Source of the DNA: a virus
IMG/VR virus record: IMGVR_UViG_3300042806_000390
Coordinates: 1 to 41,857 of that record
Length of the DNA: 41,857 bases
Strand: one strand, 5' to 3'
Of the stretch, positions 1 through 41,857 are shown in pieces (positions within the stretch are counted from its first letter, which is position 1; every line of letters starts with the position of its first letter). Below the pieces are notes generated by a model, which made no database searches, was not told where the DNA came from, and was given only the letters and a program-made list of their open reading frames with translations. Made by a program: the position numbers and the translations under genes.

Positions 1-1193
1 GGAATAACTTCTAAATCAACGTCTCCCCCTTCTTCATTAAGAGTTTCATCTCTTAGTTCCCACATTTGCCAGAAGTCGTGTTTAGCATACTCCTTCCCTC
101 TCCATTTTATGGTTTTAAGTTTAAAGCATGCCTCAAAAGCATAGTCATCTAAATATTTTAGAGAATCTGGGAGTGTTATTGACTCAAGAGAATTACATCT
201 ATAAAATGCTCTGTTCGCTATTTTTTCTAGTGTTTTTGGGAAGTTTACAGATTTTAAAGCAATACATTCTGTAAATGCACGTTCAGGTATATCTTTAATT
301 TTAGAAGGTATATTTATTGATTTAAGGGAAATACAGCCACTAAAAGCTGATTGACCAAAGGATTCTAGAGATTCTGGTAAAATAATATCTTCAACGTTTG
401 TAAACATATCAAATGCAAGACCTGGTATAGACTTAGTACCTTCTTCAACCACTATTTTAGTAAATGATTCTTTAACAAATGTAACCTCATCCGTTAAACC
501 TTTTCTTTGTTCTGGGGCAATAAAATAAGAGGGGTCTTTAATCATCTCCTCTTGAGATGGATAATAAAATGTAGGCTCAAGAATTTCTATATCCACACCT
601 GTTTCTTTTTGCACATCTTCTAATAAAGTTTCAGACTTTATATACTCTACGTTCTCTTTTTTGAAGTATTGTCTTACCTTACGTCCTTTATCATCAAAGT
701 TTACTAGAACAGTTAGGGTATCACCCTTCTCTTCTTCTAGTACACCTTCTTTACCTTCAAACACATCTCCAGTAGATTTAATCTTAACACGGGTAGCAGA
801 CTTACTTTCAAGTTTTACTTTACCTTTAACATATTTAGTATAAGTATCATCTAGGTCTTTAACAAAAGCATCAATGACTCTTCTGTAGTTTCTAATGTCT
901 ATCTTTACTGGTTTAGATTCAGAATACTTAACAAGAGCACAATCTGTTTCTTTAAGACAGTAATGGCCGAGGTCAGATGGGTCAACTGTTCCGGCAGTCA
1001 AGCACATATAACTGTATTCTTGTTTACCGTCAACATAGCTGTGGCAAATACCTGGAAGGGAGTTAACCCCAAACTTAGAAACACTTTTAATATACCCAGA
1101 CTTAGTGCTTAACTTAACGTCAAAACCTTTTTGCTGTAAAGCATTAAAAAGATAACGATTAAGTTCAACAACCTCTTCTGGGGTTAATCTCAT
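1..1193 (-). CDS. Leucine-rich-repeat (BspA/LRR_5-type) protein, C-terminus cut by window edge
   Basis: An open frame runs from ATG at 1193 off the left edge; 397 codons are visible with no stop. Residues about 1-230 are a lysine/glutamate-rich region with no family I recognise. From about residue 255 onward there are four to five short repeats of the BspA/LRR_5 type, with segments such as ILPESLESFGQSAFSGC, INIPSKIKDIPERAF and ITLPDSLKYLDDYAF. In this family the repeats form a protein- or surface-binding solenoid. The start overlaps the stop of the upstream gene (TAATG) and has a GGAGATAAGTA ribosome site, so it is translationally coupled. A related repeat ends the protein at 7961-9520. Function in the phage is unknown; adhesion or a virion-associated role is inference. 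Confidence 0.85.
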   Translation of the reverse strand, partial: MRLTPEEVVELNRYLFNALQQKGFDVKLSTKSGYIKSVSKFGVNSLPGICHSYVDGKQEYSYMCLTAGTVDPSDLGHYCLKETDCALVKYSESKPVKIDIRNYRRVIDAFVKDLDDTYTKYVKGKVKLESKSATRVKIKSTGDVFEGKEGVLEEEKGDTLTVLVNFDDKGRKVRQYFKKENVEYIKSETLLEDVQKETGVDIEILEPTFYYPSQEEMIKDPSYFIAPEQRKGLTDEVTFVKESFTKIVVEEGTKSIPGLAFDMFTNVEDIILPESLESFGQSAFSGCISLKSINIPSKIKDIPERAFTECIALKSVNFPKTLEKIANRAFYRCNSLESITLPDSLKYLDDYAFEACFKLKTIKWRGKEYAKHDFWQMWELRDETLNEEGGDVDLEVI

Positions 1194-1561
1194 TACTTAT
1201 CTCCATCACCCTTTTCTGGTGTGTATTTTCCTAGCTTGTTTTCAAAATCAAAATCATCCTGCATATCTTCAGTCCAGCTTTCTAAATCCTCTTCATAATA
1301 AGCACTCTTAAGATAAAGTTCTTTAGCTATAGCTAAAAAGCCTTCTTGTTCGGCAAGGTTTTCAAGGGCACCCAAGTCAATAAGCAGGTTCCATATTCTT
1401 GTGTCTTTTGCATCAATAGTAACATCTTTATAGTCAGCATATTGACGAAATGCTTCTATAAAAACTTCAAAAGGGATGTCTATTAATTCTGTAAATGTTT
1501 TGTCTTTAAACTTAAACTCTACGTTAATATCGAATCCTGTGGAATTCTTTCTTCGTATCAT
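1193..1561 (-). CDS. Hypothetical protein, 122 aa
   Basis: A short acidic protein with no recognised domain. It is clearly a gene: there is an AAGGAG ribosome site 7 nt before ATG, a GCTAAATT promoter motif 40 nt upstream, and a stop that overlaps the start of the following LRR gene. The N-terminal half is mixed beta/charged; the C-terminal third is rich in D and E (EEDLESWTEDMQDDFDFE). No signal peptide or membrane segment is visible. The arrangement suggests a two-gene operon with the LRR protein, perhaps as a small partner of it, but that is inference only. Confidence 0.8.
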   Translation of the reverse strand: MIRRKNSTGFDINVEFKFKDKTFTELIDIPFEVFIEAFRQYADYKDVTIDAKDTRIWNLLIDLGALENLAEQEGFLAIAKELYLKSAYYEEDLESWTEDMQDDFDFENKLGKYTPEKGDGDK

Positions 1562-1582
1562 ATGCTTCTCCTTTATGGTTTA

Positions 1583-1605
1583 ATTATACGCTATCACATA
1601 TAATT
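1583..1605 (-). promoter_or_regulatory. Possible sigma70-type -10 box downstream of phage motif
   Basis: On the minus strand a perfect TATAAT (1588-1583) lies 22 nt before the ATG at 1561. A TTGCTA, which overlaps the GCTAAATT motif, begins 17 nt upstream of it. The spacing fits a sigma70 promoter but the -35 match is only 4 of 6, so this may be coincidence in AT-rich DNA. Confidence 0.3.
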
Positions 1606-1609
1606 TAGC
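1602..1609 (-). promoter_or_regulatory. GCTAAATT promoter-like motif, copy 1
   Basis: Minus-strand GCTAAATTATATG, 40 nt upstream of the ATG at 1561. It is one of the most complete copies of the repeated upstream motif of this genome. Confidence 0.65.
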
Positions 1610-1616
1610 AAGTAGA

Positions 1617-3227
1617 TTATACCTCAAACTGTGATTTTTTAGGGTATTTGTCTAAAAACTTTTGTTTTATTTGATTATCCCAAACCTTATTTGTTTCCTC
1701 TAAAGCATCATTCAAACACATAACCTTGTTGATATGGGGATTGGCCATGCAGTTTGCAATAAGGGTAATGGGTGTTTTATTAGAAAAATGGTGGTGAAAA
1801 TAAGATTTTTTTGTAACTAACCCAAGATTTTTCATATAAAAATCATAAATATAGACAGTAAAGTTCTTTTTCTCTCTAAACCTTGTTATAGATTCAAGTA
1901 TTTCTTTTTCATGTAAATTATAAACTTCCTCTAATTTTGATTTAAGGTATGGCCTATTTACATGCATGGGTGTAATATAACTGTTTTGGGAAAAAAGTTT
2001 TTCTGTTTCTTCTTTATTAACAAGGAGGCCACTATTAACTATGGCTTGTTTCCATAATGGCATGGGTTCGTTAACACCACTTGATACCTTAAAGTCAGTT
2101 CTAACACCGTCTTTGGTAAAATAGTCTTCTGGAGATACTGAGCCTATAAAGTATATATCGTCATTAGAGTATATAAACTTTTCACTTAAACCAGGTATTT
2201 TGTGAAGAAACATCTCAATAACTTGACTACTAAAAATCGGTAGGTGCTCTACAGGAATAAATTGGTCGTGAGTTATAATTTTAACCCTATCTGTTTTTAA
2301 TACCCAAGTTGGAACTTGACTTGTGCTTTGAACCAGTAAAAAAATATTGTTAATCCAAGGTGCATAAGTTTCAACACCTCTAAACCAATATCTAAACAAT
2401 TCATTCTTTCTAAATCTTTGTTTTCCGTTTGAGTCCTCACGAACATCTTTGGGAGCATATTTATTATAAAGCTCTTGCCAAGCAGTGTCAGAAGAGTCTA
2501 CATAAGGAACCACTATATCTATTTTGTCACTTATTTTTATCGGCTTAATTACAGATGATAAGGCTGCATTTAAAGGAATGTTTTTTTCTAAGTTTTCTCT
2601 TATTTGTTTTGTGTTTGCCCTTAATGCCTTCCAGTCATGATTACCTATAGCCCAAGTGGATGGGACTTTGTTTTCACCAGTATAACGAAAGCTTGTTTCT
2701 GTTAATCCCGTGCTAGTGAATGTGAACACCCTATCAGGGAATAACTGTTTGCACGTATGAACAAAAACAACATCTTCAAAACCTTGGTCTTTTTCAGGGT
2801 CAACATTTGGTAGGTCTACCTTAGAGTATATGTGTTTAGAAATGTATAAAAGATTTAACTGTGAGTGCTCCCAACAAAATACACCCATACTATTAGGTTT
2901 ATTATCTATTTGCCTCAAAAACTCTTTTCCAGATTCCCCCGATATAATAACATCATCATCCATAGTAATCATATTTTCATAGGTTGAATCTAAAAACAGC
3001 TTTCTTAGTGTTTTTCTAGCATTGAGTATTCCCAATTTACTAAACTTATGTATAATCATTTCTCTAGGTGGCTTATAATCCCCCCAGTTTTGAGCAACAA
3101 CCATAATAGGTATCCCAGGGAAAAGCCAGTCCAAAGTAGATAAAAGAGAGTTAAACCTATTTATCCTTAGGTCTCTATCGGGTTGTTTACCTGGAAAATA
3201 GCTAATAATACCTATTACTTTTGACAT
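1617..3227 (-). CDS. Glycosyltransferase-like domain fused to Stealth-family phosphotransferase, 536 aa
   Basis: A two-domain protein. Residues 1-225 resemble a small GT-A-like nucleotide-sugar transferase: GIISYFP at the start, AQNW, and a metal-binding-type MDDD at 89-92. This domain is paralogous to the protein at 9900-10538. Residues about 235-500 match the Stealth capsular-polysaccharide phosphotransferase family. CR1 is DIVVPYVDSSDTAW (about 237-250). CR2 runs 271-372, with RFRKNELFRYWFRG, APWINNIFLLV, and IPGLSEKFIYSNDDIYF. Later histidine-containing stretches (HVNRPYLK, YFHHHF) are candidates for CR3/CR4. Known members transfer hexose-1-phosphate to a glycan. The start at 3227 has an AAGGTG ribosome site and a promoter motif 29 nt upstream. 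Its position after the capsid gene suggests late expression and glycan modification of virion or cell surface (inference). Confidence 0.82.
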   Translation of the reverse strand: MSKVIGIISYFPGKQPDRDLRINRFNSLLSTLDWLFPGIPIMVVAQNWGDYKPPREMIIHKFSKLGILNARKTLRKLFLDSTYENMITMDDDVIISGESGKEFLRQIDNKPNSMGVFCWEHSQLNLLYISKHIYSKVDLPNVDPEKDQGFEDVVFVHTCKQLFPDRVFTFTSTGLTETSFRYTGENKVPSTWAIGNHDWKALRANTKQIRENLEKNIPLNAALSSVIKPIKISDKIDIVVPYVDSSDTAWQELYNKYAPKDVREDSNGKQRFRKNELFRYWFRGVETYAPWINNIFLLVQSTSQVPTWVLKTDRVKIITHDQFIPVEHLPIFSSQVIEMFLHKIPGLSEKFIYSNDDIYFIGSVSPEDYFTKDGVRTDFKVSSGVNEPMPLWKQAIVNSGLLVNKEETEKLFSQNSYITPMHVNRPYLKSKLEEVYNLHEKEILESITRFREKKNFTVYIYDFYMKNLGLVTKKSYFHHHFSNKTPITLIANCMANPHINKVMCLNDALEETNKVWDNQIKQKFLDKYPKKSQFEV

Positions 3228-3256
3228 TTTTCACCTTACCTTACAATAATTCATAT

Positions 3257-3264
3257 AATTTAGC
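3257..3264 (-). promoter_or_regulatory. GCTAAATT promoter-like motif, copy 2
   Basis: Minus-strand GCTAAATTATATG, 29 nt upstream of the ATG at 3227 (GT-Stealth gene). A TTGTATAATATG element lies about 25 nt further upstream. Confidence 0.65.
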
Positions 3265-3287
3265 ACAAAAAAACAGTGTTCACCTAA

Positions 3288-3416
3288 CATATTATACAAC
3301 TAAAATAAGGTTATGTGTTTTCTTATATATATATATATATATATATATTCTTTCTTTATTCTTTTAAGGATTGTTAAGGATTTTTTCTTTTTCTTTCTTA
3401 AAAGTTGTATAATATG
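3288..3416. repeat. 14-bp perfect inverted repeat flanking an AT-rich loop
   Basis: CATATTATACAACT at 3288-3301 is the exact reverse complement of AGTTGTATAATATG at 3403-3416, with 101 nt between. The same element (AGTTGTATAATAT) is also upstream of terL at 15048-15036 on the minus strand. Each arm contains TATAAT and could be an outward-facing -10 region. The short sequence GTTCACC flanks both sides as direct copies (3278-3284 and 3427-3433). Confidence 0.6.
3324..3348. repeat. (TA)12 simple-sequence repeat
   Basis: A 25-nt uninterrupted TA run lies in the 216-bp gap between the two sugar-transfer genes, inside the loop of the inverted repeat. The rest of this gap holds pyrimidine-rich tracts and a short direct repeat (TTAAGGATT, twice, about 3364-3382). 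Confidence 0.9.
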
Positions 3417-3419
3417 GTA

Positions 3420-3439
3420 GACAGACGTTCACCCCTGTC
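3420..3439 (-). other. Short hairpin after the 3444 gene
   Basis: GACAG (3420-3424) pairs with CTGTC (3435-3439) just beyond the stop codon at 3444. On the minus-strand RNA no U-run follows, so it is a poor intrinsic terminator. It may be a 3'-end stabilising structure or coincidence. Confidence 0.3.
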
Positions 3440-3443
3440 AACA

Positions 3444-4745
3444 TTATAACTTTTTAAATTGAGTTAGAAATTGATTATGGCACCTTTCTATTTCAGAAGG
3501 ATTCCATATATCATTATTTACTATTTCAACATATTTAATGTTATATTGTTTCTTATAATAGTTTATGTTATCAGGGTGTTTATCCCCGTAACCCTTACTG
3601 ATGGCCTTAATACCAACAAAAACTACCCTATTTAGTATACCATATTCTATTAAGGTTTTAATGATTTTTTCAATATTGTTGTTTAGCTCTTTATTGTTAG
3701 AATCTAAATCCAAAGAGTTAAAGTTAATAGTAAAGTAATAGTTCTTTTCAGTTAATACTTTTTTATAGAAGTCTTTAAATAGAACACACCTTGCTTTTAG
3801 TTCGTTTTGATAGTTAATGTCAGTTGCTTTATTATGAACTATTTGAACTATATCATAATCATAAGTAGTATCAGAATCACCCTTAAATGTCATTTTGTGT
3901 GGGGATAGATTTGGTTTAGACGTTACAATATGTTCGTAATACTTGTCATCTAATAATGCTTTAATACATAAAGGTCCTTTGGTTAAAACATTGTCAACAG
4001 GCCCACGTAATCTATTAACACCGAGATAACCCATACATGAACAATCTCCAGCTAACTGCATAAATTGATAGGGAGATTCTGGATACCAAATTCCTCTTTT
4101 AGAAAAATCAATGTCTTTGTCTAATCCTTCTTGTATAAAAAACTTAACACATTCAATAACCCACTTACCACGCATGAGGCCCCAGTGCCATTGTTTATTA
4201 GACTTTCTACCCCAATTAATGACACTGCCTGTTTTACTAATTAAAAACTTGTAATCCTTAATATAATTGTTTTCTTCAAACTTCCAGGGGTTTGTACTAT
4301 AATCAAATAAATCTAACATAGCATTTTTTTGCCATAAAGTACACATACAGGCAAGGTTCCATTTACCGGGGCTTCTTTCTAATAATTCATCCGATATAGG
4401 TATAGCTTTTTTATCACCATTAAGCTGCAAGTTTATATTAGCATAGTTACCTGTTAGATACTTACATAAGGATAAGACTTTATCGTTGTCTACCTTTTCT
4501 CTAATAAACACATCATCAACCATAAAAAGAATATAGTCATCATTTATTTGTTTAACAGTTTCCCTTACCCTATCTGTCCAATGTTCAATATCAAAATTTA
4601 AAGGGATTGTTTTGTAAAAAGAGTTAATCACAGATTCCGTAGAATATATCACTTCTGGGTGGTTTGGCCAATACTTTTCTAAGCAATGATAAAATGGTTC
4701 AAATAAATCTTTGTTTTTATCACAACTTAACACAACTATTTTCAT
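3444..4745 (-). CDS. Glycosyltransferase-like protein, 433 aa
   Basis: The N-terminal domain (about 1-230) begins MKIVVLSCDKN and carries DDYILFMVDDVFI near residue 70, the DDxF/DxD style of metal-binding motif of GT-A glycosyltransferases. It is rich in W, Y and C and recalls capsule or LPS glycosyltransferases of the same style. The C-terminal domain (about 245-433) looks like a separate Rossmann-like alpha/beta unit and is not assigned. A longer frame reaches back to 4781, but I choose 4745: GAGGAAAACGTA provides a ribosome site, and the promoter motif at 4762-4769 lies inside the longer version. It is the first gene after the capsid terminator and precedes the GT-Stealth gene. The substrate is unknown. 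Confidence 0.7.
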   Translation of the reverse strand: MKIVVLSCDKNKDLFEPFYHCLEKYWPNHPEVIYSTESVINSFYKTIPLNFDIEHWTDRVRETVKQINDDYILFMVDDVFIREKVDNDKVLSLCKYLTGNYANINLQLNGDKKAIPISDELLERSPGKWNLACMCTLWQKNAMLDLFDYSTNPWKFEENNYIKDYKFLISKTGSVINWGRKSNKQWHWGLMRGKWVIECVKFFIQEGLDKDIDFSKRGIWYPESPYQFMQLAGDCSCMGYLGVNRLRGPVDNVLTKGPLCIKALLDDKYYEHIVTSKPNLSPHKMTFKGDSDTTYDYDIVQIVHNKATDINYQNELKARCVLFKDFYKKVLTEKNYYFTINFNSLDLDSNNKELNNNIEKIIKTLIEYGILNRVVFVGIKAISKGYGDKHPDNINYYKKQYNIKYVEIVNNDIWNPSEIERCHNQFLTQFKKL

Positions 4746-4761
4746 TACGTTTTCCTCACAT

Positions 4762-4769
4762 AATTTAGC
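4762..4769 (-). promoter_or_regulatory. GCTAAATT promoter-like motif, copy 3
   Basis: Minus-strand GCTAAATTATGTG, 16 nt upstream of the ATG at 4745, with the ribosome site GAGGAAAA between them. It supports 4745 rather than 4781 as the start. Confidence 0.65.
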
Positions 4770-4800
4770 AAGTTTAAACAAAAGAAGAATACCTTAAAAT

Positions 4801-4836
4801 ACTAAAATAAAAAGACTCCCCGATTAAGAGGAGTCT
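4801..4836 (-). terminator. Rho-independent terminator of the capsid gene
   Basis: On the minus strand AGACTCC (4836-4830) pairs with GGAGTCT (4819-4813) across a 10-nt loop, followed by TTTTATTTTAG. It lies 35 nt after the capsid stop at 4872 and separates head genes from the sugar-transfer genes, which have their own promoter motifs. Confidence 0.85.
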
Positions 4837-4871
4837 AGTTAGCTTTTTAAGGCTACTTGTTAACTTAAAGA

Positions 4872-6209
4872 TTAAGAAACAAGTTCGGCTTGAACCACTT
4901 GTGGTAACGCAACAACTTCACCTGCTACGAGCAAGTCTTGGTTGAGCATTTCCAACGCATAGAGCGTGGAGAAACCTTGGTTCATACCACCGTCAGCATA
5001 ACCGAGTAATTGTGTCGGAACGACAGCCATATACGGAGCATAGACAGCAGCACTGGACATCATGTCATCACCGTTGACACCGAGCACGAATTTACCGGCA
5101 CCGATGTTAGGAGTGACGAAGACTTTAAGACCATTTAAGGTACCAGCTAAGTAAGGACCATTAATCTTGCCAGCAGGGGCAGCTTTGAATCCTTTAATGA
5201 ATGACAAGATTGGGAGGATGTTACTTGCAATTAACATATAGTTAGGAGCAAATCTCTTTGTTTTGTCATAAATCAATTGACGACCAATTTCGATGATTTC
5301 CACAAATCCTTCAAAGTGTTCAGCTTTTGAAACACCAGTTGGGACTGTCTTGTTAAAGGTTAACAAGGAAGAAACTTCGGCTTGGGCAATGAGTAAGTCA
5401 GTAATTTCCGTGTCGATTTCATAAGCCAATTGGCCAACAGCTTTTTCAGCTAATTGGTCACCTAAGTCGAAACCATAGTCAGTCTTGGCTTGGAACGCAG
5501 CGATTTGCGAGTAGTACACCGCAACACGACGTGCTTTAGCAACAAGAGCGATAGATTCGATTTTGGCATTGACCGTTGGTAATGCAACTTGAGGAATCAC
5601 TTCGTTGTTATACATATAGGCAATTTTACCAGTGGAAGGCACTAACACTTTACCATCAGTGACGGTTAAGTAAGAAATAGGCGAACCAGCAGCAGGAATA
5701 AACTTGACAGTTTGGCCAGGACCGAATGCGTTAGCAATAACAGGTGTCCAGGCTAAGGTAACTTCAAGACCTTCAGAATCTTCAACAGTGACTGGTTCAA
5801 CAATCGCAGACGATGTCCAGTTTTTGTCAACAGCACCTAATTTGAAAGGTTCGTTGAAGACATCACCTTGTTGTGTTTCACCTTTTGTCGTACCAGAGGT
5901 ATACTTCACATAAGTGATGAACCCGCTGATAGAAGCCATCGGTTGAACGATAACTAAATCCATTGCGATGAGGTTAGGCAAGGCAACAGTTGTAAGATTG
6001 AGCGTAAACTTTTTAAATTCTCCTAAGTCAGCACGTTGGGTACCAACGGAGCTAGCGAATGCTTCGTTCAAAAAGCGATTGGTGTTATTTAAGACCATAG
6101 CAACAGCCATCTTACGATGATTGTCTAAAGTCGCACCTTCATGAGCTTTTGCGAAGACAGATTCACTAACCGCTAAGCGTTTGGAGTATGTTTCTAATAA
6201 ACTAGCCAT
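4872..6209 (-). CDS. Major capsid protein, HK97-fold, T4 gp23-like, 445 aa
   Basis: Length, gene order (directly after the prohead protease) and sequence fit a major head protein. The region LPNLIAMDLVIVQPM (78-91) resembles the conserved P-domain entry of gp23-type capsid proteins. A helical N-terminal segment (1-50) could be the peptide removed by the prohead protease. The ATG at 6209 has AAGGAG 9 nt upstream. There is no GCTAAATT motif in the 39-bp gap before it, so it is probably transcribed with the protease gene and stopped by the hairpin at 4801-4836. Its base composition is visibly more G/C-rich than its neighbours, as expected of a highly expressed gene with selected codons. A small shadow frame on the opposite strand is not a gene. 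Confidence 0.85.
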   Translation of the reverse strand: MASLLETYSKRLAVSESVFAKAHEGATLDNHRKMAVAMVLNNTNRFLNEAFASSVGTQRADLGEFKKFTLNLTTVALPNLIAMDLVIVQPMASISGFITYVKYTSGTTKGETQQGDVFNEPFKLGAVDKNWTSSAIVEPVTVEDSEGLEVTLAWTPVIANAFGPGQTVKFIPAAGSPISYLTVTDGKVLVPSTGKIAYMYNNEVIPQVALPTVNAKIESIALVAKARRVAVYYSQIAAFQAKTDYGFDLGDQLAEKAVGQLAYEIDTEITDLLIAQAEVSSLLTFNKTVPTGVSKAEHFEGFVEIIEIGRQLIYDKTKRFAPNYMLIASNILPILSFIKGFKAAPAGKINGPYLAGTLNGLKVFVTPNIGAGKFVLGVNGDDMMSSAAVYAPYMAVVPTQLLGYADGGMNQGFSTLYALEMLNQDLLVAGEVVALPQVVQAELVS

Positions 6210-6248
6210 ACGATTATAAATCTCCTTGATTTAATATATTTGATTTTT

Positions 6249-7820
6249 TTACTTATTAATTCCTGCTAAGTTCAGTAATGAAGAATCCACGTCATCGTCG
6301 ACGACTTTGTCAACTGGTAGGTTCTCGTTCTTGGACTCACGGACTTTAACTTTGACTTTTCTGTCAATGCTGAATGGCAACTTGCTTATGTTCAGCTCAT
6401 AAGATTGTAGTTCTTCACAGATGGAATCGATATCTTCGATAGTATATGACTCTGGCAATCTGTTCTTGATTTCCTCTTCTTTAACCCCTAACATTTCTGC
6501 TTTGGATTTAATATAGTGTGAAACAGTTTCGTTAGCCAGCTTCTTATAGCTTTCTTTTAAATTCTCGAGTCTTTCAATTTTTTTAACACCTTCTTTTTCT
6601 TTCGATTCAGCAGATGTTTTCAAAGCTTTAATGCTTTCGTTTAGCTTAACTATTTCAGCTTCGTGTGCAGCCTTTTGCTTTGTCAAACTTTCATTTAACT
6701 TGGCAATCTCACCATCTTTAGAAGCAACAGCTTCTGTAAGGGCTTGAGCAGGTTTTGTATCAACCTTGGTAGCTTCTACTAATCTAGAAAGTCTTTGTTT
6801 CTGAGCAGTAATAGCTTCATCTTTTCTCTTTAGTTCTTCTTCTAAAGTTGAAACTTTATCTTGCAATTTCTTCTTTTCAGCAACTGTAGATGAGAGTCTC
6901 GCTATGGCATCTTTGTATTTGCCAAGCTCTTCACTAACCTTACCAACCTTAATATCATTAACTGCCAGTTGTTCTTGAAGTGACTTCACTTGTGCTTCTA
7001 GACTTACTTTTGCCTTTAGGGCTTCTTGCAAACTCTTGATTAGTTCATCAGACCCACTAACAGTGGCTTCTTCTTTCTTCTCAACAGCTTGTTGAGGGGT
7101 TTTAATTCCCTCTTCTACTTTAGCGGCTATATTCTCATCCTTTTCAGGAGTAGAACCAACTTTGGGTTGCTCAACTTCGATATTGAGCTCTTTTAAGGTA
7201 TTTTCCATAACCTTTCTTTCTTCAGCAGTAGCTTTTTCTAAGGATTCATTGAGAGCCATTTTAAGGTCTTTCTTTCCTGAATCAAGCGACTCTGTTACAT
7301 ATTGTAATCTAGCGGTTTCCACAGCGGGGATTAATACAACGTCCCAGCATTCAAACTCATATGTATTGGGGTCAACCATCTCATTACCATTCTTATCTTC
7401 TATAACGTCTCCAGTACCTCTGGAACTGATACCAATCGTGGAACCGTAATCACAAAGAGTTTTTAAGATTCTACCGTTAGGAGTGTCTAAGATATCAAAG
7501 TAAGCTACTAGTTGTCCTTTATCGTTTTTCTTTGGGGCTTCTCTTAATGAAACAGCAATTTTTGTCATGTCTGTTTCTGTTCTATCGGTTGGATGTCCTA
7601 ATTCACCAAAGCACACACCGTTTTTAATCTTTTCTTGAATGAGTGGGTCTTTAAAGACATTTTCCCATAATTCTTCTGTATACTTTCTACCATTACGAGT
7701 AGGATTAATAAAGTCAGCACAAGGGCCAACTAAACGACCCAAAATACCTTTCTTAGCCATTTCTTCTGGCGTAAGTTTTTGATATTGGAATGTTTCGTTC
7801 TTTTTTAAACTTTCTATCAT
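6249..7820 (-). CDS. Prohead protease with C-terminal coiled-coil scaffold-like region, 523 aa
   Basis: Residues 1-180 form a phage prohead serine protease of the gp21/U9 type. GELGHP (72-77) supplies the likely catalytic histidine and GISSRGTG (130-137) the likely serine; NPTRNGRKY lies at 39-47. From about 190 to 435 the protein is a long, highly charged coiled coil rich in K, E, L and Q, as in head scaffolding proteins. A compact C-terminal domain follows (435-523), including IKSKAEMLGVKEEEIKNRL. In many phages protease and scaffold are separate genes; here they are fused, so self-cleavage during head maturation is expected (inference). GAGGGATAAATAA precedes the ATG, and a promoter motif is 60 nt upstream. 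Confidence 0.82.
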   Translation of the reverse strand: MIESLKKNETFQYQKLTPEEMAKKGILGRLVGPCADFINPTRNGRKYTEELWENVFKDPLIQEKIKNGVCFGELGHPTDRTETDMTKIAVSLREAPKKNDKGQLVAYFDILDTPNGRILKTLCDYGSTIGISSRGTGDVIEDKNGNEMVDPNTYEFECWDVVLIPAVETARLQYVTESLDSGKKDLKMALNESLEKATAEERKVMENTLKELNIEVEQPKVGSTPEKDENIAAKVEEGIKTPQQAVEKKEEATVSGSDELIKSLQEALKAKVSLEAQVKSLQEQLAVNDIKVGKVSEELGKYKDAIARLSSTVAEKKKLQDKVSTLEEELKRKDEAITAQKQRLSRLVEATKVDTKPAQALTEAVASKDGEIAKLNESLTKQKAAHEAEIVKLNESIKALKTSAESKEKEGVKKIERLENLKESYKKLANETVSHYIKSKAEMLGVKEEEIKNRLPESYTIEDIDSICEELQSYELNISKLPFSIDRKVKVKVRESKNENLPVDKVVDDDVDSSLLNLAGINK

Positions 7821-7880
7821 TTATTTATCCCTCTTTTAGTTTTTTGTAAGTAAAATAAACATCTTTTCTATTCTTCAACT

Positions 7881-7888
7881 AATTTAGC
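7881..7888 (-). promoter_or_regulatory. GCTAAATT promoter-like motif, copy 4
   Basis: Minus-strand GCTAAATTAGTTG, 60 nt upstream of the protease ATG at 7820. It also contains the TAA of the possible small frame at 7884-7958. Confidence 0.6.
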
Positions 7889-7958
7889 ATGCAAAAATCA
7901 CGAAATATTGGTTTTTTAGTGTTTTAGATGTAGCTTTAACTAATTGTGTCTTTTTCAT
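7884..7958 (-). CDS. Possible 24-aa peptide
   Basis: A short frame begins with ATG 2 nt after the TAG stop of the preceding gene and ends with a TAA inside the promoter motif. Its translation is MKKTQLVKATSK followed by TLKNQYFVIFAC: basic, with a hydrophobic end. There is no ribosome site, so it would depend on translational coupling. It could be chance in AT-rich DNA. Confidence 0.25.
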   Translation of the reverse strand: MKKTQLVKATSKTLKNQYFVIFAC

Positions 7959-7960
7959 TA

Positions 7961-9520
7961 CTATATTTTATCTACGTATTTAATTCTTTCCTTTAAAAAC
8001 TCTAAATCGCTTGGATAGCATTTAATCTTATGTTTTGGAGTAAATATGGTAACTTTTTCACATCCTTCAAAGGCTCTAACACCAATTGAGGTAACTACTT
8101 CAGGAACATAGATTTCTTCCATATTTGAGCAACCTTTGAAAGCAAATCCTGGGATTTCAGCTTTATTATAATCAGGAACAAATCTAACAATCTTAATAAT
8201 TGGAGCGAATGAGGCTTTAACTCTACCACCAGCATACATGTAAGGTTCACCTTTGGCTAATCTTTCCATGTTTTCCACATCAGTGATAGCATCCACGTTC
8301 TTTAATTCAGAAGCTTTGAGTGCTGGTAATAACCCTTCTTGGTGGATAAAGGTAGCAAACTCAATACTTGGTCTATCATCAGCATCCATGAAGGTTGTAA
8401 CTTCAATACCATTCTTAACGTGGGCTTGGAACTTCTTTGTAACATCACCAGATTTAGGATAGAATATGTAAAGCTTACCTGACTTGGTATAGCTGTCATA
8501 GTAACCTTGATAAGAAGTTGAGGCTGTGCACCAACGGGTACCTGAACCTAACTTGCAACTTGCTGCATAAGTCTTTGGTGACCAAATTTCCCATTTGTCA
8601 TTTTCACCAATGAATTCTGCTTCTTCTCCAAGGTCAGCGTGTTGTTTAGCTTTTCTTGCTTGTTTTGCAACTTGGTTAGCTGTTAATTGGATATTATCCA
8701 AAGCCGTACGAATTTCATCAATTGTTTTATATCTATTAATGTCTCTCATTTCGGGTGGATTAATAAAACGTTTTCTATCGTTAAAGTCAAAGAGGATTTC
8801 ATTAACTCTTCCTAAATCAGCTCCCTTTAATCTTTTTTGTTTAAAGGTGTTAAGAATCCACTTACCGTAAGTACCAAGCTTATCTTGGTCTGCTTGGAAT
8901 GTGGGGTCTAAAGCAATAAGCTTATCAAATTGGTCACGTTTAATGTCTGAGTAGTATTGTGCATGAATGTCGTTTAAACCTTCATCTAATAGAACACGTT
9001 GGGCCAAACTTTCCATGATACTTTCGGGCATGTTAGGCAAAGCACCAGCAGGACGTTGACGATTACCAATTCTTCCAGCACCACCGAAATTTGGTAATTG
9101 ACCACGGTTTCTGCTAATGAATTGTCTGAAAGCTTCTACATAGTCTTTTTCGTTCATCTTTAATAAAGCATTTAAGGCCAGATTAGAATCCATTCCAATG
9201 TCTTTAGCGGCTGTAGCCATTTCTTTTGTAATTTGTTCAATAGGAGTATCGCCTTTAATTACATCAATGATTTCTTCACCACCAGCAATACGGAGGTCTT
9301 TAATGATATCTTCCATAACTGCCTTTTGGTCTAAGCCGAATTCATCACTGACAGCTTTAGCCAAAGAAGCAATTTTACTAACTATCTTTTGATTTATATC
9401 TTCTCCACCTTGAGCTAAAGCAGTTGTAGCTTTTGGGGCTACTGCCATAGGCTTTTCTTTGACAGCTTCGTCAAAATCAGCAGAGTTCATTAATTTTATT
9501 GCTTCTAAGTTTGTTTGCAT
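7961..9520 (-). CDS. GTKWC-domain protein with C-terminal leucine-rich repeat, 519 aa
   Basis: Residues 1-150 are helical and charged. The middle (about 300-395) carries a domain found in many phage proteins but without known function: DKWEIWSP, then GSGTRWC (325-331), then YYDSYTKSGKLYIFY. The protein at 15725-16729 shares it. Residues about 445-500 are a BspA/LRR_5-type repeat (IPGFAFKGCSNMEEIYVP, SIGVRAFEGC). A longer frame begins at 9547, but its ATG overlaps the promoter motif at 9550-9557. AGGAGATTTTTT precedes the ATG at 9520, so I prefer that start. The gene sits between the 79-aa gene and the protease, so a head or virion role is likely but unproven. Confidence 0.8.
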   Translation of the reverse strand: MQTNLEAIKLMNSADFDEAVKEKPMAVAPKATTALAQGGEDINQKIVSKIASLAKAVSDEFGLDQKAVMEDIIKDLRIAGGEEIIDVIKGDTPIEQITKEMATAAKDIGMDSNLALNALLKMNEKDYVEAFRQFISRNRGQLPNFGGAGRIGNRQRPAGALPNMPESIMESLAQRVLLDEGLNDIHAQYYSDIKRDQFDKLIALDPTFQADQDKLGTYGKWILNTFKQKRLKGADLGRVNEILFDFNDRKRFINPPEMRDINRYKTIDEIRTALDNIQLTANQVAKQARKAKQHADLGEEAEFIGENDKWEIWSPKTYAASCKLGSGTRWCTASTSYQGYYDSYTKSGKLYIFYPKSGDVTKKFQAHVKNGIEVTTFMDADDRPSIEFATFIHQEGLLPALKASELKNVDAITDVENMERLAKGEPYMYAGGRVKASFAPIIKIVRFVPDYNKAEIPGFAFKGCSNMEEIYVPEVVTSIGVRAFEGCEKVTIFTPKHKIKCYPSDLEFLKERIKYVDKI

Positions 9521-9549
9521 AAAAAATCTCCTATTTTTATTATTCATTT

Positions 9550-9557
9550 AATTTAGC
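9550..9557 (-). promoter_or_regulatory. GCTAAATT promoter-like motif, copy 5
   Basis: Minus-strand GCTAAATTAAATG, 29 nt upstream of the ATG at 9520. Its position rules against the longer start at 9547. Confidence 0.6.
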
Positions 9558-9589
9558 AGTATAAAATGACAATAATTGATGTTTCCAAC

Positions 9590-9617
9590 AAAAAAAGGAA
9601 CTATGATTAAGTCCCTT
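9590..9617 (-). terminator. Rho-independent terminator of the 79-aa gene
   Basis: On the minus strand AAGGGACT pairs with AGTTCCTT (one G-U pair) across a 7-nt loop, followed by a run of seven T (9596-9590). It lies 16 nt after the stop at 9634. Confidence 0.8.
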
Positions 9618-9633
9618 GATTTTTGATTATAAA

Positions 9634-9873
9634 TTACTTAACTAACTTATCGTGAGTTTGTTCAACAACACCCTTGACTTCTTTTAACACATTAACCCAA
9701 TGGATTAATTGTAATTCAAGCTTTTCTAATCCGTCGACAATCTTCTTAGCTTGGGGGACTGGAACAACTAATAAAACAGCTTCCAATAAGTCCAAGACTG
9801 GGAAGAGTAAGTCAACAAAGAATGCTAGAATGTGTTTTAAGAACAAGCCAATTCTGTGCAATACTTTTTTCAT
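9634..9873 (-). CDS. Small hydrophobic protein, 79 aa, unknown
   Basis: A basic start (MKKVLHRIG) is followed by a long hydrophobic stretch (about 9-43, HILAFFVDLLFPVLDLLEAVLLVVPVP), then an amphipathic charged C-terminal helix (45-79). This fits a membrane-associated or helical-bundle peptide; one or two short membrane segments are possible. It has a strong ribosome site (GGAGAAAGGAGAAAAG), its own promoter motif 23 nt upstream, and its own terminator, so it looks like a well-expressed single-gene unit. It could be a small holin or antiholin, an envelope-acting protein or a minor virion protein. I do not recognise the family. Confidence 0.75.
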   Translation of the reverse strand: MKKVLHRIGLFLKHILAFFVDLLFPVLDLLEAVLLVVPVPQAKKIVDGLEKLELQLIHWVNVLKEVKGVVEQTHDKLVK

Positions 9874-9896
9874 ATCTTTTCTCCTTTCTCCTATAT

Positions 9897-9904
9897 AATT
9901 TAGC
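9897..9904 (-). promoter_or_regulatory. GCTAAATT promoter-like motif, copy 6
   Basis: Minus-strand GCTAAATTATATAGG, 23 nt upstream of the ATG at 9873. It overlaps the TAA stop codon of the preceding glycosyltransferase-like gene. Confidence 0.65.
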
Positions 9905-10538
9905 CTTTAAAATCCTTGATTATTTTGCGAGAACGGTCACCCATCTCTTTTTTGACGTATTGACCTTTCCACCAGGTTGAAAACTTATCATTACCACTAT
10001 CGCTCTTTTCATCTAATCCGTGTCTTACAAACATGAAGTATTTACTTGGAAACTTCTTTTTACAAGTTTCAACAAAGACCATATCTTCAAATCCCTGACC
10101 TTTTTCTGCCTCAATATCTTCATAGGATACTAATCCCATTAATGTTTTAGGCATCGCAAATAACTTTAACAGAGTTCCTTTAAATATTCCTATTAAACCA
10201 TTTTTTTCATCTATTTGCTTTAAATACTTATCTGCATCTTCTTTCTTTCCTACTAGTTGACAATCATCATCTAACATGATAATATAATCATAGTTAGACT
10301 CTAAGAACTTTTCCCTAAGCTTCTTTCTTGCCCCTGTTATACCAAGTTTATTATATTCATAAATTACACAGTTTGAAGTGGTTTTAACACTTGAGTCCCA
10401 GTTCTGGGCTATAATCATAATAGGAAGATTAAACAGCTTATCACACTGAACAAGAAGATTTTCAAGTCTATCCTGTCTGGTTTTTCTAGTCCCATCAGAC
10501 GGTAACCAAGAAATGATTCCTATTACCTTTGTAACCAT
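9900..10538 (-). CDS. Glycosyltransferase-like protein, 212 aa
   Basis: This is a stand-alone relative of the N-terminal domain of the GT-Stealth protein (1617-3227). Shared features include VIGIIS at the start, AQNW, KLGI followed by a helix (GARKKLREKFL), a DDD triad at 90-92 (IIMLDDDC) and QGFEDMVFVETCKKKFP. The aspartate triad resembles the DxD metal and nucleotide-sugar site of GT-A enzymes. Its ATG is 2 nt after the stop of the 10541 gene and the ribosome site is weak (GAGAG, 17 nt away), so coupled translation is likely. It lies inside the head gene block, which points to modification of a virion protein (inference). Confidence 0.7.
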   Translation of the reverse strand: MVTKVIGIISWLPSDGTRKTRQDRLENLLVQCDKLFNLPIMIIAQNWDSSVKTTSNCVIYEYNKLGITGARKKLREKFLESNYDYIIMLDDDCQLVGKKEDADKYLKQIDEKNGLIGIFKGTLLKLFAMPKTLMGLVSYEDIEAEKGQGFEDMVFVETCKKKFPSKYFMFVRHGLDEKSDSGNDKFSTWWKGQYVKKEMGDRSRKIIKDFKG

Positions 10539-10540
10539 AC

Positions 10541-10999
10541 TTATTTTTTAATACTCTCAAAAGACTTTAAATCAGCCTTAATTAAAGAACGTAATGCAAT
10601 CACAGGCTTTAAGTCATAAGTTCTATAATAATTATTTAATACCCGTGTAATCTCTTCTGCCCTGCTGTGGGATAAAAACATCTGAGGGCTATTTAAATGT
10701 TTGGCAAACAACAAGATTTGTAGGTTAAGACTTGCAAGGGTTGTTAACATATCTTTAGGGTCTTTAACTTCTTCTCTTACAAGGTTTATGTATAAAGAAC
10801 TCTTTTTAGCGTTGTAGCTTTTTCTAATTTGTTCATAGAATTTTGCCACATCTAAAATTCTTTTTCCGTTAATAAACCTTAAAACTTCTAAGGATATTTC
10901 ACCTTTAGTTGCTAATTGTCTCAATTGTTGGGAGGCACCTTCTACACCTTTTTCTTCTAATTCCGTGAGTAATAGAATTAAATCACTTGTTTTAAGCAT
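10541..10999 (-). CDS. Hypothetical protein, 152 aa, in head gene block
   Basis: A mostly helical, basic-leaning protein with no membrane segment and no motif that I can name. It follows the portal gene by 22 nt with an AGAAGG ribosome site and has no promoter motif of its own, so it is read with the portal. Position between portal and protease is where T4-type phages carry small head-assembly genes, but no homology is visible. Confidence 0.8.
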   Translation of the reverse strand: MLKTSDLILLLTELEEKGVEGASQQLRQLATKGEISLEVLRFINGKRILDVAKFYEQIRKSYNAKKSSLYINLVREEVKDPKDMLTTLASLNLQILLFAKHLNSPQMFLSHSRAEEITRVLNNYYRTYDLKPVIALRSLIKADLKSFESIKK

Positions 11000-11021
11000 T
11001 GCTATTTACCTTCTCTTTCTT

Positions 11022-12908
11022 TTATTTATTTTGTGTTAAGTCTACCCCAAGCTCTTCTGGACTTGGTAAGTATGACTCTTCGCCTTCAGCTGGGGCAATT
11101 TCTTCAGGTGCTGGTTCTTCTTCTGGAGTTTCTTCAGGTGCTGGTTGTTCTTCAGGTGCCGGAGTTTCTACTGGTGTAGATAACTGAGGCTCTGGTTTTT
11201 CTTCTTCTGGAGAACCCTCTGTAACTCCTGCCTTTTCAAGCTCATCAATTTGTTGTTGTAGTAACTCAATTACACTCACGTCTGTTAATGAGTCAGCAAG
11301 GAGTGATTTAAGTATCTTGAGCTTGATAACTGGGTTTTGAATTTCACCAAGTTGTTGCATGATATCATTAATGACACCAACCTTGTTTCTCTTATTGTCA
11401 CGACGGTCTAATTCTTCTTGTGTAACAGGGGCTTGCATTCTGATTGTGAATTTGTTAATATATTTAACGAGGCCTCTGTCTAATAACATTAAGTTAATTA
11501 AATCTGTGATAGCTTGGCTGAGAGTATTTTGAAGTCTCTTGACTGATTTAGCATAACGGCTAGATTGAATAGCAAGTGAGGTACCACCATTGAAACCTGC
11601 ACCATCATCAGTAATACCAAAGAAAGCTTTAGGAACACCTAAGGCACCAAACAATTTGTTTTGGAAATAAGAAACGTCTGATAGTTGTTTAGGGTCAAAG
11701 TCCCCACCAACAGCAGAAGCAGCTATCGCACCAACACCACCGTGAGTAGGAATATAAATGTTATTTTCAATAGGACCTGGGTTAGTATATTCTTGCATCG
11801 ATTCACCTGTCTTAAGTGCTGTTTTTTGTTCCATTAAAGATTTAATAGATTGTAAGTGAGCACCAACTTGTTCTTTAGGCATATCACCGACTTCAACAGA
11901 AATCATACGAACAACGCTAGATTTTGTAATACGGTTTAATAAAGCACTGTTTTCGAGTAAAGATAGCTGTCTCCAAATTTTAAAGACACTGGACAGTTCA
12001 GATTGTCCACGTTTAACTTTATATGTATGTACTTTTTTGTCTGACTTACCTTCCATATCATCCTCTAAGAAGATATCAACTTCTTCAGGAGAACGATTAG
12101 AACTGTCTTCTAAACACGCATGGATAAAGTCCGTAGCAGAATAAACTTCCACGTCTTTCTTCTTCATCTTATATTGCATATAGGAGTAATTCATAAAGTC
12201 ACGTTTAACTGCTTGAGCTGAAACAGGGGCTTTGATATAACCCATCGTTTTACCGAACTTGGTCAATTCAAACATTTCACCAGGATTTGGAATAGCTTCA
12301 ACATAATTAACATAATGGTCATCTTTATCATGAACAACAATGTTAACAGCCTCTTTTAAAAGCTCATCTTTTTTAATACTTTCTTGTAAAGGTAGGGGTT
12401 CTTCCATAGACTCATTAAGAGATTCTTTTTTGTTTGCAGCCTCTTCACCAAATAAAGCATCTTTTTCATAGTCAGATTGTCTATACAGTCTTAAATACAA
12501 ATCACCATATTTAGTTAAAGAGTGCATCCAAGAGAAAGCATTCTTATCAACGTTCATAGAATCTAAAAGATAGGTAACGTATTTAGCTACTTTAGCATCA
12601 TCTGATTCACACCAGATAACTCTACCGGCATCATTTGTTTCTACCGCATCTTCAGAAATGGTTCTTAAGTAAGATGCTAAGATTGGGTCTTGAGCCATCG
12701 TGTCAATCATTTGATAGATTTGTTCTCTTGTTTGTGCAACAGTGGAAAAACCTTCTAACTTAGAAATATCTACGTTAGAGTTGATTGCTTGACTAACAAT
12801 ATTTGTTGTTAGTGTGTTGTTGGTATCAATACCAATTTCTGGTTGTTGAAGGGGCACAGCTGTTATCTGTGTTCCTACCAACGGGTTTTTGTTATTGTTT
12901 TCTGCCAT
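11022..12908 (-). CDS. Portal protein, 628 aa
   Basis: Predicted head-tail portal, forming the dodecameric vertex through which DNA is packaged by the terminase. Evidence is the order terL-portal-protease-capsid, the length, and the central region typical of portals: residues about 370-460 with a tunnel-loop-like glycine-rich stretch (GVPKAFFGITDDGAGFNGG) followed by a long helix (QSSRYAKSVKRLQNTLSQ). The last 55 residues are a low-complexity tail of P, E and A repeats (PAPEE units), probably disordered. AGGAGATTATATTAA precedes the ATG, and a promoter motif is 45 nt upstream. A plus-strand frame at 10999-11187 is a shadow of the PAPEE repeat. Confidence 0.85.
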   Translation of the reverse strand: MAENNNKNPLVGTQITAVPLQQPEIGIDTNNTLTTNIVSQAINSNVDISKLEGFSTVAQTREQIYQMIDTMAQDPILASYLRTISEDAVETNDAGRVIWCESDDAKVAKYVTYLLDSMNVDKNAFSWMHSLTKYGDLYLRLYRQSDYEKDALFGEEAANKKESLNESMEEPLPLQESIKKDELLKEAVNIVVHDKDDHYVNYVEAIPNPGEMFELTKFGKTMGYIKAPVSAQAVKRDFMNYSYMQYKMKKKDVEVYSATDFIHACLEDSSNRSPEEVDIFLEDDMEGKSDKKVHTYKVKRGQSELSSVFKIWRQLSLLENSALLNRITKSSVVRMISVEVGDMPKEQVGAHLQSIKSLMEQKTALKTGESMQEYTNPGPIENNIYIPTHGGVGAIAASAVGGDFDPKQLSDVSYFQNKLFGALGVPKAFFGITDDGAGFNGGTSLAIQSSRYAKSVKRLQNTLSQAITDLINLMLLDRGLVKYINKFTIRMQAPVTQEELDRRDNKRNKVGVINDIMQQLGEIQNPVIKLKILKSLLADSLTDVSVIELLQQQIDELEKAGVTEGSPEEEKPEPQLSTPVETPAPEEQPAPEETPEEEPAPEEIAPAEGEESYLPSPEELGVDLTQNK

Positions 12909-12953
12909 TTAATATAATCTCCTGTTCTGTTATATTATTTTTATATATCATAT

Positions 12954-12961
12954 AATTTAGC
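12954..12961 (-). promoter_or_regulatory. GCTAAATT promoter-like motif, copy 7
   Basis: Minus-strand GCTAAATTATATG, 45 nt upstream of the portal ATG at 12908, in the 66-bp gap after terL. Confidence 0.65.
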
Positions 12962-12974
12962 CATGTTTATTTGC

Positions 12975-14993
12975 CTACCAAATGATAATTCCATCTTTTA
13001 TCAGAGGCACAGATGATGGCCCTTTCTTTTGCTGATTACCCTGTGGTGGTGCCACTGGTATGTTTTTATTGAATGTTTTCTTCAATTCCTCCTCAAATTC
13101 TACCACAATTTGTTGTTTTAGGGCTGCATCTGACACCATAATGTTTGTATCTCTTATAGTATCAAGGCTTTCACCCCACTCGAAGGCAAACTGCTCTGCA
13201 AGTCTACTAGCGTTATATACTGCCCCACACAATGCGTCAGCCACGTCCTTCTTACCACCATCTGGGTGGTCTACCTTACCTGTATTGATGTTTCTTTCTA
13301 AGTCTATTAATTCTTCTACGAGGTTCTTAGAATCATACATCTCTATTCTCTTTTCATAGATAGTTGATTTTAGATATTGATACGGTTTAGATATTCTGTC
13401 CGTATCCACCTTATCCACAGAGATTACCTCATAAGGGAATCCTCTAGCCTTTAAGGTTTGACCTGTATCATAGGATTGATAGGTATCAGAACTAATGCCC
13501 TTTATATTAAATCCTTGCTCTTTTAACCAGTAGATAAAGTTTCTATTCTTTTCAAAACTTATCTGCCTGCCTTTAGGTGCTTTTATGCTTACGCTGAAGG
13601 CTAAGGAGTAGAATAGGTCTTTTGACTGGTTCTCTTGGGTTGAGGTCTTCTTGCCTTTAATCCACACTCCAGCAATACCTGTCATGTCACCACTCACAGA
13701 CATATCTAAATGAACAAACAAAGGCTTACTTTTCATTTCTGAGGGTATCTTGTTTATATCAAAGAAGTCTTTATATTGAATAGTGTCTTCTGTGGCATTA
13801 CCAACTTCAAGTATTTCTTTTGTAAAGGGATTGTTAATGTTTTGTGAAATAACTTCATTAACAGCTACACCACTAATATACTTACTGATTTCACTAGAAG
13901 ATATACCAGCATAGTCACACATGGCTCTATCTATGTCATCCATGAAGTTTGCTCTAAAGTCAATAGGGACATCTAGAATCTTATATCCTTTGCTCTTCCA
14001 AATCTTTAAGTCATCATTATCAGGTATAACAGCAGATTGCAAGAATTTGTTACCTAAAGCCACTTTAAAGGTCTTATCGCTGTAGGTTCCTTTAGGTTTA
14101 ACATTCCAAACAGGCTCATCAACAATCATGACGTTTTCTTGTTCAGACTTAAGCTTTCTCTTCATGTGTTCTTCAAGAAAGGACTTTTCACTTCTTTTGG
14201 ATGATGCTAAGATAAGAAGGGTGGGATTCTTTCCCTTATAAATGAAACGAGTCTTCATACCACCAATAGCAGTATCAATCATATCAATAGCAATTCTTTT
14301 TTGTTTATCTATATCTTGATTACGAATAAAAGAGATTTCGTCAAAGAAGGCTGCAAAGATAGGCTGACCGATAACATGGCTAGATTGAGAACCAATAATA
14401 ATATCAACTGGTTCAGGAGGCATCCAGTATGGTTCATTATTTCTTTGTGACATACTACCACGTTCCATAAACCATGGACTCATTTGAATAGTATGTTGAA
14501 ACTTACTAATACCGATTTCTTCTGCCAATATCTTGGTAATGTTCATAAAAGCAAAGCAAATCTTTTCAGTAGGTTTAAGTCTAAAGTGCTGTTGTGGATT
14601 CTTCATACACATTACACGATACATCAAATAGGCCATAATAGCTACCGCAATTTCAGATTTACCAAGACCACGGGCACCACTGATGATTAGGTTATTAACT
14701 GCTGTGCTATAACCATCAGGTAATAGTTCTTTTACTTTGTTATTCCAATAGTCATATAGTTTAACTTTTCCATCAGAGTCATGCCAAGCTTTTCCTAAAT
14801 AGCGATTATCCAAAATAAAGGTAATGATATCAACTGGAGATTCTTTATAATCCTCATCCAAAAGACCTTTAAATATGTCACTTTCCCCTGTTTTAGAGTA
14901 TTGTTCTAAAATGGAAAGAGCCAACTCTCTTTCTTTAGGAGAAAGTCGGCTTAATATTTCATTATCAATAACAGGCTTTTTGTTTTCGCTCAA
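12975..14993 (-). CDS. terL: Terminase large subunit, 672 aa
   Basis: DNA-packaging motor. The N-terminal ATPase has a Walker A SGARGLGKS (105-113), a Walker B IFAAFFDE (212-219) and a coupling motif LILASSK (260-266). The C-terminal RNase H-like nuclease has acidic positions in VHLDMSVSGD (D430), ISSDTYQSYD (D503) and KKDVADALCG (D583/D586), so both halves appear intact. The start is TTG at 14993, not ATG: AGGAG lies 8 nt upstream, while the nearby ATG at 14998 reads ATG-TCT-TGA and stops at once. The 57-bp gap upstream has a sigma70-like element but no GCTAAATT motif. The length is at the long end for terminases. Confidence 0.95.
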   Translation of the reverse strand: MSENKKPVIDNEILSRLSPKERELALSILEQYSKTGESDIFKGLLDEDYKESPVDIITFILDNRYLGKAWHDSDGKVKLYDYWNNKVKELLPDGYSTAVNNLIISGARGLGKSEIAVAIMAYLMYRVMCMKNPQQHFRLKPTEKICFAFMNITKILAEEIGISKFQHTIQMSPWFMERGSMSQRNNEPYWMPPEPVDIIIGSQSSHVIGQPIFAAFFDEISFIRNQDIDKQKRIAIDMIDTAIGGMKTRFIYKGKNPTLLILASSKRSEKSFLEEHMKRKLKSEQENVMIVDEPVWNVKPKGTYSDKTFKVALGNKFLQSAVIPDNDDLKIWKSKGYKILDVPIDFRANFMDDIDRAMCDYAGISSSEISKYISGVAVNEVISQNINNPFTKEILEVGNATEDTIQYKDFFDINKIPSEMKSKPLFVHLDMSVSGDMTGIAGVWIKGKKTSTQENQSKDLFYSLAFSVSIKAPKGRQISFEKNRNFIYWLKEQGFNIKGISSDTYQSYDTGQTLKARGFPYEVISVDKVDTDRISKPYQYLKSTIYEKRIEMYDSKNLVEELIDLERNINTGKVDHPDGGKKDVADALCGAVYNASRLAEQFAFEWGESLDTIRDTNIMVSDAALKQQIVVEFEEELKKTFNKNIPVAPPQGNQQKKGPSSVPLIKDGIIIW

Positions 14994-15020
14994 GACATTA
15001 TCTCCTAGCTTCCGTATAGA

Positions 15021-15065
15021 ATTATACTATACAATATATTATACAACTTTTTATTTAACTTTGAA
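15021..15065 (-). promoter_or_regulatory. Possible sigma70-type promoter(s) upstream of terL
   Basis: The minus strand carries AAAGTTGTATAATAT (15050-15036), with TATAAT at 15043-15038 and a weak TTCAAA 16 nt before it. A second TATAAT is at 15026-15021. The first element is shared with the inverted repeat at 3288-3416. It is the only strong signal before terL. Confidence 0.45.
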
Positions 15066-15446
15066 TAATCTAAGTTTAGTATGTGTATTACTTTCTTTAA
15101 TATCAACAGGTAATGGTTCTCCATCTGGTCCCATTGGTATTCCTTCTGCTTTAACTTCTTTTTTATCTCTTGGGTTATAAATAAGTCTAACACCTTCTTT
15201 GATTGGTTTCTTTGATTCCATTACTGGTTTCTTACCTTCTTCTAAGTCACTCAAATCATATTCAGCAATTTCTTCTTCACTTAAACCTGCAGATTTTAAA
15301 AGCTCATGAATTTGTTCCCAAGGTGCACCGTAGTCGTGAAATAAAAAATCGACTAAATTAGCAACAGCTTTTACGTGTGCTAAAAGTTTTTCGTCTTCTT
15401 TTTCTTCTTTCATTGGTTTAACTTCTTTTTCCATTTCTTTTTCCAT
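15051..15446 (-). CDS. Nested in-frame product of the 15051 gene, 131 aa
   Basis: Inside the 223-codon frame, Met93 (ATG at 15446-15444) is preceded by AAAGGAG at 8 nt spacing, a better ribosome site than that of the full-length start. A GCTAAATT motif lies 31 nt upstream (15478-15485). The shorter product would start MEKEMEKEVK and contain only the C-terminal domain. In-frame nested genes are known in phage head and packaging modules. Alternatively this is the main start and the upstream part a remnant. Confidence 0.55.
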   Translation of the reverse strand: MEKEMEKEVKPMKEEKEDEKLLAHVKAVANLVDFLFHDYGAPWEQIHELLKSAGLSEEEIAEYDLSDLEEGKKPVMESKKPIKEGVRLIYNPRDKKEVKAEGIPMGPDGEPLPVDIKESNTHTKLRLFKVK

Positions 15447-15722
15447 AATATTGTCTCCTTTTTTTGTTTCCTTACCTAATTTAGCCTCATCAATTGACAC
15501 TTGTTCTTGATTTAATGCAGAAATAAGTGCTAGGAAGTCACTAGTTTGTTCTTCTGTGAAGTTTAAGTCATAGAGGCCGTTGTCTGTAATTATCTCTAAA
15601 ACATCAGCCAGGTCTATTGAACCATCTCCCCAGTCTAATATAACATCATCCATCTTAGCATTTTCAAGATAGATTTCTGCCAATTTTGTCAATTCTTCAA
15701 TTATTTCATCTGTTTTTGACAT
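15051..15722 (-). CDS. Hypothetical acidic protein upstream of terL, 223 aa, with internal start
   Basis: A charged, largely helical protein. Residues 1-85 are acidic (DWGDGSIDLADVLEII); 93-115 is a lysine/glutamate-rich linker; about 110-160 is a compact helical part (VANLVDFLFHDYGAPWEQI). It lies immediately before terL, where a small terminase subunit is often found, but I see no DNA-binding motif that would prove this. The start at 15722 is 2 nt from the stop of the 15725 gene with a weak ribosome site, so translation is probably coupled. An internal ATG at 15446 has its own ribosome site and promoter motif, so this frame may give two proteins. Confidence 0.75.
   Translation of the reverse strand: MSKTDEIIEELTKLAEIYLENAKMDDVILDWGDGSIDLADVLEIITDNGLYDLNFTEEQTSDFLALISALNQEQVSIDEAKLGKETKKGDNIMEKEMEKEVKPMKEEKEDEKLLAHVKAVANLVDFLFHDYGAPWEQIHELLKSAGLSEEEIAEYDLSDLEEGKKPVMESKKPIKEGVRLIYNPRDKKEVKAEGIPMGPDGEPLPVDIKESNTHTKLRLFKVK
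15478..15485 (-). promoter_or_regulatory. GCTAAATT promoter-like motif, copy 8 (inside a coding frame)
   Basis: Minus-strand GCTAAATTAGG, 31 nt upstream of the internal ATG at 15446 and inside the 223-aa frame, where it encodes AKLG. Followed by a good ribosome site, so it is likely functional. Confidence 0.5.
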
Positions 15723-15724
15723 AT

Positions 15725-16729
15725 TTAGTCTTCTTGTTCACCTTCAGGTTGTTCTTGAGCTTGAGGTTGGTCAGCAGCAGCTTGGTCTTGAACTTGAATG
15801 TTACCAATGTTTTGTTGGGCCCAGTTAACAAGGGTATCCACATCATTGAATACAACAAGGGCAAATTGTCCTGGACCACGTTGAGTCATTAAAGGACCAC
15901 CTGCTCTGCCATTAAAGACAAACAGGGTAAACTTACCATCACCAAACTTAACAGCACTAAGGGTTTGACCACCTTCGTCTTTTAAGGTTCTAACAAACTC
16001 AGCATTACCAAATTGTCTTAAAGCATCTTCTAAAGAGCTAGAAGTAAATTCCATAGCTTGTGGGTTAGTAACCGGTTCTAAGTTAAATGGAGGAGGAACT
16101 GGTGGACCTGCTGGTTCTTCGTCTTCTTGTTCTTCATCTTCTTCATATTTAGGATTATCTTGTGAAACGTCGGGTAATCCTTGAACTTTAGGAGCATCTT
16201 GAATAAATGGAATTTCTCTATCTTCCGGGTTAAATATAGTATGTTCACCACCTTCATCTATCATAACAGCAAACTTTTCATTAGAGCCTTTCTTTAGGAA
16301 GAAATAGAACTCATTACCATCTCTGGTATAAGAGTCCCAATACCTTCTACCATAAGTTTCATCACCGTCCATATTTTTACCAGTAATGCACCATTTGGTT
16401 CCTGCACCATACTTTTGGCATGCTTCAAAGTTCTTAATGGAATAAACAAGCCACTTATCATCTTGGAAAAGAATTTTAGCACCGTCTTGAATAAGCTTCT
16501 TTTCTTGTTCTTTAGATTCAATTTCTTCCTCTGTTTCTTCAATAACAGCTAATAATTCTTCTTTTTTACGTGGTTGTCTGGTAGAAGTCCAAAAAGTCAT
16601 GTCATTCATAGGACTTTCCAGTCTTTCTTTAATTTTTAAAAAGCGATTGAATAGGTCTTCACCTGCCCAAGCTTTAAAACGGTCTCTATCTGCTCTAGCT
16701 TCAAGTATTCTTTTTGCGTTAGTTCTCAT
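15725..16729 (-). CDS. GTKWC-domain protein, 334 aa
   Basis: Residues 1-85 are helical and charged. Residues 88-180 hold the same domain as the 7961-9520 protein: DKWLVYSIKNFEAC, GAGTKWC (108-114), RYWDSYTRDGNEFYFF. The family recurs in phages and has no known activity; the W-GxGTxWC core could form a binding or redox/metal site. An acidic-proline linker (195-215) leads to a second globular domain (about 225-312) with beta strands (SAVKFGDGKFTLFVF, FALVVFNDVDTLVNW), then a Q/E-rich tail. GAGGAG precedes ATG by 10 nt, and a promoter motif is 21 nt upstream. It is the first gene of the unit leading to terL. Confidence 0.8.
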   Translation of the reverse strand: MRTNAKRILEARADRDRFKAWAGEDLFNRFLKIKERLESPMNDMTFWTSTRQPRKKEELLAVIEETEEEIESKEQEKKLIQDGAKILFQDDKWLVYSIKNFEACQKYGAGTKWCITGKNMDGDETYGRRYWDSYTRDGNEFYFFLKKGSNEKFAVMIDEGGEHTIFNPEDREIPFIQDAPKVQGLPDVSQDNPKYEEDEEQEDEEPAGPPVPPPFNLEPVTNPQAMEFTSSSLEDALRQFGNAEFVRTLKDEGGQTLSAVKFGDGKFTLFVFNGRAGGPLMTQRGPGQFALVVFNDVDTLVNWAQQNIGNIQVQDQAAADQPQAQEQPEGEQED

Positions 16730-16750
16730 GTATTTTATGCTCCTCTATTT

Positions 16751-16758
16751 AATTTAGC
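16751..16758 (-). promoter_or_regulatory. GCTAAATT promoter-like motif, copy 9
   Basis: Minus-strand GCTAAATTAAATAG, 21 nt upstream of the ATG at 16729. It can pair with a TAATTATAGCC just upstream (one bulge), but the other copies lack such a partner. Confidence 0.6.
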
Positions 16759-16780
16759 CTTGTTATTTGGCTATAATTAG

Positions 16781-18949
16781 TTATTTTTTGCCTTTTTCTA
16801 TAGCATCTTCTATTTCTGGAATACCTTCAGTAACAAAGGTGTCATTAAACACTTCCTTATCAAATCCACTAAATCCGTATCGAGGCTCTCTCATATGAAA
16901 ACCTTCTATAAACTTTTCTTGAAAGGCATTGACTATGGCATTATGAAAAACACTAGTATGATACTCAAAAGAATAAAGAACATCATTTAAGTTACTTACA
17001 ATAAAATCTTTAGATATTTTGATAAGAGCAAACCTTCCATGATTATCATCACCCCAAGTATAAGTTACCCCATTAGGCATGGCCCTATTGAATGAATACA
17101 TAAAACTATCCATCGCATCTTTTTCTGAACCTGCTCTATAAGCATCTGAGGCAGCATATCTAAGTTCATTCTCTAATATATTTTCATACGGTGCATTTGG
17201 GTCATCCTCGTTTACTTTACCATCTATTACATCTTTAATAAATTCTTTTGTTATTCCAAGCTTAGATAGCTGAAGAAGACTCTTTTCATCTAGTTGGGTT
17301 TCTAAACTATCTAAGTTTACATCACCCATATTATAATCAAAAAAAGAAAATAGTTCATCATCAAAACAGGCTTTGATAAAATGTTCAGAAACATTCATGT
17401 TTTTCTCTCTTGGGAACACTAAATCAGAAGAATACATTTTATACTCAATTGGACCGTTTTTTTCTACATACTCATCATACTTATCTAAAAGTAATTTTTT
17501 AAGGTATTCTTTTCCTGCACTAGAAATATCTCCTGAAGGGAAAGCATAGTTTGAAGTTAATAAATCTATTAGTTGAGAAATGTCTGTTGGGAGTAAAGAA
17601 GAATAAGTAGTAAAGAGCTCAGCCCCTAAATCTTCATAGGATATCTCTTCATTTTCTATTTGCCTTTTTATATCTTCTACAGAAGTGGCTTCTAATTCTG
17701 TTTCGTTTTCTTCTGTTAGTGATTTTGGTGAAACAAACTGCATTAAGAAATCCTCTTTAACCCAGTCAATTCTTTTATTACCTATCCATAACCCATAAAG
17801 ATAGTCTGTTTCTTCTTTTGTCATACCCTTTCCTGGTTTAAATACCCACTCTTTATCTATATTATCAACATACATATCAATGTCTTCATCAATATAACTT
17901 TCCATGTTTAAAAAATATTTTGACATGTCTTTAAAAGCCTCAAGGCTTGCGGGTGTGTCATCATCTAAAATAGAAACCATAAGACCCTTAAGTCCTGGGG
18001 AGGCTACATAATCTTCACCCCTTTTTGTTAAGGATATATCGTGGGACTCTAAATCTATATCACTTTCTTTGTTCTCATTTAATGGTGCACCCATAATATT
18101 ATAAACGAGCTCAGCAGTCACATAATCCATGAGTGAATCTCCTACATAAAATGCATAAGAAAAATCATACCCATCTTGTCTGTTGAATAAATATTCATCC
18201 CTGTCATCTAACTTATGGTATTTTATTGACCACTCTTTATCTAACTGATGCTTTAAATCTTCTATTTTAAAATCATCGAAGCCAGAATTAAAGCTATAAA
18301 AGTGCTTACTAAAGTCTGAACTTTTAGATAACATATCTATTATATCTTCTTTAAACTCTTTTGTCAACACATACTTATTCCCTTTAATTACAAAGTTTAC
18401 TTTTGTGTCCAATAAGTCATTATTAGATTCTCTAAGACTTTCTAGCTCTGGTTTTATAGTTTCAAAGTAAGCCATAAACTCGTTGTCCAGCATGAATGTC
18501 TTTCTTCCAAACCAATAATCATACCAATCAATAAAATCACCTATTGAATCATACTTATCATTTTTACCAGGCTCAATAAAATAGGATAAAGGTTTTTTAC
18601 CTATTTCGTCTGTATCTTCTAAGGTTTCTAGTTTAGGCATATGTGAAATGACTTTATTTCCTTTAAACTGATAAATACCATTAATACCTAAACCTATATT
18701 TTTAGTTTCATTTTCATTAACATAGACATCAAAATCACTTTCTATTGTATAAACAACATTGTCAATTAAAACGACATCAAACCAATCACCTTGAATGTTT
18801 TCAAGTATTCTTTCCAACAATTCTTTATACCAATTAACGGGTTCTAAAAGCTCACTGTCATTATCTTCTTTTAGTTTTTTATTAACAGTAAAAGGTTTAC
18901 CTTCCACCATTCTTTTAAGTGACCTGTTTATATTACGATAGTAATTCAT
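16781..18949 (-). CDS. Hypothetical protein, 722 aa
   Basis: A large, very acidic protein rich in D, E, Y, F and K, with no membrane segment, signal peptide or motif that I recognise. The N-terminus (RNINRSLKRMVEG) is basic and could be a short targeting or cleavable peptide. The middle region contains several stretches of the kind YDEYVEKNGPIEYKMYS. It follows the 113-aa gene with only 2 nt between stop and ATG and a weak ribosome site (GAAGAAATAATA), so it is translationally coupled. It is followed by the promoter motif of the 15725 gene. Its size and place between lysis-type and packaging genes would allow a virion or ejected internal protein, but that is a guess. Confidence 0.8.
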   Translation of the reverse strand: MNYYRNINRSLKRMVEGKPFTVNKKLKEDNDSELLEPVNWYKELLERILENIQGDWFDVVLIDNVVYTIESDFDVYVNENETKNIGLGINGIYQFKGNKVISHMPKLETLEDTDEIGKKPLSYFIEPGKNDKYDSIGDFIDWYDYWFGRKTFMLDNEFMAYFETIKPELESLRESNNDLLDTKVNFVIKGNKYVLTKEFKEDIIDMLSKSSDFSKHFYSFNSGFDDFKIEDLKHQLDKEWSIKYHKLDDRDEYLFNRQDGYDFSYAFYVGDSLMDYVTAELVYNIMGAPLNENKESDIDLESHDISLTKRGEDYVASPGLKGLMVSILDDDTPASLEAFKDMSKYFLNMESYIDEDIDMYVDNIDKEWVFKPGKGMTKEETDYLYGLWIGNKRIDWVKEDFLMQFVSPKSLTEENETELEATSVEDIKRQIENEEISYEDLGAELFTTYSSLLPTDISQLIDLLTSNYAFPSGDISSAGKEYLKKLLLDKYDEYVEKNGPIEYKMYSSDLVFPREKNMNVSEHFIKACFDDELFSFFDYNMGDVNLDSLETQLDEKSLLQLSKLGITKEFIKDVIDGKVNEDDPNAPYENILENELRYAASDAYRAGSEKDAMDSFMYSFNRAMPNGVTYTWGDDNHGRFALIKISKDFIVSNLNDVLYSFEYHTSVFHNAIVNAFQEKFIEGFHMREPRYGFSGFDKEVFNDTFVTEGIPEIEDAIEKGKK

Positions 18950-18951
18950 TA

Positions 18952-19293
18952 TTATTTCTTCATTCCTTTAACAAAGGCTACTGTTTGGTCAATATATTCG
19001 GCAAGTTGTTCTGAGAATAAAGACAAGTCTATTCCTGCAACATTAGATTCGTGAACAAGCATTTCCATAACCATTTTCTTTTTTTCAGGTCCAGGCTTAC
19101 CAGATGCTTCCGCAACTTTCATTGCCGCATCAGCCATGGCCATAACTGTTTTCCACTTTTCGTATATGTTTTTATTTTTGTTCTTTTCAATGGTGGCTTT
19201 AATTGCAAAAAAGGTGCTTACTGCTGTACTAAGAACACCGAGTAAACCTACCAAGAGTGACAGTACTTGTTCGGCTGTTGTTAACCATCCCAT
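18952..19293 (-). CDS. LLH-type phage holin, 113 aa
   Basis: One membrane helix near the N-terminus (about 8-32, VLSLLVGLLGVLSTAVSTFFAI) is followed by a charged helical cytoplasmic part with the pattern of the LLH (superfamily 6) holins: EKWKTVMAMADAAMKVAE, GPEKKKMVMEML and a C-terminal helix ending VAFVKGMKK. Holins of this family are common in phages of Gram-positive bacteria and permeabilise the membrane for endolysin release. AAGGAAAAATAAC precedes ATG. It is 12 nt after the stop of the 19306 gene, so both share one transcript. No endolysin is in this window. Confidence 0.7.
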   Translation of the reverse strand: MGWLTTAEQVLSLLVGLLGVLSTAVSTFFAIKATIEKNKNKNIYEKWKTVMAMADAAMKVAEASGKPGPEKKKMVMEMLVHESNVAGIDLSLFSEQLAEYIDQTVAFVKGMKK

Positions 19294-19305
19294 GTTATTT
19301 TTCCT

Positions 19306-19830
19306 TTACTGAATGTCTGCTGTATGCTTTTCTTGTGCTTCAATAACTTTTTTAACTGCTTTTTTTCTCGGTTTCTTTTCTGCTGGTAAAGATTCTGGCA
19401 AAGCAAGAATTGCTTGATATGTACTATCCATAACACCGTTCTTACCTAAAAGATGGTATTGAGTATATAAATGTTCAAAGTCAGATTTAATTCTTCTTGG
19501 GCAAAATCCTTTAGCTAACCATTCGTCTGCCATCATAAACAAATCATAACGAAGACCTGCTTGGGTTCCTTTCTTAATCATTTCCAAATCTTTCTTCATT
19601 GGTTCTAATAATTCTTTAATGGTATCTCTAATGTCTTGTTTTATCTCTTCTTTAGAGCGTTGTGATTCTAAAACTAAAAGTTTATCAGCCTGTTCTCTTC
19701 TTAATGTTTCTTCTCTTTCCACTCTAGAGAAGTGTTTAGAAAGACTTCTATTAATAAGTGTGGCAATAAAACTTGTAATTGCTGCACTACCCGCTATGGA
19801 TAAAACTGTAACTAACCAACCTTCTAACAT
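19306..19830 (-). CDS. Holin-like membrane protein, 174 aa
   Basis: An N-terminal membrane helix (about 5-27, WLVTVLSIAGSAAITSFIATLI) is followed by a charged coiled coil (30-90). A conserved segment then reads LRYDLFMMADEWLAKGF ... FEHLYTQYHLLGKNG, a pattern seen in small phage membrane proteins placed beside holins. The C-terminus is basic. AGGAGATAAAC precedes ATG, and a promoter motif lies 60 nt upstream. Together with the LLH holin it forms a probable two-gene lysis cassette; it might be a second holin, an antiholin or a spanin-like partner. The exact role is not visible. Confidence 0.65.
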   Translation of the reverse strand: MLEGWLVTVLSIAGSAAITSFIATLINRSLSKHFSRVEREETLRREQADKLLVLESQRSKEEIKQDIRDTIKELLEPMKKDLEMIKKGTQAGLRYDLFMMADEWLAKGFCPRRIKSDFEHLYTQYHLLGKNGVMDSTYQAILALPESLPAEKKPRKKAVKKVIEAQEKHTADIQ

Positions 19831-19865
19831 GTTTATCTCCTGTTTTTTCTTTAGTTTACATAGTA

Positions 19866-19881
19866 ATAATATTGATATTAT
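19866..19881. repeat. AT-only palindrome in divergent intergenic region
   Basis: ATAATAT and ATATTAT are separated by two bases. It lies in the 162-bp region between the divergent genes at 19830 (minus) and 19993 (plus). It could be an operator, but AT-rich palindromes arise easily by chance. Confidence 0.3.
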
Positions 19882-19890
19882 CTATCACTC

Positions 19891-19898
19891 AATTTAGC
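19891..19898 (-). promoter_or_regulatory. GCTAAATT promoter-like motif, copy 10
   Basis: Minus-strand GCTAAATTGAGTG, 60 nt upstream of the holin-like gene's ATG at 19830. Confidence 0.6.
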
Positions 19899-19927
19899 AC
19901 GTTCCTTTTAGTAGATTTTTAGTATTC

Positions 19928-19956
19928 TTGAATTTCTAAAACATTTGTGTTATAAT
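19928..19956 (+). promoter_or_regulatory. Sigma70-type promoter for the SWIM gene
   Basis: TTGAAT (19928-19933), 17-nt spacer, TATAAT (19951-19956). This is the best host-type promoter in the window. It would give a leader of about 30 nt to the ATG at 19993. Confidence 0.75.
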
Positions 19957-19978
19957 GAAACTACGGCCAATATTAAAG

Positions 19979-19986
19979 GCTAAATT
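19979..19986 (+). promoter_or_regulatory. GCTAAATT promoter-like motif, copy 11 (plus strand)
   Basis: GCTAAATTATATG ends only a few bases before the ATG at 19993; the octamer-to-ATG gap is 6 nt. It faces the only plus-strand gene, so the motif follows gene direction. If it is a -10-like element here the transcript would be nearly leaderless. Confidence 0.55.
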
Positions 19987-19992
19987 ATATGT

Positions 19993-20868
19993 ATGGAGCA
20001 CACACACAAACAAAAAGTGAAGATTTCCTTAGAGGAAGCTAATCGTCAACAATTACTGGCTAAGTCTAGAAAGGCTAAGAAATACTCTAAAAACAACCAA
20101 AGTAAGGGTGTTAATAGGTATGAAAGAAGACTTAAGTCATTAATCTCAGCTTCTGTTAAGGATTACAATATTATTGATATGGACCGTTTCTTTAAACGTG
20201 ACATTCTATCTTTCAGCGTTCCTGTTAGGGGTGAAACTGATACCTACATGGTAAGCCTTGAGCTTCAAGGGGTATTAAAAGAGATTCAACGTCAAATTCG
20301 CTCTAATAAGGGCAAACTTGAGTTTAAGGTAGTCTTATCTAGCTTATCAGCTGTTTTGAACACTGGTGACGTTTATACAGGCTGTACTTGCCCAGATGCT
20401 AAGTATCGTCAAGCCTTCTGGCAAACCCGTAACAACTATAAGGCTGGATATAAAGAATTAAGACCTAGTAATGATACTAACCCCAAGGATGAGCTTGGAG
20501 CAGGTTGTAAGCACGTTATGCTTGTCCTGGCTAACCTTAGCTGGATGTATAAGGTTTCTAGCGTAATCAATAACTATATCAAGTATAGCCGTGATAGACT
20601 TCAAAAGAACTATACAGACTATATCTTCCCCAAAGTCTTTGGTATGAAATATGATAAGGCTATTCAATTACAACTATTCTATTCTGATGAAGAAAGTGGT
20701 TTATTGCCTACTGACCAAGAGACAATAAGCAAGGCTATTGAGCAGGGTTTGAAAGACAAAGATGCTGCTGGTAAGTTTGTTCCAGGCAACGCTATGAGAT
20801 TTCAAAAACAAAACCCTTCGCAAGAAGACGAAGATATTAAAGAAGAAGAACTTAATAATAAGTTCTAA
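19993..20868 (+). CDS. SWIM-type zinc-finger protein, 291 aa, sole plus-strand gene
   Basis: The N-terminal 50 residues are strongly basic. The centre has a SWIM-like CxC...CxH zinc site: C131-T-C133 and C172-K-H174, separated by a lysine-rich insert, with WMYKVSSVINNYIKYSRDRL following. SWIM domains bind DNA or protein. The C-terminal 30 residues are acidic. It is the only plus-strand gene here, with a sigma70 promoter, a copy of the phage motif and a terminator. The ribosome site is weak (AAAGG, 13 nt before ATG), and an ATG four bases earlier in another frame yields only 17 codons. It ends directly against the opposing gene. It may be a regulatory, DNA-binding or virion protein; I cannot choose. 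Confidence 0.8.
   Translation: MEHTHKQKVKISLEEANRQQLLAKSRKAKKYSKNNQSKGVNRYERRLKSLISASVKDYNIIDMDRFFKRDILSFSVPVRGETDTYMVSLELQGVLKEIQRQIRSNKGKLEFKVVLSSLSAVLNTGDVYTGCTCPDAKYRQAFWQTRNNYKAGYKELRPSNDTNPKDELGAGCKHVMLVLANLSWMYKVSSVINNYIKYSRDRLQKNYTDYIFPKVFGMKYDKAIQLQLFYSDEESGLLPTDQETISKAIEQGLKDKDAAGKFVPGNAMRFQKQNPSQEDEDIKEEELNNKF
20801..20834 (-). terminator. Possible terminator of the 20869 gene inside the SWIM gene
   Basis: On the minus strand CTTCG (20833-20829) pairs with CGAAG (20820-20816) across an 8-nt loop, with one more U-G pair, followed by GGTTTTGTTTTTG. The stem is short, but it is the first U-rich hairpin after the stop at 20869. Confidence 0.45.
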
Positions 20869-21249
20869 TTATTCAATAATAACAAATTTAGTGACGGGCA
20901 GGATAGTTGTAATCCTGTCTTTTTGTTCTACTTCAGAAGTAGCAGGAATAGGTTGATTAAGCTTAATAGAATAGTAATAATTACCTGGAAGTAGGTTTAA
21001 TGTATCCATTGTTTCAAAAACAACGGTAATTGAACCATCACTGTTTGAATCGGCAGCAGTAAATACCTTCTTGATAATAGCATTCTCAAATGTTTGGTTT
21101 GGTTCTATAACACCTAAATAGAGCTTCTCATCCCCTGTAAGTGTATGGAAAATAGGATTCATACCCGTTCCAGTGTTAATAGTAAAGGTAAAGGTAAAGT
21201 AATCACCTCTATTGACTGTTATAATGTTGTTTGGACTAATGTGTGCCAT
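20869..21249 (-). CDS. Phage structural (appendage/baseplate-type) protein, 126 aa
   Basis: A small beta-rich protein: ITVNRGDYFTFTFTI near the start, LYLGVIEPNQTFENAIIKK in the middle, DTLNLLPGNYYYSIKL and a terminal VTKFVIIE. This arrangement is common in small phage proteins next to fibres and upper-baseplate proteins of Gram-positive phages. AAGGAAATAATAT precedes ATG, and the gene follows the 21261 gene by 11 nt. Its stop directly abuts the stop of the convergent SWIM gene, with no bases between. The predicted plus-strand terminator lies inside its last 20 codons. Confidence 0.7.
   Translation of the reverse strand: MAHISPNNIITVNRGDYFTFTFTINTGTGMNPIFHTLTGDEKLYLGVIEPNQTFENAIIKKVFTAADSNSDGSITVVFETMDTLNLLPGNYYYSIKLNQPIPATSEVEQKDRITTILPVTKFVIIE
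20897..20925 (+). terminator. Terminator of the SWIM gene inside the opposing coding region
   Basis: On the plus strand GGCAGGAT (20897-20904) pairs with ATCCTGTC (20912-20919), one G-U pair, across a 7-nt loop and is followed by TTTTTG. It ends about 57 nt after the SWIM stop and lies within the last codons of the minus-strand gene. Confidence 0.75.
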
Positions 21250-21260
21250 ATATTATTTCC

Positions 21261-21836
21261 TTATAATGCTTGTACTATATAGAAATCACCTTTGTATATG
21301 CTTGATATTGTTAACATACCGTTAAAACAAGAAAAATTTCCTGAATAAACTTCTATCGAATTACCACTTTCTGTAACTCTTGAACCGTGCACATAAAAAT
21401 ATACTTGCGTTCCTTCTGGGTCAAACCTGTAACCAACAGTAAAACTAGAAAGACCTGATATGTTTTCTTGTGCTACTTCTTGTCTATTTAATGGGGGTGT
21501 ACCATAGCCAGAACCAAAATTGGCCAGTGTAAAACTCATTGACCAGTCATCTAACGCTGATTCTTTAGGTATAAAGAATATAACAAAAGAGCCTTCAGAT
21601 AAACCATCCTCACCAAACCCTTTTGGTAATCTTATATCAAACTCGTTTTCTTGGTCAAAAAGATAAGAAACAAAGTTAATATCATTTGCATTTGCTTTTA
21701 TTAATTTAGGGAAAAGAATACCCGAAGGCAATTGTGCTTCTGGAAGTTTCCCATCTACAAGGTCAGCCTTACCAGAAATATCTGTTTCAACTGAGTATTG
21801 AACACCGTCTACTGTAATTGTTTTAATTTGTGGCAT
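21261..21836 (-). CDS. Hypothetical appendage protein, 191 aa
   Basis: The start (MPQIKTITVDGVQYSVETD) and the segment DLVDGKLPEAQLPSGI are typical of phage tail-appendage proteins, where a short N-terminal adaptor joins a receptor-facing domain. The rest (60-191) is a beta-rich domain with aromatic residues (WSMSFTLANF, YRFDPEGTQVYFYVHG) that I do not recognise. GAGGAGACCTATAAT precedes ATG, and a promoter motif is 19 nt upstream, so this gene begins a short transcription unit with the 20869 gene. Confidence 0.75.
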   Translation of the reverse strand: MPQIKTITVDGVQYSVETDISGKADLVDGKLPEAQLPSGILFPKLIKANANDINFVSYLFDQENEFDIRLPKGFGEDGLSEGSFVIFFIPKESALDDWSMSFTLANFGSGYGTPPLNRQEVAQENISGLSSFTVGYRFDPEGTQVYFYVHGSRVTESGNSIEVYSGNFSCFNGMLTISSIYKGDFYIVQAL

Positions 21837-21855
21837 ATTATAGGTCTCCTCTACT

Positions 21856-21863
21856 AATTTAGC
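21856..21863 (-). promoter_or_regulatory. GCTAAATT promoter-like motif, copy 12
   Basis: Minus-strand GCTAAATTAGTAG, 19 nt upstream of the ATG at 21836. Confidence 0.6.
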
Positions 21864-21884
21864 TGATTATATTGAGTAATAACT

Positions 21885-22178
21885 TTAAACTGCTATCCAA
21901 TAAGTAACACCACAAGAAACCAACTCTTCAGTAAAAGTATTTACTCTTATTCTATATCCAGGTGAGTAATTTGAGGGTGGGTACTCTGTTGTTAACCAAG
22001 CATCTATTCCAAATTCAGAGGGACATGAAGTTCCAGTTTCAACAAAAGTAACAGTTTGATTAAAAGTTGTCCCTACTGCCACTTGCCAGTCACTTGCAGT
22101 AGTATTATCTCTAAATTTAACAGTAGAAACATCATTAAGTTTAATAGTGGTTGTCCCTAGCAATTTTGATGTAGCCAT
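21885..22178 (-). CDS. Hypothetical small protein, 97 aa
   Basis: A beta-rich small protein (TTTIKLNDVSTVKFRDNTTASDW, then SPGYRIRVNTFTEELVSCGVTYWIAV) with three cysteines. It could be a small appendage or fibre-tip accessory. Its ribosome site AGAAGG is formed by the last codons of the preceding 75-aa gene, with 4 nt between the genes, so the two are coupled. Confidence 0.7.
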   Translation of the reverse strand: MATSKLLGTTTIKLNDVSTVKFRDNTTASDWQVAVGTTFNQTVTFVETGTSCPSEFGIDAWLTTEYPPSNYSPGYRIRVNTFTEELVSCGVTYWIAV

Positions 22179-22182
22179 ATCT

Positions 22183-22410
22183 TTAACCTTCTGAACTTTC
22201 TGACGATTCAGTTAAACTTTCTTTTTCAATATACATATAAACACCGTTAACTTTTGTAAAGTCTGATAACTTATAAATCCAAGGTGTGTCTGTATCTGGT
22301 ACTTCGACTTCTTGATAACCTTCCACATTTAACATATATTCAACAGTTTCAATCGCTGTTAATTCTTTATCTTCTGTTACTAAGTCATTATCTTTTATAA
22401 ATATAATCAT
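22183..22410 (-). CDS. Hypothetical small protein, 75 aa
   Basis: An acidic protein with a hydrophobic start (MIIFIKDNDLV) and a tail rich in S and E. AAGGAGATAAACT precedes ATG. It follows the 1712-aa fibre by 15 nt. Genes of this size next to fibres often encode assembly chaperones or attachment peptides, but no family is visible. Confidence 0.65.
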   Translation of the reverse strand: MIIFIKDNDLVTEDKELTAIETVEYMLNVEGYQEVEVPDTDTPWIYKLSDFTKVNGVYMYIEKESLTESSESSEG

Positions 22411-22425
22411 AGTTTATCTCCTTCC

Positions 22426-25400
22426 TTATGCTATTCTTACTCTGGTAGGATATCTAACTTGTAAGTTTGAAGTGGATATGTTATATTGAGCAAAATATCT
22501 ATATACTTGTAATATACCTGAAGATACACCAAGATAACCATCAGCACTTAATAATGCCATACCTGTTGTTGATTGGTTTGTTGCACAGGTTACTTCAACA
22601 AATACCTTTTCTTGTTGTGCTGTTGTGCTACCTAATGATAATTCTATTTTAAGAATGTCACCTGAAGCACCTGTCGTTGGTGTATAACCTAGTGCAAATG
22701 TTGTAAATGTTGCTGTGTTAGATGTAACTGCTGTTGGAGTTGTAACATTTCGTCTTAATGTCCATGTATGTGAGTTAAAAGGTCTTGACCATATTCTACC
22801 TATGTTGAAACTTGTTTCAAGTTCACCTAACAACCCTTCACCAAGTCTTGCTGAAGCAACTGTTCCAGTTAACTGTCCAGCTGGTAATGATGTTAATGAA
22901 GCACCTGAACCACTGAATGTTGTTGCAGTAACTGTACCAGCATCACTTATTGTCATTCTTGTAGTCGGAGTTGACCCTGACCTGAATAGCAAGTTTGTTC
23001 CAGATTCAATTTGCCAAGTCTGTGTACCTGAACCAGTTACAATACCGTTTGCAAATGTTTTTTCCCCACCAATTGTTTGAGCAGCATTTGATAATACACC
23101 AGAAGCACCTGTTCCAGCTAATGGAATAGCGGCACCTGTACCCGTAGAAGAGTTAACAGTTGGACCAGCTGTTGTACCAGCAGTCCAGGTTAAGTTAGTA
23201 GCAGGAACGTTTACTGTAAATGTTGAGTTGCCAGATTGGTTAGCCGTAAATGATGCAGAGCCTGTTGCTATACCTGATGTGGCTAGTGTTAATGTGCCAT
23301 TATTAACTGTGGGTATTTCACTTGTTAAAGCAAGAGTACCCGTCGTTGAAGGTAAAGTAACCGTGATAGAACTAGAGGTTGAGCTGTTTGTTTGTAAAGT
23401 TGTTTGAGCAGTTGTTCCAGATACACCCTTTATTCTTAAATACTTACCTATAGAACTATCCGAAGGTGCAATCACAACACCATCTAAACCATAAGCATAA
23501 ATAGGTTCATTCGTTAAACCACCCACTGCTTTTACAACTAAACCAATTGCAGCGTGGAAATCTTGGCTTGTTGCAGTGGCATTAATTTCAAGACCTTCTG
23601 CAGTTAATGGGGCACTCGGTAAAGCACCTGCGTTTACTGTTGAGTTAATTGTTAAAGAAGTATTACTTGAACCTGTTGTACTGTTCGTGATTGTTTTTAC
23701 ACCTGCAAATGTTTGAGAACCAGTTGTTACAACACCTGATGCAGAACCACTTGCTGAAGGAATTGCTGCACCTGTACCAGTTGAAGAGTTAATCGTAGGT
23801 CCAGCTGTTGTTCCTGCTGTCCATGTTAAGTTAGTTACCCCAGCAGGTGTACCCCAAGTACCATCATTACGAAGATAAGTAGTTGTACCTGTTCCAATTG
23901 TTATACCACGTTTAATAAAACCACTATCACTTGAATCTGTAATAACAATCGTATCGGTATCTCCGGGAGTAACCACAGCAGCGGTTATAGCACCTAAACT
24001 TGAAATTTGTCCGTGGGAGTGAGAAGATAGGGCAAAAGCAGAGGCATGATTACCATCAAGTAAGTCTGCGTCTAATGTAGAACCTGTTCCATCATTACCA
24101 GCATGCCATACTGTATTGCCTTGAACTTTTAAATCTTGAGTATTTAATGTTCCAGATACAGTTGTATGTTCTCTGGAAAATCCTGTATAAGCAGTCGCAG
24201 AAGGATTTAATGTTACTGTATCATTTGTTAATGAAACAATTTCAGTTTGAATGACTAAACCAGCACTTCCTGAGTTATACTTTACATAAATATCAAAGTT
24301 TTCGTTATCGTCTGATTGAACTTTAATTGTAACTTGTGTATATTGTCCAGATTGTGAATTAATAACTATGCTTTGACTATGGTTTACTAAAATATCAGCA
24401 ATAACATTTACAACAACAGAGTTTGTTGTTCCTGTTAATGTCATTCTAATTGAAGAAGAAAGAACATTACCTTGTACTCTAGCTATTCTATAATAGGTAT
24501 CTAAATTAGTTAAAGTTGTTGTTCCTCGATAAACTCTTAAAAAGTCAGTTGAATTTAAACCATCTAGTAAATCTGCATCAAGACCAGAACCTGTGCCGTC
24601 ATTACCAGCGTGCCAGTATTGACTTCCACTATTATCAGCAGAGCCTTTCCATAAATCACCATCAGGTCCCATCCAAGCTACAATAGTTCCATCACCATTA
24701 CCAAAAATAACACCAGTAGTTCCTTTATAAAAGTTTAAATATGTTCCAAAACTTGTAGCTGCATCTAAATGTAAGTTACCATTTGTAACACCAATAGACC
24801 CTGTATTCGCATCACCGTTATTAGCGTCTCCGCCTATAATAAGATATTTACCCCAACTTGGGTTTGCTGAAAACTTAAGTTTACCATTAACTTCCAACTT
24901 TTCACCAGGACTCGTTGTTCCAATACCGACATTACCTGCAACTTTTAAAGAAGTTCCAGTGTTTGAAGGGTCTAATGAATAACTTGAGTTATTGTTGTCT
25001 ACAAAAGATGTACCATAAATAGCACCGTTAAAAGAACCTTCACCATTCACGTGTAATTTATAAGAAGGACTTGTATATCCAATTCCAACTTTTCCATCCG
25101 CATTAATAAACATTCTAGTTTTACTACCAGTTCCATAAGAATCTGTGGTAGCAAAATACATATTTGTTCCATAGGTGCCATCTGTTCTTGTATATATACC
25201 TGCTTGAGCAGTAGCACCATCTGCAGCATCTCTAGCTCCAAAAGTAATAGCTGTACCAAAATTTGATGTAGCTGAAGCTTCACCTAAATGTAATGTTCCT
25301 CTTGCAGTTCCCGGACTAGTTTCATTCCAAGCAGCAGAACCACCAGAAAGATATGTTTTACCTATAACATGAAGAGATTCAGATGGTAATGTTGTACCTA

Positions 25401-27564
25401 TACCAACATTACCTGTGGCTGTCACTGAAAGTCTATTTGTAGAGTTGGTATTTAAAATAATTCCTCTTGCACCATCAGTTGCTAAACTAACATTTGATGC
25501 AGTTGAATCAATATAAAAATTACCACCATTGTTTAATAATGCTTTACCTACAACATGAAGTTTTTCACCTGGACTTGCTGTACCAACACCAACACGATTT
25601 GTTTCAGCATTAACTGCTAACATAGTACCGTGAGCACTATCCCAAACTTGCCAATATCCGCCAGTAAATCCATTACGTACAATATCAAAAGACCATTCTT
25701 GTCCGTTTCCACTTTGATTCAATGCAATATTTGCACTTGGATTCCATGTACCACCATCACTTCTCCACAAAGAAGATGAATGATAACCATCAACCATATC
25801 TGCGTTTAAGTTTGTAACAGCAGTTGTTGATGTAACTAATAAAGGTGAAGTACCTGTAGCAATGTTAGATATTAAACGTGTACCTGTTAAAGCAGCAGGA
25901 AATGCTACGTTTTTATTTTCATCAGTTGTATAAATATTTCTTCGACCGGCAGGATAACCACCCCATATTTGAAATTTGTCTAAAATAATAGGAAATGTTG
26001 AGTAAGCCCCACTTGCCCAAGTTGGTTGAAAATCAATATGAATAATATCATAGTGTCCAGATGATGTTCCACCCGTTAAAAAAGGTATTGTACTAAATGG
26101 TAAATACAAATGACCAGGCCAAGCACCAACTGTCGAACTACTATTAGTCCATTGAACAAATACTAAATCACTTCTCCTACGTGCTCTTATTCTTACTGCA
26201 GTACTATGTGATTGGCTTGACCAATACATATATAAAGCATTAAGAAATACATAAGGACCAGCATTTGTAACTTCAATTCTAAAATAAGGTGTAAGGTTAG
26301 GTATAGTTATTCCAGCATTACCGTCCCCACCTAAAAATATTCTTTTTTGTGTATCAGTAGGTGTGGTGTATTCAGTAAAAGTAACGTTATCTGTAGAGGT
26401 ATAAAACTTTAAATTTGCAATAGGATAAAAAGCAGTTTTATTATCAAACTGTTCATCGAATAAAGCCATTTCTGTTATAGTCGGAGAGCCTAAATTACTT
26501 GTAGGGACACCCGTAGAATTTTGAAAATATCTATTAGCACTTAAATTATTAGTAACATTTAAAGTACCAGACACGGTTAAGTTACCAGACTTTGTTTGTG
26601 CTGTACCTGATGTATCTAAATAGTATGAACCGTGTTGACCATCTAGTAAATCGGCATCAAGACCTGATGAAGCTCCATCATTTGCTTCGTTCCAAATTTT
26701 ACGCCATGCAGTCCAAGCCCCTGTGTTAACTTTAGTTCTAAAATAAGAAGTGCTTCCTGCTGTTCCAAAAGCTAATTGTGTTATCCAGTTATCTGTTCCA
26801 TTATGAGCAGTTCCTGAGTTTACAATATTAATACCTTGACCGTAGTCTTCAGGTCTCCCTGTTGTTGTATTAGCAAAACCAAACTGTCCTGTTGAATATA
26901 AAGTATCAAGATTACTTGAAATTGCAGAGTTATAATAACCTATTGTATGAGTATGTGATGCAGCAGCAAATGCAGTAGCATGGTTACCGTCAAGTAAATC
27001 TGCGTCAAGACCAGAACCACTACCGTCATTACCTGCATCCCAAATAGTGTTACTATTGTGTTTTAATTGACTAGAAGCATTTGTTGTAAAAGCAATACCA
27101 TCAGAAGCATCATTCTGAGATGATATTTCTAATACAGAGCCTGTATGACCACCTGTATTGGTTGTATGTTTAATAAAAGCAGCATCAGAAAAGTCTGTAG
27201 TTCCTTCTTTATCAAAGCCTGTAAATTCAATAGTTCTTGCTTGGTCTGTTGTTGTAGCTGTACCTGTTAATCTAATATTACCACGAACATCTAAACGACC
27301 ATTTACATCTAATTCCGTTCCAGCAGTGATAGTGTCTGTTCCAACACCTACAGCACCACCACCATTAACTAAAATAAGGTTATTGCTATTATCTGCGTTT
27401 AAAGATAAAACACCACCATTAGAATTAATGACTAAAGAAGCATCACCGTTAGCGTTGATTCTATTTTTGAATGCACCAACACCAACGTCTATATTACCAA
27501 GACGTGTGTCCCCACTAATGGTTAAGCTTTCATTTATAATAAGGTTTTTTACATCTAATGCCAT
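22426..27564 (-). CDS. Giant tail fibre protein, 1712 aa
   Basis: A modular host-recognition fibre. It carries five copies of the VGIGT...P...L.V.G fibre motif (for example NVGIGTTSPGEKLEVNG) and five LLDG/VDG repeats (DADLLDGNHASAF type) like those of T4-style long fibres. Residues about 355-540 are a non-repetitive beta-sandwich-like insert (AYTF-rich, ending near FQIWGGYPAGRRN) that may bind sugar. A 27-residue module starting NLTWTAGTTAGPT occurs twice. The last 110 residues are a different globular domain. No S74-type self-cleaving chaperone is evident. GGGAGTAATAT precedes ATG; only 10 nt separate it from the 1923-aa gene, so the two are co-transcribed. Confidence 0.85.
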   Translation of the reverse strand: MALDVKNLIINESLTISGDTRLGNIDVGVGAFKNRINANGDASLVINSNGGVLSLNADNSNNLILVNGGGAVGVGTDTITAGTELDVNGRLDVRGNIRLTGTATTTDQARTIEFTGFDKEGTTDFSDAAFIKHTTNTGGHTGSVLEISSQNDASDGIAFTTNASSQLKHNSNTIWDAGNDGSGSGLDADLLDGNHATAFAAASHTHTIGYYNSAISSNLDTLYSTGQFGFANTTTGRPEDYGQGINIVNSGTAHNGTDNWITQLAFGTAGSTSYFRTKVNTGAWTAWRKIWNEANDGASSGLDADLLDGQHGSYYLDTSGTAQTKSGNLTVSGTLNVTNNLSANRYFQNSTGVPTSNLGSPTITEMALFDEQFDNKTAFYPIANLKFYTSTDNVTFTEYTTPTDTQKRIFLGGDGNAGITIPNLTPYFRIEVTNAGPYVFLNALYMYWSSQSHSTAVRIRARRRSDLVFVQWTNSSSTVGAWPGHLYLPFSTIPFLTGGTSSGHYDIIHIDFQPTWASGAYSTFPIILDKFQIWGGYPAGRRNIYTTDENKNVAFPAALTGTRLISNIATGTSPLLVTSTTAVTNLNADMVDGYHSSSLWRSDGGTWNPSANIALNQSGNGQEWSFDIVRNGFTGGYWQVWDSAHGTMLAVNAETNRVGVGTASPGEKLHVVGKALLNNGGNFYIDSTASNVSLATDGARGIILNTNSTNRLSVTATGNVGIGTTLPSESLHVIGKTYLSGGSAAWNETSPGTARGTLHLGEASATSNFGTAITFGARDAADGATAQAGIYTRTDGTYGTNMYFATTDSYGTGSKTRMFINADGKVGIGYTSPSYKLHVNGEGSFNGAIYGTSFVDNNNSSYSLDPSNTGTSLKVAGNVGIGTTSPGEKLEVNGKLKFSANPSWGKYLIIGGDANNGDANTGSIGVTNGNLHLDAATSFGTYLNFYKGTTGVIFGNGDGTIVAWMGPDGDLWKGSADNSGSQYWHAGNDGTGSGLDADLLDGLNSTDFLRVYRGTTTLTNLDTYYRIARVQGNVLSSSIRMTLTGTTNSVVVNVIADILVNHSQSIVINSQSGQYTQVTIKVQSDDNENFDIYVKYNSGSAGLVIQTEIVSLTNDTVTLNPSATAYTGFSREHTTVSGTLNTQDLKVQGNTVWHAGNDGTGSTLDADLLDGNHASAFALSSHSHGQISSLGAITAAVVTPGDTDTIVITDSSDSGFIKRGITIGTGTTTYLRNDGTWGTPAGVTNLTWTAGTTAGPTINSSTGTGAAIPSASGSASGVVTTGSQTFAGVKTITNSTTGSSNTSLTINSTVNAGALPSAPLTAEGLEINATATSQDFHAAIGLVVKAVGGLTNEPIYAYGLDGVVIAPSDSSIGKYLRIKGVSGTTAQTTLQTNSSTSSSITVTLPSTTGTLALTSEIPTVNNGTLTLATSGIATGSASFTANQSGNSTFTVNVPATNLTWTAGTTAGPTVNSSTGTGAAIPLAGTGASGVLSNAAQTIGGEKTFANGIVTGSGTQTWQIESGTNLLFRSGSTPTTRMTISDAGTVTATTFSGSGASLTSLPAGQLTGTVASARLGEGLLGELETSFNIGRIWSRPFNSHTWTLRRNVTTPTAVTSNTATFTTFALGYTPTTGASGDILKIELSLGSTTAQQEKVFVEVTCATNQSTTGMALLSADGYLGVSSGILQVYRYFAQYNISTSNLQVRYPTRVRIA
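23110..23836 (-). repeat. Two diverged copies of an internal fibre module
   Basis: The modules at about 23110-23190 and 23759-23836 both encode NLTWTAGTTAGPT(I/V)NSS followed by TGTGAAIP, with many synonymous differences, so the duplication is not recent. Confidence 0.6.
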
Positions 27565-27574
27565 ATATTACTCC

Positions 27575-30500
27575 CTATATTGTTCTACGGAATTTGAAAG
27601 TCATTGTATGACTTGATATTGTTGTACTTCCAGATACTTGCAACTTCAAGGTTGAAGGTGCACTTGATGTTCTAACAACACGAGCAAATATTCTACCTGC
27701 ACTTGCTGCTGGTCCTGCTCTATGTAAGACTATTTCATCAGCCGTGGTTGAAGTGGTTGTTCCACTGAACCAAGACATTTCTCCTGTATAGTATTCTCCG
27801 TTAGATATGATTTGGACAATATAGGAACCTGTCGCTAGATAAGTTCCAGACACTCCTGTGACATCTGTCCAAGCTGTCGTGAGTGCCGAGGTGAACGTGG
27901 TTGTTTTTAACTGGTCGACGTTCGTACCAGAAGTCATAGTAAGACCTGTATGTTTAACATCTCCTACTACATCTAATTTAGCGGAAGGTGCAGAGGCTCC
28001 TACGCCAATTCCTATATTTCCAGCACCAGCATCTGCAACAATTTGACCGTTTCCATAATACATGAAGGTATTAGCTGGATTGTAAACAGCTAAGGCAGCA
28101 TCCCCACCATTTTCATATAAACCCATTTCAGTTGAACCGAATAGGTTAGCATTACCTATGTATAATCTATTTCCACCAGAACCGACAGGTTGGAAAAAAG
28201 CAGTATTTGTGATTAAAGACTCACCGTTTACATGGAATGTTGTTTCTGGGGATGTTGTTCCAATACCAACGTTTCCTCCAGCAGTAATTCTCATTCTTTC
28301 AGAAGAGACTGTATCATCATCTTGGTCAATAGGAGCAGTACCAAATGTTAAGTATCCACCCTTATCTCCTGTAGAGTGGTCTTCAGCTGCAAAGGCAGCA
28401 ATATAAGCTGAGGCTTCTAATACGGAAGATGGGACGTTACCATCTGTAGAGTCAAATCCAATACCACCTAATATTTCATTAGTAGTCGTAGTTGTATCTG
28501 CTCTGCTAACCATGATACCATCATTAGAGTCAGCACCTGTGATTCTTATGTCTAGTTTATTAAGTGGGGTATCTGTTCCAATACCAACACTTCCATCGTT
28601 ATAAAGTGTACCACCTATTCCACGGAAGGTATATTTAGAAGTAGAGGCACCACTAACACTTGCTGAAATAGCTACAACTGTTGCACCTGAAACACCTATA
28701 GCATTAGCAGTTAAAGCATATGCTGAATTACCAGAATTTAATGCTTGAGCCTGTGCATCAACACCATAGTTTGCAATTGCACCTGAAGAATTAAATCTAC
28801 CAGCATATGCATAACTAGTACTTCCAACACCTGAAGTAGGATTAATACTTGAATCAATACCGTATATGTATGCATCTACTGCTGAGGTAGTTGCTTGATA
28901 ATTTAATCTTAATAATGCCCCTCCAACATCATTTGGTAATGTAGAAACGGAACTAATTTTAACTAAAGCACCTTCTTCTAAATCTGTATCTTCAATAACT
29001 AATTTATCACCATCTAATGTTTCACTTAAAAGATATAGTTTATCTGAAGAAAAAGTCCAAGCACCATAATTTTTATTCCATTCAATTCTATGGTCATTAT
29101 CACCTTTTAAAGTAATACCACCACCGTCTGCCGTAAAGTCTGTTGCACCAGAAGCAGTAAAGGTAATAGAACCTGCTGTGGCATGATTAATCGTAGCAGT
29201 TAAGGTTGTAAGACCTGTAATTGTTGCAATACGTGCATTAGTACCAAAAACACCTGTTCCTGAGGTTTTAGTTAATGCTTGACCGGGAATCATTCCTTCT
29301 GTTGTTCCTGTAGTTAAAGTGATGTTTGCTGTGCCTGTAGATAGGGTTGCCACTAAGCCAGTCTTAGGAGTAATAACACCTAATTCAATATTTTTATCTG
29401 TAACAGTTAAATTAGTAGTATTAACTGTAATGGTAGACCCGGTATTAACAATATTACCGTTAACAGTTAAATTACCATTTACTTCAAAGGTATCTGTAGA
29501 TTCTACAAACTTTAAATTACCGCTAGCATAAATATACTCATTTGGAGATTGTTTAAATGCAGCAATAGTTTGGTCACCAGAGTTATGATATAACCCACCA
29601 GCACCATCTACACTATTAACACTATTTTCTAAATAAATAGAATCATTTCCAGAACTTATTAAACCTACTCTTAATCTATCTTTAATGTAAGCATCACCCT
29701 CAACAGATAATTTTTCAGATGGGGTAGTTGTGCCTATCCCAACATTACCAGCACCATCAATAACTAATCTTCTTGTAGCATTTGTTGATAATGACAATTT
29801 GTTATTGCCATAGACAAATAAACCAACATCGGAAGAAGTAGCACCACCAAACATACTTGCTTCACTACCTAACAAAGCGATGTTTGTAGTTGTGTTTTTA
29901 ATTTGTAGAAAAGTATCACCACCACTAACAGCACCACTTAATATGGTTGCACCATTGATGTGTAATTTAGCACCAGGAGTTGTCGTTCCGATTCCAACTT
30001 TTCCAGTGTCTAAAACTAAAACATCATCGTATGCGACACCATTATTTACTTGACTAAAGTTCCAACGAACATTTCCTGAAGTAATCGTTTGTTTTAAATC
30101 TAAATAAAAACTTGACGGAGAACCTCTTGACCATCTTTGATTTATTGGGTTGGTTGTTGAAACTTCTAAAGTAGCATTAGGAGCACTCGTCCCAATCCCA
30201 ACATTACCATTACCTAAGATTCTCATTCTTTCAGTTACGACTGATGATGAGTTTGTTGTGTCAAATCGTATAAAAGAAGCACCACCAAGTCCTTCTCTAC
30301 CACCACCAATTCGAGAACCAAGATTGTCAGTCGTTGCTGATGGGAAATCAAGATAAGTTCCACTTGTATTTGTTGTAGTTCCATTACCAACTTTAATTGC
30401 TCGTTGATATTGAGTTGCGTCAGGTGTTCCAACTTGCAAAGGTGCTAATGGACTTGCCGTTCCGATACCAACATTACCAGCACTTGTAATACGCATGGCT

Positions 30501-33346
30501 TCGCTACCACCAGGAAAGAAACGCAACGCAGTATAACCACTTGAACCATCACCCAAGGCAATGGTATCATCAGCATTTACGCTTAATAGATTTTTTTGTG
30601 TTCCGTTTGCTAATTTGGATTTTAATCCGTTAGTATTTTGAATTTGTATATTTCCATTTACTTCTAATTTTTCAGCAGGACTTGTCGTTCCAATACCTAC
30701 ATTACCATTACCTTCGATACGCATTCTTTCAACTGGGGTTGAAGCACCATTTGCTTTTGCTAAGAATCGCATATTTGCAGGAACTGTGCCGTCACCATTA
30801 GCAACAATGTCTAATGTTTTAGTAAATGGAGAACCAGCGTCACTTTGGTAAGATACAATAAAACCACCAGGATTTGCAGTATAAGTTTTTAACGCTGTAT
30901 TACCAGATTCAAATATTCTAAATTGACCACCAGCAACTTCTAATTTTGTTGCAGGACTACTCGTTCCAATCCCAACATTACCTGCTTGTGTAATTCTCAT
31001 TCTTTCGGTAGCACCTGAAACAATATTACTTGTAAATGTTAAATCGTTTGTAAATCCAATTTCGGTTTTTGCAGTGCCATCACGATAGCGTCTAAACCAA
31101 CCTTGTGGTGTATCACTTTCTTGTAAAACAAAACTCATTGTTGTATTAGCACCTGGAGTTCCTGCGTTAGAAACTATGATAGCATTATCACTTGTTTGGT
31201 CTTTTCTAACTTGCAAAGTTCCTAATGGACTACTCGTTCCGATTCCAACATTACCATCATATCGAATAATCATTCTTTCAGTAAGTGGTTCATTATTACC
31301 AGTTGTGTTTCTAATTAAGAACAATAAAGAACCTTGGTCTTGACCAACACCACTTGGACTTCCAGCAAAACCTAACGAACCTTTAATTTGAGCCATTGGT
31401 AAGAAATTTGGATTGGCGTTAAAGTTTATTGAACCACTTGCACCACCAACGTTTCCACCATTTTGAACACGAATGTCGCCACCAGCAACATCGAGCCGAT
31501 AGGCAGGAGTAGTCGTTCCAATCCCAACATTACCATTTAATATTGCAGAATTTCCACTAGCATTACCAAAAGGGTCTACAAAATAGTCTCCGTTGCTAGC
31601 ATCTTGAAAAAAGTGTCCTGCTACTCCACCGTCGAAAAAAGCATTACCTGAAACATTTAATCTATATGTTGGTGAAAAAGATGTACCTATACCAACTCGA
31701 CCCCATAAACTTGTATTATGTGGACCATATGTTCCATCTGCTCTTCCAATTTCAAATCCAGATGCACTAGAAAATCTAATATGTCCTATTGTATCAGCTG
31801 AATCATGAAAGCCTATACTTGAATGAGTTGAACCGTTTAAAAAGAGATTGTGGTTAGAACCATTGTTACCAGTGTAATCTGTTCCAGTAGAACCTAAAGT
31901 AAGTAAACCAGTTTTTGTTTGACCAGTAACAGAGGTATTTAAAAAGTAATCACTGTTTAAACCATCAAGTAAGTCTGCATCCAATCCTGAGCCTGAACCA
32001 TCGTTTTGAGCGTTCCAAACTTTATTATTATTTATAAATAAGTCATTTTCAGCAACCATGTCAGTAACTGTTATACTACTATTTATTTCTGAATTAATAA
32101 CAGTAGAAGTTTGTGTATTAAAATAATCTAAACCAAAAATAGCGAAGTTAGACTCACCATGGAATGTAACTTCTGATAATTCTGCAGCACTAAAAAAGAA
32201 TTCAATACCACCATACCAAACACCGTTGTATTGGAATTTAATATATTGAACGTTATCACCAAAACTATCACCAGATTGAACTAAAGAAGTATAGTTTGCA
32301 CCAACAACGTTATAACGTTTTTCCATTGCAATTTGCATTAAAGCAGGTGCTTCTAAACCATTCGTTCTATGGAATGTAATCATTCCGATAGAATAACTAT
32401 TAGCACTTGGGTTTGTATTAGTTAATTCACATAAAGCAATTACAGATTTTCTATAAGATGCTGTTTGAACTTGTCCTGTTAAGTTAACACGTTTTGATAA
32501 ACCTGCAGCATGGAAACCATCTACAGTATCAGCATTTAAGTTAGTGACTGCTGTAGTTGAGGTAATAGAAAAAGGAGCAGTACCTGTAGCAACTGGTATT
32601 TCTAATTGACCAGAAGTATTAAAGGTTGCCCTTCGTGTTGCGTTTTGAACGATTTGTAAGTTACCAGCACCGTTGGTTGTTAAATCATTTGGAGACTCAT
32701 AGATTTTCCAAAGGTTACCACCAGCCCAGCTAATACCTTCATTTGGGCCTGGGTCAGTGATTTCTATATTATTTACACCAACAATAGAGTTATTGCTCAT
32801 GTCTAGAGCACCGGTTACACCTGTGTTAGTTAAATCAAGAACACCAGCAATATTAACGTTACCTGTAAATGTTTTAGTACCTGCGATAGATTGGTCACCA
32901 GTTGTTTGAACAAGGGAACTTGAATCTAAACCATCTACGGTATCAGCGTTAAGGTTAGTTACAACTGTTGTAGAAGCTACAGTGAAAGGAGCTGTCCCAG
33001 TAGTCTGAGTAGATATAAGTCTAGTAGCACTTACGTTACCACTTACAGTTAACTTTTCAGTTGGAGTAAGTACCCCTATCCCAACGTTACCAGTAGATTC
33101 TGCTAATATTACTTTTCCATCATCAAATACTTCGATGCTTGGAATACCTGAAATATCATTAACAGAAAATATTGAACCTGTTAAACTATCGACAATAGAA
33201 AATAATTGACCACTACTACCACTAAATGATAAACTACCGTCATCTAATACGGTAAGGGTAATGGTTTCTGTACCATCTTGTTCTACAAATTGAATGTTCT
33301 GTGTTTCAAGCCCATTCTTTACTACGAATCTTTTACTGTTTGCCAT
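27575..33346 (-). CDS. Giant tail fibre protein, 1923 aa
   Basis: The largest gene here. The N-terminal 115 residues are an attachment-type domain (LFSIVDSLTGSIFSVND, IEVFDDGKV) of a kind I associate with T4-like phage fibres. Thirteen VGIGT motifs follow, with three VDG/LDG repeats. Globular inserts lie at about 282-430 and 1318-1400. A final 110-residue beta domain (about 1810-1923) ends TMTFKFRRTI. The VGIGT modules at about 30150-31510 use codons unlike the others, suggesting recombination. AGGGAAAGTGAACTT precedes ATG. There is no clear promoter motif, so it is read from upstream. Confidence 0.85.
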   Translation of the reverse strand: MANSKRFVVKNGLETQNIQFVEQDGTETITLTVLDDGSLSFSGSSGQLFSIVDSLTGSIFSVNDISGIPSIEVFDDGKVILAESTGNVGIGVLTPTEKLTVSGNVSATRLISTQTTGTAPFTVASTTVVTNLNADTVDGLDSSSLVQTTGDQSIAGTKTFTGNVNIAGVLDLTNTGVTGALDMSNNSIVGVNNIEITDPGPNEGISWAGGNLWKIYESPNDLTTNGAGNLQIVQNATRRATFNTSGQLEIPVATGTAPFSITSTTAVTNLNADTVDGFHAAGLSKRVNLTGQVQTASYRKSVIALCELTNTNPSANSYSIGMITFHRTNGLEAPALMQIAMEKRYNVVGANYTSLVQSGDSFGDNVQYIKFQYNGVWYGGIEFFFSAAELSEVTFHGESNFAIFGLDYFNTQTSTVINSEINSSITVTDMVAENDLFINNNKVWNAQNDGSGSGLDADLLDGLNSDYFLNTSVTGQTKTGLLTLGSTGTDYTGNNGSNHNLFLNGSTHSSIGFHDSADTIGHIRFSSASGFEIGRADGTYGPHNTSLWGRVGIGTSFSPTYRLNVSGNAFFDGGVAGHFFQDASNGDYFVDPFGNASGNSAILNGNVGIGTTTPAYRLDVAGGDIRVQNGGNVGGASGSINFNANPNFLPMAQIKGSLGFAGSPSGVGQDQGSLLFLIRNTTGNNEPLTERMIIRYDGNVGIGTSSPLGTLQVRKDQTSDNAIIVSNAGTPGANTTMSFVLQESDTPQGWFRRYRDGTAKTEIGFTNDLTFTSNIVSGATERMRITQAGNVGIGTSSPATKLEVAGGQFRIFESGNTALKTYTANPGGFIVSYQSDAGSPFTKTLDIVANGDGTVPANMRFLAKANGASTPVERMRIEGNGNVGIGTTSPAEKLEVNGNIQIQNTNGLKSKLANGTQKNLLSVNADDTIALGDGSSGYTALRFFPGGSEAMRITSAGNVGIGTASPLAPLQVGTPDATQYQRAIKVGNGTTTNTSGTYLDFPSATTDNLGSRIGGGREGLGGASFIRFDTTNSSSVVTERMRILGNGNVGIGTSAPNATLEVSTTNPINQRWSRGSPSSFYLDLKQTITSGNVRWNFSQVNNGVAYDDVLVLDTGKVGIGTTTPGAKLHINGATILSGAVSGGDTFLQIKNTTTNIALLGSEASMFGGATSSDVGLFVYGNNKLSLSTNATRRLVIDGAGNVGIGTTTPSEKLSVEGDAYIKDRLRVGLISSGNDSIYLENSVNSVDGAGGLYHNSGDQTIAAFKQSPNEYIYASGNLKFVESTDTFEVNGNLTVNGNIVNTGSTITVNTTNLTVTDKNIELGVITPKTGLVATLSTGTANITLTTGTTEGMIPGQALTKTSGTGVFGTNARIATITGLTTLTATINHATAGSITFTASGATDFTADGGGITLKGDNDHRIEWNKNYGAWTFSSDKLYLLSETLDGDKLVIEDTDLEEGALVKISSVSTLPNDVGGALLRLNYQATTSAVDAYIYGIDSSINPTSGVGSTSYAYAGRFNSSGAIANYGVDAQAQALNSGNSAYALTANAIGVSGATVVAISASVSGASTSKYTFRGIGGTLYNDGSVGIGTDTPLNKLDIRITGADSNDGIMVSRADTTTTTNEILGGIGFDSTDGNVPSSVLEASAYIAAFAAEDHSTGDKGGYLTFGTAPIDQDDDTVSSERMRITAGGNVGIGTTSPETTFHVNGESLITNTAFFQPVGSGGNRLYIGNANLFGSTEMGLYENGGDAALAVYNPANTFMYYGNGQIVADAGAGNIGIGVGASAPSAKLDVVGDVKHTGLTMTSGTNVDQLKTTTFTSALTTAWTDVTGVSGTYLATGSYIVQIISNGEYYTGEMSWFSGTTTSTTADEIVLHRAGPAASAGRIFARVVRTSSAPSTLKLQVSGSTTISSHTMTFKFRRTI

Positions 33347-33375
33347 AAGTTCACTTTCCCTGATGGTTCACTAGT

Positions 33376-33642
33376 TTAGGCTTCGCTGGAGTCGACTGTC
33401 ATCGGTGGTGTCCAATCTTCTCCTGCTAGTATTTCTAGGATTTCCGTATGTGTATATTCTATCGACTTGGTTTCTAGCGTTTGTACTGAGGGTGGTGTAC
33501 TACCTTCCCACTTTACAAATGTCTTTGTTCCATCTACTGATTTACGAACTGTTTCAGCAGAAGTCTCAAAAACCTCACTAAAATCAATTTTAGGTAGTTC
33601 AGATACATCAAATATTACGTATTTTCTGTTTGAATAGTCCAT
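33376..33642 (-). CDS. Hypothetical small protein, 88 aa, beside fibres
   Basis: Segments MDYSNRKYVIFDVSELPKI, then TFVKWEGSTPPSV, then YTHTEILEILAGEDW. This pattern recurs in small proteins next to phage fibres, possibly as assembly factors, but the role is not established. GAGGATATAAA precedes ATG, and a variant promoter motif (GCTAAAAT) is 15 nt upstream, so this is the first gene of the unit that includes the two giant fibres. Confidence 0.75.
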   Translation of the reverse strand: MDYSNRKYVIFDVSELPKIDFSEVFETSAETVRKSVDGTKTFVKWEGSTPPSVQTLETKSIEYTHTEILEILAGEDWTPPMTVDSSEA

Positions 33643-33657
33643 TTTATATCCTCATAT

Positions 33658-33665
33658 ATTTTAGC
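33658..33665 (-). promoter_or_regulatory. GCTAAAAT promoter-like motif, copy 13 (variant)
   Basis: Minus-strand GCTAAAATATATG, 15 nt upstream of the ATG at 33642. One base differs from the core. Confidence 0.5.
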
Positions 33666-33687
33666 CATTAAAATTAGATGCTTTACC

Positions 33688-34383
33688 TTAAATTCCATAT
33701 CTTGAACGGGTTGCTTCGTAGTTTTGTTTAACTTCGGATGCTGTTAAAGCCCTATTATAAACTTTAAAATTAAAAAAGGTATGGTCACCACCGTTTGACC
33801 AAGCAGTTAAAACTGAACCTCTAGAATTTAGTTTTGGATATGTGGTTGGTTTATTTAATACTCCACCACCACCGTTAGCATAATTACCAACATAATCTAA
33901 CACTAAAACACCATTCACATAAGTTTTTACTGAGGTTCCATTATAGGTCAAGGTAACATGTAAAGTTTCACCTATTGCAACATTATAGCCTGTATCTTGC
34001 CAAAACCAAACTACATTAGAAGTTCTCACAGCCCATGACAAATCTCCACCAACATCTCTTAGTTCCCAAGAATCTTCTTTGTTATATATAATGTGGTCTG
34101 CTGTACCTGTTGTTGAATCTCTTCTATAAACTAAATCAACTGTAATATAATCTAAAAAATTAAAGGTATTATTAACATAAACAAAATCATTTACACCGTC
34201 ACAGTTAATTGCACCTAAAAAAGTATTCTCAAAAACTGGACCATTAGTAATTATACCATTATACCCATTTCCAGTTAAATCTGTCCATGTAGTGCCTGTT
34301 CCTGGATAACTCTTTTCGTTAGCTGCATCTAGGTATAATACTAAACCTTCTTCTACTATTTTAGGCCCTGCTATTATACTCAT
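33688..34383 (-). CDS. LamG-type lectin protein C, 231 aa
   Basis: A concanavalin A-like (Laminin_G_3) jelly-roll domain across the protein. It opens IVEEGLVLYLDAANEKSYPGT, then has WTDLTGNGYNG, a central WELRDVGGDLSW, VKTYVNGVLV, and ends FKVYNRALTASEVKQNYEATRSRYGI. Such domains bind glycans and are common in phage receptor-binding or head-decoration proteins. It is the last of three tandem paralogues; its start overlaps the stop of lectin B (ATGA). Confidence 0.85.
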   Translation of the reverse strand: MSIIAGPKIVEEGLVLYLDAANEKSYPGTGTTWTDLTGNGYNGIITNGPVFENTFLGAINCDGVNDFVYVNNTFNFLDYITVDLVYRRDSTTGTADHIIYNKEDSWELRDVGGDLSWAVRTSNVVWFWQDTGYNVAIGETLHVTLTYNGTSVKTYVNGVLVLDYVGNYANGGGGVLNKPTTYPKLNSRGSVLTAWSNGGDHTFFNFKVYNRALTASEVKQNYEATRSRYGI

Positions 34384-35048
34384 ATACCATACCTTCCACG
34401 TAATGCTTCAAAGTTTTGTTTGATTTCATTAACATCTAAAACTTTATTATAAATTTGTATGATAGATATTCCACCATTATAAATATTTGAAGTATTAAAA
34501 GCCCTTCTACCTATTTTCCATATCCCGCTACCACCGAATTCTCCTAAAAAAGTTGTACTATTTGAAAATATACCATTTACATACCATGATAATTCTAAAG
34601 AAGTATTTTTAGTTATGCAAATATAAACCCAACCACCATTTGTGATATTTTGTGATAAAAATGATAAATCAGCAGTATTATTTCTACCTATAGAATTTGT
34701 ATTTAATTCAAGAGAACTAGTGGGGTCTACTCCTATATTACCTCTATCTAATATTCTTCCAACATTTAAAGGGTTACACCAATAACAAATAGTCCAGTTT
34801 GTTGCACCATTTATTGTACTGTTTAATAATGATGAGTTACCTAAGTCTACATAATCATCAATTCCGTCAAAGTTTAAAACACCTCTATTTGCATAATCAA
34901 AAGAAACCCCATTTATTAATGAGCCAGAAGTGTTAGATTTAATATCTGTCCATGTTGTCCCTGTTCCAGAATATGATTTAGGATTGGCGGCATCAAGATA
35001 TAATACCAATCCATCTCTAACTATTTGTGGAGAATGTGATAGTGCCAT
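34380..35048 (-). CDS. LamG-type lectin protein B, 222 aa
   Basis: The middle of three tandem paralogues with the same domain: IVRDGLVLYLDAANPKSYSGT at the start, GTTWTDIKSN, WYVNGIF in the middle and a C-terminal IQIYNKVLDVNEIKQNF ending RGRYGI. The central binding face differs clearly from its neighbours, as expected if the copies recognise different ligands. Its ribosome site (GGGAGG) is formed by the last codons of lectin A and its ATG overlaps that gene's stop (TAATG). Confidence 0.85.
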   Translation of the reverse strand: MALSHSPQIVRDGLVLYLDAANPKSYSGTGTTWTDIKSNTSGSLINGVSFDYANRGVLNFDGIDDYVDLGNSSLLNSTINGATNWTICYWCNPLNVGRILDRGNIGVDPTSSLELNTNSIGRNNTADLSFLSQNITNGGWVYICITKNTSLELSWYVNGIFSNSTTFLGEFGGSGIWKIGRRAFNTSNIYNGGISIIQIYNKVLDVNEIKQNFEALRGRYGI

Positions 35049-35758
35049 TAGATATCATACCTCCCACGGAAAGATTCTTGTATTTTTTTAATTTCTTGTT
35101 CTGATAATGCTCTATTATACACAAGGAAACCTTGAATTCTAAATCCACCATAATTTCCACCAACATATCTTCCCATTTCAAAAGGTCTATTTCCAGCAAG
35201 AACTAAATCAAATGCAGAAGCATCTTGACCACGTAAAACACCATTAACATAAGTTCTACCTATCTTATCAGCTGGGTATAAAACAGTGTAAACAGAAAAA
35301 TTACTTCTCCCATCATAAGAAAAATCATAGTCAGGTGTTCCCCAAAATTGGGCTCTAAAAGCTGTAAAACTAGAACCAAGCCTTAAGCAATAATGTTGTC
35401 CTGAAACTCCACTATCACCAACCTCAAACATACCTGAAATATTTGAACCAATTTCCCTTATTTGAGCTATAGCAATTACCGTCTTTGGTGAGTTACCACC
35501 GATACCTAAATTAGCTACTGTTGCTGAAACAGAATTAGCTATAGTTCCATCGCAAGAACCAAAATCATCCACACCATCTAAATCAAAAGACTTTAATGTA
35601 GAGTTAAAAGATGTTCCATTCTTTAAACTCATGTGAAATCTATTGCCACTTAAATCAAACCAACTTGTTCCTGTTCCTGGATATGATTTGGGATTGGCTG
35701 CATCCAAATAAAGAACTAAACCATTTCTTATTATACTTGTGTTATAACTAATTGCCAT
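35048..35758 (-). CDS. LamG-type lectin protein A, 236 aa
   Basis: The first of the three tandem lectins: IIRNGLVLYLDAANPKSYPGT, GTSWFDLSGNRFHMSLKNG, then GRTYVNGVLRGQDA and a C-terminus FLVYNRALSEQEIKKIQESFRGRYDI. The jelly-roll start and end are conserved; the middle (about 70-170) is specific to this copy. AGGAGTATAACTAT precedes ATG, 4 nt after the 1389-aa fibre stop, so it is in the fibre operon. Confidence 0.85.
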   Translation of the reverse strand: MAISYNTSIIRNGLVLYLDAANPKSYPGTGTSWFDLSGNRFHMSLKNGTSFNSTLKSFDLDGVDDFGSCDGTIANSVSATVANLGIGGNSPKTVIAIAQIREIGSNISGMFEVGDSGVSGQHYCLRLGSSFTAFRAQFWGTPDYDFSYDGRSNFSVYTVLYPADKIGRTYVNGVLRGQDASAFDLVLAGNRPFEMGRYVGGNYGGFRIQGFLVYNRALSEQEIKKIQESFRGRYDI

Positions 35759-35762
35759 ATAG

Positions 35763-38700
35763 TTATACTCCTATCAATGTGAATGTTGTTTTATAAGCTG
35801 TTGATGTTGCTGAAGTAGATGTTACTAATATTCTTACGTTACCACCACTTATGTCTGTTGTGACTGTAAATAGGTTACCTGAAGTTTTTAAGATAGCATA
35901 TTCAGTGGCAGTAGATACTGTTCCGTTATGTGTAACTAATAATTCTGAGATGTGTCTATTAACACCAGTTGTTGCTTGAATTAAGAACTTACCTGTTGCA
36001 TAAGTTGCAACTGCATATGTAGCAAGAACTGTTTGTGTTGTTGATGTTGTTGTTACTGTGGCTGTGTCTTGTAAGTGAACAGCATTAATTTTTAATGAAG
36101 TTGCTTTAATAACACCATTAACATCTAATAGTTCAGACGGGGAAGCTGTACCTATACCGACACTTCCGTTTGCCGCTATTCTAACTTTTTCAGTACCTTC
36201 TGTATTGAATCTAACAACACCTGCTGATTGACTGTTTTGAATCGTAAATATTTCATTTATTGTTGCAATAACAGAATCATTACCTCCTGCAGTTAAGGTA
36301 ATAAAATCTCTATCGGATGTAGAGTCAATAGTTGGATAGTGTGGACCAACACGTAATACTGCACCTACAGCTCCTATATGAAGGTTATCGTTAGGAGCAG
36401 TTGTTCCTATACCAACTCTTCCGTTAGGCATAATGGTCATACGTTCAGTTAGAGAACCCGAACTAGCTGTTTGGAAACCAATACGACCAGAATTATCAGC
36501 ACCACTACGAATAGCGTTTATTAAAGCAATATTATTATTTACACCGGCACTATCTTTAATATCAAAACTTAAACCAGAAGCAAACCCATCAACCATGTCA
36601 GCTGTGGTTGTATGTCTAATAACTAAACCATTAGAGTTAGAGTTTGTTGCTGTTGATGTTCTTTCCAAAACATGAATGGATGAACTTGAAGCACTAAATG
36701 TACCACCAACGTTTAATCCTTTATTGAAAGAGAATATGTCTGCAGTGGAACCATAAGTTAATGTTGCAGTTCCATCTGTTCCTAAATCAACTGTTAAACC
36801 ACCACCGTCAGAGGCAGCCTTGTTAGGAGCACCTTTAGAAACTGTAATGTTCTTATCATCAACATCCAAGGTAGTAGAGTTTATTGTAGTTGTGGTACCA
36901 TCAACTTGTAAGTCACCTAAGATAATAACTTTACCTGTTGCATCTCCATAGGCTGATGGGTCAATCGTAAAGGTAGCAGGAGCAAGTAATGTTCCATCTT
37001 TCTTAAATGAAATTACATTAACACCTGCTGATTGTAGGTTTAACAGATTACCTGTAGATAAAGCATTAGCATTGTTGACTGTTAACGTTGCTGTAGCATC
37101 ATTGATGTTACGAGTAAATGTTGGCGATGATTGTATATTTAATGTTGCATAGTTTGAACCATTGATACTTGCCAATGCTGGTGTATATAATTCACCTGTT
37201 TCATCTACATAGGCAACTGTGTTTGTTGCTAATTGCCAATTTTGTAAATGTGCACTTGTATTAGTGTCATCTTTATTAACTGTTAAAGGAGTAAAAGCAT
37301 TATCTGCTAATGTTTCAATTCTAACACCTGAAGAAGTAACATGGATTTCTCCATCACCACTTCCTGCTTTTAATTTACCACTACTGTCTATTACTAATCT
37401 TGTTGTTCCATTAACTTTATATTCAGCAAGGTTTGTTGCATGACTTGCTAATGTATCAACGATAAGTGGAACACGAGTTGTCGCACCCGATTTGACTTGT
37501 AATTGGGCTACAGGAGAGGTTTCGTTAATACCCACAAGACCAGTGGTTTTAACCATCATTCTAAAAGAAGTATTGGTTTCGTCGTAAATTCCAAAATCAC
37601 CGTTATTGTTAATGATTCTATAATCACTATCACTATTAGAATCGGTTAAATATATTTCGGGGTAAGCACTTTCTATTCTTAAACCACCAATAATATGTAA
37701 TGCTTGGTTAGGGGCAGTTGTCCCAATACCTACATTACCTGTATTTGTTAATGTAATTGACCTATTGGCAACGGCAAAGTTTCCATCGCCATCGGTTGTG
37801 TTGCTAATGTATAAGTTCGATGAACTTCCTGCGATACCAATTTGACCAGCACCAATAGCAGTTTTAATAACTTTTAATGCTACATTGGTAGAAGTTCCAG
37901 CAACATGAAGGTTGGTGGTAGGACTCGCCGTCCCAATCCCAACTTTTCCATCGGAAGTAATACGCATTCTTTCATTAACAACACCACCACTATCAACAGT
38001 ATGTAATCTTAAAAAAGAAGCACCGCCACTACCTTCACGACCACCACCAATTCTTGTTCCAACATCTGCGGTAGAACTTGGAAACTCAATATAGTTTTCA
38101 TTGTTTGTCGTTGTGCTACCAGAACCAACACGAATTACTCTTGTAGAAACAGCGGTGGTTGGCGAAGCGATGTGTAGCGAGGCAACAGGACTTGCCGTTC
38201 CAATACCAACATTACCATCATCACGAATACGCATTTTCTCGGTATTAAAACTATTTGAACGAGTGACAAAAACCAAATCGCTATCACCAGCAACAGCACG
38301 ATTAGTTCTAACACCACGAATTTCTGCCATACTCGTTGTGCTATCAATGTTTGTGATAACAAAACTTAAATTAGCATATTCGTTTGTAGTTGTAGAACTT
38401 CTACGAATTTGAAGTCCATCATCATTAGATGATGTGACAAGTGAGAGTAATCGAGCAGGAGCACTTGTTCCAATCCCAACCTTTCCGTCTGAAAGAATAC
38501 GCATTCTTTCAAGGCCACCAGTAGCTTGAGTGGTTGTAGGATTAGTATAAAACTGTATTGATGTAGCAGGATTGGCCTCATAAATATGACCACCAATCAT
38601 AACATTGTTTTCAGTAGAGTTTGAAACTAATCCAATAATACTTACACCTTCTGGTTCAGCTGTAGATGAATAATGTGTTCCAGTTATAAAACCGTATTTG

Positions 38701-39932
38701 GTTGTTGCATCTGTTGTAACACCTAATCTAATATTACCACCAGCGATGTTTCCTTGCAATCCTGATTGTAACTGAGAAGTAAATGTTTTAATTCCAGCAA
38801 CAGTTTGATTTCCTGTTAGTTTTACAACATCACCATCTAAAGCAAAAGCAGAAGCATGGTTTCCATCAAGTAGGTCTGCATCTAATCCTGAACCTGTACC
38901 GTCGTTACCTTCGTGCCATACTTTATTTTCTTGTATTTCAACATTACTTGCAGAAAAGTTTACTTTACTGTTAGTATTAAAAACTGTTACAGAAGTAACT
39001 GAGGCTGCACCTAAAGTGGTTAAAAATCCACCAGATGTGCTTTGTAAATATCCTGTAAATGTTGCTGTTGTAGAAGGGAAAGTATTTCCTTGATATCTTA
39101 TAGCAATCCAACTAGTACTATCACTTGTTCGTGTTAATGTTACTAAGTCATATTTTTCTTCTCCAGGTATAGTTTGTTGATATGCCTGATTTGATATTAA
39201 AGAACCACCTTGTATTCCAACACTAGCCCCAGAACTAATAACCACATCAAGATTTGCAGCTTGATAATTACCGGTTGTTCTATTGATTTGTAATGTACCA
39301 TTTACGTTATTGTTAGAAGCATTTCTACACAATAAAATATATTGAGGACTTTCACCCTCTATCATTGAAAATGATGAAAATAAATAATGGTCAGTTAATT
39401 TATCATACTTACCACTAAATTGAGTTTGAATAGCACTGGTTACACCTTTAACATAAGATAACTCAGTTAAAGATGGGTAGGTGGCAGTAGATAAAGCACC
39501 GATAGCACTTGTTCCTGTCCAATATGTTAATTGATTTGCTGTACCAGTTCCTGTAACTGTTCCAGATGTAGGTGTTGCCCAAACAGGGACACCGTTTGCA
39601 ACTGTTAGAACTTGTCCACTGCTTCCGATAGCTCTTGTATGCCAACCATAAAAATCTCCATACAAAATAACACCAGTATTAACACCACCACCAGGTGCAT
39701 TATATGCTCCGGGATATGTTGAACCATATACGTTGGTTCCTTGAAAAATAGGATTAACCCAAGTTCCGTCACCACGTAAAAAAGTAGTGGCATCAGCTGT
39801 CCCTGTTCCTAGGCGAGCAGTTGAAAGTATCCCACTTGTTATGCTTGATGCGGCATGGGTATGGGACCCAGGCGTAGGAAGTAACTCAACCCAAGCATTT
39901 CCATCCCATCTCTTGAGTGTTACATTTGGCAT
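35763..39932 (-). CDS. Large tail fibre protein, 1389 aa
   Basis: It begins VTLKRWDGNAWVELLP, a short N-terminal module shared with the 407-aa protein. It has seven VGIGT modules and one LLDG repeat (DADLLDGNHASAF). Residues about 180-330 form a globular insert, and the last 100 residues form a beta domain comparable to that of the 1923-aa fibre. One module (GTRIGGGREGSGGASF) is shared with the 1923-aa fibre. Codon choice around 37900-38500 differs from the rest, suggesting an exchanged segment. AGGAGTGTGCT precedes ATG. Confidence 0.85.
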   Translation of the reverse strand: MPNVTLKRWDGNAWVELLPTPGSHTHAASSITSGILSTARLGTGTADATTFLRGDGTWVNPIFQGTNVYGSTYPGAYNAPGGGVNTGVILYGDFYGWHTRAIGSSGQVLTVANGVPVWATPTSGTVTGTGTANQLTYWTGTSAIGALSTATYPSLTELSYVKGVTSAIQTQFSGKYDKLTDHYLFSSFSMIEGESPQYILLCRNASNNNVNGTLQINRTTGNYQAANLDVVISSGASVGIQGGSLISNQAYQQTIPGEEKYDLVTLTRTSDSTSWIAIRYQGNTFPSTTATFTGYLQSTSGGFLTTLGAASVTSVTVFNTNSKVNFSASNVEIQENKVWHEGNDGTGSGLDADLLDGNHASAFALDGDVVKLTGNQTVAGIKTFTSQLQSGLQGNIAGGNIRLGVTTDATTKYGFITGTHYSSTAEPEGVSIIGLVSNSTENNVMIGGHIYEANPATSIQFYTNPTTTQATGGLERMRILSDGKVGIGTSAPARLLSLVTSSNDDGLQIRRSSTTTNEYANLSFVITNIDSTTSMAEIRGVRTNRAVAGDSDLVFVTRSNSFNTEKMRIRDDGNVGIGTASPVASLHIASPTTAVSTRVIRVGSGSTTTNNENYIEFPSSTADVGTRIGGGREGSGGASFLRLHTVDSGGVVNERMRITSDGKVGIGTASPTTNLHVAGTSTNVALKVIKTAIGAGQIGIAGSSSNLYISNTTDGDGNFAVANRSITLTNTGNVGIGTTAPNQALHIIGGLRIESAYPEIYLTDSNSDSDYRIINNNGDFGIYDETNTSFRMMVKTTGLVGINETSPVAQLQVKSGATTRVPLIVDTLASHATNLAEYKVNGTTRLVIDSSGKLKAGSGDGEIHVTSSGVRIETLADNAFTPLTVNKDDTNTSAHLQNWQLATNTVAYVDETGELYTPALASINGSNYATLNIQSSPTFTRNINDATATLTVNNANALSTGNLLNLQSAGVNVISFKKDGTLLAPATFTIDPSAYGDATGKVIILGDLQVDGTTTTINSTTLDVDDKNITVSKGAPNKAASDGGGLTVDLGTDGTATLTYGSTADIFSFNKGLNVGGTFSASSSSIHVLERTSTATNSNSNGLVIRHTTTADMVDGFASGLSFDIKDSAGVNNNIALINAIRSGADNSGRIGFQTASSGSLTERMTIMPNGRVGIGTTAPNDNLHIGAVGAVLRVGPHYPTIDSTSDRDFITLTAGGNDSVIATINEIFTIQNSQSAGVVRFNTEGTEKVRIAANGSVGIGTASPSELLDVNGVIKATSLKINAVHLQDTATVTTTSTTQTVLATYAVATYATGKFLIQATTGVNRHISELLVTHNGTVSTATEYAILKTSGNLFTVTTDISGGNVRILVTSTSATSTAYKTTFTLIGV

Positions 39933-39949
39933 AGCACACTCCTATCTTT

Positions 39950-41173
39950 CTATGTTAATTCTTGGAAGTATAAATCACCAGTTACAAAAGTACCCGAAGC
40001 TGGTACAGATGCTGTTCCCGTATAAGTACGATTTTTAACTTCTGCCAAGTCATATGCTCCGGCAATTGTTTCTGTATTATCTGTGTTATAATTTGTAGTA
40101 CCACGAGCCAAACCAATCGCTGCATATAAGTTATTTAACTTCGTTAAAATGTTTTCAGAGGTTGCAGCAGCGGTTAGTTCACCCCAAGTATCATATCCAC
40201 TATTGGCATTATCTAATGCACCAAGTGAAGCTGTTTTTGATGTTAAGTTAATCGTGCTGTTAGCAATTTGAGTATTTGTAATACCACCACTTGCAACAGA
40301 GATTTCGTTTCCAGATTTTGTTAAGCTGGTTCCTGCAGTGATTGTATCAACCTTGGAGGTTTCTTGCCAGCTTGTATCTGTAATAGCTTGGAATGTCCAG
40401 TCGTTATAGGTTGAACCACCTTCAACGAACACCATGATACCAGCTTTACTGTCTGTTGTATCCTTAGTCCATGCACCAACAGCAGCGGCATAAATACCGT
40501 TTTGTGATGCAGTGTCTTGTTTCCAGACAAGCACTCTTTGACCGGCTGTTAATGTCACACCATCAATCGTCAATAAACCACTTAATGATGGAATGTTTAC
40601 AGTAGAAGCAGCTTTAACTGGACCATTAGAAGCCCAACGAAGACCGACAGCTATTAAAGCATCAACGTAAGATTTTGTAGTTGCGTGACCAGTTGCAGTA
40701 GGAGTTCCAACGGTTACAGCAGTATTGAATGTAGCACCTTGGTCTAATTTTAATTGAGCACTACCTGCTGCAGTAAGTGTAAAACCTTCTTGAGAATCAG
40801 CCATGATAAACTGATAAACTGAACCTGAGTTATTCCATAGTGCTTTTAAAACACCATCAATGGAAATGTTTCCAGTACCAGTCATGTTACCAGTAAATGC
40901 TGGATTACTCTTTGTTAAATAAGTTCCTGAAAGGTCACCAATTAAAGTTCTATCAATCTTGCTTGCATCTTGAGCAGCGTTTGCAGCATTAATTTTAACG
41001 AGTTTATCGGCTGCGTTAAAAGTAGTTAAATAAGTACTAATAGCAGTTCTTTCATCTGCTGTAAGAACCTTATAGTTTGTAGTTTCATCGATTAAGTCTG
41101 CGGAAGTTTTAAAGTAAAACTCTACCCATTCCGTACCACTCCAACGTTTAAATATTGACTTTGTTGCTGGCAT
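39950..41173 (-). CDS. Tail appendage/fibre-base protein, 407 aa
   Basis: The N-terminal SIFKRWSGTEWVEFYF matches the KRWxGxxWVE module of the 1389-aa fibre. The central segment TATGHATTKSYVDALIAVGL is a well-known phage tail-fibre repeat. A following domain (about 185-270, with GQRVLVWKQDTASQNGIY) is also common in large-phage fibres. The C-terminal part ends TGDLYFQELT. The protein may connect fibres to the baseplate. AGGAGAATTAATAA precedes ATG. Confidence 0.75.
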   Translation of the reverse strand: MPATKSIFKRWSGTEWVEFYFKTSADLIDETTNYKVLTADERTAISTYLTTFNAADKLVKINAANAAQDASKIDRTLIGDLSGTYLTKSNPAFTGNMTGTGNISIDGVLKALWNNSGSVYQFIMADSQEGFTLTAAGSAQLKLDQGATFNTAVTVGTPTATGHATTKSYVDALIAVGLRWASNGPVKAASTVNIPSLSGLLTIDGVTLTAGQRVLVWKQDTASQNGIYAAAVGAWTKDTTDSKAGIMVFVEGGSTYNDWTFQAITDTSWQETSKVDTITAGTSLTKSGNEISVASGGITNTQIANSTINLTSKTASLGALDNANSGYDTWGELTAAATSENILTKLNNLYAAIGLARGTTNYNTDNTETIAGAYDLAEVKNRTYTGTASVPASGTFVTGDLYFQELT

Positions 41174-41179
41174 AATTTA

Positions 41180-41542
41180 TTAATTCTCCTCTTTTTTCAA
41201 GACTTGTCCATTTATGTAAACAAGTTCTTCTATTTTTGTATCTGCTGGAAGTCTGATTGCGAGTTTAGCATCCTTTTGGTCTACTTCCTTGAGACCACCC
41301 TTTTCATCTGCTAACAAGAAGAATCTTTTGGTTTTAGCCAATTTTCGTTTAAGTTCTTCAAGTTCGACGGCTGTTGGGATTTCTCCCTCAACCATAAACA
41401 ATACCGGTTGAGTTAATTTTGCTTGGAAAGCTAGTTTGCAAACTGGTAAGCCAACAAACACATCTTCTCCAGGTAAAATCTTAATAAAAGGGAATTCCTC
41501 CCATATACCATCAACTACCTTAAAGTTTTTTAATATTTCCAT
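41180..41542 (-). CDS. Hypothetical protein, 120 aa
   Basis: A compact protein with PFIKILPGEDVFVGLPVCKLAF and a helical KR-rich middle (LEELKRKLAKTKRFF). No family recognised. GAGAGGAATAAAAG precedes ATG, and a variant promoter motif lies 19 nt upstream, so it opens the unit containing the 407-aa and 1389-aa fibre genes. Confidence 0.7.
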   Translation of the reverse strand: MEILKNFKVVDGIWEEFPFIKILPGEDVFVGLPVCKLAFQAKLTQPVLFMVEGEIPTAVELEELKRKLAKTKRFFLLADEKGGLKEVDQKDAKLAIRLPADTKIEELVYINGQVLKKEEN

Positions 41543-41561
41543 CTTTTATTCCTCTCAATAT

Positions 41562-41569
41562 ATTTTAGC
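41562..41569 (-). promoter_or_regulatory. GCTAAAAT promoter-like motif, copy 14 (variant)
   Basis: Minus-strand GCTAAAATATATTG, 19 nt upstream of the ATG at 41542, placed 3 nt after the TAG stop of the edge gene. Confidence 0.5.
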
Positions 41570-41572
41570 GTG

Positions 41573-41857
41573 CTAACGGACTTCGTTTTCTGAAAAACCG
41601 GGAATTAACTCTATATCACTGCCATCTGTTGATTCTGTGATTTCCCCCTCAGATAATCCAGGTGTTTGTTCAACATCAGGCTCTATACCTTCTAGTGATT
41701 GTATATACTCATCTTCTATAAATCCCACACCCTGTTCAGAGCTTCCAGCATCTAATGAGGCAGCTAATAAATTGACTTCTGTATCATCCGTTCCAACTTC
41801 CTGTTCAACACTGCCTACTCCTCCATCTAAAGATGCTGATAGTAGATTAACTTCAGG
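41573..41857 (-). CDS. Acidic repeat protein, N-terminus cut by window edge
   Basis: Only the last 94 codons are visible, ending at TAG. Two 25-residue repeats begin EVNLLSASLDGG and EVNLLAASLDAG. Units of the kind EQxVGxxxxE / PGLSEGEI / PGFSENEV follow at shorter spacing. The segment is acidic and low-complexity, with no membrane part. Similar repeat tails occur in phage structural proteins, but the rest of the gene is needed to say more. Confidence 0.75.
   Translation of the reverse strand, partial: PEVNLLSASLDGGVGSVEQEVGTDDTEVNLLAASLDAGSSEQGVGFIEDEYIQSLEGIEPDVEQTPGLSEGEITESTDGSDIELIPGFSENEVR

Follow-up and report, generated by a model that had tools for sequence, protein, structure and literature searches.

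A gene at one remove from the major capsid gene of a phage encodes a protein in which an N-terminal GT-A-like domain is fused to a Stealth phosphotransferase domain. The gene lies in the window, by which we mean the whole 41,857-base fragment of IMG/VR record IMGVR_UViG_3300042806_000390 that was analysed, and which also carries gp23-type capsid, T4-type portal and prohead protease genes. Because the fusion occupies a capsid–neck slot in which glycan genes interchange among relatives, and because it has no apparent membrane segment, we favour modification of the virion over remodelling of the host surface as its role, and we give an even chance to the proposal that it is a soluble late two-domain enzyme that puts a phosphodiester-linked sugar on the virion. 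Both the enzyme family and the idea of glycan modification by phages are known; here they are joined in a new architecture and place, and the comparison of the capsid–neck slot across relatives is new to this work.

A GT-A–Stealth fusion in the head-gene region

The fusion gene is intact, starts with ATG on the minus strand and encodes 536 amino acids (Table 1). A single gene, 3444–4745, separates it from the capsid gene, which confirms the coordinates and the proximity to the capsid gene that had been claimed for it. This intervening gene had no match in Pfam or NCBIfam and no convincing one in PHROGs; its C-terminal half is found again in cassettes of the relatives L069 (where it is fused to a GT-A domain), L101, L103 and L111. 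An NCBIfam search with three window genes and four relatives gave no match. By capsid protein, the nearest cultured phages are SP-15 (Bacillus), LIS04 (Listeria) and GXN1 (Streptococcus), at 26–33% identity. No membrane segment was apparent in the fusion or in two companion genes (the highest 19-residue hydropathy was 1.52), and no flippase, polymer exporter or capsule locus was noticed in the window.

The 13-bp motif GCTAAATTATATG occurs nine times in the window at one mismatch or fewer, compared with 0.125 expected from first-order Markov sequences, and four times exactly, compared with 0.025. Eight of these nine copies lie within about 60 bp upstream of starts, and the motif precedes the portal gene, gene 3444–4745, the fusion and gene 1193–1561. 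We infer that it is a phage promoter element, probably a late one. The original prediction had assigned the fusion a copy of a phage promoter motif; the shared upstream motif stands, 24 bp before the reading frame, and its function as a promoter is putative. The head-gene region and the shared motif set agree with the further claim that the gene is integrated into the phage. Of the larger window genes, only 19993–20868 lies on the plus strand; it has its own copy of GCTAAATTATATG immediately ahead and was without a match in a PHROG search. A protein encoded between the portal and protease genes (7961–9547 in the window, 5489–7075 in L010) bears a GTRWCTA-type motif and, at its C terminus, an LRR_5 stretch (29.9 bits, cut-off 27.7). 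L010, L067 and L147 represent a single contig that agrees completely with the window phage over the stretches compared, and they are not independent evidence.

Table 1 Features of the fusion gene and its surroundings in the window
Feature	Position	Strand	Basis
GT-A-like + Stealth fusion, whole gene	1617–3227	−	Profile, PDB sequence and fold matches
N-terminal GT-A-like domain, residues 1–211	2595–3227	−	40% identity to gene 9900–10538; GT-A structures in fold matches
DDD triad of the GT-A domain, D90-D91-D92	2952–2960	−	Invariant in 13 homologous domains
Stealth phosphotransferase domain, residues 234–536	1620–2528	−	Profile, sequence, alignment, fold
Stealth conserved region 1 (IDIVVPYVDSSD...)	2448–2525	−	Pfam score under cut-off
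Stealth conserved region 2, with R271, E338 and N355-D356-D357	2103–2417	−	Pfam, PDB sequence match, alignment
Conserved region 3 equivalent, with catalytic H422 and R451	1875–1964	−	Alignment; Pfam CR3 without hit
CLND motif of conserved region 4, residues 504–507	1707–1718	−	Alignment; Pfam CR4 under cut-off
Repeated upstream motif GCTAAATTATATG, 24 bp ahead of the fusion start codon	3252–3264	−	Motif count
Cassette neighbour gene, 433 aa from the ATG at 4745 (ORF 3444–4781)	3444–4745	−	No family assigned
GCTAAATTATATG motif, one mismatch, ahead of gene 3444–4745	4757–4769	−	Motif count
Stand-alone GT-A paralogue, 212 aa, between portal and protease genes	9900–10538	−	Weak PHROG glycosyltransferase hits
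Major capsid protein, gp23 type; anchor of the capsid–neck slot	4872–6209	−	PF07068, 114.8 bits
122-aa gene; flanks the cassette with the LRR gene	1193–1561	−	Similar 115-aa ORF in the same order in L068
LRR_5 (BspA-type) gene	3–1193	−	LRR genes share the capsid–neck interval with cassettes in L101 and L108

The Stealth half keeps the catalytic residues of its family

Stealth_CR2, the most conserved region of about 100 residues, matched in Pfam with 114.3 bits (cut-off 39.4; E = 4e-33), as expected from the CR2-like motif and Stealth domain first proposed from the sequence. The CR1-like motif proposed with it was recovered in part: IDIVVPYVDSSD is at the expected place (compare IDVVYTF or similar) and D237, V239, V243 and D247 are among the nearly invariant columns of the alignment, but the Pfam score of 14.6–18.9 bits is under the cut-off of 27.2. 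CR4 also scored under its cut-off (18.5 bits, cut-off 27.4), with CLND present at residues 504–507, where CLND or CIND is expected. Pfam CR3 had no hit in the 536-aa protein; the alignment places H422 and R451 in the equivalent region, in columns with a conservation of at least 90% among Stealth relatives.

In the PDB, the sequence matched GNPTAB of human and of zebrafish (E = 9e-26) as well as CpsY (E = 1e-20). The AlphaFold model had a pLDDT of 88.0 when built with 32 sequences (65 with seven), and its Foldseek matches included human GNPT (E = 1e-18) and CpsY (TM 0.83–0.86 by target length). Residues shown to matter in human GNPT are R322, E389, NDD 406–408, H956, R986 and N1151 (PMC11418123), and those in CpsY are E305, N322, D324 and R419 (PMC10668966). 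Their counterparts are all kept in the phage protein, as R271, E338, N355-D356-D357, H422, R451 and CLND 504–507. Together, the profile match, the PDB sequence and fold matches and the kept catalytic residues make it close to certain that the predicted protein is a Stealth-type sugar-phosphate transferase with an intact site. The profile match and the catalytic residues on which the original prediction was to stand or fall are thus both present, and the predicted structure has the CpsY/GNPT fold.

The N-terminal half likewise looks as it had been described, a GT-A-like domain with a DDD triad. Besides the triad, an ED pair and R18, Q45 and W47 (small-gene numbering) are invariant or nearly so in the 13 homologues. 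GT-A structures (K4CP, EXTL2 and GT8) were among the fold matches of the whole model; Pfam assigns the domain to no family.

Exchangeable glycan genes between capsid and neck

A scan with the capsid protein yielded 80 loci. The conserved gene after the slot encodes a neck protein or head–tail adaptor. The capsid-to-neck distance is 59–190 bp in relatives that carry no cargo, namely L074, L082, L099, L102, L131–L133, L135, L140, L143 and L144 and 3.3–9.6 kb in other relatives, with several kilobases in the cassette-bearing ones and some relatives in between. When the Stealth_CR2 profile was run over 49 whole records with a related capsid gene, five were positive, all in the head region. The Stealth gene lies 1.7, 3.4, 3.9 and 7.0 kb from the capsid gene in four long records (76–223 kb); under uniform placement the product probability is approximately 1.9e-5 if these records are taken as independent, which they may not be. 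The GT-A family was found in 9 of 42 records, and every copy except that of L011, which belongs to another lineage, is in the head region or the capsid–neck slot. The farthest head-region copy, in L108, lies 13.7 kb downstream of the capsid gene and beyond an array of LRR genes, which comprises nine tandem BspA-type ORFs (L108:13029–21306).

Several arrangements of the slot include a Stealth gene. L111 has a gene-3444 domain, a GT2–Stealth fusion and a GT-A gene; L101 has two LRR genes, a gene-3444 domain, GT2–Stealth, GT-A and GT8; L139 has a cytidylyltransferase with a weak HAD-phosphatase match, Stealth and GT-A; and L118 has a cytidylyltransferase and Stealth, followed by the end of the locus examined. 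In L069, a GT-A gene, a fusion of GT-A to the gene-3444 domain and a Stealth gene lie between the portal and protease genes. The slot of L103 is filled by a cytidylyltransferase, a gene-3444 domain, a TagF-like glycerophosphotransferase (86 bits, cut-off 22), GT-A and GT-A+GT8 before the neck gene, that of L109 by GT8, and that of L113 by GT8 and pyruvyl transferase, with formate-THF ligase beside the glycan genes. In L068, which has a capsid protein 91% identical to that of the window, PS_pyruv_trans takes the place of gene 3444–4745 and the fusion, and is followed by 115-aa and 441-aa ORFs that resemble the 122-aa and LRR genes of the window.

The slot is thus an accessory locus with recurrent glycan genes, most of them adding charge; its profile matches include CTP_transf-like, Glyphos_transf (TagD/TagF-like), GT8 and PS_pyruv_trans. 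Many relatives have no cassette, so the cassette is not needed for assembly. Relatives also carry non-glycan cargo in the slot, namely formate-THF ligase, SAM synthetase and restriction-type or endonuclease genes, and the cultured phage GXN1 has there a protein with fibronectin-type III repeats; because of the non-glycan cargo, location by itself does not prove a virion role.

The cytidylyltransferase genes (L103:8120–8509, L118:13442–14152 and L139:13821–14531) adjoin Stealth or TagF-like genes, which hints at a CDP-polyol donor. Those of L118 and L139 carry an extra, weak HAD-phosphatase-like match.

Stealth genes elsewhere in phages

A pattern scan found 19 viral contigs with Stealth; near copies and close kin (L004–L007, L016/L023, L017/L020 and L021/L022) were not counted apart. 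A stand-alone Stealth gene lies immediately ahead of the T4-type portal gene in L013 (Portal_T4, 214 bits). In L004–L007, Stealth comes just after the tape measure gene and precedes a GT2-type gene, and the prohead protease gene lies farther along; in L014, L016 and L019 it is just ahead of the tape measure gene or of an ORF of tape-measure size. In L003 it follows tail genes, in a tail module with GT2 and GT11 (fucosyltransferase) genes. Some hits in metagenome-assembled genomes (MAGs; L035, L037, L041, L042 and L046) group with the phage sequences or match them, and these may be prophage or phage contigs.

The GT-A–Stealth architecture of the window recurs in two contigs. The copy in L002 is 61% identical, ends at the contig end and stands in tandem with a small glycosyltransferase gene, near a DNA polymerase ORF; that in L011, a 175-kb contig, has 532 aa and lies near DNA ligase and helicase ORFs (all these neighbours were read by eye). 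Other forms of fusion are GT2+Stealth (L101 and L111), GT-A+gene-3444 domain (L069) and GT-A+GT8 (L103). The approximately unbiased (AU) test rejected a single clade for the Stealth parts of the window, L002 and L011 (P = 0.007), so probably either separate events joined Stealth to this glycosyltransferase domain or the Stealth part was exchanged. For the Stealth genes of the slot, a single origin was not rejected (P = 0.29).

Between positions 5122 and 5254 of L002, just ahead of the fusion gene, a short broken stretch, IKLYWWGKIPNIEDYYSG, resembles the start of the pyruvyl transferase of L068 and is perhaps a remnant of a gene replaced by Stealth. A Treponema MAG encodes a GT2-like domain fused to Stealth (L024:7224–8918) and a Clostridia MAG a doubled Stealth protein (L025:5394–7097), with domains named by eye in both; fusions of such kind therefore exist in bacteria too.

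Proposed role in virion modification

For the activity, donor, acceptor and benefit of the fusion enzyme, we infer the following course. The Stealth half would transfer a sugar-1-phosphate from a host-made nucleotide sugar, probably UDP-HexNAc or UDP-hexose, to an acceptor hydroxyl, leaving a sugar attached through a phosphodiester. Making or extending the acceptor glycan would fall to the GT-A half, perhaps together with the paralogue 9900–10538 and gene 3444–4745. The lack of an apparent membrane segment makes it likely that the acceptor is cytoplasmic, and the placement among head genes, the shared motif and the interchange with other charged-group enzymes make a late virion protein the likeliest one, the capsid protein first, or a head-decoration or tail protein. 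Particles would then leave the cell under a negatively charged phosphoglycan coat that could change adsorption, contact with antibody or mucus, or resistance to host factors. Covalent glycans occur on capsid proteins of the mycobacteriophages Che8 and Rita, as summarized in PMC11256854, citing Freeman et al. 2023. Against a virion role, the fusions of L002 and L011 adjoin the replication-type ORFs named above, not structural genes. Tentatively, and with less than even expectation, we extend the proposal to a T4-like lineage in which an exchangeable phosphoglycan cassette (Stealth, TagD/TagF-like, pyruvyl transferase and glycosyltransferase fusions) would coat the phages' own heads in an anionic layer like a capsule or teichoic acid.

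The enzyme could instead alter a cytoplasmic step in the synthesis of capsule, teichoic acid or another surface glycan of the host, so that superinfection is blocked or receptors are masked and progeny are not trapped. The families involved fit such a role: characterised bacterial Stealth enzymes are part of surface-polymer pathways, as are the TagD, TagF and pyruvyl-transferase genes that take the place of Stealth in relatives (PMC10668966, PMC5974469). The closest Stealth proteins of cellular origin are also encoded in bacterial genomes, and non-structural cargo is found in the slot. We nevertheless consider remodelling of the host envelope unlikely, given the absence of an apparent membrane segment from the fusion and its two companions and of any noticed flippase or polymer exporter from the window, a motif that the fusion has in common with the portal and other genes, and the repeated placement of Stealth in head and tail modules of unrelated phages.

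A poorer, though real, prospect, which the original prediction had not considered, is hypermodification of DNA, with Stealth adding a sugar phosphate and the GT-A domains adding sugars to a hydroxylated base, as in SP-15. The DNA of that phage contains dihydroxypentyluracil with glucose and phosphodiester-linked glucuronate, and a TagF-like enzyme is part of the proposed pathway (PMC5977210). SP-15 and LIS04 are the closest cultured phages by capsid protein, the small GT-A paralogue weakly matches the beta-glucosyl-HMC-alpha-glucosyltransferase family (E = 3.5e-4), and the fusions of L002 and L011 are near replication-gene ORFs. However, the cassettes sit among capsid and neck genes, and the ThyX/Thy1 profile, which found two places in SP-15 and one in LIS04 as a positive control, was absent from the five cassette-bearing records L011, L139, L111, L101 and L069. 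L011, with its 175 kb, also has no gene of the thymidylate synthase family; L139 and L113 have one each, as does L132, where no Stealth or GT-A copy was found. The absence of PF00303 had been considered as a sign of no base hydroxymethylation and was dropped, because the control SP-15 is also PF00303-negative; the Thy1 profile was added.

It is very unlikely that the fusion is a moron without virion function, that is, an enzyme in a mobile-cargo hot spot whose target would be a different product of phage or host, for example a small metabolite or the BspA-type LRR proteins encoded nearby. The variability of the slot and the repeated presence of LRR_5 genes next to the cassette (window, L101 and L108) fit this view, but glycan genes recur across separate relatives in several fusion forms, unlike random cargo, and the fibronectin-type III repeat protein in the GXN1 slot is compatible with particle decoration.

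If virion modification is correct, phages decorate virions or a different late product with sugars joined through phosphodiesters, as in capsules and the mannose-6-phosphate tag, and do so with enzyme sets that can be exchanged at a single locus. This would give a defined place in which to seek virion glycosylation beyond mycobacteriophages, would bear on phage immunogenicity, mucus binding and persistence, and would provide a source of small soluble phosphotransferases. The long-standing question of why many phages keep glycosyltransferases among structural genes is now testable.

Relation to known systems

The animal GlcNAc-1-phosphotransferase is a membrane-bound enzyme that acts on lysosomal enzymes in the Golgi. 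GNPTAB is the best PDB match of the phage protein in CR2 and in fold, and its five mutation-tested residues have phage counterparts (PMC11418123), whereas its Notch, DMAP and EF-hand insertions are missing from the phage protein. CpsY of M. tuberculosis and the SacB/Csx-type hexose-1-phosphate transferases have in common with it the fold, the catalytic residues and the order of CR1–CR4, of which CR1 is under its cut-off in the phage protein and CR3 is placed by alignment (PMC10668966). In contrast to bacterial Stealth enzymes, the phage version follows a GT-A domain and is encoded among the head genes of a tailed phage, and neither a capsule locus nor an exporter was noticed in the window; Stealth polymerases described earlier had been regarded as single-domain proteins (PMC5974469). 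Cps1B and CslB do combine an N-terminal GT-A domain with a phosphosugar transferase in one chain, as the phage fusion does (PMC5974469), but their phosphotransferase half is TagF-like (GT-B), whereas that of the fusion is Stealth. With the TagF-like gene in the slot of L103, both solutions occur in the lineage.

Among phages, the cluster F1 mycobacteriophages Che8 and Rita use their own glycosyltransferases to glycosylate capsid proteins, and the account summarized in PMC11256854 names no Stealth or phosphotransferase enzyme. SP-15 shares with the present lineage the phosphodiester-linked sugar chemistry and a TagF-like gene, but its sugar phosphate sits on DNA; its genome has no Stealth gene and no GT-A relative of the present kind, and a single short hypothetical gene separates its capsid gene from the neck gene after it. 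The PF11380 profile likewise found no Stealth in LIS04 or GXN1. Among the best 50 BFVD matches, the only viral structures annotated as Stealth were two proteins from Megaviridae environmental samples; these belong to eukaryotic giant viruses, have 276–287 aa and lack a GT-A fusion. Three different phage Stealth proteins had no match by tblastn, a sequence rather than a profile search, in 50,697 phage records, PHROGs had no Stealth match for the 536-aa protein, and our literature searches found no paper on phage Stealth enzymes. One candidate report, PMC3097231, merely cites an H-NS-like plasmid protein nicknamed Stealth.

Apparent recoding in related loci

The Stealth and glycosyltransferase ORFs of L101, L111, L118 and L139 were considered as pseudogenes and this was rejected: they are open when TGA is read as tryptophan, and the loci gain or keep a high coding density. 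With this reading, the coding fraction of the capsid loci of L101, L103, L108, L109, L111, L113, L139 and L146 rises from 0.24–0.61 to 0.81–0.95, and L075, L077 and L088 read better with TAG as glutamine. The window is intact under the standard code, but of its 28 listed genes in the correct frame a single one ends in TGA.
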